DNA from: Mycobacterium dioxanotrophicus
GTDB taxonomy: Bacteria; Actinomycetota; Actinomycetes; Mycobacteriales; Mycobacteriaceae
NCBI RefSeq assembly: GCF_002157835.1
Contig: NZ_CP020809.1
Location: 7,192,001-7,256,000 of the forward strand
Length of the DNA: 64,000 nucleotides
Direction of reading: 5' to 3'
Under the pieces are notes generated by a model that searched no databases, was not told where the DNA came from, and was given only the letters and a program-made list of their open reading frames with translations. Positions 1 through 64,000 of this stretch are shown in pieces; the first letter of the stretch is position 1, and each line of letters begins with the position of its first letter. Position numbers and translations under genes: made by a program.

Positions 1-807
1 CGCGAGAGCCACCCCCGATAAGTTATCGTCTGCAGCCGTATAATTCGTGATCGAATCGCTGTACGCGCGCGCGAATACGATAAATTGTTGGTACAGTTCG
101 CGCACAGCTCGATGCGGAGTTGCTTTTGACAGCGGCACCATCTGGTCAGCGGTCGCGCGCATAGACCGCCCGACCTCCTCATACTGAGATCGGACCTCGG
201 GCGTCCAATTAGTTGCAGGGACGGATGGGTCGCGATTGGCCCATCCTGAATTCTTCTGCGTATCTGCAAAGTTGTTATTGACGGGCCAGAACGCCGAGCA
301 CGTCGGATCTTCCTTTATGATATTGACAGGCCCCGTGTCATTGGCACTTGCAAAATCATTATTGCTCGCAGTCCCCGAAGCAGACGCGGACGGTGACGCA
401 GATGCGCTGGGCGTGCCATTGCCGCCGCCACCGCTGCCCTTCGTAAGGGCAATGGAGACCGCCGCGGTGATCGCGATGACGGCGATCAAGGTGACACCGC
501 CGAGCGCCCACTTCATGCCGTTGCCACCCTTTTTCGGTGGCTGACCGGGAGGCCCGGCAGGACCGGCAGCCCAATGTGGTTGCGGCGGGCCCTGCGGGGG
601 TTGCTGTTGCGGAGGCTGCCAGGACGGCGCGTGATGCTGTGGGGGCCCGGATTGCTGCGGCTGACCGGAATACGTGCCACCGGGGCCTCCCGGAGGCGGA
701 CCCGGATAGGACCCACCCGGACCACCGTGGGGTGGTCCGAACGGATCACCGCCACCGCCGCCATACGGCGGTTGCGGCGAATTACCCGGCGGTGGCGGCA
801 ATGTCAT
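1..807 (-). CDS. Proline-rich membrane-anchored protein, 3' end cut by window
   Basis: Unknown function; 269 codons are visible from ATG 807 and the frame is still open at base 1. Residues 1-95 are dominated by Pro, Gly and Gln. A single membrane helix follows at about residues 101-121, after a Lys-Lys and Met-Lys-Trp stretch. A Gly/Ser/Ala linker (about 125-147) leads to a folded, presumably extracytoplasmic domain that contains a Cys-Ser-Ala-Phe-Trp segment. The design (cytosolic Pro-rich tail, one helix, outer domain) is common among mycobacterial envelope proteins. It lies 43 bases downstream of the EspC-like gene on the same strand, so co-transcription is likely. I do not recognise a named family. 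Seen: composition, helix and open frame. Inferred: topology. Confidence 0.8.
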   Translation of the reverse strand, partial: MTLPPPPGNSPQPPYGGGGGDPFGPPHGGPGGSYPGPPPGGPGGTYSGQPQQSGPPQHHAPSWQPPQQQPPQGPPQPHWAAGPAGPPGQPPKKGGNGMKWALGGVTLIAVIAITAAVSIALTKGSGGGGNGTPSASASPSASASGTASNNDFASANDTGPVNIIKEDPTCSAFWPVNNNFADTQKNSGWANRDPSVPATNWTPEVRSQYEEVGRSMRATADQMVPLSKATPHRAVRELYQQFIVFARAYSDSITNYTAADDNLSGVALA

Positions 808-850
808 CGAGCGACCCCTACAGTCCGAACAACACCAACAAACCGATCAA

Positions 851-1765
851 TCACAAAGAAATCTCCGGACTCGGCTCCGGTCGAGCATGACGCGGCGCAC
901 TCGGCGCCACAGGCGCCCGCTCAGCACCAGAACTCGGCGACGGCCCCGCTGCCTGGGCCGGATGCTGAGCCGTCGGAGCGGGCTCGGCAGGTTTTTGACC
1001 GGCCGGTGTTCCGTCGGGCTTGTGCTCGGCAGCGGGATCTTTCTGCTTCTGATCCTCGGCCTGCTGGTCCTTGTCGGCGCCGTCCTCGCCGGGCTTGTCC
1101 GCCCCCTGTTTGGCGGCTTCCACGATGCCCTGCACACCTTGGAGCACGGTCTGCGGAATCTGCCCCAACGCGCCCATCATCTGCGTCGGCACTTGGGCGA
1201 CCTGCTGCGCCATCTGCATGGGCATTTGCATCATCTGGCCCATCTGGCCCATGCCGGATGGATCGCCGCCGGCCGCGGCAGCCGCCGGATTCGCCGCGGT
1301 CGCGTCGGGCGCTGAACCCGGCGTCGCCTTGCCGTCGCCGCCCTTGCCGCCGCGATGATGTTTGCCACCGCCGCCGGACTTCTGGCCGCCCCCACCACCT
1401 CCGGGCGTGGAACCACCTCCGCCGCCCGGCGCTGCCGGCGAACCACCGCCCTGGCCGGCCGCGTCGTCAACCAGACCAAACGCCTTGCGGACGGTCTGGG
1501 CGGCCTGCTCGTCGGTTGTCTCGTACTTGCTGGCGGCGCTCGTCACGTTGTCGGCGTATTTCGTCAGGGCCTGTTTGACCTGCGGCAGTTTGGCCACCAC
1601 CGGATCGACCACCGTCGGCATCTTGGCCGCGATCGCTGCCGACAGCGCATCGGAACCGGTCGGCTTCGTCACTGCCGGGGCCGTCGGGAGCTCGCCAGCA
1701 ATCCCGGCCAGCTTGCTGCCCGCGGCACTCACCAGTGCGGTGTCAACCCGCAAGGTTTCGGTCAC
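851..1765 (-). CDS. EspC-like ESX secretion-associated protein with low-complexity tail
   Basis: A 304-residue protein. Residues 1-100 look like the EspC/EspF family of ESX-1 secretion-associated proteins: the opening MTETLRVD, an all-helical pattern, and at residues 81-85 Tyr-Glu-Thr-Thr-Asp, which fits the YxxxD/E type VII export signal. From about residue 105 to the end the protein is Gly-, Ala-, Pro-, Gln- and Met-rich, with a Gly tract, Met/Gln-rich repeats and a Lys/Asp/Glu-rich stretch. Known EspC proteins are near 100 residues, so the tail of about 200 residues is unusual. No ESX core genes (EccC, EsxA/B, MycP) are visible nearby. ATG at 1765 is the natural start. The gene sits between a secreted-protein gene upstream and a Pro-rich membrane protein downstream. 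Function is unknown; export by type VII secretion is an inference from the motif. Confidence 0.75.
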   Translation of the reverse strand: MTETLRVDTALVSAAGSKLAGIAGELPTAPAVTKPTGSDALSAAIAAKMPTVVDPVVAKLPQVKQALTKYADNVTSAASKYETTDEQAAQTVRKAFGLVDDAAGQGGGSPAAPGGGGGSTPGGGGGGQKSGGGGKHHRGGKGGDGKATPGSAPDATAANPAAAAAGGDPSGMGQMGQMMQMPMQMAQQVAQVPTQMMGALGQIPQTVLQGVQGIVEAAKQGADKPGEDGADKDQQAEDQKQKDPAAEHKPDGTPAGQKPAEPAPTAQHPAQAAGPSPSSGAERAPVAPSAPRHARPEPSPEISL

Positions 1766-1970
1766 GTGGTCACCTGCCCTGTCTCAGCGTCCAACGCGCG
1801 AATTCAAGCGAAGACCCTGATGACAGGTAAGGCGCACCCACGATCAACACAACCCCCTCGATATGTCGCTAGGCGAATGCTACCCGAACTCACAGCCCGG
1901 TCATTGCATGAATTTCGCGCCGCTGACGTGCACAAACCCACCTACGAGCGACCCGCCCAAGCAAATTCCG

Positions 1971-2408
1971 TTACGACCCCGACAGGTTGAAAATCGATGC
2001 TGGAGCGGAGTATTCGCTGCTCCACGATGTCCATGCGACATCGGTCGGGCCGACGCTGCTGGTGGCCAGCTTCCAGGCACCGCCGTCGGAGTGGAACAGA
2101 CCGGCATAGCTCTTCGACTTCCCGCCCTCGGCCGCGGCATCGGCGAACGGAGTGTTGTCGTAGCTGATGGGCCGGCCGCTGGGATCGGTGATCTTGGCCC
2201 AGACAAAGGCCCAGCCCTGCGACTCGTTGAGCGTGGAGACGTTGAGCTTGGCGGGCTTGCCGAGTTGCTTGGTCACGTCGGCGACGGCTGACGCCGCGAT
2301 GGCGGGCCCGTCGGGTACCGCCGAAACCGGATCAGCCGCCGCCCACGTCGGGGTGGTCAGGGCAGCCACGCACAGCAAAATCGGAAGCAACACCAGTTTC
2401 TTCAGCAC
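1971..2408 (-). CDS. Small secreted protein of unknown function
   Basis: A 145-residue protein with a classical signal peptide: Lys-Lys at residues 3-4, a hydrophobic core over about 5-20, and a probable signal peptidase I site after Thr-Trp-Ala near residue 23. No lipobox Cys is present. The mature part of about 120 residues is Ala/Ser/Trp-rich, has no Cys, and shows a mixed strand-like pattern. It begins 62 bases from the divergent methyltransferase gene and is followed by 205 bases before the EspC-like gene on the same strand. It is probably exported by Sec and folded outside the membrane. I do not recognise a domain, so the product name stays general. Confidence 0.75.
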   Translation of the reverse strand: MLKKLVLLPILLCVAALTTPTWAAADPVSAVPDGPAIAASAVADVTKQLGKPAKLNVSTLNESQGWAFVWAKITDPSGRPISYDNTPFADAAAEGGKSKSYAGLFHSDGGAWKLATSSVGPTDVAWTSWSSEYSAPASIFNLSGS

Positions 2409-2470
2409 ACGTCAACCCTGACATAGCTACGAACGCACCGAACGCGGCAAATTTTGTCTACAGTCTGGCG

Positions 2471-3559
2471 GTGACTTCCGCCAAGGTGCCCCCGGTAGGG
2501 CTGGTCCGTGCCGTCGACCGCATCCGTCATCACCTGCGCCGACTGCACCAGCGGTCGGCTCCACCACCGGCCGTACTGCTGGAGACGATCCTCAAGGCAT
2601 GGGTGGCCCAGGGGATCACCGCAGCAGTGCAACTCGGCGTTGCCGACGCGCTGGCCGATGGCCCGCTGCGACCCGAAGAGCTGGCCCGCCGCGTCGACGC
2701 CAACCCCGACACCCTCAACCGGCTGATGCGGGCCCTGGTCAGCGAGGGCATCTTCCGGCGCACCCGCGACGGGCGCTACGCCCTCAACGCCCTGGCCGAC
2801 CCGCTGCGCACCGATGCTCCGGTCTCGATCGCCGGAATGGCGCGATTCGTCGGCTCCCCCGAACACCGCGAACACTGGAGCCAGCTTGGTGAGGCCGTGC
2901 GGACCGGCGAGGCCGTCATCCCGAAGATGCGCGGCATGGCGGCGTTCGAGTACCTGAACTCCGACCCTGAGCTCGGCGAGATCTTCAACGACGCCATGAC
3001 CAGCGTCTCAGAGCTCGCGATCGCCCCTGTGGTGGCGGCGTTCGATTTCACCCCGTTCGCCACGATCGCCGACGTGGGCGGCGGCCATGGGCGGCTGCTC
3101 TCGGCGATCCTCGAAGCCGCACCCGCGGCCCACGGCATCCTCTATGACCTGCCCCAAGTGGTCGAGGGTGCACCAAAACTGTTGGCCAAGTATGGAACTG
3201 CCGACCGGGTGGAGATCCTGCCCGGCTCGTTCTTCGACAAGGCGCCGGCCGGTGCCGATCTCTACATCATGAAGAACATCATCCACGACTGGCCCGACGA
3301 GCAGGCCCTGACGATCCTGCGGAATATCCGCGCCGCTGCGACTGCGGGCGCCACGCTGCTGCTCGTGGAAGCTGTTATCCCCGAACATGATCGCGAGTTC
3401 CTCGCCAAGTGGATCGACATGGAGATGCTGATCGGCATCGCCGCCCGCGAGCGCACCGGGGATGAATACCGAAAGCTCTACCAGGAGGCGGGTTTCCGAC
3501 TCACCGAGGTGGTGCCGACGGCGTCACCGTTCAGCCTCGTGCGGGGCCTCGCAGTCTGA
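2471..3559 (+). CDS. SAM-dependent O-methyltransferase (acetylserotonin/hydroxyneurosporene type)
   Basis: A 362-residue two-domain methyltransferase. Residues 40-110 form the winged-helix dimerisation domain typical of plant- and polyketide-type O-methyltransferases. The SAM-binding glycine loop is at residues 199-212 (IADVGGGHGRLL). An Asp-rich acidic loop follows at 225-230. The His-Asp-Trp at residues 272-274 (within NIIHDWPDE) matches the catalytic His region of this family. Length is normal for the family. The start is GTG 2471; in-frame upstream codons are not supported. It would methylate a hydroxyl on a small aromatic or polyketide-like substrate, but nothing nearby identifies the substrate. 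It is transcribed divergently from the small secreted protein. Family assignment is confident; substrate is unknown. Confidence 0.88.
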   Translation: MTSAKVPPVGLVRAVDRIRHHLRRLHQRSAPPPAVLLETILKAWVAQGITAAVQLGVADALADGPLRPEELARRVDANPDTLNRLMRALVSEGIFRRTRDGRYALNALADPLRTDAPVSIAGMARFVGSPEHREHWSQLGEAVRTGEAVIPKMRGMAAFEYLNSDPELGEIFNDAMTSVSELAIAPVVAAFDFTPFATIADVGGGHGRLLSAILEAAPAAHGILYDLPQVVEGAPKLLAKYGTADRVEILPGSFFDKAPAGADLYIMKNIIHDWPDEQALTILRNIRAAATAGATLLLVEAVIPEHDREFLAKWIDMEMLIGIAARERTGDEYRKLYQEAGFRLTEVVPTASPFSLVRGLAV

Positions 3560-3569
3560 GCCGATCATC

Positions 3570-3624
3570 GACTCTGCGCGTATGTCGCAAAGGTGTGAGA
3601 GCACCGCGCCGTCACCGCAGAGCC
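3570..3624. repeat. 55-nt hairpin repeat, copy 1
   Basis: First of two 55-nt direct repeats between the O-methyltransferase and the TetR gene. The ends are complementary: GACTCTGCG at the 5' end and CGCAGAGCC at the 3' end, giving a 9-bp stem with one mismatch. Compared with copy 2 at 3652-3706 it is the same length with 9 differences, all transitions. It starts 10 bases after the methyltransferase stop, so it may also act as a transcript-end structure. No coding sequence is seen here. Confidence 0.8.
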
Positions 3625-3651
3625 AATGCCCACGACCGCGCGCGCCCTGTT

Positions 3652-3706
3652 GACTCTGCGTGTACGTCGTGGAAGTGCGAGAGCGCCACGCCGTCACCGC
3701 AGAGCC
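3652..3706. repeat. 55-nt hairpin repeat, copy 2
   Basis: Second copy of the 55-nt repeat, 27 bases after copy 1 and in the same orientation. It keeps the same 9-bp end-to-end stem, with GACTCTGCG pairing to CGCAGAGCC. It ends 13 bases from the stop codon of the TetR gene, which reads toward it, so the pair lies in a convergent intergenic space. The remaining intergenic bases show nothing further. Confidence 0.8.
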
Positions 3707-3719
3707 AGTGGCGTGCGCG

Positions 3720-4340
3720 CTAACCGACGGCCGACTGAGATCCGGTCTCCGACGGTTTGCCTTTCAGGCCGCGCCAGAACAGGTTGATCATCAGCTCGGC
3801 GGACTCGTTGACGTCGGCGTCGCCGGAGCTCACCCGAGTGGCGATGGCCTCACCGGCGCCCACCAGCGCGACGGCCATCATCTCGAAGTCGCTGTCGGGC
3901 TCAGGGTTACGCGTGCCGGTACTGAGCAGCCTGGCCACCAGATCGATGATGCGCTCGCGGCCTTCACGGACCGTGTGAGCAAACGCCTGCGAGCTGGTGG
4001 CCTGCGTGTAGAGCACCATCCACGAAGCCCGGTTGGCGTCGATATAGGTCAGGAACGCCAGTACTGCGTTGCGCAGCAGGTCCTTCGGGCTCTGACTGAA
4101 GTCGATCTGCCCGCGCACCACATCGACGAACCGGGTGAGCTCCCGGTTCAGGCACGCCCCGAACAGCTCTTCCTTGGAGCCGTAGTAGAGATACAGCATC
4201 GGCTTGGAGATCTCGGCCTGCGCTGCGATCGCGTCCATGGACGTCTCGTGATAGCCATTGACCGAGAAGATCTGGACCGCGGCGTCGAGCATCTGCTGTT
4301 CTCGGACGGCACGCGGCAGCCGTTTGGTTCCACCTGCCAT
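3720..4340 (-). CDS. TetR-family transcriptional regulator
   Basis: A 206-residue repressor-type protein. Residues 12-60 form the TetR DNA-binding domain (VREQQMLDAA at the first helix; turn and recognition helix around EISKPMLYLYYGSKEELF). The rest is the all-helical ligand-binding domain. It starts with ATG 4340, 16 bases after the RpiR-type regulator on the same strand. That makes it the third gene of the leftward amidotransferase-RpiR-TetR unit, which faces the ligase/permease operon. It may therefore help control the amine module, but no dyad specific to it was identified. Its ligand is unknown. Confidence 0.85.
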   Translation of the reverse strand: MAGGTKRLPRAVREQQMLDAAVQIFSVNGYHETSMDAIAAQAEISKPMLYLYYGSKEELFGACLNRELTRFVDVVRGQIDFSQSPKDLLRNAVLAFLTYIDANRASWMVLYTQATSSQAFAHTVREGRERIIDLVARLLSTGTRNPEPDSDFEMMAVALVGAGEAIATRVSSGDADVNESAELMINLFWRGLKGKPSETGSQSAVG

Positions 4341-4356
4341 CCGATCAGGGTAACTG

Positions 4357-5250
4357 TCACGGCAGAAGCTCAGCGCGCCGTTGTTCCTCCCACAGCGCCA
4401 TCCTGGTCCGGGCAGGCTCCCCGATCGCGTCCATGACCAACGGGATGAGCAGTTCGGTCAGCAGAAATCCGGCCGCCATGCTCTGGTAGGTGGTGCCCAC
4501 GGTGCTCGAGGCGGCCAGCACGACCTCGGCGTCCGGCGCCACGGGACAGCTCAGATCGTCGGTGATGAGCAGGACGGTCGCGCCGGCGCGGTGCACGCGT
4601 TGGGCCAGCTCGGCGGCGCTGCGCTGGTATCGGTGATAGTCGAAGAGCACCACCACGTCGTGGCGGGACAGTTCGAGCAGCGCACCGAGATCCCCGCCCG
4701 TCGGGTCCCCCAGCACCCGGATACCCGGCCGCAACTGTTCGAGGTGGGCGGCCAGGTGCAGGGCCAGCAGATGTGAGAAGCGGCCGCCGTGCAGATAAAC
4801 GGTTCGTCCGGCGTCGGCGAGCAGCGCGACGGCGGCTTCCAGCGCGGGTTCGGCGAGCAGCGCCAACGTCTGCTCGGCCCGCTCGTTCTGTGCACGCCCC
4901 TGCTGCAGCAGCCGGTCGAGCAGGCTGCCTGCGGCCGGGGCGTCGGGCAGCCGGGTGATCGGGCCGTTCGACCGCGAGGACAGCTCGGCACGCAGCGCGA
5001 CCTGCAGGTCAGCGAACCCGTCGTAGCCGAGGGACTGCGCGAACCGCAACACGGTCGGCGGGCTCACCTCGGCGCGTTCGGCCAACCGGGCCGCGCTGGC
5101 CAACCCGGCGCTCGGATAGTCGCCGAGCAACGCCCGCCCCACTCTTCGTTCAGCCTTGCTGAGCGTGGGCAGCGCCGCGGTGGCCCTGGCCTCCACGGTC
5201 GTCGAGACATTTGCCACCGTCTCCGCAGCGTCCTCTGACACGGTTCTCAA
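4357..5250 (-). CDS. RpiR/MurR-family regulator (HTH plus SIS domain)
   Basis: A 297-residue regulator. Residues about 25-100 form the RpiR-type helix-turn-helix (LSKAERRVGRALLGDY, then SPPTVLRFAQSLGYDGF). Residues about 125-270 form a SIS sugar/phosphate-binding domain (VYLHGGRFSHLLALHLAAHL, DVVVLFDYHRYQ). The best start is TTG 5250, which overlaps the amidotransferase stop by 4 bases; GTG 5241 is an alternative. The overlap indicates translational coupling with the amidotransferase. RpiR proteins usually control transport and catabolism operons and often lie next to them, so the likely target is the divergent ligase/permease promoter, where a perfect inverted repeat sits at 6096-6113. The target is inferred, not shown. 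Confidence 0.87.
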   Translation of the reverse strand: MRTVSEDAAETVANVSTTVEARATAALPTLSKAERRVGRALLGDYPSAGLASAARLAERAEVSPPTVLRFAQSLGYDGFADLQVALRAELSSRSNGPITRLPDAPAAGSLLDRLLQQGRAQNERAEQTLALLAEPALEAAVALLADAGRTVYLHGGRFSHLLALHLAAHLEQLRPGIRVLGDPTGGDLGALLELSRHDVVVLFDYHRYQRSAAELAQRVHRAGATVLLITDDLSCPVAPDAEVVLAASSTVGTTYQSMAAGFLLTELLIPLVMDAIGEPARTRMALWEEQRRAELLP

Positions 5251-6044
5251 TCTGCCATGACGGGCACCGAATTCATCGACAAGTCAGCCATCGAGATTGC
5301 GGTGACACTCTCCGGCGGCAACGGTTGCCAATCCAGGTCGCCGAAGCCGGTCGAACCCACCACCAGGGCGCCGTCGCCGGCCCGGGCCCACCGCAACGCG
5401 AAGTAATCCTCGAGATGCTCGGTCGGCAGGTCGGCCGCAGTGATCTCCTCGATGTCCTCGGCGGGCAGCTGACTGTGGGCGTGCGCGTGTACGGCGATCA
5501 ACTGCCCCTCGCCGAGCACCAGCGCATTGAGACTCGCGCCGGGATACAGCGCACGCAGCTGAGCCACCGCGCGGCGCACCGCCTCGGCCAGGTCCGGTGC
5601 GGTCCGACGGTGTTGGCGGATCACCCCGAAGTACCGCTCGCTGTCCGTGGTGCCGCGCAGCGAGGCGGCGATACCCCGCTCGACGAGCTCGTCGAGCGGG
5701 CCGGTCGGTTTGATGGATCCGTTGTGCGCCATAGCAACTCCGCCGACGACAAACGGGTGGGAGTTCTGCGGTTGCACGGCCAGGCCGTTGGTGGCCCAGC
5801 GCAGATGGACCATGCCGGCCGTCAGACGCTGTTCCTCCACCGCCGCGCTGAAGGCCGGGTCGTCGAGCGCACTGCCCGCCGAGACCTCGACTCGGGGATC
5901 GCCGCCCGGCTCGTCGACGTGGGCGATACCCCAACCATCCCCGTGCACCTTGGTGAGCGCGACGAAGTCCTTCAACACGTGCGCGCCGACCGCGTCGGCG
6001 ACGGAGATCGGTGCAGCCGACACGACTCCGAGCAAGCGACACAT
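5247..6044 (-). CDS. Class II glutamine amidotransferase (Ntn hydrolase, EgtC-like)
   Basis: A 265-residue stand-alone class II amidotransferase. With ATG 6044 the protein begins Met-Cys-Arg-Leu-Leu, so Cys2 becomes the N-terminal nucleophile after Met removal. A longer start at 6053 would bury this Cys, and an AGAGGGG ribosome site precedes 6044. The Ntn-fold signatures MVHLRWATNG, AHNGSI and RGTTDSERYF follow in the usual order. Proteins of this kind hydrolyse gamma-glutamyl bonds (EgtC removes glutamate in ergothioneine synthesis) or pass ammonia to a partner. No ergothioneine genes lie here. Instead it is divergent from a glutamine-synthetase-like ligase, so gamma-glutamyl removal from an intermediate is plausible. 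The specific substrate is inferred. Confidence 0.85.
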   Translation of the reverse strand: MCRLLGVVSAAPISVADAVGAHVLKDFVALTKVHGDGWGIAHVDEPGGDPRVEVSAGSALDDPAFSAAVEEQRLTAGMVHLRWATNGLAVQPQNSHPFVVGGVAMAHNGSIKPTGPLDELVERGIAASLRGTTDSERYFGVIRQHRRTAPDLAEAVRRAVAQLRALYPGASLNALVLGEGQLIAVHAHAHSQLPAEDIEEITAADLPTEHLEDYFALRWARAGDGALVVGSTGFGDLDWQPLPPESVTAISMADLSMNSVPVMAD

Positions 6045-6095
6045 GAGACCCACCCCTCTGAACCCAAAAAATTTTATGAATCGAACCTCTGGCGC

Positions 6096-6113
6096 TCATA
6101 TTAAAGAATATGA
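6096..6113. promoter_or_regulatory. Perfect inverted repeat in divergent amidotransferase/ligase promoter
   Basis: The 118-base gap between the divergent amidotransferase and ligase genes is strikingly AT-rich for this genome. It contains TCATATT, a 4-base spacer, and AATATGA as a perfect 7-bp inverted repeat. It is centred about 58 bases upstream of the ligase start and 60 upstream of the amidotransferase start. It is a good operator candidate for the linked RpiR or TetR regulator. An AGGAGGAGCC ribosome site precedes the ligase ATG at 6163. Confidence 0.55.
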
Positions 6114-6162
6114 AACATTTATGACATAGCGTGCTCGCAGACTTGGGAAGCCAGGAGGAGCC

Positions 6163-7473
6163 ATGACGCCGCAGATCGATGACCTACGCGCTGACGGCGT
6201 CGAGATCGTCGCCGGATCGCTGACCGACCTGGCAGGGGTGACGCGCGCGAAGTACGTGCCGCTGCGGCGTCTCTCCTCTTTCCAGTCCGCGGGTATGGGC
6301 GTCTCACCTTCGTGGAGCGTGTTCTGCGTCGACAGCGGCATCGCCTTCACACCGGACATCGGCGTGGTCGGCGACCTGCGGATCCGGATCGATCCGACCG
6401 AACTGCAGGTGGTGGAAGCCGGCGTGGCCTGGGCGCCCGCGAGCCTGTACGACCAGTACGGGCAACCGGCTCCGTTGTGTACGCGCACGCTGCTGGCCCG
6501 CGCAGAACAGGCGGCAGCCGCACAGGGTTTGACGGCAAAGATCGGCGCCGAGTTGGAGTGCACGATGCTGGCGCCGGACACGCAGCACGCATCCGCCGAG
6601 CCTTGGTCGCCCTACGGCATGCGCACATCCCTGGACCGCTCCGCGTTCCTGGTCGACCTCATGACGAGCGCCGAACGCGCGGGCTTGGTTATCGACCAGC
6701 TCCACACCGAGTACGGCCATGACCAATTCGAAGTGGCGCTGGCGCCGACGACGCCGGTCGCCGCGGCCGACGCCGTCATCCTGGCGCGGATCGTGATCGG
6801 CCGGGCCGCGGCCCGCCACGGTCTCAAGATTTCGTTCTCCCCCGTACCGTTCGCCGGGGAGGCCGGCAACGGCGCACACCTGCACCTGTCGTTCGCCGAC
6901 GACGCCGGTCCCCTGCTGTCCGGTGGCGACGGCCCGCACGGCATGCGGCAGGCGGGGCAATCCGCGATCGCGGGAGTACTCGACACCCTGCCGGATCTCC
7001 TTGGCGTGTATGCGGGTTCGGTGCTGTCGGCTGCACGGCTCAAGCCCGGCAACTGGGCGGGCGCCGCCAAATGCTGGGGCTTGGAGAACCGCGAGGCTGC
7101 GGTCAGGTTCATCGCCGCGACACCGGGAAATCCCCACGGCGCCAATGTCGAACTGAAACTCATCGACCCGAGCGCCAACCCGTATCTCGCGGCGGCAGCT
7201 TTCCTGCGCAGCGCGCTGCGCGGCATCGAGCTCGGCCTGCAGCTGCCTGCCGAGGTCGCCGACGATCCGGCGCAGACGGCCGATCTTCAACCACTGCCGA
7301 CCGATCAGCGCACCGTGCTCAAGACCCTGCAGACCTCCGCAGTCGCCGCCGAGTTGCTGACGCCTGCGGTCATCGAAGGTGTTGCCGCCGTGCGCAATCA
7401 CGAGCTCGTCACCTACGGCGATCGGCCGCCGGCCGAGATCTGCCAGGCACTGCGTTTGGCCTGGAGTTGTTGA
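6163..7473 (+). CDS. Glutamine-synthetase-like gamma-glutamyl ligase
   Basis: A 436-residue member of the glutamine synthetase superfamily, in the size range of gamma-glutamyl amine ligases such as PuuA. The N-terminal part (1-105) is the beta-grasp domain (VEIVAGSLTDLAGVTRAKYV). The catalytic domain carries the acidic metal motif GAELECTM (about residue 127), NGAHLHLSF (about residue 232, HxH region), and the late NREAAVRF and SANPYLAAAAFL motifs. GS-like ligases of this group join glutamate to an amine using ATP. It leads a rightward operon with an APC permease, an aminotransferase, an amidohydrolase and a PLP decarboxylase, which argues for amine catabolism rather than ammonia assimilation. 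ATG 6163 has a strong ribosome site. The amine substrate is unknown. Confidence 0.87.
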   Translation: MTPQIDDLRADGVEIVAGSLTDLAGVTRAKYVPLRRLSSFQSAGMGVSPSWSVFCVDSGIAFTPDIGVVGDLRIRIDPTELQVVEAGVAWAPASLYDQYGQPAPLCTRTLLARAEQAAAAQGLTAKIGAELECTMLAPDTQHASAEPWSPYGMRTSLDRSAFLVDLMTSAERAGLVIDQLHTEYGHDQFEVALAPTTPVAAADAVILARIVIGRAAARHGLKISFSPVPFAGEAGNGAHLHLSFADDAGPLLSGGDGPHGMRQAGQSAIAGVLDTLPDLLGVYAGSVLSAARLKPGNWAGAAKCWGLENREAAVRFIAATPGNPHGANVELKLIDPSANPYLAAAAFLRSALRGIELGLQLPAEVADDPAQTADLQPLPTDQRTVLKTLQTSAVAAELLTPAVIEGVAAVRNHELVTYGDRPPAEICQALRLAWSC

Positions 7474-7522
7474 GCCGATCCGCCGCGCACGCGAGGAGCG
7501 CAAAATCCGAAGGGAGACATCG

Positions 7523-9019
7523 ATGACCACCAGCGCCACCAACGACACCGATCAACTACCGCACCGGCGCCTGCCGTTCTGGGTGGCGCTGGCACTGTCG
7601 GTCGCGACGGTCGGCCCGACCCTGGCCATGTCCGGCAACGGTCAGGGCCTCATCGCCACCGTGGGTAAGGCCATCCCGCTGGTGTTCCTCATCGGCCTGA
7701 TCGGAGTGTCACTGGTCGGCTACAGCTTCGTGCGCCTGACCCGTCACCTCAATCACGCCGGCTCCGCCTACGCACTGGTGGGCGGCACCGTCGGTCCGCG
7801 GGCCGGGTTCTTCTCCGGATTCGCCATGCTCGGCGCCTATGTCGGATTCTCCATCGGCACATTGGCTTTGACGGCGGCCTTCACGAACGCCTTCGTCGCG
7901 CAACTGCAACCGGGCAACGAACACCCGTATCAGCTGCCGTGGATGGCCGTCGTGGTGGTGGGCGCAATCATCTCGTTCGCCCTGGCCGGTCGCGACATCA
8001 GGCTGTTGGCCAAGATTCTGCTCGGCATCGAAGGTGTCGGCATCGTGGCGATGATCGTGCTCGTGATCGCGATATTCGCCCGCGGCGGTGCCTCTTCCAC
8101 CGGGTTCGATGTCAGCGTGTTTTCCTTCTCCGGCGGTGTGTCCGCGTCCGCAGTGCTCAGCGGCGTGGTCGCCGCCTTCCTGTCCTGGGCTGGTTTCGAG
8201 GCCTGCGCCTCGATGGGCGAGGAGACCGACAACCCGGGCCGCAACATTCCGCGGGCGCTGGCCGGCACGCTGATCCTCACCGGTGTGCTGTTCGTGGTGG
8301 TGATGTTCGCTCAGGTCATCGGGTTCGGCACCGACGAGGCCGGACTCGCGGCGTTCCAGAGTTCGGGTAACACGTTGGGCGACTTGGGCAGTCGCTATAT
8401 CGGTCAGTGGTTCTCGCTGATCATCATCTTCACCGCGACCGTCGCCGCGTTCGGGTGCCACATGGCCACCGCCGCGACGTCGGGACGCATGCTCTACGCG
8501 TTCGGTCGAGACGGCTTCGGTCCCAAGGCGCTCGCACACATCCACGAAGCCACCGGGGGTCCGCGCCGGGCCACCTGGCTCGTCGTCGGCCTGGCCCTGG
8601 TGGTGGACCTGATCTGCGGGGCGTCCGGCTGGCCGGTGATGGGCACGGGCAACGCCGCCATCGACACGTATTTCCTGTTCGCCGTGGCCGGTTCGGTGTG
8701 CCTCATGGTGTGCTACCTGCTGGTCGAGGTGGCCGCGGCATGGTTCGTCGGTGCCCCCAAGTTCGTCGCCGTACACGGCGGTCAGGGCAAGGCGCCAGGC
8801 CTGGTACTGCCACTGCTGGGTGCCGTGGTGATCCTGGTGGTGCTGTGGTTCAACGTCAAGGACGCCGAAACCTGGCTGGCCGCACCACTGTTGGGCCTGT
8901 ATTGGTGTGCCGTCGGCCTGGTCATCGCCCTCGCCGCATCGGGTATCGCGAAACGGGTGGGTGAATCGCTGACGCGCGAACTGGATCTCACCCCGCCGGT
9001 ACAGGCGGAGGCCAAGTGA
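7523..9019 (+). CDS. APC-superfamily amino acid/polyamine permease
   Basis: A 498-residue membrane transporter with about 12 predicted helices. The first begins near residue 14 (PFWVALALSVATVGPTLAMS). The glycine-rich stretches and the region ASMGEETDNPGRNIPRALAG, which separates helices mid-protein, are typical of APC permeases. ATG 7523 follows an AGGGAG ribosome site; longer in-frame readings lie inside the ligase gene and are not used. The stop overlaps the next gene by 4 bases (GTGA), so the two are translationally coupled. Its place between the ligase and the aminotransferase suggests import of the amine or amino acid that the operon degrades. Direction of transport and substrate are inferred. 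Confidence 0.88.
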   Translation: MTTSATNDTDQLPHRRLPFWVALALSVATVGPTLAMSGNGQGLIATVGKAIPLVFLIGLIGVSLVGYSFVRLTRHLNHAGSAYALVGGTVGPRAGFFSGFAMLGAYVGFSIGTLALTAAFTNAFVAQLQPGNEHPYQLPWMAVVVVGAIISFALAGRDIRLLAKILLGIEGVGIVAMIVLVIAIFARGGASSTGFDVSVFSFSGGVSASAVLSGVVAAFLSWAGFEACASMGEETDNPGRNIPRALAGTLILTGVLFVVVMFAQVIGFGTDEAGLAAFQSSGNTLGDLGSRYIGQWFSLIIIFTATVAAFGCHMATAATSGRMLYAFGRDGFGPKALAHIHEATGGPRRATWLVVGLALVVDLICGASGWPVMGTGNAAIDTYFLFAVAGSVCLMVCYLLVEVAAAWFVGAPKFVAVHGGQGKAPGLVLPLLGAVVILVVLWFNVKDAETWLAAPLLGLYWCAVGLVIALAASGIAKRVGESLTRELDLTPPVQAEAK

Positions 9020-10311
9020 GCACGCTCTACGAACGCGACGAAGCGGTCATCGCCGGCATCGAGAAGCTGAGGTTCTTCCCGCTGGAGGTGGTCTCCGGTC
9101 ACGGCTGCACCCTCGTGGCCCCCGATGGCCGTGAGCTACTGGACCTTTCGGCGACCTGGACCGCCAGCGGTCTGGGACACGGGCATCCGGCGATCGCCGA
9201 CGCGGTCAGCCGGGCCGTGCGGACCGCTCCCGGGTCCGGTGGGCTTTCCGCCGTGCATCCCGACTCGGTGGGACTGGCCGAGGACCTGCTCGAGTTGGTT
9301 CCCGGCAGCGGTGAGCGGCGGGTCTATCTGGGGCATGCCGGTTCGGACGCCAACGACGTCGCGCTGCGCGCGTGCCGCCACGCCACCGGGCGGCACACCG
9401 TGATCGCGTTCGAGCACAGTTACCACGGCGGCGTCGGAGTCGCCATGGGCGTGTCCGGCGTACACGTCGACGCCGGTGCCGCGCCGGACCCCGACGTCGT
9501 GTTCCTGCCGTACCCCAACCCTTTCCGGCCCACCTCCGCCGGCATCGACGCCGACGTCGCCGCCTGCCTCGCCAGCGCCGAGCAGCATCTGGCCGGCGGC
9601 TCCATCGCGTGCCTGATCGTCGAGCCCATCCTGTCCGACGGCGGCCTCGTGGTTCCACCGGACGGCTTTCTGGCCCGGCTGCACGAGGCGTGCCGCCGCC
9701 ACGGCGTGCCCATGATCTGCGACGAGGTCAAGATGGGCCTGGGCAGGCCGGGCACATTGCACGCATTCGAACACGACGGCGTGGTGCCCGACATCGTGAC
9801 CTTCGGCAAGGTGCTCGGCGGCGGCCTGCCGCTGTCCGCTGCCGTGGGCCCTGCGGAACTGCTCGACAATCCGCCGGCCGCGGCGCTGCTCACGACTGCA
9901 GGCAATCCGGTGTGCACCGCCGCGGGCCGTGCTGTACTGGCCACCATCGTGGGCGAGCAGCTACCCGAACGCGCAGCGAAAGTCGGTGCGGTACTGCAGG
10001 AAGCGTTGCAGGCGCTGGAATCGGATGCCATCGGCGAGGTGCGTGGGCGCGGGCTCGCCATCGGTGTGGAGCTGGTCGATCCGGCCACCGGGGACCGTGA
10101 CCCGCGACTCGCCGCGCAGGTGGTGTACCGCGCATGGGAACTGGGCGCGGTGGTGTACTACGTCGGCGGCAACGTCCTGGAGATCACCCCGCCACTGGTC
10201 CTCAGCGAGGCCGAAGCGGCCCGCGGCGCCGAGATCATCGGGACGGCGATCGCCGACGCGGCCGCAGGGAAGGTCGACGCACAGGAGGTGGCGCGCTATG
10301 CCGGATGGTGA
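9016..10311 (+). CDS. Class III aminotransferase (PLP-dependent)
   Basis: A 431-residue class III aminotransferase. Family marks are GLGHGHPAIADAV near residue 52, the PLP phosphate-binding GHAGSDANDVALR (about 106), the Asp-Glu pair in CDEVKMGLGRPGT (about 240), and the Schiff-base Lys in VTFGKVLGGGLPLSA (about 264). GTG 9016 overlaps the permease stop by 4 bases. Members of this class move an omega-amino group from compounds such as 4-aminobutyrate, diamines or amino-acid derivatives to a 2-oxo acid. In this operon it may act on an amine or its gamma-glutamyl derivative. The substrate cannot be read from sequence. The next gene starts 14 bases before this one ends. Confidence 0.88.
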   Translation: MSTLYERDEAVIAGIEKLRFFPLEVVSGHGCTLVAPDGRELLDLSATWTASGLGHGHPAIADAVSRAVRTAPGSGGLSAVHPDSVGLAEDLLELVPGSGERRVYLGHAGSDANDVALRACRHATGRHTVIAFEHSYHGGVGVAMGVSGVHVDAGAAPDPDVVFLPYPNPFRPTSAGIDADVAACLASAEQHLAGGSIACLIVEPILSDGGLVVPPDGFLARLHEACRRHGVPMICDEVKMGLGRPGTLHAFEHDGVVPDIVTFGKVLGGGLPLSAAVGPAELLDNPPAAALLTTAGNPVCTAAGRAVLATIVGEQLPERAAKVGAVLQEALQALESDAIGEVRGRGLAIGVELVDPATGDRDPRLAAQVVYRAWELGAVVYYVGGNVLEITPPLVLSEAEAARGAEIIGTAIADAAAGKVDAQEVARYAGW

Positions 10312-11470
10312 ACTGGCGGACGTGTTCGACGGGGTCCAGGCCGAAGTACCCGACGCGCTCGCCGAACACCTGCGCACGGTCCGGTTGATCGACCACCATG
10401 TGCACGGCAGCTTCAACAAGCCCGTCGACCGGGCCGGTTTCGAGGCGTCGATCAATGAGGGATCCACCGATCCCGTACCGGATTTCATGACGCAGTTCGA
10501 TTCGCCGCTGGGCCTGTCCATCCGCCGTTGGTGCGCGCCGGTGCTCGGACTGCAGGCCCACGCGGATGCGGACGAATACTGGAAGCGGCGCAGCGAATTC
10601 ACGCCCGACGAGCTGGCCGCGCTGATGTTGCCGCTCGCGGGCATCGAACGCTGGATCGTCGACACCGGTTTCAAAGGTGACCTCATCGCGACGCCCGAAC
10701 GGCTCACCGAACTCAGTGGCAGCCCGTCGTCGTCGATCCTGCGGCTGGAGCGTCTCGCCGAGGATCTCCTCGAATCCGGCATCGCCGCGCAGGAGTTTCC
10801 CGACGCGTTCCGGGCCGCACTGCAGGCCGCCGCAGATTCACCAGATACCGTCGGCACCAAAACGATTGCGGCCTACCGCACCGGATTCGACATCGACTGG
10901 TCGCGGCCCGACGACGCTCTGGTGATCGAGCATGCGCGGGCGCTGGCCGCCCGGCCGTCGCAACGCGTGGACAGCCCGGTGCTGATCGCGTTCGGCGTGC
11001 ACGAGGCCGCCGCGCACGGGTTGCCGATCCAGGTGCACGTCGGCTTCGGCGACCGGGATCTCGATCTGCACCGCACCGATCCCATGTTGCTGCTACCGCT
11101 GCTGCGATCGATGACACCGGTTCCGGTGCTGCTGCTGCATTGCTATCCGTTTCACCGGCAGTCCGGTTATCTGGCGCAAGCCTTCGACCACGTGAATTTC
11201 GATGTGGGCCTTGGCATCAACTATCTGGGCGTGCGATCGACCGGTCTGGTCGCCGAGGCCATGGAGACCGCCCCGTTCGCCAAGCAACTGTTCTCCTCGG
11301 ACGCGTTCGGCCCGCCCGAACTGCATCTGCTGGGCTCGGTGCTGTGGCGTCGCGCCATGGGACTGGTTCTCGGCCGATGGATTCGGTCGGGCGACTGCGC
11401 CGAGGCCGATGCGATCAGGATCGTCGACATGATCGGGGTGCACAACGCCACCCGGGTGTACTCGCTGTGA
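10298..11470 (+). CDS. Amidohydrolase family 2 protein (FluG N-domain-like)
   Basis: A 390-residue TIM-barrel amidohydrolase. The metal motif Asp-His-His-Val-His is at about residues 31-35 (RLIDHHVHGSF). A His lies in LPIQVHVGFGDRDLDL (about 248), and another in VLLLHCYPFHRQSGYLA (about 280). The expected late acidic residue falls in LFSSDAFGPPELH (about 330). ATG 10298 is preceded by AGGAGG and overlaps the aminotransferase by 14 bases. Fungal FluG and plant NodGS fuse such a domain to a glutamine-synthetase-like domain; here both halves exist as separate genes of one operon. This suggests a linked ligation/hydrolysis chemistry. The reaction itself is not known. Confidence 0.82.
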   Translation: MPDGELADVFDGVQAEVPDALAEHLRTVRLIDHHVHGSFNKPVDRAGFEASINEGSTDPVPDFMTQFDSPLGLSIRRWCAPVLGLQAHADADEYWKRRSEFTPDELAALMLPLAGIERWIVDTGFKGDLIATPERLTELSGSPSSSILRLERLAEDLLESGIAAQEFPDAFRAALQAAADSPDTVGTKTIAAYRTGFDIDWSRPDDALVIEHARALAARPSQRVDSPVLIAFGVHEAAAHGLPIQVHVGFGDRDLDLHRTDPMLLLPLLRSMTPVPVLLLHCYPFHRQSGYLAQAFDHVNFDVGLGINYLGVRSTGLVAEAMETAPFAKQLFSSDAFGPPELHLLGSVLWRRAMGLVLGRWIRSGDCAEADAIRIVDMIGVHNATRVYSL

Positions 11471-12918
11471 ATCACGCCGCGGCGCCGTTGTTCGAGGCAA
11501 TCCGAGAATTCGTCGAGCGGGAGCAGGCACCGCTGTACAGCCCGGGCCACAAGGGTGGGCGCACGCTCGACCCGTGGTTCCGGGAAAACATTGCCGCCCT
11601 TGACCTCAACAACCTGCCCGACACCGACACGCTGCACTGCCCGGAGGGACCGATCCTGCAGGCCGAGCAACTGGTCGCCGACGCGTGGCGTGTCGGGCAG
11701 AGTTTCATCCTGGTTCAGGGCTCGACGAGCGGCAACATCGCGGTGGCGTTGTCGGCGCTGCGTCCCGGTGAGCCGGTTCTGGTGCAGCGCAACGCCCACA
11801 AGTCCGTGCTGGCCGGCCTGGTCCAGGTCGGCGCGCTGCCGGTGTGGCTCGAGCCGCGGTGGGACACGCAGTTCGGCATCGCCCACGGCCTGGACGCCGA
11901 CGTGGTCGAACGCGCCCTCGCCGCGAGCGGGGCGTCGGCGCTGTGGATGTTGCACCCCACCTACTACGGAACCACGGCCGACATCAGCGCGCTGTCAGAG
12001 TTGTGCCGGCGCTTCGACGCTCGACTCCTGGTCGACGGCGCGCACTCGCCGCATTTCGCGTTCCATCCCGAATTGCCGGTGCCCGCTGAGAAATCCGGTG
12101 CGGCGGCCACGGTGCAGTCGGTGCACAAGGTGCTCTCGGGCCTCAGCCAAGCTGCGGTACTGCACATCGATCCGCATGCGATAGATCCGGCGACGGTGCG
12201 CCGGGCACTGCAGCTGATCCAGACCACCAGCCCGCATTTCGCCATCATGGCGTCGATCGATCTGGCCCGCCGGCAGATGATGATCGACGGTCGAGATCTG
12301 TTGGGCCGCGCACTGGAGCGGGCCCGCCACGCGGCCACACGACTGGCCGCGACACCGGGCCTGCGCGTGCTGCGCCCCGAGGACGCGTCCGGCGCGGGCA
12401 CCGGCTTTCATCAGCTCGACGAGACCAAATTGCTCATCGGCACAACCGGACTGGCCGCCGACGCACACGACATCGTCGCGCGACTCAACCGCGTGCACGG
12501 GGTGCAGCCGGAACTGAGCGGCCCCGGCCACGTCCTGTGTATCTCGACCATCGGCAATACCGATACCGACATGGATCGGCTGGTCGCGGGGTTCACCGAG
12601 GTTGCCGGCTGGGCCGGACGTGCCGACACCTTCGGCGGCGGTGACACATTGACCACCGATCTGCTGGCGCTGCGAGGACCCACGGTGCTGACCCCGCGCG
12701 AGGCGTTCTTCGCGCAAACCGACACGGTGGCGCTCACCGATGCGACCGGACTGGTTGCGGCGGAGGCGATCACGCCCTACCCACCGGGCATACCCCTGGT
12801 GATGCCAGGCGAACGGCTCACCGGCGAGGTCATCGACCTGCTGCGCGCGCTACGCGACGCAGGGAACCCGATCAGCGCATCCGATCCGAAACTCGGCGCT
12901 GTCAAGGTGGTTCGGTGA
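11467..12918 (+). CDS. Orn/Lys/Arg decarboxylase-family PLP enzyme
   Basis: A 483-residue fold-type I PLP enzyme of the ornithine/lysine/arginine decarboxylase family (short form, without the wing domain of the large inducible enzymes). It opens with YSPGHKGG (about residue 24), then has FILVQGSTSGNIA (about 80) and LVDGAHSPHF, where Asp and His hold the cofactor. The Schiff-base Lys lies in QSVHKVLSGLSQ (about 221). GTG 11467 overlaps the amidohydrolase stop by 4 bases (GTGA), so the operon is tightly coupled. The product would be a diamine or agmatine-like amine feeding the same operon, or the enzyme may have another PLP chemistry, since family members vary. It ends 3 bases before the convergent lpqI gene. 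Confidence 0.85.
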   Translation: MNHAAAPLFEAIREFVEREQAPLYSPGHKGGRTLDPWFRENIAALDLNNLPDTDTLHCPEGPILQAEQLVADAWRVGQSFILVQGSTSGNIAVALSALRPGEPVLVQRNAHKSVLAGLVQVGALPVWLEPRWDTQFGIAHGLDADVVERALAASGASALWMLHPTYYGTTADISALSELCRRFDARLLVDGAHSPHFAFHPELPVPAEKSGAAATVQSVHKVLSGLSQAAVLHIDPHAIDPATVRRALQLIQTTSPHFAIMASIDLARRQMMIDGRDLLGRALERARHAATRLAATPGLRVLRPEDASGAGTGFHQLDETKLLIGTTGLAADAHDIVARLNRVHGVQPELSGPGHVLCISTIGNTDTDMDRLVAGFTEVAGWAGRADTFGGGDTLTTDLLALRGPTVLTPREAFFAQTDTVALTDATGLVAAEAITPYPPGIPLVMPGERLTGEVIDLLRALRDAGNPISASDPKLGAVKVVR

Positions 12919-12921
12919 CGG

Positions 12922-14058
12922 TCAGCCGCCGCAGCGCACCGGGCCCTTGATCGCGGAGTTCCGCTGCAGCGATGCGTTGATGTTGTCCATCGACAGTTCG
13001 CCTGCCGCCACAGCCTTTTCGAGCCCGTCCAGCACCGCGGGCACCTCCTTGGTGGTGATCCACAGTGCGTTGTCGGCGCCGGCCTGCAATGCCTTGAGCA
13101 CCGCCGCGGACACGCCGTAGCGTTCGTTGATCGCCGCCATGCTGGACAGGTCATCGGTGTAGACCAGACCGTTGAACGGCGGGCCGCCGTAATTGCCGGA
13201 CCGCAGCAGCTCGTAGGCCGGCGCGCTGAGGCTGGCCGGATCGGTTCCCGTCAGCCCGGGAACCTCCAGGTGCCCGACCATGACGGCGACCGGGGCCGCG
13301 GTGGTCAGCGTGTGATAGGGCACCAGATCGTTGGTCTGCAGGTCGGCCAGCGGAGGCGTGGTCACCGAATTGGTGTGCGAGTCACCGGATCCGTGGCCGT
13401 GGCCGGGAAAGTGCTTGAGTACCGGGAGGATTCCGGCGTCGCGCAGACCACGCGCATAGGCCCCGGCGTATTCGGTGACCTTGGCCGGGTCGTCGCCGAA
13501 GGACCGGTCCCCGATGACGGTGTCGTCCGGGGCGTCGGTGACGTCGACGACGGGCGCGAAGTCCACGGTGATGCCCAGATCGTGCATCTTCTTGCCGCGC
13601 TCGAGCGCGATGCCGTACACCTCGTCGGCGGTGTTGGTCTGCGCCAGCACCCGCGGCGACGGCTGCTTGCCGATGATCGACGCGAGGCGCGACACCCGGC
13701 CGCCTTCCTCGTCGACGCTGACCGCGAGAGGCAGCGGGCCTGCCGCGTCGGCGATCTCCTTCAGCGAGCCGTCGGACAACATGGACAGATCGGTCCAGCT
13801 GCCGATCATGATGCCGCCGACGTGCTGTTCACTAACGACCTTGCGCGCGTCGTCACCGTCGGTCACGCCGACGGTGAGCAACTGGGCCAGCTTGTCCCGG
13901 GTGGGCAGCGCGGTCAGGTCGCAGCTCTGCGCGACGGGCGCTTTGGGCAGCGGCTTGCTGCTGCTCACCTGTTGGTGATCCGACGACGTCTGCGTGGATG
14001 GCGAACACGCCAGCAACAGTCCGGACAGCGCGACAAGCACACTCAGAACGCGGGGCAT
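12922..14058 (-). CDS. lpqI: LpqI-like lipoprotein, family 3 beta-N-acetylglucosaminidase
   Basis: A 378-residue lipoprotein of glycoside hydrolase family 3. The signal peptide ends in a lipobox, Leu-Leu-Ala-Cys, with Cys at residue 18, so it is lipid-anchored. The catalytic region has the NagZ-type signature LKHFPGHGHGSGDSHTN (about 212-228), with the Asp/His pair used in acid-base catalysis. The nucleophile Asp lies in VYTDDLSSM (about 300). The family removes N-acetylglucosamine from muropeptides during cell-wall recycling. In M. tuberculosis lpqI (Rv0237) is close to aftD, as here, which supports the name. It is convergent with the decarboxylase and divergent from the sulfate-binding protein gene. 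Confidence 0.92.
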   Translation of the reverse strand: MPRVLSVLVALSGLLLACSPSTQTSSDHQQVSSSKPLPKAPVAQSCDLTALPTRDKLAQLLTVGVTDGDDARKVVSEQHVGGIMIGSWTDLSMLSDGSLKEIADAAGPLPLAVSVDEEGGRVSRLASIIGKQPSPRVLAQTNTADEVYGIALERGKKMHDLGITVDFAPVVDVTDAPDDTVIGDRSFGDDPAKVTEYAGAYARGLRDAGILPVLKHFPGHGHGSGDSHTNSVTTPPLADLQTNDLVPYHTLTTAAPVAVMVGHLEVPGLTGTDPASLSAPAYELLRSGNYGGPPFNGLVYTDDLSSMAAINERYGVSAAVLKALQAGADNALWITTKEVPAVLDGLEKAVAAGELSMDNINASLQRNSAIKGPVRCGG

Positions 14059-14237
14059 GTGTTCTGAGAGTAGTCACAGCGGCGGCCGCGAACGGACCTC
14101 GGTCTGGGCGCCGCCCGCCCGCCGCGCCCGGCGAGTTAATAATCAGTCAGATTTTCGCTACTGCCTTCCGGCTGGTGAATCACTAGTGTCTGTCCGCTAT
14201 CAGCACTCACAGCAAACGCCGGACGAAGGGGTTGCCC

Positions 14238-15290
14238 ATGGCAGACACGTCAGCGCCACGGACGCGACCGTGGCTGCGCATCTTCGGTGTGGCCGCGGTC
14301 GTCCTGGCCGCGGTGTTGGTGACGGTCAAGAACCTGCCCGACCACACGCCCAACCAGATCCTCAACGTCTCCTACGACCCGACGCGTGAGGTCTACGCCG
14401 CACTCGACAAGGCGTTCGTCGCGCAGTACCGCGCCCAGAGTGGGATCACACTCGACATCAAGCAGTCTCACGGCGGCTCGGGCAGGCAGGCCCGCAACGT
14501 CATCGACGGCACCGAGCCGGCCAACGTGGTGTCCCTGGCGCTGATCAGCGACGTCGACTCCCTGCGCAAGCGCGGGCTGATCGCCGACGACTGGCAGAAG
14601 CGCCTGCCCAACAACTCCGTGCCGTACACGTCGACGGTGGTGTTCGTCGTGCACAAGGGCAACCCGAAGGGCATCCACGACTGGCCCGACCTGGTGCACG
14701 ACGGCGTCTCGGTGGTGACGCCGAATCCGAAGACATCCGGTAACGGTCAGTTGAGCTTCCTGGCCGCGTGGGGTTCGGTGACCACCCGCAACGGCACCCC
14801 GGAACAGGCCCAGGACTACCTGCGCGAGCTGTACCGCCACGTCGCGGTGTTCGACGCAGGCGCCCGCACGTCGGCCACCAGCTTCGCCGACCAGAAGATC
14901 GGCGATGTGCACCTGACGTGGGAGAACGAGGCACTGCGCGAAGTCGCGGCCAACAAGGACGAGTTCGAGGTCGTGTACCCGCCGGTGAGCATCAAGGCCG
15001 AACCCGCCGTGGCGTGGGTGGACGCCAACGATACGAACGCGAAGACCGCGACCAGTGCCAAGGCCTATCTGCAATATCTGTTCACACCGCCCGCGCAGGA
15101 GTTGTTCGCGCAGTACGGGTATCGCCCGGTGCTACCCGACGTGCTGGCCAAGCATGCCGACACGTTGCCTGCCATCTCGCTGTTCCCGATCACCGCGATC
15201 GCCAAGGACTGGAACGACGCCCGGCAGAAGTTCTACGGCGACAACGGGATCTACGACAACATCGCTACTCCCGCAAAGGCGGCGTCCTGA
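14238..15290 (+). CDS. Sulfate/thiosulfate-binding extracytoplasmic protein
   Basis: A 350-residue solute-binding protein of the sulfate-binding family (Sbp/SubI-like). An N-terminal membrane helix (about residues 14-34) lacks a lipobox Cys, so the protein is either released after signal cleavage or stays helix-anchored. The mature part shows the family pattern: [20 protein letters not shown] (about 42), [20 protein letters not shown] (about 74), and [20 protein letters not shown] (about 160), which is the anion-binding glycine region. ATG 14238 is preferred over TTG 14232 because AAGGGG precedes it suitably. The gene touches the SulP permease gene (TGATG), so the two are coupled. No CysT, CysW or CysA component lies nearby. 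Confidence 0.88.
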
Positions 15291-17059
15291 TGAGCTACAC
15301 CCGGCCCCGGATTCCCCCCGTCGCTTCGCTCGCCCGCACGGGCCGTCGCGACCTCATCGCCGGCCTCACCGTGGCCGCCGTCGCGCTGCCACAGGGCATC
15401 GCCTATGCGCTGATCGCCGGGGTCGACCCGAAGTACGGCGTGTATTCGGCGATCGTCGTCACCGCGGTCGCCTCGGTGTTCGGGTCGTCTTCACACCTGA
15501 TCAACGGACCGACCAGTGCGATCTCACTGCTGGTGTTCAGCTCGCTGGCATTCATCGACCCGGAGAACCGCACGGCGCTCTTCGAGGCGCTGTTCCTGCT
15601 GGGCATCCTCGTCGGTGTCATCCAGATCCTCATCGCCGTGCTCAAGCTGGGCGACCTCACGCGCTACATCTCGGAGTCGGTGATCATCGGGTTCATGGCC
15701 GCGGCGGCGCTGATCCTCGCCCTCGGCCAGATCGGTAACGCGCTGGGGGTGAAGAGCAAGGGCGATGCCCACACCCCGATCTTGACCAACGTGTATCTCA
15801 CGGTGTTCCACGGCGACAAGATCAACCCGAAGGCCGTGTTCCTCAGCGTCTCGGCGGTGGTGATCGCCGTGCTGCTGCGCCGGCTGGTCAAACGCTACGG
15901 CCTGCCGCAGATCGATCTGCTGACCGTGCTGATAGTCGCCGGGGTGATCGCCTACCTGGCCGGGTGGTCCACGCCGGGTGCCGACGGGAAGACCGCGGTG
16001 AACCTGGCGGCCAAGGTGCCGCAGAGCCTGCCCGGTTTCCACATCCCGACCGTCGACCTGCACTCGCTCGGCGAGTTGTCCCAGGGCGCGCTGGCCATCG
16101 CGTTCATCGGCCTGATCGAGGCGCTGTCGATCGCCAAGGCCATCGCGCACCAGACCCAGCAGAAGATCGACTACAACCGCCAGATCCTGGCCGAGGGACT
16201 GGCCAACCTGACCGGCGGGTTCTTCCAGAGCCTGCCCGGCTCGGGGTCGCTGTCCCGCTCGGCGATCAACTATCAGGCGGGTGCGGCCACCCGGTTCTCC
16301 GGCATCCTCGCCGCCGCGGCCGTTGCGGTGGCCCTGCTGCTGTTCGCGCCGCTGCTGCACTACATCCCGCAGGCCGCGCTGGCCGGGCTGCTGCTGGTCA
16401 CCGCGGCCCGGCTGGTCGACTTTCGGCGGCTCATCACCACGGTGAAGACGTCGCGTTACGACGCGGGCCTGGTGCTCGTAACGGCGCTGACCGGGGTGCT
16501 CGTCGACCTCGACAAGGCGGTGCTGCTCGGGATCGCGCTGTCGATCCTGCTGTTCGTGCCGCGAGCGGCCAAACTCAAGGCCGCCGAGCTCACCGTGACG
16601 CCCGAGCGCGTGGTCCGCGAGCGGGTTCCCGACGACCCCGTCGACCCGTCGATCGTGATCTACGACCTCGAAGGCGAACTGTTCTTCGGAGCCGCCCCGG
16701 AGCTCGACCGCTACTTCGACGCCCTGCGCGAACGCATCCGCGCCGGTGAGGTCAAGTTCGTGGTGCTGCGGCTCAAGCGGGTGCGCCACCCCGATGCCGT
16801 GTGCATCGAGCGGCTCGAACACTTCCTGCGCGAAGACCACGGCGCCACCGTCCTGCTGGCCGGCGTGCGGCCCGACACCCTGAAGGCACTGACCAACGTC
16901 GGCCTGTCGAGCTGGTTCCCGGCCGAGCAGGTGTTCCCCGAAGAGGAGGTCGAGTTCTCGGCGACGCTGCGGGCGGTGCGGTACGCTCAGGCCCGCCTCA
17001 CCGCCGAAGCAGCCGTGGAAGAGGCGAGTGCCGATCCGCAGCTGTACTACCTAGTGTGA
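15290..17059 (+). CDS. SulP-family anion permease with C-terminal STAS domain
   Basis: A 589-residue SLC26/SulP transporter. The membrane part covers about residues 15-420, with the family signature VAALPQGIAYALIAGVDP near residue 26 and the loop NLTGGFFQSLPGSGSLSRSA near 305. A cytosolic STAS domain occupies about 440-555 (VIYDLEGELFFGAAPELDRY). These carriers move sulfate or bicarbonate. ATG 15290 overlaps the stop of the sulfate-binding protein gene by one base, strongly suggesting joint expression and a shared anion substrate. Pairing with a periplasmic-type binding protein is not the textbook arrangement for SulP. The stop codon lies within a 10-bp palindrome GTGACGTCAC (17056-17065). 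Confidence 0.92.
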   Translation: MSYTRPRIPPVASLARTGRRDLIAGLTVAAVALPQGIAYALIAGVDPKYGVYSAIVVTAVASVFGSSSHLINGPTSAISLLVFSSLAFIDPENRTALFEALFLLGILVGVIQILIAVLKLGDLTRYISESVIIGFMAAAALILALGQIGNALGVKSKGDAHTPILTNVYLTVFHGDKINPKAVFLSVSAVVIAVLLRRLVKRYGLPQIDLLTVLIVAGVIAYLAGWSTPGADGKTAVNLAAKVPQSLPGFHIPTVDLHSLGELSQGALAIAFIGLIEALSIAKAIAHQTQQKIDYNRQILAEGLANLTGGFFQSLPGSGSLSRSAINYQAGAATRFSGILAAAAVAVALLLFAPLLHYIPQAALAGLLLVTAARLVDFRRLITTVKTSRYDAGLVLVTALTGVLVDLDKAVLLGIALSILLFVPRAAKLKAAELTVTPERVVRERVPDDPVDPSIVIYDLEGELFFGAAPELDRYFDALRERIRAGEVKFVVLRLKRVRHPDAVCIERLEHFLREDHGATVLLAGVRPDTLKALTNVGLSSWFPAEQVFPEEEVEFSATLRAVRYAQARLTAEAAVEEASADPQLYYLV

Positions 17060-17105
17060 CGTCACGCGATCGGGTGCCGAGGGCCGCGCGTGCTAGGTTG
17101 GCCGG

Positions 17106-17279
17106 GTGAATCGGTTCGTCGTCCCGTCTGCCGCCAGCGTCGTTGTCGGTCTTTTGCTGGGCGCGGCCGCCGTCTTCGGTGTGACGTTGATGGTGCAACA
17201 GGACACGAAGCCTCCGTTGCAGGCGGGTGATCCGGCGTCATCGGTGCTCAACCGGGTCGAGTACGGCGACCGTACTTAA
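17106..17279 (+). CDS. DUF2613 micro-protein (Rv0236A-like)
   Basis: A 57-residue protein starting at GTG 17106 and ending with TAA at 17277. One hydrophobic helix (about residues 9-32; SVVVGLLLGAAAVFGVTLMV) is followed by a short polar tail ending EYGDRT. It matches the small DUF2613 protein found directly upstream of aftD in M. tuberculosis (Rv0236A, about 57 residues), in the same position and orientation. It is probably a membrane or secreted micro-protein of unknown function. The aftD reading frame opens immediately after its stop, so the two are almost certainly co-transcribed. Confidence 0.85.
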   Translation: MNRFVVPSAASVVVGLLLGAAAVFGVTLMVQQDTKPPLQAGDPASSVLNRVEYGDRT

Positions 17280-17348
17280 AACTCCGTCGCTCCGCTCCTG
17301 CACGCCGAACGTAGTCCCGCCGCGCCGCTGTCCCGGCGCTGGTTATGG

Positions 17349-20300
17349 TTGGTCACCGCGGTCGCTCTGGTCCTGACTTTCGCGCAGTCACCCGGACAGA
17401 TCTCCCCCGACACCAAGCTCGACCTGACCGCCAACCCGCTGCGGTTCCTGACCCGCGCGTTCAACCTGTGGAACAGCGACCTGCCGTTCGGGCAGGCGCA
17501 GAACCAGGCTTACGGCTATCTGTTCCCGCACGGCACCTTCTTTCTCATCGGCCATGAGCTCGGCATCCCCGGCTGGATCACCCAGCGGTTGTGGTGGGCG
17601 CTGCTCCTGGTCGTCGGGTTCTGGGGCCTGCTGCGGGTCGCCGAGGTCCTTGGTATCGGCAGTACCAGCTCGCGGGTGCTCGGCGCGATCGCGTTCGCGC
17701 TGTGCCCGCGGGTGCTGACCACGCTGGGCGCGATCTCGTCGGAGACGCTGCCGATGATGCTGGCGCCGTGGGTGTTGCTGCCGGTGATCCTCGCCTTACG
17801 GGGGCACCACAACATCAGGCTGATGGCGGCCCGATCCGCGGGAGCGGTCGCCCTGATGGGCGCGGTGAACGCCGTCGCGACCCTGACCGGCTGCCTGGCC
17901 GCGCTGATCTGGTGGGCCTGTCACCGGCCGAACAAACTGTGGCTGCGGTTCACCGCGTGGTGGTTCGGCTGCACGGCGCTGGCTGTCACCTGGTGGGTGA
18001 TCGCGCTGGTGATGTTGGGCCGGATCAGCCCGCCGTTCCTCGACTTCATCGAATCCTCCGGCGTCACCACGCAGTGGACCTCGCTGACCGAGATGTTGCG
18101 CGGCACCGACAGCTGGACGCCGTTCGTCGCGCCCAACGCAACGGCCGCCGCATCGCTGGTGACCAGCACGGTGGCGGTACTGGCCACCACGCTGGTGGCC
18201 GCGGCGGGCCTGGCCGGGCTGGCGTTGCGTTCGATGCCCGCCCGCGGCCGGCTGATCACCATGCTGCTGATCGGCATCGTGCTGCTGGGCCTGGGCTACT
18301 CCGGCGGCCTGGGCTCCCCCGTCGCGCATCAGGTCCAGGCCTTCCTCGACGGCACCGGCACCCCGCTACGCAACCTGCACAAACTCGAACCGGTGATCCG
18401 GCTGCCGCTGGCCCTCGGCCTGGCCCATCTACTGGGCCGGGTTCCGTTACCGGGCACTGTCCCGCGTCCGGTGTGGGTGAGCGCGTACGCCCATCCGGAG
18501 CGGGACCGACGGGTCGCGGTCAGCATCGTGGTGCTGGCGGCGCTCGCCGCGGGCACGGCGCTCGCCTGGACCGGCCGCGTCGCGCCGCCGGGCACGTTCA
18601 GCGCAATCCCGCAGTACTGGCACGACGCCGCCGACTGGCTCGACGAGCACAACACCGAGCGCGGCCGCGTGCTGGTGGCGCCGGGCGCCCCGTTCGCCAC
18701 CCAGGTGTGGGGCACCAGCCACGACGAACCGCTGCAGGTGCTGGGCAGCAGCCCGTGGGGTGTGCGTGACTCGATCCCGCTGACCCCGCCGGAGACCATC
18801 CGGGCGCTCGATTCGGTGCAGCGCTTGTTCGCCGCCGGCCGGCCCTCCGCTGGGCTCGCCGATACCCTTGCCCGGCAAGGTATTTCGTACGTTGTGGTGC
18901 GTAACGATCTGGACCCGGACACGTCGCGGTCGGCCCGCCCGGTGCTCGTGCACCGTTCGATAGAAGGCTCGCCCGGTTTGTCCAAAGTGGCCGAGTTCGG
19001 CGACCCGGTCGGACCGGGCACGTTGGAAGGGTTCATCGCCGACAGCGGGTTGCGGCCGCGCTATCCCGCGGTGCAGATCTACCGGGTCGACGGCGCCGCG
19101 TCGGCGGGCAAACCGTATCTGGTCGACCCAGACACCATGGCCCGCGTGGACGGCGCACCTGAGGCGCTGCTGCGTATCGACGAACGCCGGCGGCTGTCCG
19201 ACCTGCCGCCGCTGGGGCCCATGTTGCTGACCGCCGACGCGCAGCGCGCCGGGCTGCCCATCACCGTCGACGGCCACGGCGTGGTGGTGACCGACACCCC
19301 GCAGGCCCGCGAGATCGACTACGGCCGGGTCGACGACCATGCCTCGGCGATCCGGACGCCCGACGATGCGCGGCATACCTACAACCGGGTGCCGGACTAT
19401 CCGTCCCGCGGGACCGACCCGGTGTACGGGCGCTGGGGCGGCGGACGCGTGACGGTGTCGAGCTCGGCGGCGGATTCGACGGCGCTGCCCAATGTCGCGC
19501 CCGCGACGGGACCGGCCGCGGCCATCGATGCCGACCCGTCGACCGCATGGGTGTCCAACGCCCTGCAGGCCGCCGTCGGCCAATGGCTACAGATCGATTT
19601 CGACCATCCGATCACCAACGCCACCCTGACCATCACCCCGAGCGCCACCGCGGTCGGCGCGCAGGTGCGCCGCATCGAGGTGGCCACCGCCACCGGCACC
19701 AGCACGCTGCGGTTCGAGACCGCGGGTAAGCCGCTGACCATCCCGTTGCCGGTCGGGGAATCCCCGTGGGTCCGGGTCACCGCAGTGGCCACCGACGACG
19801 GTTCCCCTGGCGTGCAGTTCGGCATCACCGACCTGGCCGTCACGCAGTACGACGCGTCGGGCTATGCCCATCCCATCAACCTGCGGCACACCGTCGAGGT
19901 GCCCGGCCCGCCCGCGGGTTCGCCTGTGGCGCAATGGGATCTGGGTACCGAGCTGCTGGGCAGGCCCGGCTGTGCGGAAAGCCCCGTCGGGGTGCGGTGC
20001 GCGGCGGCGATGGCGCTGGCCTCCGAGGAACCGGTGAACCTCAGCCGCACGCTGACCGTTCCGGAACCCACCGAGGTACACCCGACGGTGTGGGTGCGGG
20101 CCCGCCAAGGACCCAAGCTGGCCGACCTGGTCGCCCAACCGGGCACCACCCGAGCGTTCGGCGACGCCGACCCGATCGACGTGCTCGGCTCGTCATTCGC
20201 CGCCACCGACGGCGATCCCCGCACATCGTGGACGGCTCCGCAGCGGGTGGTGCAGTTCAAGTCGCCACCCACGCTGACCCTCAAGCTGCCGGCCCCGACC

Positions 20301-21584
20301 GAGGTGGGCGCGCTGCGGATCAATCCGGGTGAGGCCGAGCCGCCGGCGCATCCGACGCTGGTGTCGATCGACCTGGGCGACGGCCCGCAGGTGCGCCAGC
20401 TACCGGGCACGTTCGAACCGCAGACGCTCAAGCTCAAACCGCGGGTGACGGACACCATCACCGTTTCCCTGTTGGCCTGGAACGACATCATCGACCGGAC
20501 GTCGCTCGGTTTCGATCAGCTCAAACCGCCTGGGCTGGCTGATATCTCGGTGTTCGATACCCATGGTCGGCCGGTCGGCGCCGCCGATGCCGCCGCCAAC
20601 CGCGCCCGCGTCGTCTCACTGCCCTGCGGGCAGGGCCCGATCATCGGCGTGGCAGGGCAGTTCATCCAGACCTCGGTCCGCACCACCGTCGCGGCCCTGC
20701 TCGACGGCGACCCGATCCCGGCCCAGCCGTGCCGCACCGACCCGATAACCCTGCCTGCCGGCCAGCAGGAGCTGCTCGTCAGCCCGGGGGCGGCGTTCGT
20801 GGTCGACGGCATCGCCCTGTCCACGCCCAAGGACCAACTGCCCACGGCGACAACGACTCTCGCGGACGCACCGGAGTGGGGGCCGGATCGCCGCGAGGTG
20901 CAAGTGCCGCCCGCGTCGAGCTCGCGGCTCCTGGTGGTGCCCGAGAGCATCAACCCCGGCTGGATCGCCCGCGACGCGGCGGGCACCCGACTCGAACCGG
21001 TGACCGTCAACGGCTGGCAGCAGGGCTGGGTGGTCCCGGCCGGAACCTCGGGCACGGTGACACTGTCGTTCGACTCCAACCGGCCGTACCGAGCCGGCCT
21101 GATCGGTGGGCTCGCGCTGCTGCCGCTACTGGCACTGCTGGCGCTGCTGCCGGCGCGGCGCGCATCTGCCGAGTCGGCGCCGAGCCGGCCGTGGCGCCCC
21201 GGTCCGGCGCTGACCAGCCTGGGCGTGCTCACGGTCGGCGCGGCCGTCTCCGGGGTACCAGGAGTGCTTGTCGTCGCGGCCGCCCTGGGTGTGCGCTATT
21301 GGCTGCGTAACCGTGAATCCTGCTGCGACCGAATCACCCTCGGCCTGGCGGCCGGCGGGCTGATCGTCGCCGGGGCCGCCCTGTCGCAGCATCCGTGGCG
21401 CTCGGTCGACGGGTATGTCGGGCATTCGCCGTGGGTGCAGTTGCTCGCGCTGATTTCGGTGGCCGTCGTGGCCGCGTCGACGGTGGCGTTCCGGCCGCGT
21501 GCCGGACGCGCGCCGACTCAGGCCGATGTGAGCGCCGCGGCGTCCTCGTCGGCGAAGGTGTCCTCCAACGTCAGCGGTGAATAG
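17349..21584 (+). CDS. aftD: AftD-like arabinofuranosyltransferase
   Basis: A 1,411-residue GT-C glycosyltransferase matching mycobacterial AftD in length and layout. Residues 1-450 hold about ten membrane helices and the acidic first loop ([12 protein letters not shown], about 18-30). A very large extracytoplasmic part follows with discoidin/carbohydrate-binding-like regions (about 700-850 and 930-1060). C-terminal helices occupy about 1235-1370. AftD adds arabinofuranose branches to arabinogalactan and lipoarabinomannan using decaprenyl-phosphoryl-arabinose. TTG 17349 is the only canonical start. However, in-frame codons upstream (17283-17348) encode a family-like Ala-Pro-Leu-Ser-Arg-Arg-Trp lead with no ATG, GTG or TTG, so CTG 17328 may be the true start. 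The last 67 bases overlap the convergent R2lox gene. Confidence 0.93.
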
Positions 21585-22456
21585 TCGAGGTCGATCTCCT
21601 CGAGCGGGCGTCCCCGGGCGCTGCTGATCGTGCCGAACCTGCGCATGCCCTTGTCGGTGGAGTACTGCAGGAACTCGTCCTCGACCAGACCGAAGGGGAT
21701 GTCGGGGGCGTAGAGGGCGAACCCCTCCTCGGTGAGTCGCAGTGCCAGCGGGATGAGTTCGTTCATCCTGGCTTCGAACACGGCCCAGTTGGCGTCATCG
21801 GCGGCGACGTGTCTGCGGCAGGTGAACGTACCCCACGCCATGTGGCGGCGTTCGTCGTCGCCGATCCGCCGGACCAGCTCCTGCATTCCCGGAAGGATGC
21901 CTCGGTCGACGCAAATCTTGTGCCACGCATAGTATCCCGTGAGCGCCAACATGCCTTCGACGATGTGGTTGTAGGTCGCCGACGCCCGTACCTGGGCTGC
22001 GGGCGACGGATCGGTGTACAGGGCTTCGAGCGACGCCGGGAGCTCTTCGTAGAAGATCTCGCGATACGCCGGTACGTCGTCGAAATACTTGTGCAGGTCT
22101 TCGGTGACCCCGACGGCGTCCAGCCACATGCGGAACACCTGGGTGTGCTTGGCTTCCTCAAAAGCGAACTGCGTCAAGTACATTTCGTCGCCGAGTCGGC
22201 CCTCGGCCCGCATCGCGGTCATGAAGGGCTGGATGTCCTTGGTGACCGCTTCTTCGCCTGCGATGAACTCGGCGCACAACCGGGTGGCATACTCCCGTTC
22301 GCGCTCCGTGAGCGCCTCCCAGTCCGCCCGGTCCCGGGAGAAGTCGATGTCGGCCGGATTCCAGAATTTCGCATTCCCCCCGGCGAACAACCGCAACGGC
22401 ACGCTGTCCCAGTTGAGACCACCCTTGCTCAACGAGCCGAAATGTGTGTGTGACAT
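21518..22456 (-). CDS. R2-like ligand-binding oxidase (R2lox, Mn/Fe)
   Basis: A 312-residue ferritin-like oxidase of the R2lox group (Rv0233 type, often annotated nrdB). Every expected metal ligand is present at the M. tuberculosis numbering: Glu68, Glu101, His104, Glu167, Glu202 and His205. Val71 and Tyr162, which form the ether cross-link in this family, are also conserved. It therefore assembles a Mn/Fe centre and binds a fatty-acid-like ligand; it is not a ribonucleotide reductase subunit. ATG 22456 has a GAGGAGG ribosome site and lies 9 bases after the TetR stop, so both form one operon. The C-terminal 22 codons overlap antisense with the end of aftD. The physiological substrate of R2lox remains unknown. 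Confidence 0.94.
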
Positions 22457-22465
22457 CTGACCTCC

Positions 22466-23146
22466 TCAGATCTGGTGGGCTGCTTGGGGCGCCGCCGGAA
22501 AATTTGGCACTGCGAAGGCGGCCTTCAACACTGCGACGAGTCTCCGCACGGCCAATGCCGGCTGCTCAGGGCTGGGCTCATCCAAGCCCAGGACGGGGTC
22601 CATTCCACGCACGTACGGCGCAAGTGCCAAGTGCGGGAAGATCATCAGCATCAGCGACAGCAAGGCGTCGACGTCGCAGTCGGCCCGCAGGTCGCCGCGG
22701 GTCCGCGCTTCGTGCACGAGGGGGCGCAGCACGTCGAGGTAGTGCCGGTGGACCACCGCGCGCACGCTGATCCGGGCGTCGGCGTCGACCTCGAAGCTCG
22801 CGGCAGCATGCAACGCGCGTTCCCTGGGATGGTCGGCGAAGTAGGCGACCCAGTCGTCGAGCAGGTCGGGCAGGAATTCGAAGAACGGGCGGCTCGGATC
22901 GAGTTCGCGAATGCGGCCTTCCATATGGGACCGCACGCGTTGGCTGGCGACATCGGCAATGAATGCGTACAGGTCGCGCTTGTCCGCAAAGTATTGGAAC
23001 AGGCTGCCTTTCGCGACCCCGGCCCGCCTCGCGATGACGTTGAGGCTGCCGCGGGAGTAGCCGTGTGCGCCGAATTCCGCTTCGGCGGCCGCGATCACTG
23101 CCGCTCGACGAGCGGGATCCACGCGGGCCCAGGTGACCGTTGGCAT
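22466..23146 (-). CDS. TetR-family regulator upstream of R2lox (Rv0232-like)
   Basis: A 226-residue regulator. The DNA-binding domain lies at about residues 10-58 (AAVIAAAEAEFGAHGYSRGS, then a turn and AGVAKGSLFQYFADKRDLY). The ligand domain is helical. Its stop is 9 bases from the R2lox start, and the same pairing exists in M. tuberculosis (Rv0232-Rv0233). A perfect 15-bp palindrome 18 bases upstream of its start is the likely autoregulatory operator, and a Crp-type site lies just beyond. A role in sensing a lipid-like ligand for R2lox is inference. Confidence 0.9.
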   Translation of the reverse strand: MPTVTWARVDPARRAAVIAAAEAEFGAHGYSRGSLNVIARRAGVAKGSLFQYFADKRDLYAFIADVASQRVRSHMEGRIRELDPSRPFFEFLPDLLDDWVAYFADHPRERALHAAASFEVDADARISVRAVVHRHYLDVLRPLVHEARTRGDLRADCDVDALLSLMLMIFPHLALAPYVRGMDPVLGLDEPSPEQPALAVRRLVAVLKAAFAVPNFPAAPQAAHQI

Positions 23147-23163
23147 CTACCCTCCAAGGCTTG

Positions 23164-23178
23164 ATGACCACTGGTCAT
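23164..23178. promoter_or_regulatory. Palindromic operator candidate for TetR-R2lox operon
   Basis: ATGACCA-C-TGGTCAT is a perfect 7+1+7 palindrome. It lies 18 bases upstream of the TetR start in the 54-base gap after the MFS gene. Position and symmetry fit a TetR-family autoregulatory operator. The site is seen; the binding protein is inferred. Confidence 0.65.
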
Positions 23179-23183
23179 ACTAC

Positions 23184-23199
23184 TGTGATGCCCCTCACA
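23184..23199. promoter_or_regulatory. Crp-type binding site upstream of TetR-R2lox operon
   Basis: TGTGATGCCCCTCACA matches the Crp consensus TGTGA-N6-TCACA exactly, and the flanking C and G extend the dyad to 6-bp arms. Mycobacterial Crp (Rv3676 type) uses the same motif. It lies 38-53 bases upstream of the TetR start, two bases before the MFS stop codon. It suggests cAMP-linked control of the R2lox operon. Confidence 0.6.
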
Positions 23200-23200
23200 G

Positions 23201-24787
23201 TCAAGAAGTCTTCACCGCGATCAGGTGCTGCGACATCGGCTCGCCCTGCACCCACCGCTCGACGGCCTGCTCGATGACGAGGTCCTGCCCGGTCTGGCGG
23301 GTGCGGTGCTGACGCAGATGTTCGTCCCACGACCTCACCACGAACGCCTCGACGAAGGTGCTGTGCTCCTCGCCGCTGCGGAACACCTGCCACTGCGCAG
23401 CCCCGGTGCGCTGCCGGGACCGGCCGAGCACCGCCATCGCGGCGAAAAACCCGGTCTCGTCGTCGGGTTCGACCCGGTAGTAGATGAGCACCAGCACAGG
23501 CCCGTCGGGCGGTTCCGGTTCGAACACCAACGCCGGCTCCGGCCAGTGCGCCGACGGGGTCAGGTCCAGATCGCCGGTGCGCGCGTGCAACGGCCACCAC
23601 CACGCCGACACCGCGCAGAACACCAGCAATCCGGCGCTGATCAACAGGGCGGTGACAGTCGTGGTGACGCCCGCGACCAGGCCCCACACCAGCGAGCCGA
23701 TGGCCTGGCCGCCCATGAAGGTCAGCTGATACACCGACAGCCCGCGCGCCCGCACCCATGCGGGCAGGCTCAACTGCATCGAGGCGTTCAGCGTCGACAG
23801 CGCCAGCAGCCACGAGGCGCCCCCGACGACGAGCGCGGCCAGGACCGCGCCGAAATTGTGGACCAGTGCCAAAACCGCGGTGGCCCCGGCGAATCCGAGT
23901 GCCGCGGCCATCAGCAGCTTGTTCTGTCCGAATGTGGACTGCAGCCGGCCCAGCACGAACGCACCGAGCACCGCTCCGACGCCGAGTGCACCGAGCAGCA
24001 GCCCGTACCCCGATGACGACAACCCGAGTTGGCGCTGCGCGACGACGGCGAGCAGGCCCCACAGCGCACTGCCCGGGGCGATGAACAACACTGCACGCAG
24101 CAGGATCCGCCGGATGATCGGCGAGCTGCGGATGAACCGGCCGCCGGCGCTCAACGCGGCCAGGGGCCGTTCGGCCGGCAACAACCGCTCGGTGGCGGGG
24201 CGACGCCAGAGCAGCAACACCACCACGATGCCGACGAAGGAGACCGCGTTGAGCGCGAACACCAGTGTCGGGCCGGACGCGGACACCAGTGCGCCCGCGA
24301 CGGCCGGGCCGATCGCCCGTGCCCCGTTCATGCTCATGCTGCCCAACGCCGCGGCGGCCGGAATCTGTTCGCGGGGAACGAGATCCGGCTGGATCGCCTG
24401 CCACGCCGGGGCAGTGAGCGCCTGCCCGCACCCGATCAGGAACAACAACGTCAGCAACACGGTCGGGGTGGCCAGGCCAGCCCCGGTCAGGGTCGCGAGC
24501 GCCGCCACCCCGGCCGCCATCGCCGCCTGGGTGGCGACCAGCAGCCGACGCCGGTCGACCAGATCGGCGAGCACACCCGACGGCAGGGCCAGCAGCATCA
24601 CCGGCAGCGTCGTCGCGGTCTGCACCAGCGGCACCAGCACCGGGGCGCGCGGATCCCCGACCAGCATCCACTGCGCACCCACCGTCTGCATCCACGTGCC
24701 CAGATTGGAGACGAACTGCGCGATCCACAGTGCCCGGTAGATCGGCGACGCCAGCGGCGCCCACGTCGACGTTGCTGGCACGGCCAT
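23201..24787 (-). CDS. MFS exporter (EntS-like) with C-terminal ABM-like domain
   Basis: A 528-residue protein. Residues 1-400 form a 12-helix major facilitator of the EntS/DUF894 type (SPIYRALWIAQFVSNLGTWM at the N-terminus; PSGVLADLVDRRRLL as the loop 2-3 signature). Residues about 425-528 form a soluble domain resembling antibiotic-biosynthesis monooxygenase/dimeric alpha-beta barrel proteins (LVLIYYRVEPDDETGF, QWQVFRSGEEHSTFVEAFVV). This MFS-plus-barrel architecture is known in the family. It probably exports a small hydrophobic compound. It is divergent from the small acetyltransferase gene, with 40 bases between, and lies upstream of TetR-R2lox on the same strand. The substrate is unknown. 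Confidence 0.86.
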   Translation of the reverse strand: MAVPATSTWAPLASPIYRALWIAQFVSNLGTWMQTVGAQWMLVGDPRAPVLVPLVQTATTLPVMLLALPSGVLADLVDRRRLLVATQAAMAAGVAALATLTGAGLATPTVLLTLLFLIGCGQALTAPAWQAIQPDLVPREQIPAAAALGSMSMNGARAIGPAVAGALVSASGPTLVFALNAVSFVGIVVVLLLWRRPATERLLPAERPLAALSAGGRFIRSSPIIRRILLRAVLFIAPGSALWGLLAVVAQRQLGLSSSGYGLLLGALGVGAVLGAFVLGRLQSTFGQNKLLMAAALGFAGATAVLALVHNFGAVLAALVVGGASWLLALSTLNASMQLSLPAWVRARGLSVYQLTFMGGQAIGSLVWGLVAGVTTTVTALLISAGLLVFCAVSAWWWPLHARTGDLDLTPSAHWPEPALVFEPEPPDGPVLVLIYYRVEPDDETGFFAAMAVLGRSRQRTGAAQWQVFRSGEEHSTFVEAFVVRSWDEHLRQHRTRQTGQDLVIEQAVERWVQGEPMSQHLIAVKTS

Positions 24788-24827
24788 CTACATGATCGTG
24801 CCAGCGGCGCTGCGGCATAGTGAAGAC

Positions 24828-25145
24828 ATGGCTGAAGTTCGCAACATTCCCGCAGCGCACCACTACGAGATCACCGTCGACGGCGAGCACGCCGGCCTCG
24901 AGGCGTATGTCGACTCAGGCGACCAGCGCATCTTCTACCACACCGAAATCGACGACAAGTTCGGCGGCCGCGGCTTGGCCGGCGAGCTGGTGTCCGCGGC
25001 GTTGACCGATGCCCGCGCGGCGGGCAAGCGCATCGTCCCGGTGTGCCCGTACGTGGCCAAGTACGTCAAGCAGCATCACGACTTCGACGACATCCTCGAC
25101 CCGGTCACACCCGAGGTCATCGCCGTGGTCGAAGCGGCGACTTAG
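24828..25145 (+). CDS. Small GNAT-fold N-acetyltransferase (YjdJ/NATD1-like)
   Basis: A 105-residue single-domain GNAT-like protein. The acetyl-CoA loop is near residues 45-55 (KFGGRGLAGELVSAAL). The strand/helix order (YEITVDGEHAGLEAYVD, then IFYHTEIDDKFGGRG, then IVPVCPYVAKYVKQHHDF) matches the compact YjdJ/NATD1 family of about 95-110 residues. ATG 24828 is chosen because the earlier in-frame start at 24792 would overlap the divergent promoter. Substrate is unknown. The final 4 bases overlap the convergent methyltransferase gene. Confidence 0.85.
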   Translation: MAEVRNIPAAHHYEITVDGEHAGLEAYVDSGDQRIFYHTEIDDKFGGRGLAGELVSAALTDARAAGKRIVPVCPYVAKYVKQHHDFDDILDPVTPEVIAVVEAAT

Positions 25146-25756
25146 GCCTTGGTTGCGGTCACCAGGAAGCCCGGCATCTGTACGCGCCCCTCGGGCAGCG
25201 CGGCGTGCAACTGAGCCGGGCGGATGTCCTCGACCTGCCAATGACGCGAAACCACCTCGCGCAGTTGGTCTTCGCTGAACTGCGTGGGCCCCGGCCCGTC
25301 ATGGCCGGGAAACGCGCCGGCGCCGAAGGCCAGGATGTAGAACCGGGCGCCGGGTGCGGCCGCGCGATGCGCGGATTGCAGGTAGCCGTCGCGACGTTCG
25401 TCCGGCAGGGCGTGCAGCAGCCCGCTGTCGAAGATCGTCGAGAACCGGCCATCGTAGCCGGTGAACGACGAGAGGTCGGCCTGCGCGAACGTCGCGTTGT
25501 CCAGTCCACGGTCGCGTGCGGCGGCGGTCGCCGCGGCAACGGCGGTGGGGCTGAGGTCGAGGCCGACGACGGCGTGGCCGCGCGCCGCCAGGGCAAGTGC
25601 AAGTTCGGCGTACCCGCATCCCGCGTCGAGCACCTCACCACGCACCACGCCCTCGGTGTCGATCATCGCCGCGTATTCCGGTTGTGGCTCACCGATGTTC
25701 CACGGCGGGGCCTGCGGCTGCCGATACGCGTCGTCCCAGTCGATCCGATCAGACAT
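25142..25756 (-). CDS. Class I SAM-dependent methyltransferase
   Basis: A 204-residue methyltransferase of the small thiopurine/tellurite-resistance-like class I type. The N-terminal DWDDAYRQPQAPPWNIGEPQPE region and the SAM loop VLDAGCGYAELALALAARG (about residues 40-58) are diagnostic, followed by GLDLSPTAV and the acidic FAQADLSSF. ATG 25756 is preferred over an upstream in-frame start at 25819 because AAAGGAG precedes it. It is divergent from a MarR-type gene across an AT-rich 110-base promoter region, so MarR may control it. The methyl acceptor is unknown. Confidence 0.86.
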   Translation of the reverse strand: MSDRIDWDDAYRQPQAPPWNIGEPQPEYAAMIDTEGVVRGEVLDAGCGYAELALALAARGHAVVGLDLSPTAVAAATAAARDRGLDNATFAQADLSSFTGYDGRFSTIFDSGLLHALPDERRDGYLQSAHRAAAPGARFYILAFGAGAFPGHDGPGPTQFSEDQLREVVSRHWQVEDIRPAQLHAALPEGRVQMPGFLVTATKA

Positions 25757-25866
25757 GTCGCTCCTTTTAGTTAAAATTTGTACTATATTGACAGTAGGCC
25801 GCGCCTGTTCGATTGGCAAGGCAGTGCTTCACACTGTTCAAATCTGAATCAGTTGGCAGGAGGACC

Positions 25867-26352
25867 ATGACGCGCAGGTTGTCCCCCGCGCAGGAGCGTG
25901 CCTGGCGGCCCTACATCGAGTCCAGCCTGCGCCTGGAGACGCTGCTCGACGAGCGCCTCCGGGAAGCCGCCGGCCTGAGCCTGATCGACTATCACCTGCT
26001 CATGTTGCTCACCGACGCCCCCGACCACCGGTTGCGGATGAGCGAACTCGCCGAGAAGATGGTGTTCTCCCGCAGCAGGATCACCTATCAGATCAACTCG
26101 ATGACCAAGCGCGGCCTGGTGTTACGTGAGCCGGTCCCCGAGGACCGCCGAGGCTATCGCGCGGTGCTCACCGCCACCGGCGCCGATGCGCTGCACCGCG
26201 CGCTGCCGCTACACACCGAGTCGGTGCGCGAGCTGTTCTTCGACCACCTCAGACCCGACGAACTCGACTGTGTCGAACAGGTTTTCACGCGGCTGCACGA
26301 TCACCTGCAAAGCGACGAGCTGCAGTACGACAACGGAAATCAGACCCCATGA
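25867..26352 (+). CDS. MarR-family transcriptional regulator
   Basis: A 161-residue winged-helix regulator. The core motif LLMLLTDAPDHRLRMSELAE (about 42-61), the recognition helix SRSRITYQINSM, and the wing region EPVPEDRRGYRAVLTATG (about 89-106) are typical of MarR proteins. ATG 25867 follows a GGCAGGAGG ribosome site. The stop overlaps the start of the PPOX-type gene (ATGA), so they are coupled. The AT-rich gap shared with the divergent methyltransferase probably carries its operator, though no clean dyad was singled out. Its signal is unknown. Confidence 0.9.
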   Translation: MTRRLSPAQERAWRPYIESSLRLETLLDERLREAAGLSLIDYHLLMLLTDAPDHRLRMSELAEKMVFSRSRITYQINSMTKRGLVLREPVPEDRRGYRAVLTATGADALHRALPLHTESVRELFFDHLRPDELDCVEQVFTRLHDHLQSDELQYDNGNQTP

Positions 26353-26765
26353 CGTTCACCTCGGCCGAACTCGCCTACCTGCGCGAAGAACCGATCGGAC
26401 GGCTGTGCACCATCGGCGCCGACGGCGATCCCCAGATCCGTCCGGTCGGCGTGCATCTGGGCCCCGGGGACGTGACCATCGACGTCGTCGGCCATGCGCT
26501 CGCGACAACCCAGAAGTGGCGCAACGTGGTCCGCAACCCCCGGGTGGCATTCATCGTCGACACCGTGCTGTCGGTGCGGCCACCGGATGCTCGGGGTATC
26601 GAAATCCGCGGCACCGCAACAGCGTTACCCGGAGCCGGTAGCGTCGAGGGCGGGCTCAGTGGCGACATCATCCGGATCGTGCCCCACCGCATCATCAGCT
26701 GGGGTCTCGATGGTGTGGGCACCACCGCGCGGAACTGGGGCGAACTCCCGCGCGCGACCGACTGA
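26349..26765 (+). CDS. PPOX-class F420-dependent oxidoreductase
   Basis: A 138-residue split-barrel flavin/F420-binding protein of the pyridoxamine-oxidase-like group. The opening FTSAELAYLREEPIGRLCTI and the motif DPQIRPVGVHLGP are characteristic. The LATTQKWRNVVRNPRVAFIVD segment corresponds to the cofactor-phosphate region. Mycobacteria have many such F420H2-dependent reductases or F420/haem-binding relatives. The gene overlaps marR by 4 bases and is followed after 19 bases by the phosphotriesterase-like gene. The substrate is not predictable. Confidence 0.85.
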   Translation: MTFTSAELAYLREEPIGRLCTIGADGDPQIRPVGVHLGPGDVTIDVVGHALATTQKWRNVVRNPRVAFIVDTVLSVRPPDARGIEIRGTATALPGAGSVEGGLSGDIIRIVPHRIISWGLDGVGTTARNWGELPRATD

Positions 26766-26784
26766 CGGGCCTAGCATCGGAGCG

Positions 26785-27762
26785 GTGCCGACAGTGAACA
26801 CCGCACGGGGTCCCATCGATACAGCCGAACTCGGCGCCACGCTCATGCACGAGCACGTCTTCATCATGACCAGCGAGCTCACCGCGAACTACCCGGACAA
26901 CTGGGGCGACGAGACGCGTCGGGAAGCCGACGCCATCGCGCGACTCAACGAGCTCAAAGCCCGTGGTGTGGACACCATCGTCGACCTCACCGTCGTCGGG
27001 CTCGGACGCTATCTGCCCCGCATCGCGCGGATCGCGGCGGCCACCGACCTCAACATCGTCGTCGCCACCGGTCTGTACACCTACAACGACATCCCGATGA
27101 CGTTCTGGTTCCGCGGGCCGGGCACGGCGTTGGCCGGCCCGGACCCGATGGTCGAGATGTTCGTCCACGACATCGAGAAAGGCGTCGCCGACACCGGGAT
27201 CAAAGCCGCAATCCTCAAGTGCGCCACCGACGAATCCGGCGTCACCCCCGGTGTCGAGCGGGTGCTGCGGGCCGTCGCACAAGCCCACAGGGAGACCGGG
27301 GTGCCCATCTCCACCCACACGCATGCCGCCACCCGCCGCGGTCTGGAACAGCAGCGCATCTTCGCCGAGGAAGGCGTCGACCTGTCGCGGGTGGTCATCG
27401 GCCACTCCGGCGATACCACCGACATCGGCTATCTCGAGGAGTTGATCGCCAACGGCTCCTACATCGGCATGGACCGGTTCGGCGTCGACGTCTACCTGCC
27501 GTTCGAGGACCGGGTGGCGACCGTCGCGACCATGTGCGAGCGTGGCCACGCCGACCACATGGTGCTCTCGCACGACACCTGGTGCTATTTCGACGCCCTG
27601 CCCGACGAGCTGACCACCACGGTCCTGCCGAACACCGGATACCTGCACATCCACAACGATGTTCTGCCCGCGCTGCGCGAGCGCGGGGTCACCGATGACC
27701 AGATCACCACGATGCTCGTGGACAACCCGCGCCGGATCTTCGATCGCCAGGGCGGGTACTGA
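26785..27762 (+). CDS. php: Phosphotriesterase-like hydrolase/lactonase (Php, Rv0230c-like)
   Basis: A 325-residue member of the phosphotriesterase family. The binuclear metal site is intact: His-x-His in MHEHVFI (about 23-25), the carboxylated Lys in AAILKCATDE (about 140), His in STHTHAATRRG (about 175) and VVIGHSGDTTD (about 203), and Asp in LSHDTWCY (about 262). Length matches M. tuberculosis Php (326 residues). Mycobacterial members act mainly as lactonases with weak organophosphate activity. GTG 26785 is the start that puts the family N-terminus (VNTARGPIDTAELG) in place. Its neighbours (R2lox, TetR) mirror the Rv0230c-Rv0233 order. Natural substrate is uncertain. Confidence 0.9.
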   Translation: MPTVNTARGPIDTAELGATLMHEHVFIMTSELTANYPDNWGDETRREADAIARLNELKARGVDTIVDLTVVGLGRYLPRIARIAAATDLNIVVATGLYTYNDIPMTFWFRGPGTALAGPDPMVEMFVHDIEKGVADTGIKAAILKCATDESGVTPGVERVLRAVAQAHRETGVPISTHTHAATRRGLEQQRIFAEEGVDLSRVVIGHSGDTTDIGYLEELIANGSYIGMDRFGVDVYLPFEDRVATVATMCERGHADHMVLSHDTWCYFDALPDELTTTVLPNTGYLHIHNDVLPALRERGVTDDQITTMLVDNPRRIFDRQGGY

Positions 27763-27768
27763 TCACCC

Positions 27769-29271
27769 TCACCCCATACGGAACGGATCCTGAGATGCGC
27801 CTGACGTCTCGATCCACACCGACTTGGTCTCGGTGAATTCATGCAGCGATTCCAGCCCCAGTTCGCGGCCGATCCCGCTGCCTTTGAACCCTCCGAACGG
27901 TGCCGCCCAGGACAGCGTGCGATAGGCGTTCACCCACACAGTGCCGGCCCGCAGCGCACGGGCCATGCGGTGCGCGCGCTGCACGTTGAGGGTCCACACT
28001 CCGGCACCCAGGCCGAACGGCGTGGCATTCGCGATCTGGACTGCGTCCTCTTCGGTCTCGAACGGGATCATGCACAGCACCGGACCGAAGATCTCCTCCT
28101 GGGCGATCCTCATGGCGTTGTCCACTCCGGTGAAGATCGTCGGGCTGACGAACAGCCCATTGCCCAGTTCCGGTGCCGTCGGACGCTGACCCCCGGTGGC
28201 GAGCACCGCTCCCTCGGACTGTCCGATCCGGACGTACTCCAGGATCTTGTCCAGCTGGGCGCGGAACGCCACCGGGCCCATCTCGCTGGCCGGGTCGAGC
28301 GGATCGCCGAGGCGAATGTCTTTGGCGCGCTCTACGAGTCGTCCTGCCAGTTGATCGTAGATCTCGCTTTGCACGAGCAGCCGGGATCCGGCGACGCACG
28401 TTTGGCCGGTGGCGGCGAAGATGCCGGCCAGCACACCGTTGGTGACCGCATCGAGGTCCGCATCCGCGAAAACGATGTTGGGTGATTTTCCGCCCAGCTC
28501 CAGCGTCACCCTGGTGATGTTGTCGGCCGCGTTCTTCATCACCTGGATTCCGGTGGCGTTCGATCCCGTGAAACAGATCCGGTCGACGCCCGGGTTGCCT
28601 ACGAGCGCAGCGCCGGTCGTCGGTCCGTCGCCCGTGACCACATTGAAGACACCTGGTGGAAAACCGGCTTCTGCAAACAACGCGCCGAACTTCAGGATCG
28701 ATGCAGGAGTCTGGTCGGCCGCTTTGGCAACCACGGTGCACCCCGCCGCCAGCGCGGGAGCGAGCTTCCAGGTGAGCAGCAGCAGCGGCGAGTTCCACGG
28801 CAGGATCGCCCCGACGACGCCGAGCGGTTCTCGCGTGGTGTAGGTGAAGAAGTTGGGCTTCTCGGTGGGGATCGTCTCGCCGTGGATCTTGTCGGCGTAG
28901 CCGGCGAAATAGCGGTAGTAACCCGGGAGGGCTTTCATCTGAGCGCCCATCTCCCGAATCAGCTTGCCGTTGTCGGTAGATTCGATGACCGCCAGCTCTT
29001 CGGCGTGCGCCTCGAGCAGGTCGGCGAATCGCAGCAGGAGCTTGACCCGGTCGGCACCGGTCATGGAACCCCACGGACCCTCGAATGCCGACCTGGCCGC
29101 GCGGACCGCGGCGTCGACATCCTCAACTCCGGCGAACGGCGCAGTGGCCCACACTTTTCCGGTGAACGGATTGATGCTGTCCGCGCGGCGCCCGTCCTGC
29201 GCATCGACCCAGCGGCCTCCGATCAGCATCTTGAGTGTCTCGACGGTCGGTTGGGCGGAGAGTGTCGTCAT
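27769..29271 (-). CDS. NAD(P)+-dependent aldehyde dehydrogenase
   Basis: A 500-residue aldehyde dehydrogenase. Catalytic Glu is in VTLELGGKSPN (about 265) and the nucleophilic Cys in ATGQTCVAGSRLL (about 300). The cofactor-binding PWNSPLLLLTWKLAPAL and FTGSNATG motifs are present. ATG 29271 overlaps the GMC oxidoreductase stop by 4 bases (ATGA), so it is the third gene of a coupled unit: small subunit, GMC oxidoreductase, aldehyde dehydrogenase. This fits oxidation of an alcohol to an aldehyde and then to an acid. The exact aldehyde is unknown. It is convergent with php, with 6 bases between. Confidence 0.92.
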   Translation of the reverse strand: MTTLSAQPTVETLKMLIGGRWVDAQDGRRADSINPFTGKVWATAPFAGVEDVDAAVRAARSAFEGPWGSMTGADRVKLLLRFADLLEAHAEELAVIESTDNGKLIREMGAQMKALPGYYRYFAGYADKIHGETIPTEKPNFFTYTTREPLGVVGAILPWNSPLLLLTWKLAPALAAGCTVVAKAADQTPASILKFGALFAEAGFPPGVFNVVTGDGPTTGAALVGNPGVDRICFTGSNATGIQVMKNAADNITRVTLELGGKSPNIVFADADLDAVTNGVLAGIFAATGQTCVAGSRLLVQSEIYDQLAGRLVERAKDIRLGDPLDPASEMGPVAFRAQLDKILEYVRIGQSEGAVLATGGQRPTAPELGNGLFVSPTIFTGVDNAMRIAQEEIFGPVLCMIPFETEEDAVQIANATPFGLGAGVWTLNVQRAHRMARALRAGTVWVNAYRTLSWAAPFGGFKGSGIGRELGLESLHEFTETKSVWIETSGASQDPFRMG

Positions 29272-30941
29272 CGAACGGATTCCATTCTGTCGTCGGCCAA
29301 TCGGGGTCTGTCGCCGCCGAGAAGGCTGTTGCCTTCTCGTACCAGGAAATCGGCGAGCCGAACCGCCATGGCCCCAATGGTGGGGGTGGGATTGACACCT
29401 GCACTGGTGGGCATCGAGCTACCGTCGCAGATGAACAGGTTGGGGATGTCCCAGGCTTGATGCCACCTGTTCGTCACCGAATCAGCCGGATCGGTGCCCA
29501 TTCTGGCGGTTCCCAGCAGGTGATACCCGGGCGGCGGGTCGAGCAGCCCGGAATCGGTCACGTCGTAGGCACCGGCGGCCGTCATGACCTCGCGACTCCT
29601 GGCGATGCCGAACTCGACGAGCTTCCGGTCATTGGGATGCACCCGGTACTCGACCTTGGGTGCGGGCATGCCGGTGGAGTCGGTGAGTTCGGGATCGAGG
29701 GTCACCCGGTTGGTCGGCGACGGCAGTTCTTCGGCCATGACGATGATCCAGGCGTGATGACCGAAGAGCCGCGCGAACTCCTTGTGATGGTCCGGACCCC
29801 AGGGGACCGGTTCCCGGGTCCAATACCCGTTCGCGGCAACGCCTGCGCCCGGGGCACGGACCACCAGCGCGGTGAAACCGTTGACGAAACCCCTACTGGG
29901 ATCGGTTTCGTAGAACTGCTGGCTGAACAGCGGCGCACCGCGCGCACCCTTGTAACCGTCGAGGGATTCCTCGAAGATCCCTTCGACGAAGGCCTGGGGG
30001 TGGTACATCAGGTTGCGGCCCAATTGTCCGCTGCTGTTGGCCAATCCGTCTCGATGGCTGGAATTGGCAGACACCAACAGCAGCCGCGGCGTGCCGATCC
30101 CGTTCCCTGCGACGATGACCGCCTTGGCGTCTTGCCGATATCGTTGGCCCGTCTCGATATCGACGTAGATGACACCCCGCGCGGTGTCACCGTCGACGAT
30201 GATCTGCTCGACGCGGCATCCCGTGCGCAGTTGCGCACCGTTGGCCAAGGCCCGTGGCAGATACCCGGTTGCAGAAGTGGAGATCGATGACCGCGGGCAG
30301 CCCAGAATGCACTGGCCGCAGTGGTTGCACGGCAACCGGCCGTCCAGAGGCTTGGTGATGATGGCGTTGTCCATCCACCACCAATGCCAGCCGAGTTTCT
30401 CGAAGCCGCGTGCCATCGTCCGGCCGAAGGTGCCGAGCGGTATCGGCGGCGTGGTGTGAGTGGTGCGCGGCGGGTAGGCGGGGTCGCCCGGCCGGCCAGA
30501 GATGCCCATCTCCCGGTCGTTGATGTCGTAGTACGGTTCGAGGTCCTCATAGCTGATAGGCCAGTCGGGAGCCAGGCCGTGCTCGGTACCCTTCCGGAAG
30601 TCGACCGGCTTGAATCGCGGCCAGTGCGCCGACCAGTGGTTGAGGCTGCCCCCGACATCGTTCCTGTTGCGGATGCTGTGCGGCTCACCGCCGATCGGGT
30701 AGTCCTGCGGCAGCTTGCGCACATTCGGGTGGACGTTCCACTCCCGCTGTTTATCCCACTCCCAGGTGTCGGAGAAATGCCGGAGCTCCGCCGGATGCAG
30801 GGGACGTCCCTGTTCGAGACAGACGACGCGCAGACCACCGTCGCTCAGTCGCTTGGCCAGGGCGCCGCCGGCCATACCCGATCCGACGATGACGACATCG
30901 ACATCGGCGGTCGGGGTTTTCGGCGAGGTAACCAGCATCAT
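29268..30941 (-). CDS. GMC-family FAD-dependent oxidoreductase
   Basis: A 557-residue flavoprotein. The N-terminal FAD motif is DVVIVGSGMAGGALAKRL (about residues 14-31). A cysteine cluster in NHCGQCILGCPRSS (about 205) is typical of the gluconate/sorbitol-dehydrogenase branch. The C-terminal GMC signature HLLGTARMGTDPADS includes the active-site region, and NPTPTIGAMAVRLADFL closes the FAD fold. These enzymes usually pair with a small third subunit and a cytochrome; the small subunit is encoded directly upstream, but no cytochrome gene is present. ATG 30941 overlaps that gene's stop. The substrate is probably an alcohol or polyol. Confidence 0.92.
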   Translation of the reverse strand: MMLVTSPKTPTADVDVVIVGSGMAGGALAKRLSDGGLRVVCLEQGRPLHPAELRHFSDTWEWDKQREWNVHPNVRKLPQDYPIGGEPHSIRNRNDVGGSLNHWSAHWPRFKPVDFRKGTEHGLAPDWPISYEDLEPYYDINDREMGISGRPGDPAYPPRTTHTTPPIPLGTFGRTMARGFEKLGWHWWWMDNAIITKPLDGRLPCNHCGQCILGCPRSSISTSATGYLPRALANGAQLRTGCRVEQIIVDGDTARGVIYVDIETGQRYRQDAKAVIVAGNGIGTPRLLLVSANSSHRDGLANSSGQLGRNLMYHPQAFVEGIFEESLDGYKGARGAPLFSQQFYETDPSRGFVNGFTALVVRAPGAGVAANGYWTREPVPWGPDHHKEFARLFGHHAWIIVMAEELPSPTNRVTLDPELTDSTGMPAPKVEYRVHPNDRKLVEFGIARSREVMTAAGAYDVTDSGLLDPPPGYHLLGTARMGTDPADSVTNRWHQAWDIPNLFICDGSSMPTSAGVNPTPTIGAMAVRLADFLVREGNSLLGGDRPRLADDRMESVR

Positions 30942-31399
30942 GACACGGTCTCCAGACGAACGTTTCGGACATGGTTGGTGGGGGTGTAATGCCCGACTTT
31001 CGGCGGCGGGATGGCTTCGTCGAGATCCATGACATAGCCCTGCGGTTGCGGCGGACTGTGGTAGTCGCAGTCCATCTCGATCTGCAGCACCCGCACCACC
31101 TCGGGCTGCGCGTAATAGCCCAGGTAGCAGATCTGCCGAAACAGCGTGAACTCCGCGGGCATCCGCTGTTCGATCGCTCGCGCCGCCTGAAGCGGCTCGT
31201 CACGCGGGATGTTCAGCCACGTGGCGTGCAGTGCTCCCAGCTCGAGTTGGTCCTGCGGCACCCTGATCGCGTCGACGAAGTAGTCGGCGAGTCCGGTTGA
31301 CGAGGGTGCCGGCCAGGGTGCCTGCTCTGGTATCAGAACGTCGGCGAGCGACATCAGGCCGTCTGCCACCGTTCTGTCCAGTCGGCTGTCATTGATCAT
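30938..31399 (-). CDS. Gluconate 2-dehydrogenase subunit 3-like small subunit
   Basis: A 153-residue protein resembling subunit 3 of membrane-bound gluconate 2-dehydrogenase, the usual partner of the GMC protein encoded next. Features are LMSLADVLIPE near residue 17, FRQICYLGYYAQPEV (about 102) and the Pro-rich end before LETVS. No signal peptide or Tat motif is seen. ATG 31399 is chosen because GAGGAG lies 10 bases upstream; an in-frame ATG at 31453 lacks a ribosome site. It is coupled to the GMC gene by a 4-base overlap and lies 87 bases after the MHS symporter gene. Confidence 0.78.
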   Translation of the reverse strand: MINDSRLDRTVADGLMSLADVLIPEQAPWPAPSSTGLADYFVDAIRVPQDQLELGALHATWLNIPRDEPLQAARAIEQRMPAEFTLFRQICYLGYYAQPEVVRVLQIEMDCDYHSPPQPQGYVMDLDEAIPPPKVGHYTPTNHVRNVRLETVS

Positions 31400-31486
31400 C
31401 TGCAGAGTGCTCCTCACTATCTCGCCGGCAGGCCTGCCGGAGGCTCCCGGCATTGCCCGAGGACATGTGCGAATGATGGCGTACCA

Positions 31487-32830
31487 CTAGGTGTTCCGCG
31501 CGTGAACCGACGATCTGACACCACTGAATCCGTTGTCGTCCCGATAGGTTTCGCGAGTCGAGGCGGCCGCGTACAACGTCACGGCCGCCGTTGCGATGAC
31601 GTAAACGCAAACAGGCCATGGCGATCCACTGGCGGCGGCCATGAGTGCGGTGGCGATCAGCGGCGTCGGGCCACCTGCGAATGTCGAAGCGAGCTGGCTG
31701 CCGAGCGACATCCCGCTGTAGCGGTGCCGGGCACTGAACATCTCCGCGAAGAACCCGGCCTGCGGTCCGTACATGGCGGCCCACGGCGTGGCCATCAGCA
31801 CCGCGGCGACGCACAGCAGCGCGGGGTGCCCGGTCTGCACCAGCCAGAAGAACGGAAAGATCACGGCTGCAACGCCAATGGCACCGCCGATGTAGACGCT
31901 GCGTCGACCGACCTTATCGGACAGCCCAGCAAAGAACGGGAGAGCGACGATACCGAAGGCGCCTGCGACCGTGACAGCAACGAGCGCCGTGGTGCGGGAG
32001 ACACCCACTTCCTTTGTCGCGTAACTGATCAACAGTGTCGCAAAGACGTAGAACGAGATGTTCTCGGCCCATCTCATGCCCAGCGCCTGCAGCACTTCCC
32101 TCTTCTGTGTGCGCAGCACCTCGACGATGGGCATGCGTGCCACCTGATCCTCCTCTTTGACCCGTTGAAAGGACGGGGTCTCGGCGATTCTGGTTCTGAT
32201 CAACAATCCGAGGAGGATCAGGACGACGCTGAAGAGGAAGGGCACGCGCCATCCCCATGCTGTGAACTGATCCTCCGGCAGTCCGCCGAGCAGTGCGAAG
32301 GTTCCGGTGGCCAGCAGCAGCCCGACCGGCGCGCCGATCTGCGGAAAGCTGCCGTTGAGTCCGCGTTTTCCCGACGGGGCGTGCTCGACGGCCAGCAGGA
32401 CCGCGCCGCCCCATTCGCCCCCGAGCCCGAGACCTTGGATGAATCGCAGGACGACCAACAGAGCGGGCGCCCAGACTCCGATCGCGGTGTAGGTCGGGAG
32501 TACCCCGATGAGAAATGTCGCGCCGCCCATCATCGACAGGGTGACGATCAAGGTGCGCTTGCGGCCGATGCGGTCACCGAAATGGCCGAAGATCACGCCG
32601 CCGAGCGGCCGGGCGAGGTAGCCCACCGCAAAGGTCGCAAAGGATGCCATCAGCCCGGCGGTGGGGCTGGCCTTCGGGAAGAACAGGTGACCGAACACCA
32701 ACGCGGCGGCGGTCGAATAGATGAAGAAGTCGTACCACTCGACGACTGTGCCGGCGAGGCTCGCCAGCGCGGCGTGCATAGGTGTCTTCCGGGTGATGCC
32801 GTGTCTTTGATTCCCGAGCGTTTCGTCCAT
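31487..32830 (-). CDS. MHS-family MFS symporter (organic acid transporter)
   Basis: A 447-residue major facilitator of the metabolite:proton symporter branch, with 12 helices. Diagnostic segments are SLAGTVVEWYDFFIYSTAAA in helix 1, GHFGDRIGRKRTLI in loop 2-3, and RFIQGLGLGGEWGGAVLL in helix 4. Relatives move citrate, tricarballylate, shikimate, ketoglutarate or betaines. ATG 32830 has an AGAAGGAG ribosome site; an earlier in-frame start at 32887 would include the promoter dyad. The dyad at 32885-32901 and the hairpin at 32972-33015 separate it from the TcuA-like gene. It likely imports the substrate of the neighbouring dehydrogenases. Confidence 0.9.
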   Translation of the reverse strand: MDETLGNQRHGITRKTPMHAALASLAGTVVEWYDFFIYSTAAALVFGHLFFPKASPTAGLMASFATFAVGYLARPLGGVIFGHFGDRIGRKRTLIVTLSMMGGATFLIGVLPTYTAIGVWAPALLVVLRFIQGLGLGGEWGGAVLLAVEHAPSGKRGLNGSFPQIGAPVGLLLATGTFALLGGLPEDQFTAWGWRVPFLFSVVLILLGLLIRTRIAETPSFQRVKEEDQVARMPIVEVLRTQKREVLQALGMRWAENISFYVFATLLISYATKEVGVSRTTALVAVTVAGAFGIVALPFFAGLSDKVGRRSVYIGGAIGVAAVIFPFFWLVQTGHPALLCVAAVLMATPWAAMYGPQAGFFAEMFSARHRYSGMSLGSQLASTFAGGPTPLIATALMAAASGSPWPVCVYVIATAAVTLYAAASTRETYRDDNGFSGVRSSVHARNT

Positions 32831-32884
32831 GACCTGTGCGCTCCTTCTGTGATGTGTGCCACTGGGGCCGGACGAGAGGAATAT

Positions 32885-32901
32885 CATCAGATGGTCTGAT
32901 G
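32885..32901. promoter_or_regulatory. Dyad operator upstream of MHS symporter operon
   Basis: CATCAGA-TGG-TCTGATG is a perfect 7-bp inverted repeat with a 3-base spacer, 55 bases upstream of the symporter start. The half-site ATCAGA/TCTGAT recurs upstream of the TcuA-like gene (34596-34617), next to the GntR gene. This suggests one regulon controlled by that GntR protein. Confidence 0.6.
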
Positions 32902-32971
32902 TCTGTCAATCGGTTTCTACGTTCCGATTCCGATGAATTCCGTTGTTATCAGGGGCTTTTCGTTGGCAGCA

Positions 32972-33015
32972 CGGAGCCTTGCCGCCGCCGGTGTCGAATC
33001 GGCGGCAAGGCTCCG
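32972..33015 (-). terminator. 16-bp perfect hairpin after TcuA-like gene
   Basis: CGGAGCCTTGCCGCCG pairs perfectly with CGGCGGCAAGGCTCCG around a 12-base loop. It begins 66 bases beyond the stop of the TcuA-like gene on the minus strand. No T-run follows, as is usual for mycobacterial terminator-like hairpins. It would end the flavoprotein transcript before the symporter promoter. Confidence 0.6.
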
Positions 33016-33080
33016 CTTCCACGCGGATGCGGTACGCGGCCCTGTCGCTGCCCCGGGAGCAGAGGTGTGGAGCAGCCCGA

Positions 33081-34577
33081 CTAAGAAAGTGCCGCAGCGG
33101 TCGTCGCCCCGCGCAGCGCAGCGGCAGCTGCGGCGGCCCCTGCCGCCCGGCCGGTGACCGACCCACAGACCAGACCCGAACCCGCCGGGTAACTGTGATA
33201 GAAGAATCCCCCGGTCATCTCCCCAATCGCGTACAAGCCCGGTATCGGCGTCCCGGTTCCCGCGTCGAGAACTCGCGCCCCGCGGTCGATCCGCAAACCA
33301 CCGAATGTGAACGTGATGCCACCCGTGAACGGGTACAGCCGGAACGGTGGTGTATCAATTCGCTGCGCCCAGTTGCTCTTTGGCGGATCGATTCCGCGCG
33401 TGGCCTTACCGTCCCTGACCGTGCTGTCGAAGGCGACGAGATCATCGACAGCCGCGTTGTACTCACGGACGGTCCGCGCGAACTTCTCCGGGTCGAGCCC
33501 CGCCCGCCGGGCGAGCTCCGGCAGAGTGTCGGCCTGGTACACCGTCGCGTCGCCATAGCGTGGATCCAGCAGGTCGGCAACCTTCTCGTCGAACAGCTGG
33601 TACCCAATGCCGTTGGGCTGCTTGAGGACCGCCTTACCGACCGCGACGTAGTTCTGCGGCGCCCAGTCCCGCCCCTCGTCGATGAACCGCTCGGCTTGTT
33701 CATTGACGGCGAGGCCGAACAGGAAGCTTGTCCGGTTGGTCCGCTCGCCCGTTTCGAGAGTTCCCTGCTTGGGCGAATTCACGTCGATCGGTGCGGCATG
33801 GCAGTCAGCCCAATGCCCGTACGTGGCGGCACCTACCCGCAAGGCCGCATCGAGCAGTTCGCCCGTGTTGTACGGAACACCACGGACTTTCACGAGGTTC
33901 CATTCCGGACCCAGATACCTGGTCCGCATCTCGGGATTGGCCTCGAACCCGCCACAGCCCAAGATCACCTCACCGTAGAGGTCTTCGGTGTAGCCGGCGT
34001 CGTTGCGGATCCGGACCCCGACGATCCCACCGATGTCGTCCCGGATCAGATCGATTGCCGCAGTGCCGTATCGGATTTCGCACTCGGCTCGTTCGACGGC
34101 AGCGAACTCCATCGCAGTGAGGCCTTCACCGCCGCCTGCGGACTGCAGCACCAACCCGTTGCGGTAGACAGTCTTGCCGCCCTCGGCCGTCGTCAGGTAC
34201 TGCGCGAACTCGAAGTCGATGCCGTGACCCTTCATCCAGCGCAGGACATCCTGGCTCTCCGACACCAACCAGTCTGTGAGATCCGGGTCGGCCTCACCCC
34301 TGGACGTCTGCATGATCGCGTTGGTGAACGTTTCGGCCGTATAGGGCTCGACCGTCACCGCACCACTGGTTGCTGCATTGTTACCCAAAAGCTCATCCAC
34401 GGCCGCCAATTCGTCAAAGGCGAACCTCACGAGGCCAGCCGTGTATCGCGTGTTGCCCCCGCGCTGGTCCCGCGGCGCCTTCTCCAGCACGGTGACGTCC
34501 GCACCGGCGTCCGACGCAGCCAGCGCCGCCACCAACGCTGCGTTGCCCGCCCCGACAACGATGACTCGCTTTGCCAT
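33081..34577 (-). CDS. FAD-binding dehydrogenase (TcuA/flavocytochrome c type)
   Basis: A 498-residue flavoprotein of the succinate dehydrogenase/fumarate reductase flavoprotein superfamily, closest in form to TcuA tricarballylate dehydrogenase. The Rossmann motif VIVVGAGNAALVAALAASDAG is at about residues 5-25. RGGNTRYTAGLVRF follows near 39. The C-terminal ITFTFGGLRIDRGARVL and YAIGEMTGGFFYHSYPAGSG motifs complete the FAD site. ATG 34577 has a GGAGG ribosome site. It is divergent from the GntR gene, and the dyad at 34596-34618 lies between. With an MHS symporter nearby, oxidation of an imported organic acid is plausible. TcuB (electron transfer) is not present, so assignment to tricarballylate itself is uncertain. 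Confidence 0.85.
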   Translation of the reverse strand: MAKRVIVVGAGNAALVAALAASDAGADVTVLEKAPRDQRGGNTRYTAGLVRFAFDELAAVDELLGNNAATSGAVTVEPYTAETFTNAIMQTSRGEADPDLTDWLVSESQDVLRWMKGHGIDFEFAQYLTTAEGGKTVYRNGLVLQSAGGGEGLTAMEFAAVERAECEIRYGTAAIDLIRDDIGGIVGVRIRNDAGYTEDLYGEVILGCGGFEANPEMRTRYLGPEWNLVKVRGVPYNTGELLDAALRVGAATYGHWADCHAAPIDVNSPKQGTLETGERTNRTSFLFGLAVNEQAERFIDEGRDWAPQNYVAVGKAVLKQPNGIGYQLFDEKVADLLDPRYGDATVYQADTLPELARRAGLDPEKFARTVREYNAAVDDLVAFDSTVRDGKATRGIDPPKSNWAQRIDTPPFRLYPFTGGITFTFGGLRIDRGARVLDAGTGTPIPGLYAIGEMTGGFFYHSYPAGSGLVCGSVTGRAAGAAAAAAALRGATTAAALS

Positions 34578-34595
34578 CTCACTACCTCCATATCC

Positions 34596-34618
34596 ATCAG
34601 ATCAGCAGACGTCTGATC
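34596..34618. promoter_or_regulatory. Dyad cluster between TcuA-like and GntR genes
   Basis: ATCAGA (34596-34601) and TCTGAT (34612-34617) form an inverted pair. Inside it lies the palindrome CAGACGTCTG (34606-34615), also framed by GATCAG and CTGATC. The outer half-sites equal those of the dyad at 32885-32901. A partial related sequence GTCAGACCATCA occurs at 34702-34713 just before gntR. It is the likely GntR-family operator of the divergent promoter. Confidence 0.55.
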
Positions 34619-34737
34619 ATTGACGGGCAGTCGGTCCGTTGTCAATCCCCGCCGGGAGCCCGGCCGCAGAGCGGGCAGTGTTGTATCGTCCACATGGAAA
34701 CGTCAGACCATCACCCCAATTCATGGAGGGCCCGTCA

Positions 34738-35463
34738 GTGGTGTCTCGCGCCAAACAAGGCGGCAGCAAGGCCGATTCGGTCCTTCCCAACGTCAACCGG
34801 GTGAGCAGGCTGCGACTGGCCGACCAGATCATCAGCGAGCTCCAGACCGCCATCACCAAGGGTGAGTTGAAGGTCGGCGACAGGCTGCCCCCGGAACCAG
34901 TGCTGATGGAACGGTTCGGGGTCGGACGATCGACAGTGCGCGAAGCAGTACGCGCCCTCGTACACAGCGGTGTGCTCCGGGTGCAGGTCGGCGACGGCAC
35001 ATACGTCTCGGCGACGCCCGGCGCGGGCGACACCCTCACGGACAAGATCAGGCGCGCGAGCATTGCCGAACTGTTCGATGTGCGGCGCGCGTTCGAGATG
35101 TCGGTTGCCGGTCTGGCCGCGCGGAACCGGTCCGAGAAAGACCTTCTACACCTGCGGGAGGCCGCGCAGGCCTGCGAGGTCGCGGCGCAGCACGACGATC
35201 CGGAAGCGTTCGTCGAAGCCGACTACGCATTCCACATGCAGATCGCGGCGGCCACCAAGAACGTGCTGCTGGTCGACCTGTACAGCGAGTTGCGCGGCGC
35301 CGTCAGGACCCAGCTGCGCGAGCAGCCGGATGTCACCGACGGCATCTCCCATCATGCACTCACCCTGCACAACAAACTTTTGAAGGCGTTGCAGGACAAG
35401 GACAGTCGCGCCGCAGAACGAATCTGGGCCTCGACGCCGAACCCTTACCTGGTCAACGAGTAG
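34738..35463 (+). CDS. GntR/FadR-family regulator (FCD domain)
   Basis: A 241-residue FCD-type GntR regulator. The winged helix is at about residues 22-88 (LADQIISELQTAITKGELKV, then MERFGVGRSTVREAVRALV). The C-terminal helical FCD ligand domain includes FDVRRAFEMSVAGLAA and the metal-site-like residues in ADYAFHMQIAAAT and HHALTLHNKLLKAL. GTG 34738 is preferred because GGAGGG lies 6 bases upstream; the earlier ATG 34723 would contain that ribosome site inside the gene. It is divergent from the TcuA-like gene and probably represses the flavoprotein and the symporter operon through the shared dyads. FCD regulators usually respond to organic acids. Confidence 0.88.
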   Translation: MVSRAKQGGSKADSVLPNVNRVSRLRLADQIISELQTAITKGELKVGDRLPPEPVLMERFGVGRSTVREAVRALVHSGVLRVQVGDGTYVSATPGAGDTLTDKIRRASIAELFDVRRAFEMSVAGLAARNRSEKDLLHLREAAQACEVAAQHDDPEAFVEADYAFHMQIAAATKNVLLVDLYSELRGAVRTQLREQPDVTDGISHHALTLHNKLLKALQDKDSRAAERIWASTPNPYLVNE

Positions 35464-35480
35464 GCCGCCCGACGGCGCCC

Positions 35481-36680
35481 TCAGCGCAGCGCGGGTTGCG
35501 GTTCCGGTTCGGGTTCGTCGGTGATCGAGCTGTCCAGCGGCGGGACGGGACGCTGATGGCGGTACTCCCAGCGCCGGAACGCCTCCCGGCACGGCGACTC
35601 CACAAGGGCGTAGCTGACCGCGGCCAAGGCAAAACCGAACACCAACGTCAGCACCAGGACCGCCGGCATGCCACCGTTGAACAGGAATTCCCCGATCATC
35701 GGGAACACCATCGCCAGCGCAGCCAGGTGCCACACGAACAACCCGTAGGACCAGCGGCCCAGGGTCACCATCACCCGGCTGCCGAGAATCCGGTGCGGGG
35801 TGTCGGGCCGGTCGAGCACCAGGGGCGCCAGCAGCGCGGCGGCGAGCACCGCGCCCATTGCCGTCTTCAGCGTCACCTGCGTAACCGATCCCGGGCGCAA
35901 CCCGTCCATCCCGGCCATGGGTGACGCCCCGATTGCGAACGCCACCAGCGCGACCAGCCCCATCAGCAGGCGGTTGCGGCCCAGCCGATGCGCCCGGCCG
36001 AACGGGGTGACCGTCAGCTCGGCCAGCACCATGCCGCCGGCGAACCACGAGAAGAATGCCGGCGGCCAGTTCCACGGGTTCTGCCCGGTGCTGCCGTCGA
36101 ACGGGATCCACACCCAGGCCAGGCTGAGCACGGCCACCGCGGTGATCACCCCGATGCGGGCCCGCACCGGGAGCCGGCGAGCCAGCAGCGCCAGGAACGG
36201 CAGCGCCAGATAGAAGGTGACCTCGACCGACAGACTCCACATCTGGGTCAGCCCGGCGGTCAGGGTCAACGGAACATAGATCTGCGTCAGGGTGAGGTTG
36301 GCCAGCCATACCGTGAAGTCGGCCTTCGCCTCGGGGAGCAGCAGCAGGATCACCACGACTGCCACCACATATCCGGGCATGATGCGCGCCACCCGAGACC
36401 GCAGGTAGTGCCCTGTCGGCGGCCGCGGGCGCAATCCGCGGGCGGCGGCGGCGTGACCGCGCCACAACAGGAAGCCCGACAGCGCGAAGAACACCGCCAC
36501 GGCCAGGTCGAACCTGCCGAAGATGCGCCCGAAGAAGCCGCCACCGGTGTGGCCGGTCTGGAACGCGACGTGGGTGAGCACGACGCCCATGGCCGCGCAG
36601 GCACGCATGCCCTCGACTGCCGGCAGGAAGCTCCTCGTCCCGCCGACCTCGGAGTTCGGGTCCGATTGCCGGGTCGCCAC
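35481..36680 (-). CDS. Acyltransferase 3 family membrane protein (Rv0228-like)
   Basis: A 399-residue integral membrane acyltransferase of the OafA/Acyl_transf_3 type, about 10 helices. The N-terminal catalytic region shows FLPAVEGMRACAAMGVVLTH (conserved Arg and the catalytic His), followed by FFALSGFLLWRGHA. The later QMWSLSVEVTFYLALPFLAL (about 165) is the second family motif. GTG 36680 is the nearest canonical start before the conserved region; no clear ribosome site supports it and the frame is open further upstream. The family adds acyl groups to sugars or lipids in the envelope. It is convergent with gntR and sits beside Rv0227c- and Rv0226c-like genes, as in M. tuberculosis. Confidence 0.87.
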   Translation of the reverse strand: MATRQSDPNSEVGGTRSFLPAVEGMRACAAMGVVLTHVAFQTGHTGGGFFGRIFGRFDLAVAVFFALSGFLLWRGHAAAARGLRPRPPTGHYLRSRVARIMPGYVVAVVVILLLLPEAKADFTVWLANLTLTQIYVPLTLTAGLTQMWSLSVEVTFYLALPFLALLARRLPVRARIGVITAVAVLSLAWVWIPFDGSTGQNPWNWPPAFFSWFAGGMVLAELTVTPFGRAHRLGRNRLLMGLVALVAFAIGASPMAGMDGLRPGSVTQVTLKTAMGAVLAAALLAPLVLDRPDTPHRILGSRVMVTLGRWSYGLFVWHLAALAMVFPMIGEFLFNGGMPAVLVLTLVFGFALAAVSYALVESPCREAFRRWEYRHQRPVPPLDSSITDEPEPEPQPALR

Positions 36681-36836
36681 GACGACCAGTGTGCCGGGAC
36701 GACGCAAACACACCAAACGGACGGTGAAGTGCCACCACAGGATGCCGTTGTCGTAAGTAATGGCCTTAAATAGTGCTGTTAGGGTCGAACGGGTTTGCCC
36801 TGAGGACAAGATGGCCCACACCAAAGGAGGCCCGGT

Positions 36837-38033
36837 TTGAACCGCGCTGTGGCGCTGCGTATCGCGGCATGCGGATTGATGGGGCTGGGTGCCGCCCTGT
36901 TGATCGCCGCCCTGCTGCTGACGACCTACACCAAGGGCAAGATCGCCAAGATCCCGCTCAACCTGGACACCACGCTGGTCAGCGAGGGAACCGGGACCGC
37001 ATTCGATCCGGCGTCGTTGTCGGCCGAGAAGTTCTCGGTGGACCGGAATGTGCCGGTTGCGATGCAACAGCAGATGAGCGTGGAATCTCCGTCCAACGCC
37101 GAGGTGGTGACCCTGCAGGTGGGCACGTCACTGCGGCGGACGGATCGCCAGCAGGACACCGGTCTGTTGTTGGCGATGGTCGACACCGTCACCATGAACC
37201 GCAGCACGGCGCTGGCGGTGTCGTCGGACAACAACCCCGGCGGCTCGGTGCAGAAGCCGCGCGGCATGGAAGACCAGAAGCCGCCCACCAGCGTGGCGCT
37301 GCCGCACGAGGGTTTGACCTACCGGTTCCCGTTCGACACGGAAAAAAAGACCTATCAGATGTTCGACCCGATCGCGCAGAAGCCGTTCGACGCGAACTAT
37401 GACGGCGAAGAAGACGTCAACGGGCTGACCACCTACCGGTTCACGCAGAACGTGGGCTACGACGCCGACGGCAAGCTGGTCGAGCCGGTGAAGTACGCCT
37501 CGCTGTACGAGGACGACGTCGACAGCACCGTGAAGGCGCGGGCCTCGGTCTGGGGTGTGCCGGGTGAGCCGGACGAAGAAATCACGATGAACCGCTACTA
37601 CGCGGCGCAGCGCACGTTCTGGGTGGATCCGGTCTCGGGCACCATCGTCAAGGCCACCGACCACGGCTATCAGTACTACGCCCGCGATCCGCTGAAGCCC
37701 GAGGTCACCTACGTCGACTACAAGGTGACCTCCAGCGAGAGCACCATCGAATCGCAGGTGGCTTCCGCCCGCGACGAACGCGACCGGGTGTCGCTGTGGT
37801 CGCGCGTCCTGCCCATCACGTTCACCGCGCTGGGCCTGGTCACGCTGATCGGCGGAGCGCTGCTGGCCTCTTTCGCGCTGCGCGCCGAGTCGACGCTGAT
37901 CGACCCGGGCCTCGACACCGCGGACCACGGCTTCTTCGACACCCAGGGCATCCAGGTGCCGGGAGCGGAGGCCAAGACCGAGAAGCTGCCCGCGCAGCGT
38001 CCCTCTGACCTGCCCCCGGACCGACCGGTCTGA
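36837..38033 (+). CDS. DUF3068 / PorA-family membrane protein (Rv0227c-like)
   Basis: A 398-residue protein with an N-terminal helix (about 8-30; IAACGLMGLGAALLIAALLL), a large extracytoplasmic domain of about 290 residues, and a second helix near 325-348 (PITFTALGLVTLIGGALLAS) before a short cytosolic tail. This layout and motifs such as NRSTALAVSSDNNPGG match the DUF3068 or 'porin PorA family' proteins of mycobacteria (Rv0227c). TTG 36837 is the start, with a strong AAAGGAGG ribosome site six bases upstream. It is followed directly by an Rv0226c-like membrane protein on the same strand. Function is not established. Confidence 0.87.
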   Translation: MNRAVALRIAACGLMGLGAALLIAALLLTTYTKGKIAKIPLNLDTTLVSEGTGTAFDPASLSAEKFSVDRNVPVAMQQQMSVESPSNAEVVTLQVGTSLRRTDRQQDTGLLLAMVDTVTMNRSTALAVSSDNNPGGSVQKPRGMEDQKPPTSVALPHEGLTYRFPFDTEKKTYQMFDPIAQKPFDANYDGEEDVNGLTTYRFTQNVGYDADGKLVEPVKYASLYEDDVDSTVKARASVWGVPGEPDEEITMNRYYAAQRTFWVDPVSGTIVKATDHGYQYYARDPLKPEVTYVDYKVTSSESTIESQVASARDERDRVSLWSRVLPITFTALGLVTLIGGALLASFALRAESTLIDPGLDTADHGFFDTQGIQVPGAEAKTEKLPAQRPSDLPPDRPV

Positions 38034-38068
38034 TTTCCTCCCGGTTCTGGCTGCCGGCCTATGCGCTG

Positions 38069-39676
38069 GTGCTGTCGCTGCTGGTGACGGCGCCGGTGCT
38101 GGGGCCCGGCTACCTGCTGCTGCGCGACGCGGTCTCGACGCCGCGCTCGTATCTGACCGACGCCGCGCTGGGCTTGTCCGAGGCAGCCCCGCGGGCGCTT
38201 CCGCAGGACTTCTTCATCGCGGTGACCTCGGCGGTGCTCGATGGCGGCGTGGTGGTCAAGGTGCTGCTGGTGGGCGGCCTGTGGCTGGCAGGTTGGGGCG
38301 CGGCACGGCTGGCCGCCGAGGTGCTGTCGGCTGGGCTCCCCGGGCAGTTCATCGCCGCAACGCTGGCCGTGTGGAATCCCTACGTCGCCGAGCGGTTGCT
38401 GCAGGGTCACTGGAGTCTTCTGGTCGGCTACGGCTGCCTGCCCTGGGTGGCGACGGCCGTGCTGCGGTTGCGCACGGGGGCCCGCACGCGAGGAGCGGCG
38501 TTCGCGCTGGTGTTCTGGATCGCTGCCGCCGGGTTGACGCCGACGGGTCTGCTGCTGGCCCTGCTGGTCGCGCTGACCTGCGTCGCGGTCCCGGGCGACG
38601 GCTGGGGACGCGTCCGGGTCGCCGCGACGGGCTTGGCCGCCGCCGTGCTGGCCGCAATGCCCTGGTTGACGGCCGCCCTGATCGGCGGCGCCGTGAACGC
38701 GTCGGCGGCGGAGTCGTCGGCCGGGATTCACGCGTTCGCCGCGCGGGCCGAACCGGGGCTCGGCACCCTCGGCAGCCTGGCCGGCCTCGGCGGCATCTGG
38801 AACAGTGCGGCCACCCCGGCTTCCCGTACCTCGCTGTTCGCGGTGCTGGCCACGGTGGTGCTGCTCGGCGTAGTGGTGGCGGGGCTTCCAGTCGTGTTGC
38901 GCACACCTGCCAGACGCATGACGCTGCCGCTGCTGGTCCTGGCCGCCGTCGCGGTCGTCGGCCCGGCGTTGCTGGCCACCGGACCCGGGCTGGCGTTCGT
39001 GGAGAGTGCGGTGCGAACCATTCCTGGGCTCGGCGTGCTGCGCGACGGGCAGAAGTGGGTGGCCCTGGCCATGCCCGGGTACACGCTGGCGGCCGCGGCG
39101 GCCCCGGTGACGCTGCGGCGACGGCTGCCGGCGACCGCGACGGCCGCGCTGTGCTGCGTGGCGTTGATCGCCGTGTTGCCCGATCTGGCGTGGGGCGTGG
39201 GTGGCCAGATGCGGGCCGTGCGCTATCCGGCCGGTTGGGCTGCCGCGGCCGCGCAGATCAACGCCGACCCACGGCCGGTGGCGGTGCTGCCGCCGGACGT
39301 GATGAGGCAGTTCTCCTGGTCGGGGCCCGCCCCGGTGCTGGATCCGCTGCCCCGCTGGCTGCGCGCGGATGTGTTCAGCACGGGTGATCTGTCGATCGCC
39401 GGGCACGTCGTCCCCGGAGAGGGCGTGCGCGCCCGTGCCATCCAGGACATGCTGGTCTCGGGTGCCACGCCACAGCAGCTCGCCGACGCGGGCGTGGGCT
39501 GGGTGGTCCGCGAAACCGACGGTGACGTCGTGGTTCAGCGGATCGGCGGATCGGCGCCGGTGGCGACGCATCGCGGTCTGCTCATCGTCGCGCACCTGGT
39601 GTGGTTGGGGTTGTTGGTCGGCGCGGGTGTGGGGCTGGTGGCGCAGACCGTGCGTGAGGCGCGTCGCCGCCGTTAG
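38069..39676 (+). CDS. Polytopic membrane protein (Rv0226c-like)
   Basis: A 535-residue protein with about 11 hydrophobic segments and the look of a GT-C-like envelope protein. Examples are LAGWGAARLAAEVLSAGLPG, WNPYVAERLLQGHWSLLVGY (a segment typical of this family) and a soluble C-terminal region of about 120 residues ending in a final helix. GTG 38069 is the first canonical start. However, the in-frame codons from 38033 onward encode a convincing lead (Ser-Arg-Phe-Trp-Leu-Pro-Ala-Tyr-Ala), with only ATT 38033 or CTG 38030 as possible starts, so the true N-terminus may be about 12 residues longer. It follows the DUF3068 gene and is inferred to act in cell-wall glycan assembly. Confidence 0.82.
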   Translation: MLSLLVTAPVLGPGYLLLRDAVSTPRSYLTDAALGLSEAAPRALPQDFFIAVTSAVLDGGVVVKVLLVGGLWLAGWGAARLAAEVLSAGLPGQFIAATLAVWNPYVAERLLQGHWSLLVGYGCLPWVATAVLRLRTGARTRGAAFALVFWIAAAGLTPTGLLLALLVALTCVAVPGDGWGRVRVAATGLAAAVLAAMPWLTAALIGGAVNASAAESSAGIHAFAARAEPGLGTLGSLAGLGGIWNSAATPASRTSLFAVLATVVLLGVVVAGLPVVLRTPARRMTLPLLVLAAVAVVGPALLATGPGLAFVESAVRTIPGLGVLRDGQKWVALAMPGYTLAAAAAPVTLRRRLPATATAALCCVALIAVLPDLAWGVGGQMRAVRYPAGWAAAAAQINADPRPVAVLPPDVMRQFSWSGPAPVLDPLPRWLRADVFSTGDLSIAGHVVPGEGVRARAIQDMLVSGATPQQLADAGVGWVVRETDGDVVVQRIGGSAPVATHRGLLIVAHLVWLGLLVGAGVGLVAQTVREARRRR

Positions 39677-40677
39677 CCCAGGTCTGCGTTGACCTCGAGG
39701 ACGATCTTGCCGCGGACATGACCGGCTTGGATGCGCCGGTGGGCGTCCGCGACCTTTGCCAGCGGCAGGATCTCGAGCTGCGGGGCACGGATGCGACCGG
39801 CGGCCAGCGCGTCGACCAGCGCGGTGAGCTGCCGCTCCTGATTGGCGTAGTTCGACATGGTCGGGATCACCGACACCCCGAGCTCGGCGGCCCGCGCGGG
39901 ATCCGGCATGGGTTCGTCGGCGATCAGCGTCGCGATCGGGGTGACGACGCCACCGCGCTTGACCATCTCGATCGAGTCGAGCAGGGTGCCCTGTCCCACG
40001 GTGTCGACCACCAGGTCGACCCCGCCCGGTGCCCACTGCCGCACGGCGTCGGCGACAGGGGCGTGCCGGTAGTCGATGGCCAGGTCGGCACCAAGCTCAC
40101 GCACGTAGTCGAGGTTGGCGGGCCCGCACGTGGCGGCGACCCTGGCGCCGACCATCGTGGCCAGTTGGATCGCGTAGCTGCCCATACCGCCGGCACCGCC
40201 GTTGATCAGCACCGTCGAGCCCGCGCCGACGTCGCCGACGTCGAACAGCGCCTCCCAGCAGGTGCAGCCGGCGGTCGGCATCGCCGCGGCCTCGACGAGC
40301 CGGACCGAGTCGGGCAGCCTGACCACGCGTTCGCGGTCGGAGGCCACGTACTCGGCGTAGGTGCCGCGCTCCCCGCGGCCCATGTTGGACGCGGTGAGCA
40401 CGCGGTCACCGACGACCAGGTCGGTCACGCCCTCACCGACCTCGGCGATCACGCCGGCAGCGTCGAACCCCAGCACGAACGGGAACCGGTATTCGAAGAA
40501 CTGCGCGAGCCAGCCTTCGCGGTTCTTCCAGTCGGCCGGGTTCACCCCGGCGTAGGCGACGCGGACGACTACGCCGTTCGGTGCGGCCGACGGCCGTTCG
40601 ATCGTCGCCTCGTGCAGTACCTCGGGGCCGCCGAACCCGTCAAGCACCATCGCACGCATCATCGGCTGTGAAGTCAT
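39673..40677 (-). CDS. NADPH:quinone reductase-like zinc-type alcohol dehydrogenase
   Basis: A 334-residue MDR-superfamily oxidoreductase. The NADP-binding Rossmann motif is VLINGGAGGMGSYAIQLATM (about 155-174). The N-terminal GroES-like fold shows VVRVAYAGVNPADWKNREG and LGFDAAGVIAEVGEGV. The structural and catalytic zinc Cys sets are absent, so it is a quinone-reductase or enoyl-reductase type rather than a true alcohol dehydrogenase. It ends 4 bases inside the convergent membrane protein gene. It interrupts the otherwise Rv0225-Rv0228-like order and is probably a local insertion. The substrate is unknown. Confidence 0.9.
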   Translation of the reverse strand: MTSQPMMRAMVLDGFGGPEVLHEATIERPSAAPNGVVVRVAYAGVNPADWKNREGWLAQFFEYRFPFVLGFDAAGVIAEVGEGVTDLVVGDRVLTASNMGRGERGTYAEYVASDRERVVRLPDSVRLVEAAAMPTAGCTCWEALFDVGDVGAGSTVLINGGAGGMGSYAIQLATMVGARVAATCGPANLDYVRELGADLAIDYRHAPVADAVRQWAPGGVDLVVDTVGQGTLLDSIEMVKRGGVVTPIATLIADEPMPDPARAAELGVSVIPTMSNYANQERQLTALVDALAAGRIRAPQLEILPLAKVADAHRRIQAGHVRGKIVLEVNADLG

Positions 40678-40747
40678 GTGCTGACGGTAGGGGCGAAAAG
40701 CCCACTGCCGGTGTCCTGTTCCCGCTCAGCGGGACCCCCGGGGCGGG

Positions 40748-41908
40748 CTATACCAGGCCGCTGATGTAGCGCCCGTCGCGCACCGACTCCAGCACCGTGC
40801 GCATCGCGTCGGCGCTCTGCGCCCAGGAGAATTCGTCGCTGCGGGCCTGCGCCTTGCTACCCAGCTGCACTCGCAGCACACCGTCGCGCAACAGCTGGCC
40901 GAGCCCGGCGACCAGGCCGTCCCGGTCTTCGACCAGCAGCCCGGTCACCCCGTCGACGATCGAGTCGGTCAGCCCGCCCGAGGCACGGTAGCCGATGGTC
41001 GGCACGCCGTGCTGGGCGGCCTCGGTCACCGCGAGTCCCCAGCCTTCCTTGCGGGACGGCAGCACATGCACCCAACTTTGTTGCAGCACACGATGTTTGG
41101 TCATGTCATCGACGTGGCCGTGGAATGTCACGGCGTCGGTGATGCCGAGCAACTCGGCATGCTCGATCAACCGCTGCTGCCACCAGCCCCCGCCGAGGAT
41201 GTCCAGATGCAGGTCGGGGATGTCGGCCCGCAGGGTCGCGACGGCCTCGAGTGCATCCTCGATCTGCTTGTGCGGCACCAGCCGCGACAGCACCACCACG
41301 CGCGGGGTGGCCGAGCGCGGCAATCCCAGGCTCGGCGCCGGAGCCTCGTCAAGACCGTTGCGCACCACGGCAATTCGGCCCGAATCCACACCGAGTTCGT
41401 TGAGGTCGCGCGCCGAGGGCAGCGACACCGTGACGTACTGATTGCGGCGGTGCAGCCGCGGCGACAGCCGCGATTCGACGAACCAGCCGATCCGGCCCAT
41501 CACCGGGCCCGCGACCGGCCACAGCTCGCGGTGGCAGTGGTGCACCAGCACGGCCACACGACGGCCGAACGCCAGGCGGGCCAAGAACGGCAGGCCGTTC
41601 TGGGTGTCGACGACGACATCGGGCCGCACCCGCCGCAGCGGTCCGAGACCGATCCGGGCCAACACCATCGCCAGACCCGCCCAGATGTACACCGTGTAGG
41701 GACCGCCGGCGCGGTTGATCCGTACGCCGTCGACCACCTCGTCGCGCAGCGCCCCCGGATAACGGGCCGTGCGCAAGGTGACGTCGACTCCGCGGGCGGC
41801 CAGGTAGGCACCGATGCGCTGCACGTAGGCCTCGCTGCCGCCGCCCTGCGGATGCCCGGTATCTCGCCAGCACAGCAGCAGGACAGCACGGACAGGACGG
41901 TCAGACAT
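40748..41908 (-). CDS. GT4-type glycosyltransferase (Rv0225-like)
   Basis: A 386-residue GT-B glycosyltransferase of family 4. The N-terminal acceptor-side loop HPQGGGSEAYVQRIGAYLAA is at about 17-36. The donor-side motif VHVLPSRKEGWGLAVTEAAQ, with the E-x7-E pair, is near 300-319. VVVLSRLVPHKQIEDALEAV (about 215) is the typical domain-linking strand. ATG 41908 is chosen because it starts the conserved N-terminus. It is divergent from the methyltransferase gene, 33 bases apart, as Rv0225/Rv0224c are in M. tuberculosis. It acts on a cell-envelope acceptor; the sugar is unknown. Confidence 0.9.
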   Translation of the reverse strand: MSDRPVRAVLLLCWRDTGHPQGGGSEAYVQRIGAYLAARGVDVTLRTARYPGALRDEVVDGVRINRAGGPYTVYIWAGLAMVLARIGLGPLRRVRPDVVVDTQNGLPFLARLAFGRRVAVLVHHCHRELWPVAGPVMGRIGWFVESRLSPRLHRRNQYVTVSLPSARDLNELGVDSGRIAVVRNGLDEAPAPSLGLPRSATPRVVVLSRLVPHKQIEDALEAVATLRADIPDLHLDILGGGWWQQRLIEHAELLGITDAVTFHGHVDDMTKHRVLQQSWVHVLPSRKEGWGLAVTEAAQHGVPTIGYRASGGLTDSIVDGVTGLLVEDRDGLVAGLGQLLRDGVLRVQLGSKAQARSDEFSWAQSADAMRTVLESVRDGRYISGLV

Positions 41909-41941
41909 CGTGTCGAGCGTACCGGTGAGTAGGTTGGGCGG

Positions 41942-42703
41942 GTGCAGCCCACCGCACTCGTTGCCCGCCGGGCCGGCCTGCGGCGCTCGGTGCGTCTGCT
42001 GAGCGAGTTCCGCTTCGAGCAGACCGACCCGGCCAGGTTCTACGGCGCCCTGGCCGAGGACACGGTCGCGATGGTCACGGATCTGTGGACCGGTTGCACC
42101 GGTGGGCTCGTTACGGGACGGACTGTGGTCGACGTCGGCGGTGGGCCCGGTTACTTCGCCTCCGCGTTCGACACCGCGGGGATGCGCTACGTCGGCGTCG
42201 AACCCGATCCCCGCGAAATGCATGCTGGTCCCGCCGGTGACGCCGACGGCGGGGTGTTCGTGCGGGCGTCCGGGATGGCGCTGCCGTTCGCCGACGGCAG
42301 CGTGGACATCTGCCTGTCCTCCAACGTCGCCGAGCACGTGCCGCACCCGTGGCTGTTGGGCAACGAGATGCTGCGGGTCACCCGGCCGGGCGGGTTGGTG
42401 GTGTTGTCCTACACCGTGTGGCTCGGCCCGTTCGGCGGTCACGAGATGGGCCTGACGCATTACCTCGGTGGGGCGCGTGCCGCCCAGATGTACACCCGCA
42501 AACACGGTCACCGACCCAAGAACGACTACGGGTCGTCGTTGTTCGCGGTGTCAGCCGCCGACGGGCTGCAGTGGGCGGCCAGCACCGGGGCGTTGGTGGC
42601 CGCATTCCCCCGCTACCACCCGCGATGGGCCTGGTGGATGACGTCTGTACCGCGGTTGCGAGAGTTTCTGGTGAGCAATCTGGTGCTGGTTCTCCAGCCC
42701 TGA
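41942..42703 (+). CDS. Class I SAM methyltransferase (Rv0224c-like)
   Basis: A 253-residue methyltransferase with the SAM loop VVDVGGGPGYFASAFDTAG (about 62-80), an acidic YVGVEPDP, and the strand-4/5 region GMALPFADGSVDICLSSNVA. The C-terminal half carries NEMLRVTRPGGLVVLSYT, a common class I element. GTG 41942 is the start. The gene is divergent from the glycosyltransferase and followed on the same strand by the aldehyde dehydrogenase. This matches the Rv0223c-Rv0225 order. The methyl acceptor is probably an envelope glycan or lipid, by context only. Confidence 0.88.
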   Translation: MQPTALVARRAGLRRSVRLLSEFRFEQTDPARFYGALAEDTVAMVTDLWTGCTGGLVTGRTVVDVGGGPGYFASAFDTAGMRYVGVEPDPREMHAGPAGDADGGVFVRASGMALPFADGSVDICLSSNVAEHVPHPWLLGNEMLRVTRPGGLVVLSYTVWLGPFGGHEMGLTHYLGGARAAQMYTRKHGHRPKNDYGSSLFAVSAADGLQWAASTGALVAAFPRYHPRWAWWMTSVPRLREFLVSNLVLVLQP

Positions 42704-42715
42704 GAATCCGCCGAT

Positions 42716-42729
42716 TGGAACATGTTCTC
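42716..42729. promoter_or_regulatory. KstR-type operator candidate upstream of aldehyde dehydrogenase
   Basis: TGGAACATGTTCTC matches the KstR consensus T-nn-AAC-nn-GTT-nn-A at every fixed position except the last, and contains the palindrome GAACATGTTC. It lies 31 bases before the start of the Rv0223c-like aldehyde dehydrogenase. An in-frame ATG at 42722 falls inside it and is therefore not taken as the start. It suggests cholesterol-linked control. Confidence 0.55.
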
Positions 42730-42760
42730 GTTTTTCCCGAAACTGGGTAATGTGACCTCC

Positions 42761-44245
42761 ATGACACAGAGCTCATCCGCGACCGCGTTTCAGACCGAGT
42801 GGGACAAGCTGTTCATCGGCGGCCAGTGGGTCGAGCCGGCCACGGCCGAGGTGATCGAGGTGCACTCCCCCGCCACCGGTGAGCTGGTCGGCAAGGTGCC
42901 GCTGGCCACCCAGGGCGACGTGGACGCCGCGTGCGCCGCTGCCCGCACCGCGTTCGACGAGGGCCCATGGCCCACCATGAAGCCGGCCGACCGGGCCGCA
43001 ATCCTCGCCCGCGCGGTCAAGATCATGGAAGAGCGCGCCGACGAACTGAAGTTCCTGCTGGCCGCCGAGACCGGTCAGCCCGCCAGCATCGTCGACATGA
43101 TGCAGTACGGCGCGGCGATGTCGTCGTTCAACTACTACGCCGCGTCCGCGGTCGACAAGTTCAGCTGGAGCGAGATCCGCGACGGTATCTACGGCCAGAC
43201 CTTGGTGACCCGCGAGCCCATCGGTGTCGTCGCCGCGGTCGCGGCCTGGAACGTGCCGTTCTTCCTGGCCGCCAACAAGCTCGGCCCGGCGCTGCTGGCC
43301 GGCTGCACCGTCGTGCTCAAGCCGGCCGCCGAGACACCGCTGTCGGTGTTCGCGATGGCCCAGGCGTTCGCCGAGGCCGGACTGCCCGAAGGCGTGCTGT
43401 CTGTCGTCCCGGGTGGCCCCGACACCGGCCGCGCCCTGATCGCCAATCCCGAGATCGACAAGTTCACGTTCACCGGCTCCAGTGCCGTCGGCAAGGAGAT
43501 CGGCAAGGTCGCCGCCGAACGGCTCAAGCCGTGCACGCTGGAACTCGGCGGCAAGTCCGCGGCGATCATTCTGGAGGACGCCGACCTGGACTCCACGCTG
43601 CCGATGTTGATCTTCTCCGGCCTGATGAACTGCGGACAGGCGTGCGTCGGGCAGACCCGCATCCTGGCACCGCGATCGCGTTACGACGAGGTCGTCGAGA
43701 AGGTGTCCGCGGGCGTGGCGGCCATGAAGGTCGGCCTGCCCGACGACCCGGCCGCCATGATCGGCCCGCTGATCAGCGAGAAGCAACGCGACCGGGTCGA
43801 GGGCTACATCCACAAGGGCGTCGAGGAGGGCGCCCGCATCGTCACCGGCGGCGGCCGGCCCGAGGGCCTGGATTCGGGCTGGTTCGTGCAGCCGACGGTG
43901 TTCGCCGACGTCGACAACGCGATGACCATCGCTCAGGAGGAGATCTTCGGGCCGGTGCTGGTGGTGATCCCGTTCGACACTGAGGAGGACGCCGTCCGCA
44001 TCGCCAACGACTCGGTCTACGGACTGGCCGGCAGCGTCTACACGACCGACATCCCGAAGGCGATGGAGATCGCGAGCAAGATCCGCACCGGCACCTACGG
44101 CGTCAACATGTACGCGTTCGACCCGGGCGCGCCGTTCGGCGGATACAAGAATTCGGGTATCGGTCGGGAGAACGGACCCGAGGGTATCGAGGCCTACTGC
44201 CAGGCCAAGAGCGTGCTGCTGCCGTTCGGTTACACACCCGAATAA
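42761..44245 (+). CDS. Aldehyde dehydrogenase (Rv0223c-like)
   Basis: A 494-residue NAD(P)-dependent aldehyde dehydrogenase. It keeps the catalytic Glu in CTLELGGKSAAI (about 260), the nucleophilic Cys in MNCGQACVGQTRIL (about 294), the cofactor loop FTGSSAVGKEIG, and the C-terminal PFGGYKNSGIGRENG. Length agrees with Rv0223c (about 487). ATG 42761 is chosen over ATG 42722, which lies inside the KstR-like site. The upstream operator suggests a role in sterol or side-chain degradation. It is followed by the small 73-residue protein. The natural aldehyde is unknown. Confidence 0.92.
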   Translation: MTQSSSATAFQTEWDKLFIGGQWVEPATAEVIEVHSPATGELVGKVPLATQGDVDAACAAARTAFDEGPWPTMKPADRAAILARAVKIMEERADELKFLLAAETGQPASIVDMMQYGAAMSSFNYYAASAVDKFSWSEIRDGIYGQTLVTREPIGVVAAVAAWNVPFFLAANKLGPALLAGCTVVLKPAAETPLSVFAMAQAFAEAGLPEGVLSVVPGGPDTGRALIANPEIDKFTFTGSSAVGKEIGKVAAERLKPCTLELGGKSAAIILEDADLDSTLPMLIFSGLMNCGQACVGQTRILAPRSRYDEVVEKVSAGVAAMKVGLPDDPAAMIGPLISEKQRDRVEGYIHKGVEEGARIVTGGGRPEGLDSGWFVQPTVFADVDNAMTIAQEEIFGPVLVVIPFDTEEDAVRIANDSVYGLAGSVYTTDIPKAMEIASKIRTGTYGVNMYAFDPGAPFGGYKNSGIGRENGPEGIEAYCQAKSVLLPFGYTPE

Positions 44246-44356
44246 CCCCCGACGAGCGGTGACCCTGCCAGGAAACTGGCAGGCGGTGTCCAGGTTGCCC
44301 AGCTACGGTGGCGCCCGTTCGACCACCCGTAGCAAACGACTCTAGGGAGAAATCCG

Positions 44357-44578
44357 ATGGCAGTCTCGGTTGATCTGGCCAAATCGCTCGACAAGGCCTA
44401 CGAGGAGAAGAACCTCAAGGAAATCCTGGATGCGTCGCCCGCGGCGCTGGCCGGCGTCACCGACGCCGACGCCAAACACCTCGAGGAAGCGTTCAACATC
44501 AAGACCGTGCGCCAGCTGGGTGCCAACAAGTTCTTCGCCGTCGCCGCCGCTCTGGTGGCGCTGGAGAACGCCGGCTGA
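44357..44578 (+). CDS. Small helical protein (HhH-like) of unknown function
   Basis: A 73-residue acidic, Ala/Leu-rich, all-helical protein. The central DASPAALAGVTDADAKHLEEAF followed by NIKTVRQLGANKFFAVAAAL resembles a helix-hairpin-helix element as found in small mycobacterial proteins. No signal peptide or membrane helix is seen. ATG 44357 is preceded by an AGGGAGA ribosome site. A strong hairpin terminator follows 27 bases after its stop, so it probably has its own short transcript. Function is unknown. Confidence 0.8.
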   Translation: MAVSVDLAKSLDKAYEEKNLKEILDASPAALAGVTDADAKHLEEAFNIKTVRQLGANKFFAVAAALVALENAG

Positions 44579-44604
44579 TTTTTCTGCGCGTTCCCCTCGC
44601 GAGC

Positions 44605-44652
44605 AGACGTGGAGGTCCCCCTTTTTGCCCAAAAAGGGGGACCTTCACGTCT
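44605..44652. terminator. Long bidirectional hairpin terminator
   Basis: Two 22-base arms, 44605-44626 and 44631-44652, pair with a single mismatch around a 4-base GCCC loop. Each arm carries a C5/T5 or A5/G5 run. It lies between the convergent small-protein and enoyl-CoA hydratase genes and can act in both directions. Confidence 0.85.
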
Positions 44653-44663
44653 GTTCGGCAAAG

Positions 44664-45485
44664 CTAGCGACCTATGAACGTCGCGGGGCGTCGCTCGATG
44701 AACGACTGCACACCCTCGGCGGCGTCGGCGCTGGCGAACAGTTTCGCGACGTCCGGGCGCAACCGCGCGATGGCCGCGGCGTCCCCGTCATTGGCGGCGG
44801 TGTGCGCCGAGGCCAGGGTGGCTCGCACGCCGAGTGGCGCGGCCCGGTCGGCGATGGTGTGGGCAATCTCGCGAGCCCGGGCGATCGCGGCCGCGGCGTC
44901 CTCGCCGACCTCCTGGACCAGGCCGATCCGATAGGCCTCGGCAGCGTCGAACTCGTCACCCGTCAGCAACCAGCGCATGGCGTTGCCCCAGCCGGTCTGA
45001 CGGGGCAGCCGCAGTGTGGCTCCGCCGAACGGGTAGATGCCGCGCAGCACCTCGATCTGGGCGAAGCGGGTGTCCGCAGCGGCGACCCGGATGTCGGCCG
45101 CCAGCAGCAGTTCGATGCCCAGCGTCAGACACCGCCCCTGGACCGCGGCCACGATCGGTTTGGTCCAGTCGCCGTCGAGTCGCCACGGATCACGCCCGTC
45201 CTGCGGCGCAGGCAGACTGCCGCCCGCGATGTGCGGCGCGACGTCGACGAGGTCGAGACCGGCCGTGAAGTGCTCGCCATGGGCAAACAACACCGCGGCC
45301 CGCAGATCGTCGTCGGCCTCAAGCAGTCCGTAGGCCCGGGATAAATCCGTGAGCATCGTGACGTTGAAGGCATTGCGCTTCTCCGGTCGGTTCAGCCCGA
45401 TCAGCAGGACATGCCCGTCCCGCTCCAAGGTCACCGTCTCGAGGGTCAGCGCAGGGTTACCGGCCATGAACGGAGTCAACTGCAC
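44664..45485 (-). CDS. echA1: Enoyl-CoA hydratase/isomerase family protein (EchA1-like)
   Basis: A 273-residue crotonase-fold protein. The CoA-binding RPEKRNAFNVTML (about 34), the oxyanion segment GEHFTAGLDL (about 70) and both catalytic Glu positions are kept: LGIELLLAADI (about 124) and IEVLRGIYPFGG (about 144). It would hydrate 2-enoyl-CoA or isomerise related thioesters in fatty acid or sterol breakdown. Position next to the Rv0223c-like aldehyde dehydrogenase matches Rv0222 (echA1) in M. tuberculosis. ATG 45485 is used; ATG 45467 is a possible shorter start. It is convergent with the small helical protein gene across the hairpin terminator. Confidence 0.85.
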   Translation of the reverse strand: MQLTPFMAGNPALTLETVTLERDGHVLLIGLNRPEKRNAFNVTMLTDLSRAYGLLEADDDLRAAVLFAHGEHFTAGLDLVDVAPHIAGGSLPAPQDGRDPWRLDGDWTKPIVAAVQGRCLTLGIELLLAADIRVAAADTRFAQIEVLRGIYPFGGATLRLPRQTGWGNAMRWLLTGDEFDAAEAYRIGLVQEVGEDAAAAIARAREIAHTIADRAAPLGVRATLASAHTAANDGDAAAIARLRPDVAKLFASADAAEGVQSFIERRPATFIGR

Positions 45486-45819
45486 AACGCCAAATTATGC
45501 AAGTCATCATAGTTTCAATATCATCACAATCTTGCCAGCAAAGACCTTTTCCGGCTGTTAACCTGCTAGTCTGCTCGCTGTCAGCACACTGGTTAGCTGG
45601 TCGTCACTCGCTGGCGGTTATCTCTTAATATGAGCATCGACATAGAAGGGTGGTGCACGATGTGGGTCATAGAAGTCAATATCGCCGGCCACCGGTTCAC
45701 CCACCAGGTCCGCACACCGCACGCCCCGACGCTGCACGTCAGCCCACGCGGCCTGCTGCGGCGACCGACACAGCTTTTCCAGGAACGAGTTGCCTGAGCC
45801 CGTCCCTCCGCTCGCCAAC
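45486..45819. other. Intergenic region upstream of enoyl-CoA hydratase and TetR genes
   Basis: A 334-base region between the divergent echA1-like and TetR genes. The first 120 bases (45490-45610) are AT-rich and likely carry both promoters. The remainder contains short open frames in both directions (for example 45660-45797 plus, 45 codons), none with recognisable features. The direct repeat CCCGTCSCTCCGCTCGCC occurs twice around 45803-45846, partly within the TetR N-terminus. No RNA gene is seen. Confidence 0.5.
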
Positions 45820-46482
45820 ATGCCCGATCCCGTCGCTCCGCTCGCCCAGGTGCCCCGCAACAGGCGCGGCTCCACCCGCACCCGAATGCTCATCAGCGCG
45901 GTCGAGGTGCTGCGGGAACGCGGCGCAGCGGGCGTCACGATCGACGAGGTGCTGACCCGCAGCGGCGCCCCACGCGGCTCGGTCTACCACCATTTCCCCG
46001 ACGGCCGGAACCAGATCCTCGCCGAAGCGCTGCAGATGGCGGGCAACACCATCGGAACCGTCATCGACCGGGACTCCGACGGCGGAGGTCTGCCGCTGGT
46101 CCGCACCTTCGTCGAGTTCTGGGAACGGCTGCTCGCCGAGAGTGACTTCACCGCAGGTTGTCCCGTGGTCGCCGCAGCGATCGGCCCGATCGACGACGAA
46201 CCGCAACTGACCGAAGCAGCAGGCGAGATCTTCGACCGCTGGCGCGCCGCGCTGGCCCGAGCGTTCACCGCCGACGGATTCGACCGAGCCGACGCCGCGT
46301 CGCTGGCTGTCATGTGTATCGCGGCACTCGAAGGCGCCGTGGTGCTGTGCCGATCCTCGCGCACTGTCGAGCCGCTGCGGGAAGTCGCTCAGCAACTCGA
46401 ATTCCTCATCAAGTCACGCGAATTCGTCCGACGCAACGGCCTGCCGACAGCGAGAGCTTCGACCGAGGCCCCCTCCATCTGA
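45820..46482 (+). CDS. TetR-family transcriptional regulator (TetR_C LmrA/YxaF-like)
   Basis: A 220-residue regulator. The DNA-binding domain spans about residues 14-62 (TRTRMLISAVEVLRERGAAG, then VLTRSGAPRGSVYHHFPDGR). The Ser-Val-Tyr-His-His-Phe-Pro motif and the later ESDFTAGCPVVAAAI match the LmrA/YxaF-like TetR group. ATG 45820 is taken; TTG 45790 or GTG 45850 are possible, and the region between them holds a short direct repeat. It ends in a convergent arrangement with the APC permease, with a perfect 20-bp hairpin between. The target genes are unknown. Confidence 0.86.
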   Translation: MPDPVAPLAQVPRNRRGSTRTRMLISAVEVLRERGAAGVTIDEVLTRSGAPRGSVYHHFPDGRNQILAEALQMAGNTIGTVIDRDSDGGGLPLVRTFVEFWERLLAESDFTAGCPVVAAAIGPIDDEPQLTEAAGEIFDRWRAALARAFTADGFDRADAASLAVMCIAALEGAVVLCRSSRTVEPLREVAQQLEFLIKSREFVRRNGLPTARASTEAPSI

Positions 46483-46516
46483 GGTCCGCGAAAAGGTTTG
46501 GGCTGCAACAGATCCA

Positions 46517-46558
46517 AATCAAAGGCCCTGCAGTTGGTCAACTGCAGGGCCTTTGATT
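46517..46558. terminator. Perfect 20-bp hairpin terminator
   Basis: AATCAAAGGCCCTGCAGTTG pairs without mismatch to CAACTGCAGGGCCTTTGATT, leaving only two bases between the arms. It lies between the convergent TetR and APC permease genes and would stop transcription from both sides. Confidence 0.88.
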
Positions 46559-46576
46559 ATCCGGTTACGACACCAG

Positions 46577-48067
46577 TCAGATCGTGCTCCGGTCCACCTG
46601 CTGGGTGGCGACGACATCGTCTGAGCCGGCTGCGCCGGACCTCAGCTCTTTCTCGGCGTCCGACCGCACCTCACGCTGCGTGTACAGCCAGATCGGGATG
46701 AATATCGCCAGCACGACGAAGCCGAGCCACGTTGAGGTCCAACCGATTTCGAGGCTGTTCAGGTAGACCACACCAACCAGGCAGAGCGGCACATTGAACA
46801 GACCGAAGGCCAGCGCGACCCACTTCCAGCCATTGGGTGCCTTGAAAGGCCGTTCCAGTTTGGCGAAAGCCGGATTCGTCTTTGCCTTGACGTAGGCGAA
46901 CAGGCTGATGCCGTTGGCGCAGGTGTAGCCGATGGCTGCGGCTGCCAGGATCGCCGGGATGGATCCGGTGAAGATCAGCGCCATGTTGAATGCCGCGGTG
47001 ACGAACATGGCAACGAAGGGGGTTCCCTGCCGATTCGTCTTGCCGAACACCTTGGGGAAGTTGCCTTCCTCCGCCATGGAGTGCAGGGCGCGGGCGGAAC
47101 CCAGGTAAGCGGTTTGGATGATCAGGATCATCGCCGCGATCAGCATGACGATGGTGACGGTGGTGCCGGCTTGGCCGAAAACGGCATGGGCGACCGGGAT
47201 GAGAGGCGAGATCGGTTCGGCCAGTACCCCGTCGACGCCGAGGACGCCGATGACTGCCGCTTCCACCAGCACGAACGAGAAGAAGCAGATGACGCCACAG
47301 GTGTACAGCGCTTTGGGGACGTCCCTGCCGGGCTTCTTGTATTCGGGGGCGTAGATGGCGGCAGTTTCCCAGCCGCCGGTGCTCCACAGGGCGATGGAGA
47401 AGATGCCGAAGATGATCAGGATGTGGTGCGCGTCCCAGGCCCAGTCAGCCGGTACCCAGTTGCCGGTGATGTTGGCCATGTCAACGTGTCCGGTGGCGAA
47501 CGGGGCGATGGTCAGGACGGCCAGGGGGATCAGGGAAACTGCGGCGAGGATGTAGCCGAGGATGGCGCCGTCCCTGAGGCCGAACCAGTTCACCACCGAC
47601 AAGCCGGTGAAGATCACCAGGCCCGAGAGCAGGCCGAGCTGGTATTCGGTGAAGTGTGCGGCCAGCGCGGGAAACAGCCCGTGCAGGTAGTTGCCGACCA
47701 GGATGGCGAAGATCGACAGCACGGGGTTCCAGGCGAACCAGTAGCTCCAGGCACTGAAGCCGCCGAGCAGTTTGCCCTTGTCGTACTTGCCCTTGTAGTT
47801 CTTGGTGCGGAACACGTGCTGCACGAAACCGGGCAGGCCAGAGGCTTCGGGGAAGGTGGTGGCCAATTCGGCGTAGGCGGTGTTCTGGAAGAAGGTCTGA
47901 AGGATCGACAGTCCCCAGACCATGATCGCGGCGGCAGCCACGTAGCTCGGCAGGTAGCCCAAGGACGGCAGGATCAGCAAGGGCACACCCAGCGCGATGG
48001 CCAGGCCCTGCTTCCAGTCGATCGACCTTTTCAGGTGATCAACTCCATCCAAAGTATCTTGACTCAT
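46577..48067 (-). CDS. APC-superfamily permease of the flavin-monooxygenase island
   Basis: A 496-residue amino acid/amine permease with 12 predicted helices. The N-terminal SIDWKQGLAIALGVPLLILP, the loop YAELATTFPEASGLPGFVQH (about 70) and the later APEYKKPGRDVPKALYTCGV (about 238) are typical of the APC family. Residues 88-100 hold a Lys-rich loop (KNYKGKYDKGK) seen in few mycobacterial permeases. ATG 48067 has an AAAGGA ribosome site. It is the last gene of the minus-strand island (cupin, monooxygenase, TetR, cupin, permease), and likely imports the substrate. It is only distantly similar to the permease at 7523-9019. Substrate is unknown. Confidence 0.88.
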   Translation of the reverse strand: MSQDTLDGVDHLKRSIDWKQGLAIALGVPLLILPSLGYLPSYVAAAAIMVWGLSILQTFFQNTAYAELATTFPEASGLPGFVQHVFRTKNYKGKYDKGKLLGGFSAWSYWFAWNPVLSIFAILVGNYLHGLFPALAAHFTEYQLGLLSGLVIFTGLSVVNWFGLRDGAILGYILAAVSLIPLAVLTIAPFATGHVDMANITGNWVPADWAWDAHHILIIFGIFSIALWSTGGWETAAIYAPEYKKPGRDVPKALYTCGVICFFSFVLVEAAVIGVLGVDGVLAEPISPLIPVAHAVFGQAGTTVTIVMLIAAMILIIQTAYLGSARALHSMAEEGNFPKVFGKTNRQGTPFVAMFVTAAFNMALIFTGSIPAILAAAAIGYTCANGISLFAYVKAKTNPAFAKLERPFKAPNGWKWVALAFGLFNVPLCLVGVVYLNSLEIGWTSTWLGFVVLAIFIPIWLYTQREVRSDAEKELRSGAAGSDDVVATQQVDRSTI

Positions 48068-48369
48068 GAGATTTTCCTTTGGTAGCGGTGAAACTTTAAT
48101 CAGTCCTGCTGGCTAGCGGGAGGGGCTGATCTGCGAGCGCCCGGCAGGATGAATCGGGCCGGCAGCTCTTGAGATGCACGCTTCTCGCGGCATCCTTGAC
48201 CGCCGTAGAGAGGTACGACACGGGGTTGTGCGCGGATATCGGTCGGCCATATTCAGTTGGAGTCGGGAACACGTCCCTGGCTTCTCTCCCACGGCCGGCT
48301 CACGTCGGCGCCTGGTGAGGAGAGATCGTCAGGATCCTGGGCTTGCGCGGCTGTGCGGGGACACCGAAC
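48068..48369. other. Gap between permease and cupin genes
   Basis: Some 300 bases without a convincing gene. Bases 48068-48110 are AT-rich and include the permease ribosome site; the rest is GC-rich with no clear dyad. It may hold a separate permease promoter. Confidence 0.5.
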
Positions 48370-48780
48370 TCAGATTTCGAAGTATCGGAAGGAGTGGGAT
48401 TCCATGCCATCGGGATTGGGTCCGTAGGTGGCGAGCATCCGGGCGTATACAGGTGCCGAGTACCGGCCGGTGCGTCCGGCGTTCACGCGAGCCGAGTCGC
48501 CGGGTCCCAGGATGACGGACTCGCCATCGCACTCGATGTGGAGTTCGCCTTCCACGACGAAGGCCGTCTCGGTGTGGGGATGGAAGTCCTCCCAGCCGCA
48601 GCTCTCCAGTTCCCACTCGGAGAGGACGAATTCGTCCCAGGCGCCGATCGGGTCGGCGTTGATGAACCTGCAGCGCATCCGGGGCCATTCGGCCTTCATG
48701 ACTTTCATGGGTTTTGCGGGCCAGGAATCGATGGCATTCCCCGTCGTCAGCGTCGACGGCTGGGGACTGGATTTCGTCAT
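48370..48780 (-). CDS. Cupin-domain protein
   Basis: A 136-residue single-cupin protein. Metal-ligand-type motif 1 is CGWEDFHPHTETAFVVEGEL (about 61-80), with two His and a Glu. Motif 2 around GPGDSARVNAGRTGRYSAPV (about 92) is less typical, with the usual His replaced. The protein is acidic and cytosolic. It lies in the island between the TetR and permease genes. Cupins in such loci often act as small isomerases, dioxygenases or binding proteins; no function can be given. ATG 48780 is the only good start. Confidence 0.82.
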   Translation of the reverse strand: MTKSSPQPSTLTTGNAIDSWPAKPMKVMKAEWPRMRCRFINADPIGAWDEFVLSEWELESCGWEDFHPHTETAFVVEGELHIECDGESVILGPGDSARVNAGRTGRYSAPVYARMLATYGPNPDGMESHSFRYFEI

Positions 48781-49123
48781 TTCGCTATCCGTTTCTTCAG
48801 AGCAATCCGCGTTGCGGGTAGTTCTCGTGAATCGTTGAGGGGAGCCCTTCTCGTACCGAATTTCCGGTATTCCAAGAGCCGAACCCTCTTCCTCGGTGGG
48901 CGGCTTGTCTATCAGACCGTCGGTGATTCGCGGTGTTTCTGGCGGCTTGCGGACAAACCGTTCCCCTTTTCCGTCAAACCTCGAATGAGACTCGAGGTTG
49001 ACGGGGGCGACGTCAATGAAGAGACACGCCCTGAAAACCCATCACCAACTGAACCCTCTCACTGTTGCCAGTGCGGAGTGTTCAAGTCACCCTGTCGGGT
49101 GGATGCCGTTGTGGCCGTTGTGT
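48781..49123. other. Gap between cupin and TetR genes with hairpin
   Basis: A 343-base stretch without a gene. It contains a hairpin at 48971-49004, where CCGTCAAACCTCGA pairs with TCGAGGTTGACGG with one bulged A. It lies 120 bases past the TetR stop on the minus strand and may end the monooxygenase-TetR transcript. The remainder is AT-richer than the genome average and probably holds the cupin promoter. Confidence 0.5.
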
Positions 49124-49711
49124 TTAGACGCCGGCCTTGATCAAAAGTGCATCCAACATCGTGAAAAACATGGACCGGAAATCGGTAGCCGTCGGATCGG
49201 TCATGTATTGGATGGCCGCTCCGTCGTAGATCATCAGGAATGACCGCACGAGCGTGGTCATTTCCATCTGGCACTGATCACCGTTGTTCTTGGCCGCGGC
49301 AGAGAAGATATTTCCCAACTCCACCACATAGGCGGGGTAGATCTTCGCTGCCAGCGGACTTACCTCAGCGTTACGGGTTGCCCACAGAATGAGTTCGATC
49401 TCGGCGAGGAGGCTTGCAGGTTGTTCGGTCAATGAACGCCAGTACTCTTCGGCCACTTGTTCCACGGCCTTACGAAGTCCCAGGTGAACCGAAATCTCGT
49501 GAGAGAAGAGGTTCAAGTTCTTCAACCACGCCTCGGCGGCCGCGTCCATGAGTTCGCTCTTGTCGTCGAAGCAATAGTGCGCGGTGGCCAAAGGGGCGTT
49601 GGCCTCCTTGGCGATAGCCCGCATGGTCACTGACTGAACGCCTTTACGCCTCATTAGTTCCAGGGTCGCTGAAATCAGCTGTCCTCGTCGTTCGTCTGCG
49701 GACACCCGCAT
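49124..49711 (-). CDS. TetR-family regulator of the monooxygenase island
   Basis: A 195-residue regulator. The DNA-binding domain is at about residues 5-55 (RGQLISATLELMRRKGVQSV, then AKEANAPLATAHYCFDDKSE); the rest is helical. ATG 49711 has GGAGGGG just upstream. An in-frame ATG at 49744 also has a good GGGGAGG site and would add 11 residues, so the start is undecided. It lies 110 bases after the flavin monooxygenase on the same strand and probably controls the island. A perfect 19-base dyad just upstream of the monooxygenase (51334-51352) is its most likely operator. The ligand may be the amine substrate or product. Confidence 0.86.
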   Translation of the reverse strand: MRVSADERRGQLISATLELMRRKGVQSVTMRAIAKEANAPLATAHYCFDDKSELMDAAAEAWLKNLNLFSHEISVHLGLRKAVEQVAEEYWRSLTEQPASLLAEIELILWATRNAEVSPLAAKIYPAYVVELGNIFSAAAKNNGDQCQMEMTTLVRSFLMIYDGAAIQYMTDPTATDFRSMFFTMLDALLIKAGV

Positions 49712-49821
49712 AGCCACCCCTCCAGTCTCCTGGTTTCGGTTCATCTGAGAAGCCTCCCCAAGATTATTGCTTGGGCTGCGAAGTTCCCATCTTGCGATTG
49801 CAGGAGACTGGAACATCGGGG

Positions 49822-51306
49822 TCAGCTATGGGTGGGTTGCGGGCGGGATTGCAGTACTTCGGTGTGGTGGACCAGGGATGGTCCGGCGCCGGCGCCGGTG
49901 GTGTTGTCCTGGCCGCCGCGGTGGCGGTCGGTCAACCCGGCCGGGGCGTGGATGTCGTCCTGGGAGGGCCCGTTGAGGTAGCGCTCCATGGAGTCGTCCA
50001 GGGCGTTGATCCAGCGGGTGTGATGCTTTTCCGAGAGGGTCCCGGTGATCACCGAGCGGTGCTGCGCGTCGCGGTATCCGAGGATGTCCACGTGCTTGTT
50101 GTGCATCCAGTCCTTGAACAACTGGCACACCGCATCCAGATCGAACGACGGGTAGTCGGTGGCTTCGTGCAGCTCACGCACGTAGTCGGTCTGGAACTCG
50201 GCCTCGGCGTCATGATCGGGCAACGCGGCCTGACGCTCCAACCACAGCTCGATGTCGGCCTCGCGCTTGTCGTAGTCGGGCAGTTCGATCACCCCGGTCA
50301 TCACATCGCGGGCAAACCACGCCTGGGCGTCGAACATGTTGAACGTGTAGTACTGATCCTGGGCGCCCAGGTAGAACAGGTTGGTGTTCTGCTGCCACAC
50401 CACACCCTTGTACAGGTTGGCCGGGTAGAGCACGTTGGGCGAGGACAGCGACAGCTCGCTGGGCAAGAACGGGTACTTGTGCTGATAGCCGGTGCACAGC
50501 ACCACCGCGTCGAAATCGTCCTGGGTGCCGTCACTGAAGAACGCGGTGTTGCCCTCGAAGCGGGTGACCAGCGGGCGTTCCACGGTGTTCCACGGCCAGT
50601 CGTAGCCCATCGGGTTGGTGCGGTAGCTCATGGTGATCGACGCCGCCCCCATCTTGTGGGCCTGCATCCCGATGTCCTCGGCCGAGTAGCTGCTGCCGAT
50701 CATCAGCAGCCGCTTGCCGTAGAAGCGTTCCGCGCCGCGGAAATCGTGGGCGTGCAGCACCTCCCCGGGGAAGGTCTTGATGCCCTCGAATTCGGGCACC
50801 GCCGGCACGTGGAAGTGTCCGGTGGCCACCACCAGCTTGTCGAACACGTGGGTTTCGGTCTGGTGGGTCTTGAGGTTCTCCACGGTGACCGTGAATTCCT
50901 GGGTGTCGGCGTTGTAGCTGGTGTGCCGGGCCACGGTGTTGAACTTGACGTACTTGCGCACGTCGGACTTCTCCACCCGGCCCTTGATGTAGTCCACCAG
51001 CACCGCGCGCGGCGGGAAGGAGGAGATGGGACGGCCGAAGTGCTCATCGAAGGAGTAATCGGCGAACTCCAGGCACTCCTTGGGGCCGTTGGACCACAGG
51101 TGGCGGTACATGCTGGAATGCACCGGCTCGCCATCGGCGTCCAACCCGATGCGCCAGCCATAGTTCCACTGACCGCCCCAATCCTCCTGCTTCTCAAAAC
51201 AGGTGATCTGCGGGATCGCGATCCCCTTCTGCCGCGCCGACTCAAAAGCCCGCAACTGCGCCAAGCCACTGGGCCCAGCACCGATAATTCCGACTCGTAA
51301 AGCCAT
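49822..51306 (-). CDS. Flavin monooxygenase, trimethylamine monooxygenase (Tmm)-like
   Basis: A 494-residue class B flavin monooxygenase of the bacterial FMO/Tmm type. FAD motif GIIGAGPSGLAQLRAF is at about 6-21. CFEKQEDWGGQWNYGW (about 37), SSMYRHLWSNGPKECLEFAD (about 63) and FPPRAVLVDYIKGRVEK (about 100) are shared with bacterial Tmm. The FMO fingerprint FPGEVLHAHDFRG, the NADPH loop LLMIGSSYSAEDIG (about 198) and the ATG/CTGY signature (VVLCTGYQHKYPF) are intact. Tmm oxygenates tertiary amines such as trimethylamine to N-oxides. ATG 51306 is supported by an AGAGG site. The last 45 residues form a His/Gly/Pro-rich tail not typical of Tmm. No Tdm demethylase lies nearby, so the real substrate may differ. 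Confidence 0.87.
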   Translation of the reverse strand: MALRVGIIGAGPSGLAQLRAFESARQKGIAIPQITCFEKQEDWGGQWNYGWRIGLDADGEPVHSSMYRHLWSNGPKECLEFADYSFDEHFGRPISSFPPRAVLVDYIKGRVEKSDVRKYVKFNTVARHTSYNADTQEFTVTVENLKTHQTETHVFDKLVVATGHFHVPAVPEFEGIKTFPGEVLHAHDFRGAERFYGKRLLMIGSSYSAEDIGMQAHKMGAASITMSYRTNPMGYDWPWNTVERPLVTRFEGNTAFFSDGTQDDFDAVVLCTGYQHKYPFLPSELSLSSPNVLYPANLYKGVVWQQNTNLFYLGAQDQYYTFNMFDAQAWFARDVMTGVIELPDYDKREADIELWLERQAALPDHDAEAEFQTDYVRELHEATDYPSFDLDAVCQLFKDWMHNKHVDILGYRDAQHRSVITGTLSEKHHTRWINALDDSMERYLNGPSQDDIHAPAGLTDRHRGGQDNTTGAGAGPSLVHHTEVLQSRPQPTHS

Positions 51307-51333
51307 CTTTCTTACCTCTTCTTGATTTCGTGG

Positions 51334-51352
51334 GACGTTGGTATCCAACGTC
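51334..51352. promoter_or_regulatory. Perfect dyad upstream of the Tmm-like gene
   Basis: GACGTTGG-TAT-CCAACGTC is a perfect 8-bp inverted repeat with a 3-base spacer, 27 bases upstream of the monooxygenase start. Size and position fit a TetR-type operator for the island's own regulator. Around it, 51353-51638 contains no gene and is AT-richer than average. Confidence 0.6.
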
Positions 51353-51638
51353 GTGAAGGAGGCCGCGTATCAATGCCGGTAATTCAGCGATTATGTTTCC
51401 GGTCGCGGCTGATGCCTTTTGTCCCGGGTATTTTCCCGGTGACCAGACATGAATTCCAGGTACCCACTGACGAGAAGAAAGAGTCAGAGATAACCGGGAC
51501 AGTTGATCGCATCCCTAGACGCTTCGGAACCGACCGGCTGGACCGTTTCGGTGGCGGTAGATGCGGAGAAAAACAGAACCTGCATTCGTCGCATTAGAGG
51601 GTCTTCTCCCCATCCGAGCGACCGCAGCGGAGAAAGCC

Positions 51639-52022
51639 TTAGGGGGCGAAGGTGCGGTCGCCGGCGAAGAAGCCGAGGCCGTATTCGGGGGTCTCGAACT
51701 TGACGGTGGTGCCCTTGGGGAAGAACAGCACGTCGCGTTCCTTGGCGTGGGTGACCTCGCCGGTGTCCTGGTCGGTGAGGATGAACTCACCCTTGACGAC
51801 GAGCTTCATCTCGTCGTAGGTGTACGTGTACACCAAGGGCTCCGACTTCTTCAGCTCGAAGAACCCCGAGCTCATGACGGTGCCCTCCGGGTTGTGGAAA
51901 GAGTCGGCGATGGCGGCGACGACACCGGGCTCGTTCATGCTCGGCAGCCCCTCGTAGCCCTTCTCCACCTTGTGGATGGATCCGGCCTTGGTCAGGGTTC
52001 CGACGGTCGTGATTTCTGCCAT
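51639..52022 (-). CDS. EutQ-like cupin protein
   Basis: A 127-residue single-cupin protein similar in form to the C-terminal part of EutQ, the ethanolamine-utilisation cupin. The core is VMSSGFFELKKSEPLVYTYT (about 49-68), DEMKLVVKGEFILTDQDTG and RDVLFFPKGTTVKFETPEYG (about 95-114). The classic metal His residues are absent, as in EutQ-type cupins, which points to a non-dioxygenase role. ATG 52022 is followed upstream by a long gap with a dyad at 52243-52266. It is the first gene of the island on the minus strand and 333 bases before the Tmm-like monooxygenase. A link with amine metabolism is inferred from EutQ and context. Confidence 0.82.
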   Translation of the reverse strand: MAEITTVGTLTKAGSIHKVEKGYEGLPSMNEPGVVAAIADSFHNPEGTVMSSGFFELKKSEPLVYTYTYDEMKLVVKGEFILTDQDTGEVTHAKERDVLFFPKGTTVKFETPEYGLGFFAGDRTFAP

Positions 52023-52609
52023 GGTTACTCCAATTCATGTGGTGTGGAAATAGCCCGACTACTCAGCCGAACTGTCGATCTTCGGTGCACCTTTCCGGAT
52101 TGGGAATTTGCACCTTGGTCAGATATGCGAGTGCGTCGAAGTCGTCTGCAATCCGACGTTCTCGCCCCTTGGAGGGCTGACCGAAATTCTGCTCCTAACT
52201 CCTCCGGTGTGATGCCAGTCACGTTCGTGTGTCCAATGAATCTGACATGGACGCCCGTTCATGTCAACCGTTCAAGAGAGATTTTTTTTGGAACGTCGGC
52301 GCCCCGGTTTTTGCCAGGAACGATCACGGATCCATGACCTGAGCGAGGCCGACGGGGCGGTACCCACGCCGGCGCATGAGCCTGCAGGGGTATCCCACGC
52401 CATGCGGCCGCCGGCACGAACACGGCGGGTTGTCCGCAGGGGGTGTGGGACCCTGCCGAATCGGCGGTTACCCCGAACTGTCGCCCGGCAGATGCGGATC
52501 ACCGTGCGACAAGACGTCAGAGAGGTTGCCAATCAGGCGATTTCACCTCCGGGGCCACGCCGAGGACGACTCGGAAACCGAGCCGGTTACGCGGAGTTCG
52601 GGCGGCGAG
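52023..52609. other. Gene-poor gap upstream of EutQ-like cupin
   Basis: A 587-base region between the end of the RibD-like gene and the start of the cupin. Bases 52023-52300 are AT-richer and hold the cupin promoter region and the strong dyad at 52243-52266, followed by a T8 run at 52283-52290. Bases 52300-52609 are GC-rich with only short open frames that lack any recognisable feature. Confidence 0.5.
52243..52266. promoter_or_regulatory. Long dyad upstream of EutQ-like cupin
   Basis: TGACATGGAC and GTTCATGTCA form 10-base arms with one mismatch and a 4-base spacer (GCCC). The site is 221 bases upstream of the cupin start and differs in sequence from the dyad at 51334-51352. It could be an operator for another regulator or a transcript hairpin. 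Confidence 0.5.
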
Positions 52610-53137
52610 TCAGGCCCTCGTCCAACGGGCACACACGAAGTCACCGTTGACGGCCGAGGATTCCAGCACCCACTCCGAGCGCAACGGCAGCACCGGCGAG
52701 CCCGCGCCGAGCGTGCACGGCGCGTAGCTGACCACCAACTCGTCCACCAGCCCGGCTGCGACGAACTGCGCCGCGACATCACCACCGCCGATCACCCAGA
52801 CGTCCTTACCCGCTGCCGCCGCGACAAGCTGCGGGTGCAAGTCGGTGACCTCACCGTCGAAAGCCTGCACCGGATGTCCGGCGCCCACGGCGGCGACGAT
52901 GTCCGGCCGGTGAGTGAGCACCCACGCCGGCTGTTCGTACGACCAGTCCCCGTTGTTCTTCACGATCCACTCGTAGGTGTCCGCGCCCATCGCCAGGGCC
53001 CCAACGGTTTTGATGAAACCGTCGTAGCCGAACGGCCCGTCGGCGTCGATCATCCGGGAGATCAGCCAGTCCAGGCTGCCCTCTGCGTCCACGAGGTAGC
53101 CGTCCAGGCTTGAGCCGGTGTAATAGACCGTTTTCAC
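52610..53137 (-). CDS. RibD C-terminal/dihydrofolate reductase-like protein
   Basis: A 175-residue reductase-fold protein of the RibD_C/DHFR-like group. The family N-terminus (V/M)KTVYYTGSSLDGYLVDAEG, the GADTYEWIVKNNGD region (about 53) and VWVIGGGDVAAQFVAAGLVD (about 116), which is the NADPH-binding glycine motif, are all present. GTG 53137 fits the family start and sits 9 bases from a GAGGAG site; GTG 53143 and ATG 53158 are alternatives that overlap the AraC stop. It is the second gene after AraC, a pairing common in actinobacteria. The substrate is unknown; such proteins are often annotated as 'dihydrofolate reductase family' without that activity. Confidence 0.86.
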   Translation of the reverse strand: MKTVYYTGSSLDGYLVDAEGSLDWLISRMIDADGPFGYDGFIKTVGALAMGADTYEWIVKNNGDWSYEQPAWVLTHRPDIVAAVGAGHPVQAFDGEVTDLHPQLVAAAAGKDVWVIGGGDVAAQFVAAGLVDELVVSYAPCTLGAGSPVLPLRSEWVLESSAVNGDFVCARWTRA

Positions 53138-53139
53138 GT

Positions 53140-54051
53140 TCACTCTCTCCTCATCCATGCCAATGGGTCACCGTTGTCAGCGATCACGCCGTGGCGCGCC
53201 AGCATCGCGCGCGTAATGCCCCGGCGTTGCGCCGAGTACGTCAACACATGGGCGACGATGCCGTACAGCTGAAAGGATTCCGGCGGATCACACAGCGCGT
53301 CGATCACGGTGTCGGCCAGTCGACCGGCTGCGGAGTACTCGGAAATCAATGTGGTCCAACGCTTCCCGATGGTGCCATGGCGTTCGGCAAGTTCCTCCGG
53401 GGTTGCCGCAAGAGTCCGCGACGGGAAGTCCCCGCCCTCGATGGTGGCCAGCCAGACCTCTTTGGTCCACACCGTCGCGCCGAGGACCGCCGCCACGCTC
53501 GGCTCGGGCCCGTCCCACTCCAGCACCACCTGCCCGGGTGAAATCTCTTGCACCCATTGACTTTCACTGAGGCCGGCGGCGAGTCCGAGCAGGTACTCGG
53601 TGTCGGCGACGTCGTGCACGAGCATGAACTGCGATACATCCGGCCCGGCACCGGTGCCCCCGTCGCTGTCACACCACAGCGACTGCGGTGGATGGAAGTG
53701 CACGCCGTTGGGTGCGGCGAGCCGGAATGCGACATCGCCTGCCCGCGACGGCGGTACGCCGAAGGCCCGCCGAAACGCCCGCGAGAACACCTCGGCCGAC
53801 GACCAGCCTTCCGCGGCAGCCACATCGGCCACCCCTTGCCCGCGCTGCAACCGCCACGCCGCGCGTTCGAGCATGATGCGGCGACGCATCGCGGCGGGCG
53901 GCTCACCGGTGAGCCGGCGTACCTCCCGCGAGAAGTGGAACTCCGATACGTAGCTGCTGCGAGCCATCTCGCCGACGGCGGTGTTGTCGGCATCGACGAC
54001 GGCGTCGAGCAACTCTCGCAGTCGGTCTCGTCCGTTCGGTGGCGCGCTCAC
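53140..54051 (-). CDS. AraC-family regulator with C-terminal DinB-like domain
   Basis: A 303-residue protein. Unlike most AraC proteins, its DNA-binding domain is N-terminal (about residues 10-100; SSYVSEFHFSREVRRLTGEP, then DVAAAEGWSSAEVFSRAFRR). The remaining 200 residues resemble a DinB/mycothiol-dependent maleylpyruvate isomerase-like helical fold (MLVHDVADTEYLLGLAAGL, IVAHVLTYSAQRRGITRAML), with His residues placed as in DinB proteins. ATG 54051 is the start. The stop lies at the start region of the RibD-like gene, so both are translated together. Signal and targets are unknown. Confidence 0.85.
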   Translation of the reverse strand: MSAPPNGRDRLRELLDAVVDADNTAVGEMARSSYVSEFHFSREVRRLTGEPPAAMRRRIMLERAAWRLQRGQGVADVAAAEGWSSAEVFSRAFRRAFGVPPSRAGDVAFRLAAPNGVHFHPPQSLWCDSDGGTGAGPDVSQFMLVHDVADTEYLLGLAAGLSESQWVQEISPGQVVLEWDGPEPSVAAVLGATVWTKEVWLATIEGGDFPSRTLAATPEELAERHGTIGKRWTTLISEYSAAGRLADTVIDALCDPPESFQLYGIVAHVLTYSAQRRGITRAMLARHGVIADNGDPLAWMRRE

Positions 54052-54105
54052 GCTGTCCGAGTATGGTCGCCTTGCGCCGTCTGCGACATGACGATTCCTG
54101 CTGTG

Positions 54106-54965
54106 TCAGCTGTCGAGCACGTCGTGGACCCTCGCGGCGAGCACCGACCGGTCGACGTCGCCCAGGTCGATGCCGAATCGGCCGGTCAACGCATCGAGCA
54201 CCTGGGCCGCGGTGTCGAACCGGATCCGCTCGGTGGCGCCGCCCCGGTGGATGGCCAGGTTGCGGCCCCGCAGGTTGTATCGTGCGTCGTCGGTGATCAG
54301 CGCCGCGGTCAGCCCCACCACGAAGATGCCACCGGGATGCGTTGACACATACCAACTTCCGACCTCAAGGTCGATGCGTGGGCGCGGTGCGGTGGTGAAG
54401 GTGTACAGCGACTTCCAGTCGTCGTGGATCAACGTCTGCAGGACCAGGCCGCCCTCGTGTTCGAGCAGCCGGTACGGCTCATGTCGCGTCTGTTGCACCG
54501 GGCCGGCCACCAGCCGGATCGGCGACGACAGCGTCTGCCCGCCGAACCCGACGTCGACCAGGTAGCGGTCGCCAAGACCTGGCACCGTCACCGCAAGCAC
54601 GTTGTGCGTTTCGGCAGGCAGTGGCTTGATCTGCTCCTCGCGTGCGCGGGGCGCATCCACACCACCCGGCCCGCCAACCGGTCGACTCCGAAACCCAACG
54701 CGTCGAGTACATACCCGAGCAGGCCGTTGTGCTCGTAGCAGTAGCCGCCGCGGCGCCGGTTCACCATCTTGTCGGCCAGCGCCTCCGCGCTCAGGTCGGC
54801 CACGGGGACGCCGAGCAACGGGTCGAGGTTTTCGAAGGGGATGGACCGGTTGTGCGCGGCGACGATGTCTTGCAACGTGTCCAGGTCGGGACGCGCGGGT
54901 CCGGGGTAGCCGATCCTGCCGAAGTATCCGTCGAGGTCGAGTGCCGATGTGCCCACGATCGCCAA
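54106..54965 (-). pseudogene. nat: Arylamine N-acetyltransferase gene split by a one-base frameshift
   Basis: Two minus-strand frames together encode a full NAT. The first (from TTG 54965; GTG 54956 possible) carries YFGRIGYPGPARPDLDTLQD and RRRGGYCYEHNGLLGYVLDA with the catalytic Cys. The second carries LPAETHNVLAV with the catalytic His, RYLVDVGFGG with the catalytic Asp, and the C-terminal domain to 54106. The triad is complete. The frames differ by one base. The join falls at a G4 run on the plus strand (54648-54651), where a fifth base would restore a continuous gene of about 287 codons. Intact NAT acetylates arylamines such as isoniazid and acts in sterol catabolism. It may be a recent pseudogene or a base-calling error. 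Confidence 0.85.
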
Positions 54966-55014
54966 TGATGCGTCCTCAACAGCGGTTCAGGTCAAACCGG
55001 AGCAGACTGGCATC

Positions 55015-55587
55015 ATGTCCGCGCATCTCACCGAGGACCTGCGGGAAGATCTGCTGGCCCGCTGGTCGGAGTCCCATCGCAAGCACCACAACGTCACACA
55101 TCTGCACGAACTCCTGGACGCAGTCCAGTCGCTGGCCGAGGAGGGGCTGCGTTTCGATCGGGAGGCCGTCGAACTGGCGGCGTGGTTCCACGATGCGATC
55201 TACGAGATCGGTCGTGACGACAACGAGGACCGCTCGGCCGAGTTGGCACGTGAGCTGCTGTGGTCGTCGCCGATGCGCGACGAGGTGGCCCGGCTGGTGA
55301 TGGCCACCAAGAGCCACAAGGTCGCCGACGGCGACATCAACGCGGCGGTGCTCAGCGACGCCGATCTGTCGGTGCTCGGCGCGAACGCGGCGCGCTATGA
55401 GCGCTACGCGGCCGCCGTGCGCGCCGAGTACGACGCGGTCCCCGACGACGTGTTCAAGCCGGCCCGGGCGCGGATTCTCACCGACTTGCTGGGCGGGTCG
55501 ATCTTCCACACGATGCCCGGCCGCAATCGCTGGGAGGAGCAGGCCCGGCGCAATGTGACTGCCGAGATTGCCGCGCTGACCAGCTGA
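55015..55587 (+). CDS. HD-domain metal-dependent phosphohydrolase-like protein
   Basis: A 190-residue protein. It has the HD-type pattern: RKHHNVTHLHELL (about 22-34) supplies the first His residues, AAWFHDAIYEIG (about 59) supplies the His-Asp pair, and a late Asp is in VLSDADLSVLGA (about 118). The family is annotated as 'predicted metal-dependent HD superfamily phosphohydrolase'. ATG 55015 is chosen; the earlier in-frame ATG at 54949 would overlap the nat start region. It is divergent from nat, with 49 bases between. Substrate is unknown. Confidence 0.84.
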   Translation: MSAHLTEDLREDLLARWSESHRKHHNVTHLHELLDAVQSLAEEGLRFDREAVELAAWFHDAIYEIGRDDNEDRSAELARELLWSSPMRDEVARLVMATKSHKVADGDINAAVLSDADLSVLGANAARYERYAAAVRAEYDAVPDDVFKPARARILTDLLGGSIFHTMPGRNRWEEQARRNVTAEIAALTS

Positions 55588-55658
55588 CATGCACCGATGA
55601 GCCCCAGCGTGCAGAAGTGAATCGGCTTTTACCCCACTACCTGGCTATCATGGAAAAT

Positions 55659-55672
55659 TAGAACACGTTCCA
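55659..55672. promoter_or_regulatory. KstR operator, perfect consensus match
   Basis: TAGAACACGTTCCA matches T-nn-AAC-nn-GTT-nn-A at all fixed positions. It is centred about 27 bases before the GTG of the lipid operon. KstR is the TetR-type repressor of mycobacterial cholesterol catabolism and is released by sterol-derived CoA esters. The AT-rich flanks fit a promoter. Confidence 0.75.
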
Positions 55673-55692
55673 ATTCACCCCAGGGGGACCCG

Positions 55693-56502
55693 GTGGCCGC
55701 GACCGACATCAACCCGTCCGAAATCACCAAGTGGGATCCGGGCCTGACCGAGAAGGTCATGGGCGTCCTGCGTCCGCTCATCAAGGGCTACCACCGCTCC
55801 GAGGTACGCGGTCTGGAGAACTTCCCCAAGGGCGGCGCGCTCGTGGTGTCGAACCATTCGGGTGGCCTGTTCGCGTTGGACGTGCCGGTGTTCGCGACGG
55901 GCTTCTACGAGAAGTTCGGTTATGAGCGGCCGGTGTACACGCTCAGCCACGACATGCTCATGACCGGTCCGACCGCGGCGTTCTTCAAGAAGACCGGCTT
56001 CATCCGGGCCAACCACGAGAACGCCGACGAGGCACTGCGCTCCGGCGGCGTCGTGGTGGTGTTTCCCGGCGGCGACTACGACGTCTACCGCCCCACCCTG
56101 GCCGCGAACAGGATCGATTTCGCGGGCCGGCGCGGCTACGTCAAGGCCGCGATCAACGCCGGCGTGCCGATCGTGCCCATGGTCGGTATCGGTGGCCAGG
56201 AGACGCAGATCTTCCTGTCCCGTGGCACCGGGATCGCCAAGGCGCTCGGACCGATCGCGCGGTTGGCGCGCACCAAGATCGTGCCGGTGTCGTTCGGTTT
56301 CCCGTTCGGGCTGTCCGCGGTGTTGCCGCTCAACGTGCCGCTGCCGAGCAAGATCGTCATGCAGGCCCTCCCGCCGGTGGACATCGCCGCGGAGTTCGGC
56401 GACGATCCCGACATCGACGAGGTCGACGCCCATGTCCGACGGGTCATGCAGCGCGCCCTCGACGAGCTCGCCGATGAGCGCCGTTTCCCGGTGATCGGCT
56501 GA
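55693..56502 (+). CDS. Lysophospholipid acyltransferase-family protein (Rv1428c-like)
   Basis: A 269-residue PlsC-fold acyltransferase. Motif 1 is altered to VVSNHSGGLFALDVPVF (about 52-68), where His-x4-Asp is replaced by a His-Ser-Gly-Gly pattern. FPGGDYDVYRPTLAANRIDF (about 118) is motif 3-like, and VPIVPMVGIGGQETQIFLS (about 157) is motif 4. GTG 55693 follows a GGGGG site. It heads an operon with a FadD12-like ligase and a LipO-like esterase, in the order Rv1428c-Rv1427c-Rv1426c known from M. tuberculosis. The KstR box upstream indicates sterol-linked control. It transfers an acyl group to a glycerolipid or similar acceptor; details are unknown. Confidence 0.87.
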   Translation: MAATDINPSEITKWDPGLTEKVMGVLRPLIKGYHRSEVRGLENFPKGGALVVSNHSGGLFALDVPVFATGFYEKFGYERPVYTLSHDMLMTGPTAAFFKKTGFIRANHENADEALRSGGVVVVFPGGDYDVYRPTLAANRIDFAGRRGYVKAAINAGVPIVPMVGIGGQETQIFLSRGTGIAKALGPIARLARTKIVPVSFGFPFGLSAVLPLNVPLPSKIVMQALPPVDIAAEFGDDPDIDEVDAHVRRVMQRALDELADERRFPVIG

Positions 56503-56508
56503 GTTGGG

Positions 56509-58158
56509 GTGGGACCGCTCGATCGTCTGGCCAGCCAGCTCAACAACGCTGCCGGTCAGCTCACCGGTGCCGCCGGTCTGGCCAACACCATGCGCCGTTC
56601 GGGGCTGCTGACCACACTGCGCCCGGACAAGTATCTGCGGATCGCAGCCATGATGGCGCGCGAAAACATGAGTGTCACATCAGGTTTCGCGAGTTCTGCG
56701 CAACGCTGCCCGGATCGGGCGGGCCTGGTCGACGAGCTGGGCACGCTGACGTGGCGCCAGCTGGACCAGCGCGCCGATGCGCTGGCGGCCGCGCTGCAGG
56801 CCCTTCCTGCCGGCGCACCGCAGGTGGTGGGCGTCATGGCCCGCAACCACCGTGGTTTCGTGCTGTCGCTGATCGCCGCCAACCGCATCGGCGCCGACGT
56901 GCTGCTGCTCAACACGTCGTTCGCAGGTCCGGCCCTCGCGGAGGTGGTGACGCGAGAAGCCGTCGACGCCATCATCTTCGACGAGGAGTTCACCGCGACG
57001 GTGGACCGTGCCCTGTCCGACCGGCCGACCGCCGCACGCATCGTGGCGTGGACCGACACCCATGCCCACGAGGCCACCGTGGCCAAGTTCGTCGACGAGT
57101 TCGAGGGCAAGCAGCCGCAGCGGGCCACCGGCAAGAGCCGAGTCATCCTGCTGACCTCGGGAACCACCGGAACCCCGAAGGGCGCCAGGCATTCCGGTGG
57201 CGGCCCGGAGGTGCTCAAGTCGATCCTGGACCGTACGCCGTGGCACGCCGAGGAGCCGGTGGTGATCGTGGCCCCGATGTTTCACGCCTGGGGCTTCTCG
57301 CAGTTGGCCTTCGCGGCGTCGATGGCCTGCACGATCATCACCCGGCGCAAGTTCGACCCGGAGGCCACGCTCGAGCTCGTCGACCGGCACCGCGCGACCG
57401 GACTGTGCGTCGTACCGGTGATGTTCGACCGGATCATGGATCTGCCCGACAATGTGTTGCGCCGCTACGACGGGCGCTCACTGCGGTTCGCCGCGGCCTC
57501 CGGTTCGCGGATGCGGCCCGACGTCGTCACCAAGTTCATGGACCGGTTCGGCGACGTCATCTACAACAACTACAACGCCACCGAGGCGGGCATGATCGCC
57601 ACCGCCACCCCGGCTGATCTGCGTGCCGCGCCCGACACTGCTGGTAAGCCTGCGGAAGGCACGGACATCCGCATTCTCGACGCCGACTTCACCGAACTCC
57701 CGGCCGGTGAGGTGGGCACCATCTACGTCCGCAACTCGACGCAATTCGATGGCTACACCTCCGGTAGTACCAAGGACTTCCACGACGGCTACATGTGCTC
57801 GGGCGACGTGGGATACCTCGATGATGCCGGCCGGCTGTTCGTGGTGGGCCGCGACGACGAGATGATCGTGTCCGGCGGCGAGAACGTCTACCCGATCGAA
57901 GTGGAGAAGGTGCTCGCGGGCCATCCCGATGTCGCCGAGGCTGCGGTGATCGGCGTCGACGACGAGCAGTTCGGCCAGCGCCTGACGGCCTTTGTGGTGC
58001 TGACCAATCCGGTCACACCCGACGAACTGAAAACGTACGTGCGCGAGAATCTCGCGAATTACAAAGTGCCACGGGAGATTACCGTGCTCGATGAGCTACC
58101 TCGCAACAACACCGGCAAGATCGCCCGCCGTGAACTGCAGGAGCGTGCCAATGGGTAG
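56509..58158 (+). CDS. fadD12: Acyl-CoA synthetase (FadD12-like)
   Basis: A 549-residue ANL-superfamily ligase. The ATP/AMP motif is VILLTSGTTGTPKGARHSGG (about 207-226). IYNNYNATEAGMIATATP (about 350), MCSGDVGYLDDAGRLFVVGR (about 426) and the final KIARREL with the catalytic Lys are present. It activates a fatty or sterol-derived acid to its CoA ester. GTG 56509 begins 6 bases after the acyltransferase stop. The stop overlaps the LipO-like start by 8 bases, so the three genes are one unit. Gene order supports the FadD12 name (Rv1427c); substrate chain length is not predictable. Confidence 0.9.
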   Translation: MGPLDRLASQLNNAAGQLTGAAGLANTMRRSGLLTTLRPDKYLRIAAMMARENMSVTSGFASSAQRCPDRAGLVDELGTLTWRQLDQRADALAAALQALPAGAPQVVGVMARNHRGFVLSLIAANRIGADVLLLNTSFAGPALAEVVTREAVDAIIFDEEFTATVDRALSDRPTAARIVAWTDTHAHEATVAKFVDEFEGKQPQRATGKSRVILLTSGTTGTPKGARHSGGGPEVLKSILDRTPWHAEEPVVIVAPMFHAWGFSQLAFAASMACTIITRRKFDPEATLELVDRHRATGLCVVPVMFDRIMDLPDNVLRRYDGRSLRFAAASGSRMRPDVVTKFMDRFGDVIYNNYNATEAGMIATATPADLRAAPDTAGKPAEGTDIRILDADFTELPAGEVGTIYVRNSTQFDGYTSGSTKDFHDGYMCSGDVGYLDDAGRLFVVGRDDEMIVSGGENVYPIEVEKVLAGHPDVAEAAVIGVDDEQFGQRLTAFVVLTNPVTPDELKTYVRENLANYKVPREITVLDELPRNNTGKIARRELQERANG

Positions 58159-59398
58159 GCGCAGCGCGGTGCTCAGTGCCGCCGCCGAAGTCGCGAACGC
58201 CGCCAACGCGGTACGTCCGTTGATCCGCAGAGGTAACGGCACCCTGCTGGCGTTCGCGTTCGGATGGCCGACCTCGGAGAACGCGCCGCTGGTGATCACC
58301 GGCTCCATGCTCGACGCGCTGCGCCGGGTGATCCGCGGTGACCACCGCACGGCTTCGGGACGAATCTCCTTGCTGCTCAAGGCCGTATCGTGGGCGCTTC
58401 TGGTGTTGGTGCACCGGCGCGGCGTGCAGTCCCGGCCGTCGTTCGAGACGCCGCTGCGCGACGCTCTCGGTGCGGATTACCGCGAGGTGGCCCGGGCCGG
58501 GCGGCCCGCCGGGGTGTGGGCGACCTCTCGGATCCGTCGCCGGTATGTCCAGCAGACGGTGAAATACGGTCCGCACAAAGCCAATCTGGCCGACATCTGG
58601 CGGCGCGCCGACCTGCCGCGGGACGGTAAAGCGCCGGTGCTGCTGCAGGTGCCCGGCGGCGCGTGGATGATCGGCGACCGCAGGCCGCAGGGCTATCCGT
58701 TGATGGGTCAGCTCGCCGAACAGGGCTGGATCTGTGTGTCGATCGGCTACCGGGTCAGCCCGAAGTACCCGTGGCCCGACCACATCATCGACGTCAAGCA
58801 GGCGCTGGCCTGGGTGAAGGCCAACATCGCCGAATACGGCGGCGACCCGGAATCGGTGTGCATCACCGGCGGATCGGCCGGTGGACACCTGGCGGCGCTG
58901 GCGGCTCTGACACCCAACGACCCGAAATGGCAGCCGGGCTTCGAGGATGCCGACACCTCGGTGGTCGCGGCGGTGCCGATCTACGGCCGTTACGACTGGT
59001 TCAGCAGGACGGGCAACGGCCGCGGCCAGTTCGTCGACGCGCTGCAGCGGGTCATCGTCAAGCTCCCGTTCGCAGGCAACGAGCAGCTCTACCACGACGC
59101 GTCGCCCATCACGCTGGTTCATCCGGAAGCACCTCCGTTCTTCGTGCTGCACGGCACCAGCGATTCGCTGATCCCGGTCGACGAAGGCCGCGAGTTCGTC
59201 GCGGCTCTGCAGGAAGTGGCGACTGCGCCGGTGGTCTACGCCGAGATCCCGCACGCCCAGCACGCATTCGACATTTTCGGCTCCCCGCACGGGCACTACA
59301 CCGCCGATGCCGTCGAGAAGTTCCTGAACTGGGTGCTGGCGCAACGCGAGATGTCCCGCGTCTCCTCGGGCGCCGGAGAGGCGTCGGAGCACCGCTGA
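58151..59398 (+). CDS. lipO: Alpha/beta hydrolase esterase (LipO-like)
   Basis: A 415-residue hydrolase of the hormone-sensitive-lipase type. The oxyanion motif is VPGGAWMIGDRR, the nucleophile elbow is CITGGSAGGHLAALA (Ser at about 240), and the Asp and His of the triad are in GTSDSLIPVDEG and PHAQHAFDIFGS. An N-terminal region of about 130 residues, with a hydrophobic stretch near 73-90, may bind membrane. ATG 58151 overlaps the FadD12 stop and starts the family-like MGRRSAVLSAAAEVANAANA. It would release fatty acids from an ester for the upstream ligase. Order matches Rv1426c. Confidence 0.88.
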   Translation: MGRRSAVLSAAAEVANAANAVRPLIRRGNGTLLAFAFGWPTSENAPLVITGSMLDALRRVIRGDHRTASGRISLLLKAVSWALLVLVHRRGVQSRPSFETPLRDALGADYREVARAGRPAGVWATSRIRRRYVQQTVKYGPHKANLADIWRRADLPRDGKAPVLLQVPGGAWMIGDRRPQGYPLMGQLAEQGWICVSIGYRVSPKYPWPDHIIDVKQALAWVKANIAEYGGDPESVCITGGSAGGHLAALAALTPNDPKWQPGFEDADTSVVAAVPIYGRYDWFSRTGNGRGQFVDALQRVIVKLPFAGNEQLYHDASPITLVHPEAPPFFVLHGTSDSLIPVDEGREFVAALQEVATAPVVYAEIPHAQHAFDIFGSPHGHYTADAVEKFLNWVLAQREMSRVSSGAGEASEHR

Positions 59399-59507
59399 CC
59401 GGCACGCTGCGGAGATCCTTCACGTCGAGACCACCCGCCCCCTACAGTTGGTGGGTGTTTCCGCACTGGACGCTGTCGACCCTGAGCACGTCCCGGTGAA
59501 CTGAACC

Positions 59508-60025
59508 GTGATCAGCCTCGACCAACTCGACTCAGACTTGATCGACCTGCTCGGGCGCAACGCCCGCATGGGCGTCGCCGAACTGGCGTCGCATCTCGGC
59601 GTCGCGCGCAACACCGTCCAGTCGCGGCTGCGCCGGCTGGAGGAGAGCGGGCTGCTGCGGGGCTTCCGGCCCGACATCGATCTGGGCGCCGCGGGCATCG
59701 CGGTGCAGGCTTTCATCGCCCTGGAGGTGCAGCAGGGCCGTCTGTTGCGCATCGCCGAACTGCTCACGGCCATACCGGAAGTGCTGGAGATCCACGTGAC
59801 CACCGGTCGAGAGGATCTGCTCGCCCGGGTCGCGACGGAAACCCAGGCGGGGCTGCAACAGCTCATCGAGCACATTGTCGGGATTCCGGGTGTGGTGCAT
59901 TCGAGCACCACCCTGACCTTGACCACGCCGCTGAGCTACCGGACGCAGCCGCTGCTGCAGAAGCTGACCAAGACGCGCGGGTGGGGCCGGTCGACGCCCG
60001 CACCGCGCGACGAGGAGCCGTCGTC

Positions 60026-60029
<4 letters not shown>
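59508..60029 (+). CDS. Lrp/AsnC-family transcriptional regulator
   Basis: A 173-residue regulator with an N-terminal helix-turn-helix (residues 5-55; LDQLDSDLIDLLGRNARMGV, then LGVARNTVQSRLRRLEESGL) and a C-terminal RAM/ligand-binding domain (about 65-140). It starts at GTG 59508 and overlaps the GlcD-like gene by 4 bases (ATGA). It therefore heads an operon with GlcD-like and indolepyruvate oxidoreductase genes, and an amino acid or 2-oxo acid is its probable signal. The last 20 residues are a Pro/Arg-rich tail of no known role. Confidence 0.9.
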
Positions 60030-61387
<1,358 letters not shown>

Positions 61388-61493
61388 GCAATCCGCTCAG
61401 CTGGCGATGTGACGGCTACCACAGATTTGACCATCCTGCTCAGTTGCGAGCGCTTGTGTTGACCATGGTGATGAGCTCGGTGATCGTTATCTG

Positions 61494-64000
61494 GTGACCC
61501 AACTCGACGACGCCCCAAGAGTTTCGGCGAATCTGGCCAGCCGCTACCGGGTGGACTCCGGACCTGTGTTGCTCACCGGCGTGCAGGCGGTGGCACGCCA
61601 GTTCGTCGAACAACACGCGCGCGACAGGCGCGCCGGACGGACGGTGGCGACGTTCGTATCCGGATATCCAGGCAGCCCCTTGGCCGGGTTGGACAAGCTG
61701 CTGGCCGGTATCGACGGGCTGTCGCAGCACCACGATGTGACGCTGGTGCCGGGGATGAACGAGGAGTTGGCGGCGACGTCGGTGTGGGGCAGTCAGTTGG
61801 AGCTGCCGCAGGACACCCGAACGCATGACGGTGTCGTCGGGGTCTGGTACGGCAAGGGGCCGGGGTTGGACCGCGCCACCGACGCGTTGCGGCACCTGAC
61901 CGTCTACGGCGCGCATCCGTCCGGCGGCGTCCTGTTGATGGTCGGTGACGATCCGGCGGCGAAGTCGTCCACGGTGCCTGCCTCCAGTGAGCGCTCACTG
62001 GCCGCGATGAACATCCCGGTGCTGTTCCCCCGCAACGCCGAGGAGATCATCGGCTTCGGGCTGTACGGCGTCGCGCTGTCCCGGGTCTCGGGCTGTCCCG
62101 TCGCCCTCAAGCTCAATGCCGATGTGGCAGATGGCCTTTGGACGGTACGGCGGGACTACGCGGACTTCGCGATCACGCTACCGGACCTGCAGTGGCAGGG
62201 CAGGCCGTGGACCTACCGGCAACGGGTCATGGCGGCTCCGCCGGACAGCGTGCTCGCCGAGGCCGACCTCTACGGTCCGCGCTGGGCGATGGTGCAGGCG
62301 TTCAACGCCGCCAACGACATCGACACCGTCGAGGTGAACCCGGCGGAGGCGTGGCTGGGCATCGTCGCGGTCGGAACCGCCTACGACGCCCTGCGGCAGA
62401 CGCTCGACGAACTCGGGTTGCACGAGGACGATCTGGATCGGCGCGGAATCCGGATACTGCGCGTGGGGATGCCTTACCCGCTCGGCGCCGACCGGATCCG
62501 CCAGTTGGCGCGCGGGGTGGACACGGTGTTGGTCGTCGAAGACAAGACGACGTTCGTCGAAACCCAGGTGATACAGGCACTTTACGATCTCGACGACCGC
62601 CCGCAAGTGATCGGCAAGCTGGACGGCGCCGGACTCCCCCTCGTCCCCGCCGACGGTGAACTCACGGCCGCGCGTCTGCTGCGCCCGCTGCACCGGATAC
62701 TGCATCCGCGCATGCCCGTGGCGCCGCTGCCGCCGCCGCGGCTCGAGCTCACCCCCTTGACCACGACGCGTACCCCGTACTTCTGCTCAGGATGCCCGCA
62801 CAATCGGTCCACGGTTGTTCCCGACGGGTCGCTGGCGGCCGGTGGAATCGGATGCCACACCCTGGTGACGATGTCGGCGCGCCCGGAATCCGCCGTGATC
62901 GGGTTGACCCAGATGGGCGGCGAGGGGACCCAGTGGATCGGGCAGGCGCCGTACGCCGGCGTCAAGCACATCTTCCAGAACATCGGTGACGGAACGTATT
63001 TCCACTCCGGGCAGCTGGCTGTGCAGGCCTGCGTGGCCGCCGGCGTCAACATCACCTACAAGATCCTGTACAACTCGGCCGTCGCGATGACCGGCGCGCA
63101 GGACGCCGAGGCCGCACTCGGGGTGCCCGCGCTCACCCACAAGCTGAGCACCGAAGGGGTCCGGCGGATCATCGTGTGCGCCGAGGACCCCACACGGTAC
63201 CCGGCGAGCAGTCTCGCGTCCGGAACCCTGCTGTGGCATCGGGATCGGCTCGACGAGGCGCAACGGATCCTGCGCGACACCGAGGGCGTGACGGTCCTGA
63301 TCTACGACCAACAGTGCGCGGCCGAGGCACGGCGCAAACGCAAGCGGGGTCTGCAACCGGTGCGCCGCACGCGGGTCGTGATCAACGAGGCCGTGTGCGA
63401 GGGCTGCGGAGACTGCGGCGTGAAGAGCAACTGTCTGTCGGTACAGCCGGTGGAAACCGAGTTCGGCCGCAAGACCCGCATTGACCAGACCAGCTGCAAC
63501 ACCGATTACAGCTGCCTCGACGGCGACTGCCCGTCGTTCGTCACCGTCGAACTCCCGGAACACCAGCAGCGCACGGAGCGTAGGACTCCGGCGTTGCCCG
63601 ACCTGACCCAACCACCGGTGACCCGACCGGCGTCGACCTGCAACATCTTTCTGGCGGGCATCGGTGGGACGGGCATCGTCACCGTCAACCAGGTGCTCGG
63701 CGTCGCGGCCCTGCAGGCCGGGTTGCACGTGCAGGGGCTGGACCAGACGGGCCTGAGCCAGAAGGCGGGCCCGGTCACGTCGCATCTGCGGCTCAGCACC
63801 GGGCCGATCGCGTCGTCGAACCGCGTCAGCCCGGCGACGGCTGATTGCCTGCTGGCCTTCGACCTGCTGACCGCCGCCGACGCGAAGAACCTGCGGTACG
63901 CGCACAGCAGCCGTACGGTCGCGGTGGCCTCGACCAGCCGCACGGCCACCGGCGCGATGGTGGCCGATCCGCAGGTGACCCACCCCGACGACCATGCCCT
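61494..64000 (+). CDS. Fused indolepyruvate:ferredoxin oxidoreductase, 3' end cut by window
   Basis: At least 835 residues from GTG 61494, still open at the window end. The N-terminal pyrimidine/PP halves resemble IorA: SGYPGSPLAGLDKL (about 50), VPGMNEELAATSVWGSQLE (about 84), then TPYFCSGCPHNRST (about 426), GGIGCHTLV and NIGDGTYFHSGQ for TPP binding. The iron-sulfur Cys cluster is in CEGCGDCGVKSNCLS (about 635), with further Cys in NTDYSCLDGDCPSF. The gamma-type domain begins at FLAGIGGTGIVTVNQVLG (about 718). It converts aryl or branched 2-oxo acids to acyl-CoA with ferredoxin. In aerobic actinobacteria all subunits are fused, as here. It is probably co-expressed with the Lrp and GlcD-like genes. 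Confidence 0.9.
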   Translation, partial: MTQLDDAPRVSANLASRYRVDSGPVLLTGVQAVARQFVEQHARDRRAGRTVATFVSGYPGSPLAGLDKLLAGIDGLSQHHDVTLVPGMNEELAATSVWGSQLELPQDTRTHDGVVGVWYGKGPGLDRATDALRHLTVYGAHPSGGVLLMVGDDPAAKSSTVPASSERSLAAMNIPVLFPRNAEEIIGFGLYGVALSRVSGCPVALKLNADVADGLWTVRRDYADFAITLPDLQWQGRPWTYRQRVMAAPPDSVLAEADLYGPRWAMVQAFNAANDIDTVEVNPAEAWLGIVAVGTAYDALRQTLDELGLHEDDLDRRGIRILRVGMPYPLGADRIRQLARGVDTVLVVEDKTTFVETQVIQALYDLDDRPQVIGKLDGAGLPLVPADGELTAARLLRPLHRILHPRMPVAPLPPPRLELTPLTTTRTPYFCSGCPHNRSTVVPDGSLAAGGIGCHTLVTMSARPESAVIGLTQMGGEGTQWIGQAPYAGVKHIFQNIGDGTYFHSGQLAVQACVAAGVNITYKILYNSAVAMTGAQDAEAALGVPALTHKLSTEGVRRIIVCAEDPTRYPASSLASGTLLWHRDRLDEAQRILRDTEGVTVLIYDQQCAAEARRKRKRGLQPVRRTRVVINEAVCEGCGDCGVKSNCLSVQPVETEFGRKTRIDQTSCNTDYSCLDGDCPSFVTVELPEHQQRTERRTPALPDLTQPPVTRPASTCNIFLAGIGGTGIVTVNQVLGVAALQAGLHVQGLDQTGLSQKAGPVTSHLRLSTGPIASSNRVSPATADCLLAFDLLTAADAKNLRYAHSSRTVAVASTSRTATGAMVADPQVTHPDDHA

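What the first reader, a model, noticed from the sequence alone, without database searches (positions are those of the whole stretch)
3720..12918. Rewired gamma-glutamylation module for an amine or amino acid
Seen: divergent operons with a class II (Cys2) amidotransferase, RpiR and TetR regulators on one side, and a GS-like ligase, APC permease, class III aminotransferase, amidohydrolase and Orn/Lys/Arg decarboxylase on the other, with overlapping start/stop codons. Known: the Puu pathway uses a GS-like ligase, an importer, an oxidase, an aldehyde dehydrogenase, a class I hydrolase (PuuD) and an aminotransferase. Here the oxidase, aldehyde dehydrogenase and PuuD are missing; an Ntn amidotransferase and a FluG-like amidohydrolase appear instead. 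Inference: a distinct route that caps an amine with glutamate, transaminates it, and removes the cap.
Basis: partly seen in the sequence, partly recalled or inferred. Interest (0 to 1): 0.75.

Follow-up and report, generated by a model that had tools for sequence, protein, structure and literature searches.

The report
Racemase-bearing gamma-glutamylation operon in mycobacteria
A conserved bacterial operon seems to cap a small nitrogen compound with glutamate, flip its handedness, cut an amide bond and remove the cap again; it would give a home to an industrially used racemase and to a ligase-hydrolase pair whose real job is unknown.

Summary
The genes are there and form a real unit. The GS-like gene (at least 67% identity) occurs in 12 of 60 Mycobacterium genomes, and the class II amidotransferase in the same 12; the PLP gene is in 11 of these, the decarboxylase in 8, none of the three in the other 48 at the thresholds used. 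TetR is a neighbour, not a part. The ligase lacks both ammonia-handling acids (Ser48, Trp298). The 'aminotransferase' groups with solved alpha-amino-caprolactam and amino acid amide racemases (about 50% identity to the closest) and has Glu where its paralogues carry a basic residue or His, so the transamination step is unlikely. A Shinella protein close to the solved racemase lies in the same kind of operon. Klebsiella plasmids and another actinobacterial family carry the core with other amidases or another decarboxylase. The FluG-like amidohydrolase is in 48 of 49 genomes with a GlnA3-type ligase and 0 of 11 without.

Best reading: a redox-free route for an alpha-amino amide or lactam: racemise, cap, hydrolyse, uncap, often decarboxylate. 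Substrate and step order are inferred. New variant of a known kind.

The parts
4357..5250 (-). MurR/RpiR-family regulator (HTH_6 + SIS), probable regulator of the module
   Evidence: Pfam; next to the amidotransferase in 14 of 14 related clusters; RpiR also listed in 6 of 8 racemase loci viewed on proteobacterial plasmids
5247..6044 (-). stand-alone class II (Ntn, Cys2) amidotransferase, EgtC/GlmS-glutaminase type; proposed gamma-glutamyl cap remover
   Evidence: Pfam GATase_4; EgtC model 48.6 bits, cut-off 218.65; Cys2, Arg82, Asn108-Gly109, Asp134 (numbered from the Met-Cys start) kept in the window protein and 18 of 18 aligned relatives; only the class II domain is matched in 268 residues
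6072..6082 (.). conserved promoter block 1 (TTTTATGAATC)
   Evidence: 9-11 of 11 bases in 14 of 14 cluster relatives, always starting 29 bp before block 2
6101..6128 (.). conserved promoter block 2 (TTAAAGAATATGAAACATTTATGACATA), candidate operator/promoter
   Evidence: 21-28 of 28 bases in 14 of 14 cluster relatives; best match 14-16 in 20 shuffles; 14 at the two cluster-less loci; 17 in M. pinniadriaticum; 15 in G111
6163..7473 (+). GS-fold gamma-glutamyl ligase of the GlnA3 clade, ammonia site lost (Ser48, Trp298)
   Evidence: residue roles from PMC6478659
7523..9019 (+). APC-family amino acid/amine permease
   Evidence: Pfam PF13520; in 14 of 14 related clusters
9016..10311 (+). PLP fold-type I racemase of the alpha-amino-epsilon-caprolactam / amino acid amide racemase clade
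   Evidence: seven best PDB hits E 1e-118 to 1e-121, next best 7e-71; 50% to 5m49; Trp48, Tyr136, Asp208, Lys265; Glu389 where 11 paralogues have Arg, Lys or His
10298..11470 (+). binuclear-type amidohydrolase of the FluG N-terminal / 2QPX family
   Evidence: His34, His36, Lys188, Tyr193, His247, His281, Asp335 kept in 28 of 28 aligned
11467..12918 (+). short Orn/Lys/Arg-type PLP decarboxylase (match to the long enzymes begins after their N-terminal domain); optional tail of the operon
   Evidence: SVHK motif at 218-221; in 8 of 12 cluster genomes
3720..4340 (-). TetR regulator: neighbour, not counted as part of the module
   Evidence: not found near 8 of 14 related clusters and present at the two loci where the rest of the cluster is absent

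Best explanation
This is an RpiR-controlled gamma-glutamylation operon for a compound whose alpha-carbon can be racemised, most likely an alpha-amino amide or alpha-amino lactam of a (di)amino acid. Proposed course: the APC permease takes the compound up; the racemase interconverts its D and L forms; the ligase joins the gamma-carboxyl of glutamate to its amine; the FluG-type amidohydrolase cuts the amide or lactam bond of the capped compound; the EgtC-like amidotransferase removes the glutamate; and, where present, the decarboxylase turns the freed (di)amino acid into an amine. Shown by comparison: the gene unit, the lost ammonia site, membership of the racemase clade, the near-obligate pairing of ligase and amidohydrolase in Mycobacterium, the intact gamma-glutamyl site of the amidotransferase. 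Inferred: substrate, step order, direction (breakdown rather than synthesis), control by RpiR.
For: Unit: GS and amidotransferase in the same 12 of 60 genomes, racemase in 11, decarboxylase in 8, none in the other 48 at the thresholds used; same order in 14 related loci. Racemase clade. A Shinella protein that scores 813 bits against the solved alpha-amino-epsilon-caprolactam racemase 2zuk/3dxw is encoded right after an N-formylglutamate amidohydrolase in an RpiR-amidase-GS operon. Such racemases act on alpha-amino lactams, amino acid amides and homocysteine thiolactone (PMC11391342, which used 3DXW, and PMC7431475, passages). Decarboxylase: an Orn/Lys/Arg type here, one nearest to diaminobutyrate decarboxylase in the same slot in G111. 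Ligase-amidohydrolase coupling: 48 of 49 versus 0 of 11 genomes; amidohydrolase alone at the locus in G002 and G028. Cap removal: class II amidotransferase, N-formylglutamate amidohydrolase or M20 peptidase appear by turns; an N-formylglutamate-amidohydrolase-family protein is the proposed gamma-glutamylglycine hydrolase of the GlnA4 ethanolamine route (PMC9397018, passages).
Against: No substrate has been measured. The window racemase is about 50% identical to its closest solved relative, and two residues are missing before NVLE compared with the solved ones. The nearest tested ligase kin, GlnA3 of M. tuberculosis, glutamylates spermine (PMC11841054, passages), which favours a polyamine. Capping an amine only to cut a neighbouring amide is an unproven reason for the cap. 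In both Klebsiella loci a short-chain dehydrogenase gene lies beyond the racemase on the other strand, so a redox step cannot be excluded there. M. pinniadriaticum keeps only ligase and amidotransferase. Mycobacterial counts share ancestry and were not corrected for it.
Confidence: 0.45

Rival explanations
1. Polyamine route of the Puu/GlnA3 kind: the decarboxylase makes or the permease imports a di- or polyamine, the ligase caps it, the class III enzyme transaminates the far amine, and the hydrolases remove the cap.
For: Ligase is sister to mycobacterial GlnA3 (98/97); GlnA3 of M. tuberculosis glutamylates spermine; an amidohydrolase, SCO6961, is listed with the ligase SCO6962 of S. coelicolor (PMC9397018 table); Orn/Lys/Arg decarboxylase present.
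Against: The PLP enzyme groups with racemases and has Glu where 11 class III paralogues of the same genome have Arg (5), Lys (4) or His (2); no aldehyde dehydrogenase or oxidase was identified in the window cluster or listed beside the racemase in the plasmid loci viewed, apart from dehydrogenase genes on the other strand in Klebsiella; the decarboxylase is optional.
Confidence: 0.22
2. D-amino acid route: the PLP enzyme racemises free amino acids such as D-lysine or D-ornithine, the decarboxylase makes the diamine, and ligase plus hydrolases serve it or neighbouring compounds.
For: Free amino acid racemases exist in the wider fold family (isoleucine 2-epimerase, broad-specificity racemases); the decarboxylase family acts on diamino acids.
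Against: Free amino acid racemases score far lower (about 240 bits against about 400 for lactam/amide racemases); clusters without a decarboxylase keep the racemase (G009 and G033; no decarboxylase listed in the loci).
Confidence: 0.18
3. Biosynthesis: the operon makes a gamma-glutamylated signal or metabolite, as proposed for fungal FluG, and the hydrolases trim it.
For: FluG joins the same ligase and amidohydrolase families and acts in development by an unidentified gamma-glutamylated intermediate (PMC6478659, abstract and sections).
Against: An importer-type transporter (APC or branched-chain-type ABC) goes with the racemase in 8 of 8 plasmid loci viewed and an APC permease in 14 of 14 mycobacterial clusters, which fits uptake and breakdown better.
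Confidence: 0.1

Closest known systems
FluG-type pair (fungal FluG; mycobacterial GlnA3 with its neighbouring amidohydrolase)
   Same: Same ligase clade as GlnA3 and same amidohydrolase family, found together; same loss of ammonia residues as FluG (Ser, Trp)
   Different: Here the pair lies in an operon with racemase, permease, RpiR, proposed cap remover and decarboxylase
alpha-amino-epsilon-caprolactam racemase, with L-lysine-lactamase in a lysine process (PMC7431475 passage)
   Same: PLP enzyme about 50% identical to the closest solved relative, with the SDGG motif and Glu in place of the basic residue of transaminases; followed by an amide-bond hydrolase and a Lys/Orn-type decarboxylase
   Different: The native operons found here also hold a gamma-glutamyl ligase; no paper in the held library names both 'caprolactam racemase' and 'glutamine synthetase'
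Ethanolamine gamma-glutamylation (GlnA4) of Streptomyces
   Same: Ligase cap, then removal from a gamma-glutamyl amino acid; its proposed hydrolase is of the N-formylglutamate amidohydrolase family (PMC9397018 passages), as in the Klebsiella and rhizobial relatives
   Different: Uses two dehydrogenases between cap and uncap; none is in the window cluster
Puu putrescine pathway
   Same: GS-fold ligase and permease; glutamate cap
   Different: PuuB oxidase, PuuC dehydrogenase and class I PuuD not in the window cluster; racemase-type PLP enzyme; class II amidotransferase
EgtC (ergothioneine synthesis)
   Same: Stand-alone class II fold, Cys2 and gamma-glutamyl site kept
   Different: Scores 48.6 bits against a cut-off of 218.65; no other ergothioneine gene among the cluster's matches

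Membership tests
alpha-amino-epsilon-caprolactam / amino acid amide racemase | closest to solved lactam/amide racemases rather than to transaminases | tested here: met
   seven best PDB hits E 1e-118 to 1e-121: three titled as racemases (6gio, 2zuk, 3dxw), four titled only 'Aminotransferase class-III' (5m46, 5m49, 5m4b, 5m4d; recalled as a caprolactam racemase); GABA transaminases 2e-62 or weaker
alpha-amino-epsilon-caprolactam / amino acid amide racemase | Trp49, Tyr137, Asp210, Lys267 (numbering and roles recalled) kept | tested here: met
   Trp48, Tyr136, Asp208, Lys265 of the window, shared with 5m49; the amide racemase 6gio itself lacks the Trp
alpha-amino-epsilon-caprolactam / amino acid amide racemase | racemises alpha-amino lactams or amides | not testable with these tools
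   needs the purified enzyme
class III aminotransferase (transaminating) | basic residue that binds the alpha-carboxylate of the keto acid (R398 in GABA transaminase, recalled) | tested here: not met
   Glu389; 11 class III paralogues of the same genome have Arg (5), Lys (4) or His (2) there (6 further matches were not fetched)
true type I glutamine synthetase | Asp and Glu that handle ammonia (D53, E304 in PDB 4LNN) | tested here: not met
   Ser48 and Trp298; never Asp at the first and always Trp at the second site in 25 ligases aligned
FluG-type ligase and amidohydrolase pair | amidohydrolase metal ligands and carbamylated Lys of 2QPX | tested here: met
   all seven residues kept in 28 of 28
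FluG-type ligase and amidohydrolase pair | the two proteins go together | tested here: met
   48 of 49 Mycobacterium genomes with an intact ligase, 0 of 11 without
Puu pathway | PuuB oxidase, PuuC aldehyde dehydrogenase, PuuD class I hydrolase | tested here: not met
   none among the genes of the window cluster; the rest of the genome was not searched for them
EgtC | curated NCBIfam cut-off | tested here: not met
   48.6 of 218.65 bits
EgtC | gamma-glutamyl amide hydrolase activity | not testable with these tools
   site residues kept, activity unmeasured
Orn/Lys/Arg decarboxylase | PF01276 major and PF03711 C-terminal domains, PLP lysine | tested here: met
   203.5 and 47.7 bits, SVHK motif

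The most novel reading that the evidence does not exclude
The operon is the natural home of lactam/amide racemases: a route that harvests racemic alpha-amino lactams or amides of diamino acids (lysine or ornithine lactam type; the N-hydroxylated lysine lactam of mycobactin-type siderophores, recalled, and the aminocaprolactam of capuramycin antibiotics, a search listing plus recall, are natural sources). GlnA3 with its amidohydrolase in M. tuberculosis and FluG in fungi are stripped descendants that still act on compounds of that kind, not chiefly on polyamines.
Probability: 0.15. Interest if true: 0.85.

Novelty: new variant of a known kind. Interest (0 to 1): 0.64.

Why it matters
Lactam/amide racemases are used in biocatalysis; no paper in the held library names one together with glutamine synthetase, and I recall no assigned physiological role. 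FluG and GlnA3 each have a known ligase fold but no settled pathway (PMC6478659 abstract; PMC11841054 title and passages). One conserved operon now ties the three together and gives a small, testable list of substrates. In 60 Mycobacterium genomes every genome but one with an intact GlnA3-type ligase also holds the amidohydrolase, beside it, in this operon, or alone at this locus, which says the two act on one pathway.

Tried and rejected
TetR as a part: rejected. Ordinary glutamine synthetase: rejected. Ectoine- or hydantoin-type breakdown was considered because M20, M24 and isochorismatase-type genes occur near some relatives; no gene of those pathways was among the ones identified, but I did not search for them by family. 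N-acyl-homoserine-lactone breakdown was considered because the racemase accepts homocysteine thiolactone; nothing seen supports or excludes it. The scan of named genomes gave only 5 loci, all Mycobacterium or Mycolicibacterium. Plasmid searches with the amidohydrolase found 2 records and with the amidotransferase none; the one amidohydrolase record viewed had no annotation. Two weaker racemase relatives (G497, G620) show no other cluster gene nearby by tblastn. The class- and phylum-wide racemase searches scored only the best 7 and 4 candidates per genome, so 2 of 246 and 3 of 396, own genome included, are lower bounds. No fold was predicted, since sequence already placed every enzyme.
Full report
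WHAT IS THERE. The window comes from an 8.08 Mb genome of a genus whose named relatives at this locus are Mycobacterium and Mycolicibacterium; the closest found is M. aquaticum (ligase 99%; the tool leaves out the window's own and very near records). The amidotransferase should start at base 6044 (Met-Cys), three codons inside the longest frame; 17 of 18 aligned relatives read Met-Cys and one Val-Cys there.

IS IT A UNIT? In 60 Mycobacterium genomes, the window's own included, the ligase at 67% identity or more occurs in 12; the amidotransferase (E up to 1e-30) in the same 12; the PLP enzyme (E up to 1e-75) in 11 of them (missing in G018); the decarboxylase (E up to 1e-75) in 8 of them (missing in G009, G018, G033, G041). 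None of the three occurs in the other 48 at those thresholds. These genes are linked, so the co-occurrence is one observation of a unit more than independent events. In 14 related loci other than the window the order RpiR, amidotransferase, divergent GS, APC, PLP enzyme is the same; the amidohydrolase follows in 12 (two contigs end before it) and the decarboxylase in 10 (absent in L036 and L039, unseen in the two that end). In G055 the PLP gene and in G009 the amidohydrolase match in two frames, so those copies may be broken or misread. M. pinniadriaticum (L034; G018 is the same contig by length) has only ligase and amidotransferase.

A CONTROL REGION. Between the divergent operons two blocks are conserved in all 14 relatives (21-28 of 28 bases for the larger; best matches in 20 shuffles 14-16) and always start 29 bases apart. 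The larger block is at chance level in G002 and G028, which lack the cluster, and in G111; it scores 17 in M. pinniadriaticum. It is a good candidate for promoter and operator, but RpiR binding is inferred.

THE LIGASE. It belongs to the GlnA3 clade: sister to mycobacterial GlnA3 with 98/97 support, with the ligases of G111 and of a Klebsiella plasmid just outside (midpoint root). No curated family passes its cut-off (best gamma-glutamylputrescine synthetase, 180.7 of 650 bits). The two acids that handle ammonia in true glutamine synthetase (D53 and E304 of 4LNN; PMC6478659 section 18) are Ser48 and Trp298; in 25 ligases aligned the first is never Asp and the second is always Trp. The metal- and glutamate-binding motifs are kept in the window protein.

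THE PLP ENZYME. Its seven best hits among solved structures lie at 1e-118 to 1e-121: 6gio is titled amino acid amide racemase, 2zuk and 3dxw alpha-amino-epsilon-caprolactam racemase, the other four only 'Aminotransferase class-III' (recalled as the Rhizobium freirei caprolactam racemase). Free amino acid racemases follow at 7e-71 and GABA transaminases at 2e-62. The window shares 50% with 5m49 and the Trp, Tyr, Asp (SDGG) and Lys of its active site (roles recalled). It also shares the stretch TTAGNPV with the amide racemase 6gio, where 5m49 reads TLHGNPV. It has Glu389 where 11 class III paralogues of the same genome have Arg (5), Lys (4) or His (2) (the role of that residue is recalled). Racemases of this clade act on alpha-amino lactams, amino acid amides and homocysteine thiolactone (PMC11391342, abstract and passages; PMC7431475, passages).

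WHERE ELSE. The plasmid collection holds 85 records with a relative of this enzyme at E up to 1e-60, 45 of them Klebsiella. I viewed eight loci that encode one: two Klebsiella (62% to the window) and six alphaproteobacterial (47-51%; identities). All eight list a GS-family gene and an isochorismatase-type cysteine hydrolase nearby, seven an N-formylglutamate amidohydrolase (not the second Klebsiella), six an RpiR regulator; the transporter is an APC permease in the two Klebsiella and a branched-chain-type ABC system in the others. The gene tables are incomplete. In both Klebsiella loci a short-chain dehydrogenase lies beyond the racemase on the other strand. The Shinella zoogloeoides protein is 85% identical to 5m49 and scores 813 bits against 2zuk, so a close relative of the solved caprolactam racemase sits in such an operon. 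In the actinobacterium G111, of another family, the cluster recurs split by a contig end (RpiR 35%, amidotransferase 40%, ligase 46%, APC 50%, PLP enzyme 65-66%, amidohydrolase 44%), and the last gene is a group II PLP decarboxylase nearest to diaminobutyrate decarboxylase (215.7 bits, cut-off 900). So the decarboxylase slot has been filled by two families, both tied to diamino acids by their best matches. Ligase clusters without the racemase carry an M20 peptidase (L052, L053; L110 has M20 and N-formylglutamate amidohydrolase) or N-formylglutamate amidohydrolase with a FluG-type amidohydrolase (L114), and no class II amidotransferase was found or listed there.

LIGASE AND AMIDOHYDROLASE ARE PARTNERS. 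Over the same 60 genomes an amidohydrolase of this family (E up to 1e-20) is present in 48 of 49 with an intact GlnA3-type ligase (GlnA3 or the cluster's) and in 0 of 11 without (Fisher 4e-11). The exception is G040. G031, whose GlnA3 matches in two pieces with a stop, was counted as without. Five of the 48 are not clean: G043, G044 and G045 show a stop, G009 two frames, G003 a contig end. GlnA3 has the amidohydrolase next to it in 35 of 48 genomes, but in 0 of 10 that carry the fuller cluster and GlnA3 (Fisher 4e-8, no correction for ancestry). In G002 and G028 the locus reads TetR, amidohydrolase, NagZ in the order and orientation of the window's ends, and no other cluster gene was found within the 19 kb taken; the tree puts both inside the cluster-type amidohydrolases (100/99), their relation to each other unresolved, and their GlnA3 has no amidohydrolase beside it. 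The simplest reading is that the operon was lost while the one part GlnA3 still needed was kept. FluG of fungi fuses the same two families (PMC6478659, abstract, section 18 and part 1 of section 23). All metal ligands and the carbamylated Lys of the two-metal type are kept in 28 of 28 sequences, which points to hydrolysis.

HOW IT MOST LIKELY WORKS. No redox enzyme is in the window cluster. What remains is uptake, racemisation, capping, two amide-bond hydrolyses and an optional decarboxylation. The proposed cap remover is by turns a class II amidotransferase, an N-formylglutamate amidohydrolase or an M20 peptidase; the amidotransferase keeps the residues that hold a gamma-glutamyl group (roles recalled from GlmS), and in the GlnA4 ethanolamine route an N-formylglutamate-amidohydrolase-family protein is the proposed gamma-glutamylglycine hydrolase (PMC9397018, passages). 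That leaves the amidohydrolase (or isochorismatase-type enzyme) to cut a second amide, which fits a racemase whose tested substrates are amides and lactams, and a decarboxylase for the diamino acid that a lactam would yield. The order is inference; I put the substrate class at about 40% and the racemase label at about 80%.

KNOWN OR NEW. Every enzyme family is known; the set is not one I know, and no paper in the held library names both caprolactam racemase and glutamine synthetase; searches for the proteobacterial gene set listed one paper each, neither on the subject by title. That is a limited library. I call it a new variant of the gamma-glutamylation kind. The work on GlnA3 of M. tuberculosis that I saw in title and passages (PMC11841054) treats it as a spermine ligase not essential for spermine detoxification; its place inside a clade of ligases of which several travel with racemases suggests that other substrates deserve a test.

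Noticed in passing
L093 9085-10254 (G002) and L094 9224-10441 (G028): Cluster-type amidohydrolase alone between TetR and NagZ, apparently kept after loss of the rest of the operon.
   Followed up: yes
L080 2590-9293 and L087 2589-9293: Klebsiella plasmids carry the ligase-permease-racemase core with a cysteine hydrolase and (L080) RpiR and N-formylglutamate amidohydrolase; 45 of 85 plasmid records with the racemase are Klebsiella.
   Followed up: partly
L052 8360-14724 and L053 5849-9494: Second kind of mycobacterial ligase cluster with an M20 peptidase between ligase and amidohydrolase.
   Followed up: partly
L069 7233-14757: Actinobacterial cluster of ligase, amidohydrolase and class II amidotransferase with methylaspartate ammonia-lyase, two short-chain dehydrogenases and an isochorismatase-type hydrolase; a possible different substrate.
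   Followed up: no
L114 5154-8471: Allomeiothermus plasmid with N-formylglutamate amidohydrolase, ligase and FluG-type amidohydrolase in a row.
   Followed up: no
G031:C1:680930-682250: GlnA3 matches in two pieces with one stop, in a genome without the amidohydrolase: both partners apparently lost.
   Followed up: no
L095 (G040): The only intact GlnA3 genome of 60 without any amidohydrolase of this family.
   Followed up: no
L034 7234-13083: M. pinniadriaticum keeps only ligase and amidotransferase, beside a metallo-beta-lactamase-fold gene and an M24 (creatinase/prolidase-like) gene.
   Followed up: no
G102, G119, G133, G158, G169, G190, G218, G227 and others of family f26: Small-genome actinobacteria carry class II amidotransferase relatives at 29-37% identity; surroundings looked at for G270 and G169 only, no ligase cluster beyond a 27% GS match near the latter.
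   Followed up: partly
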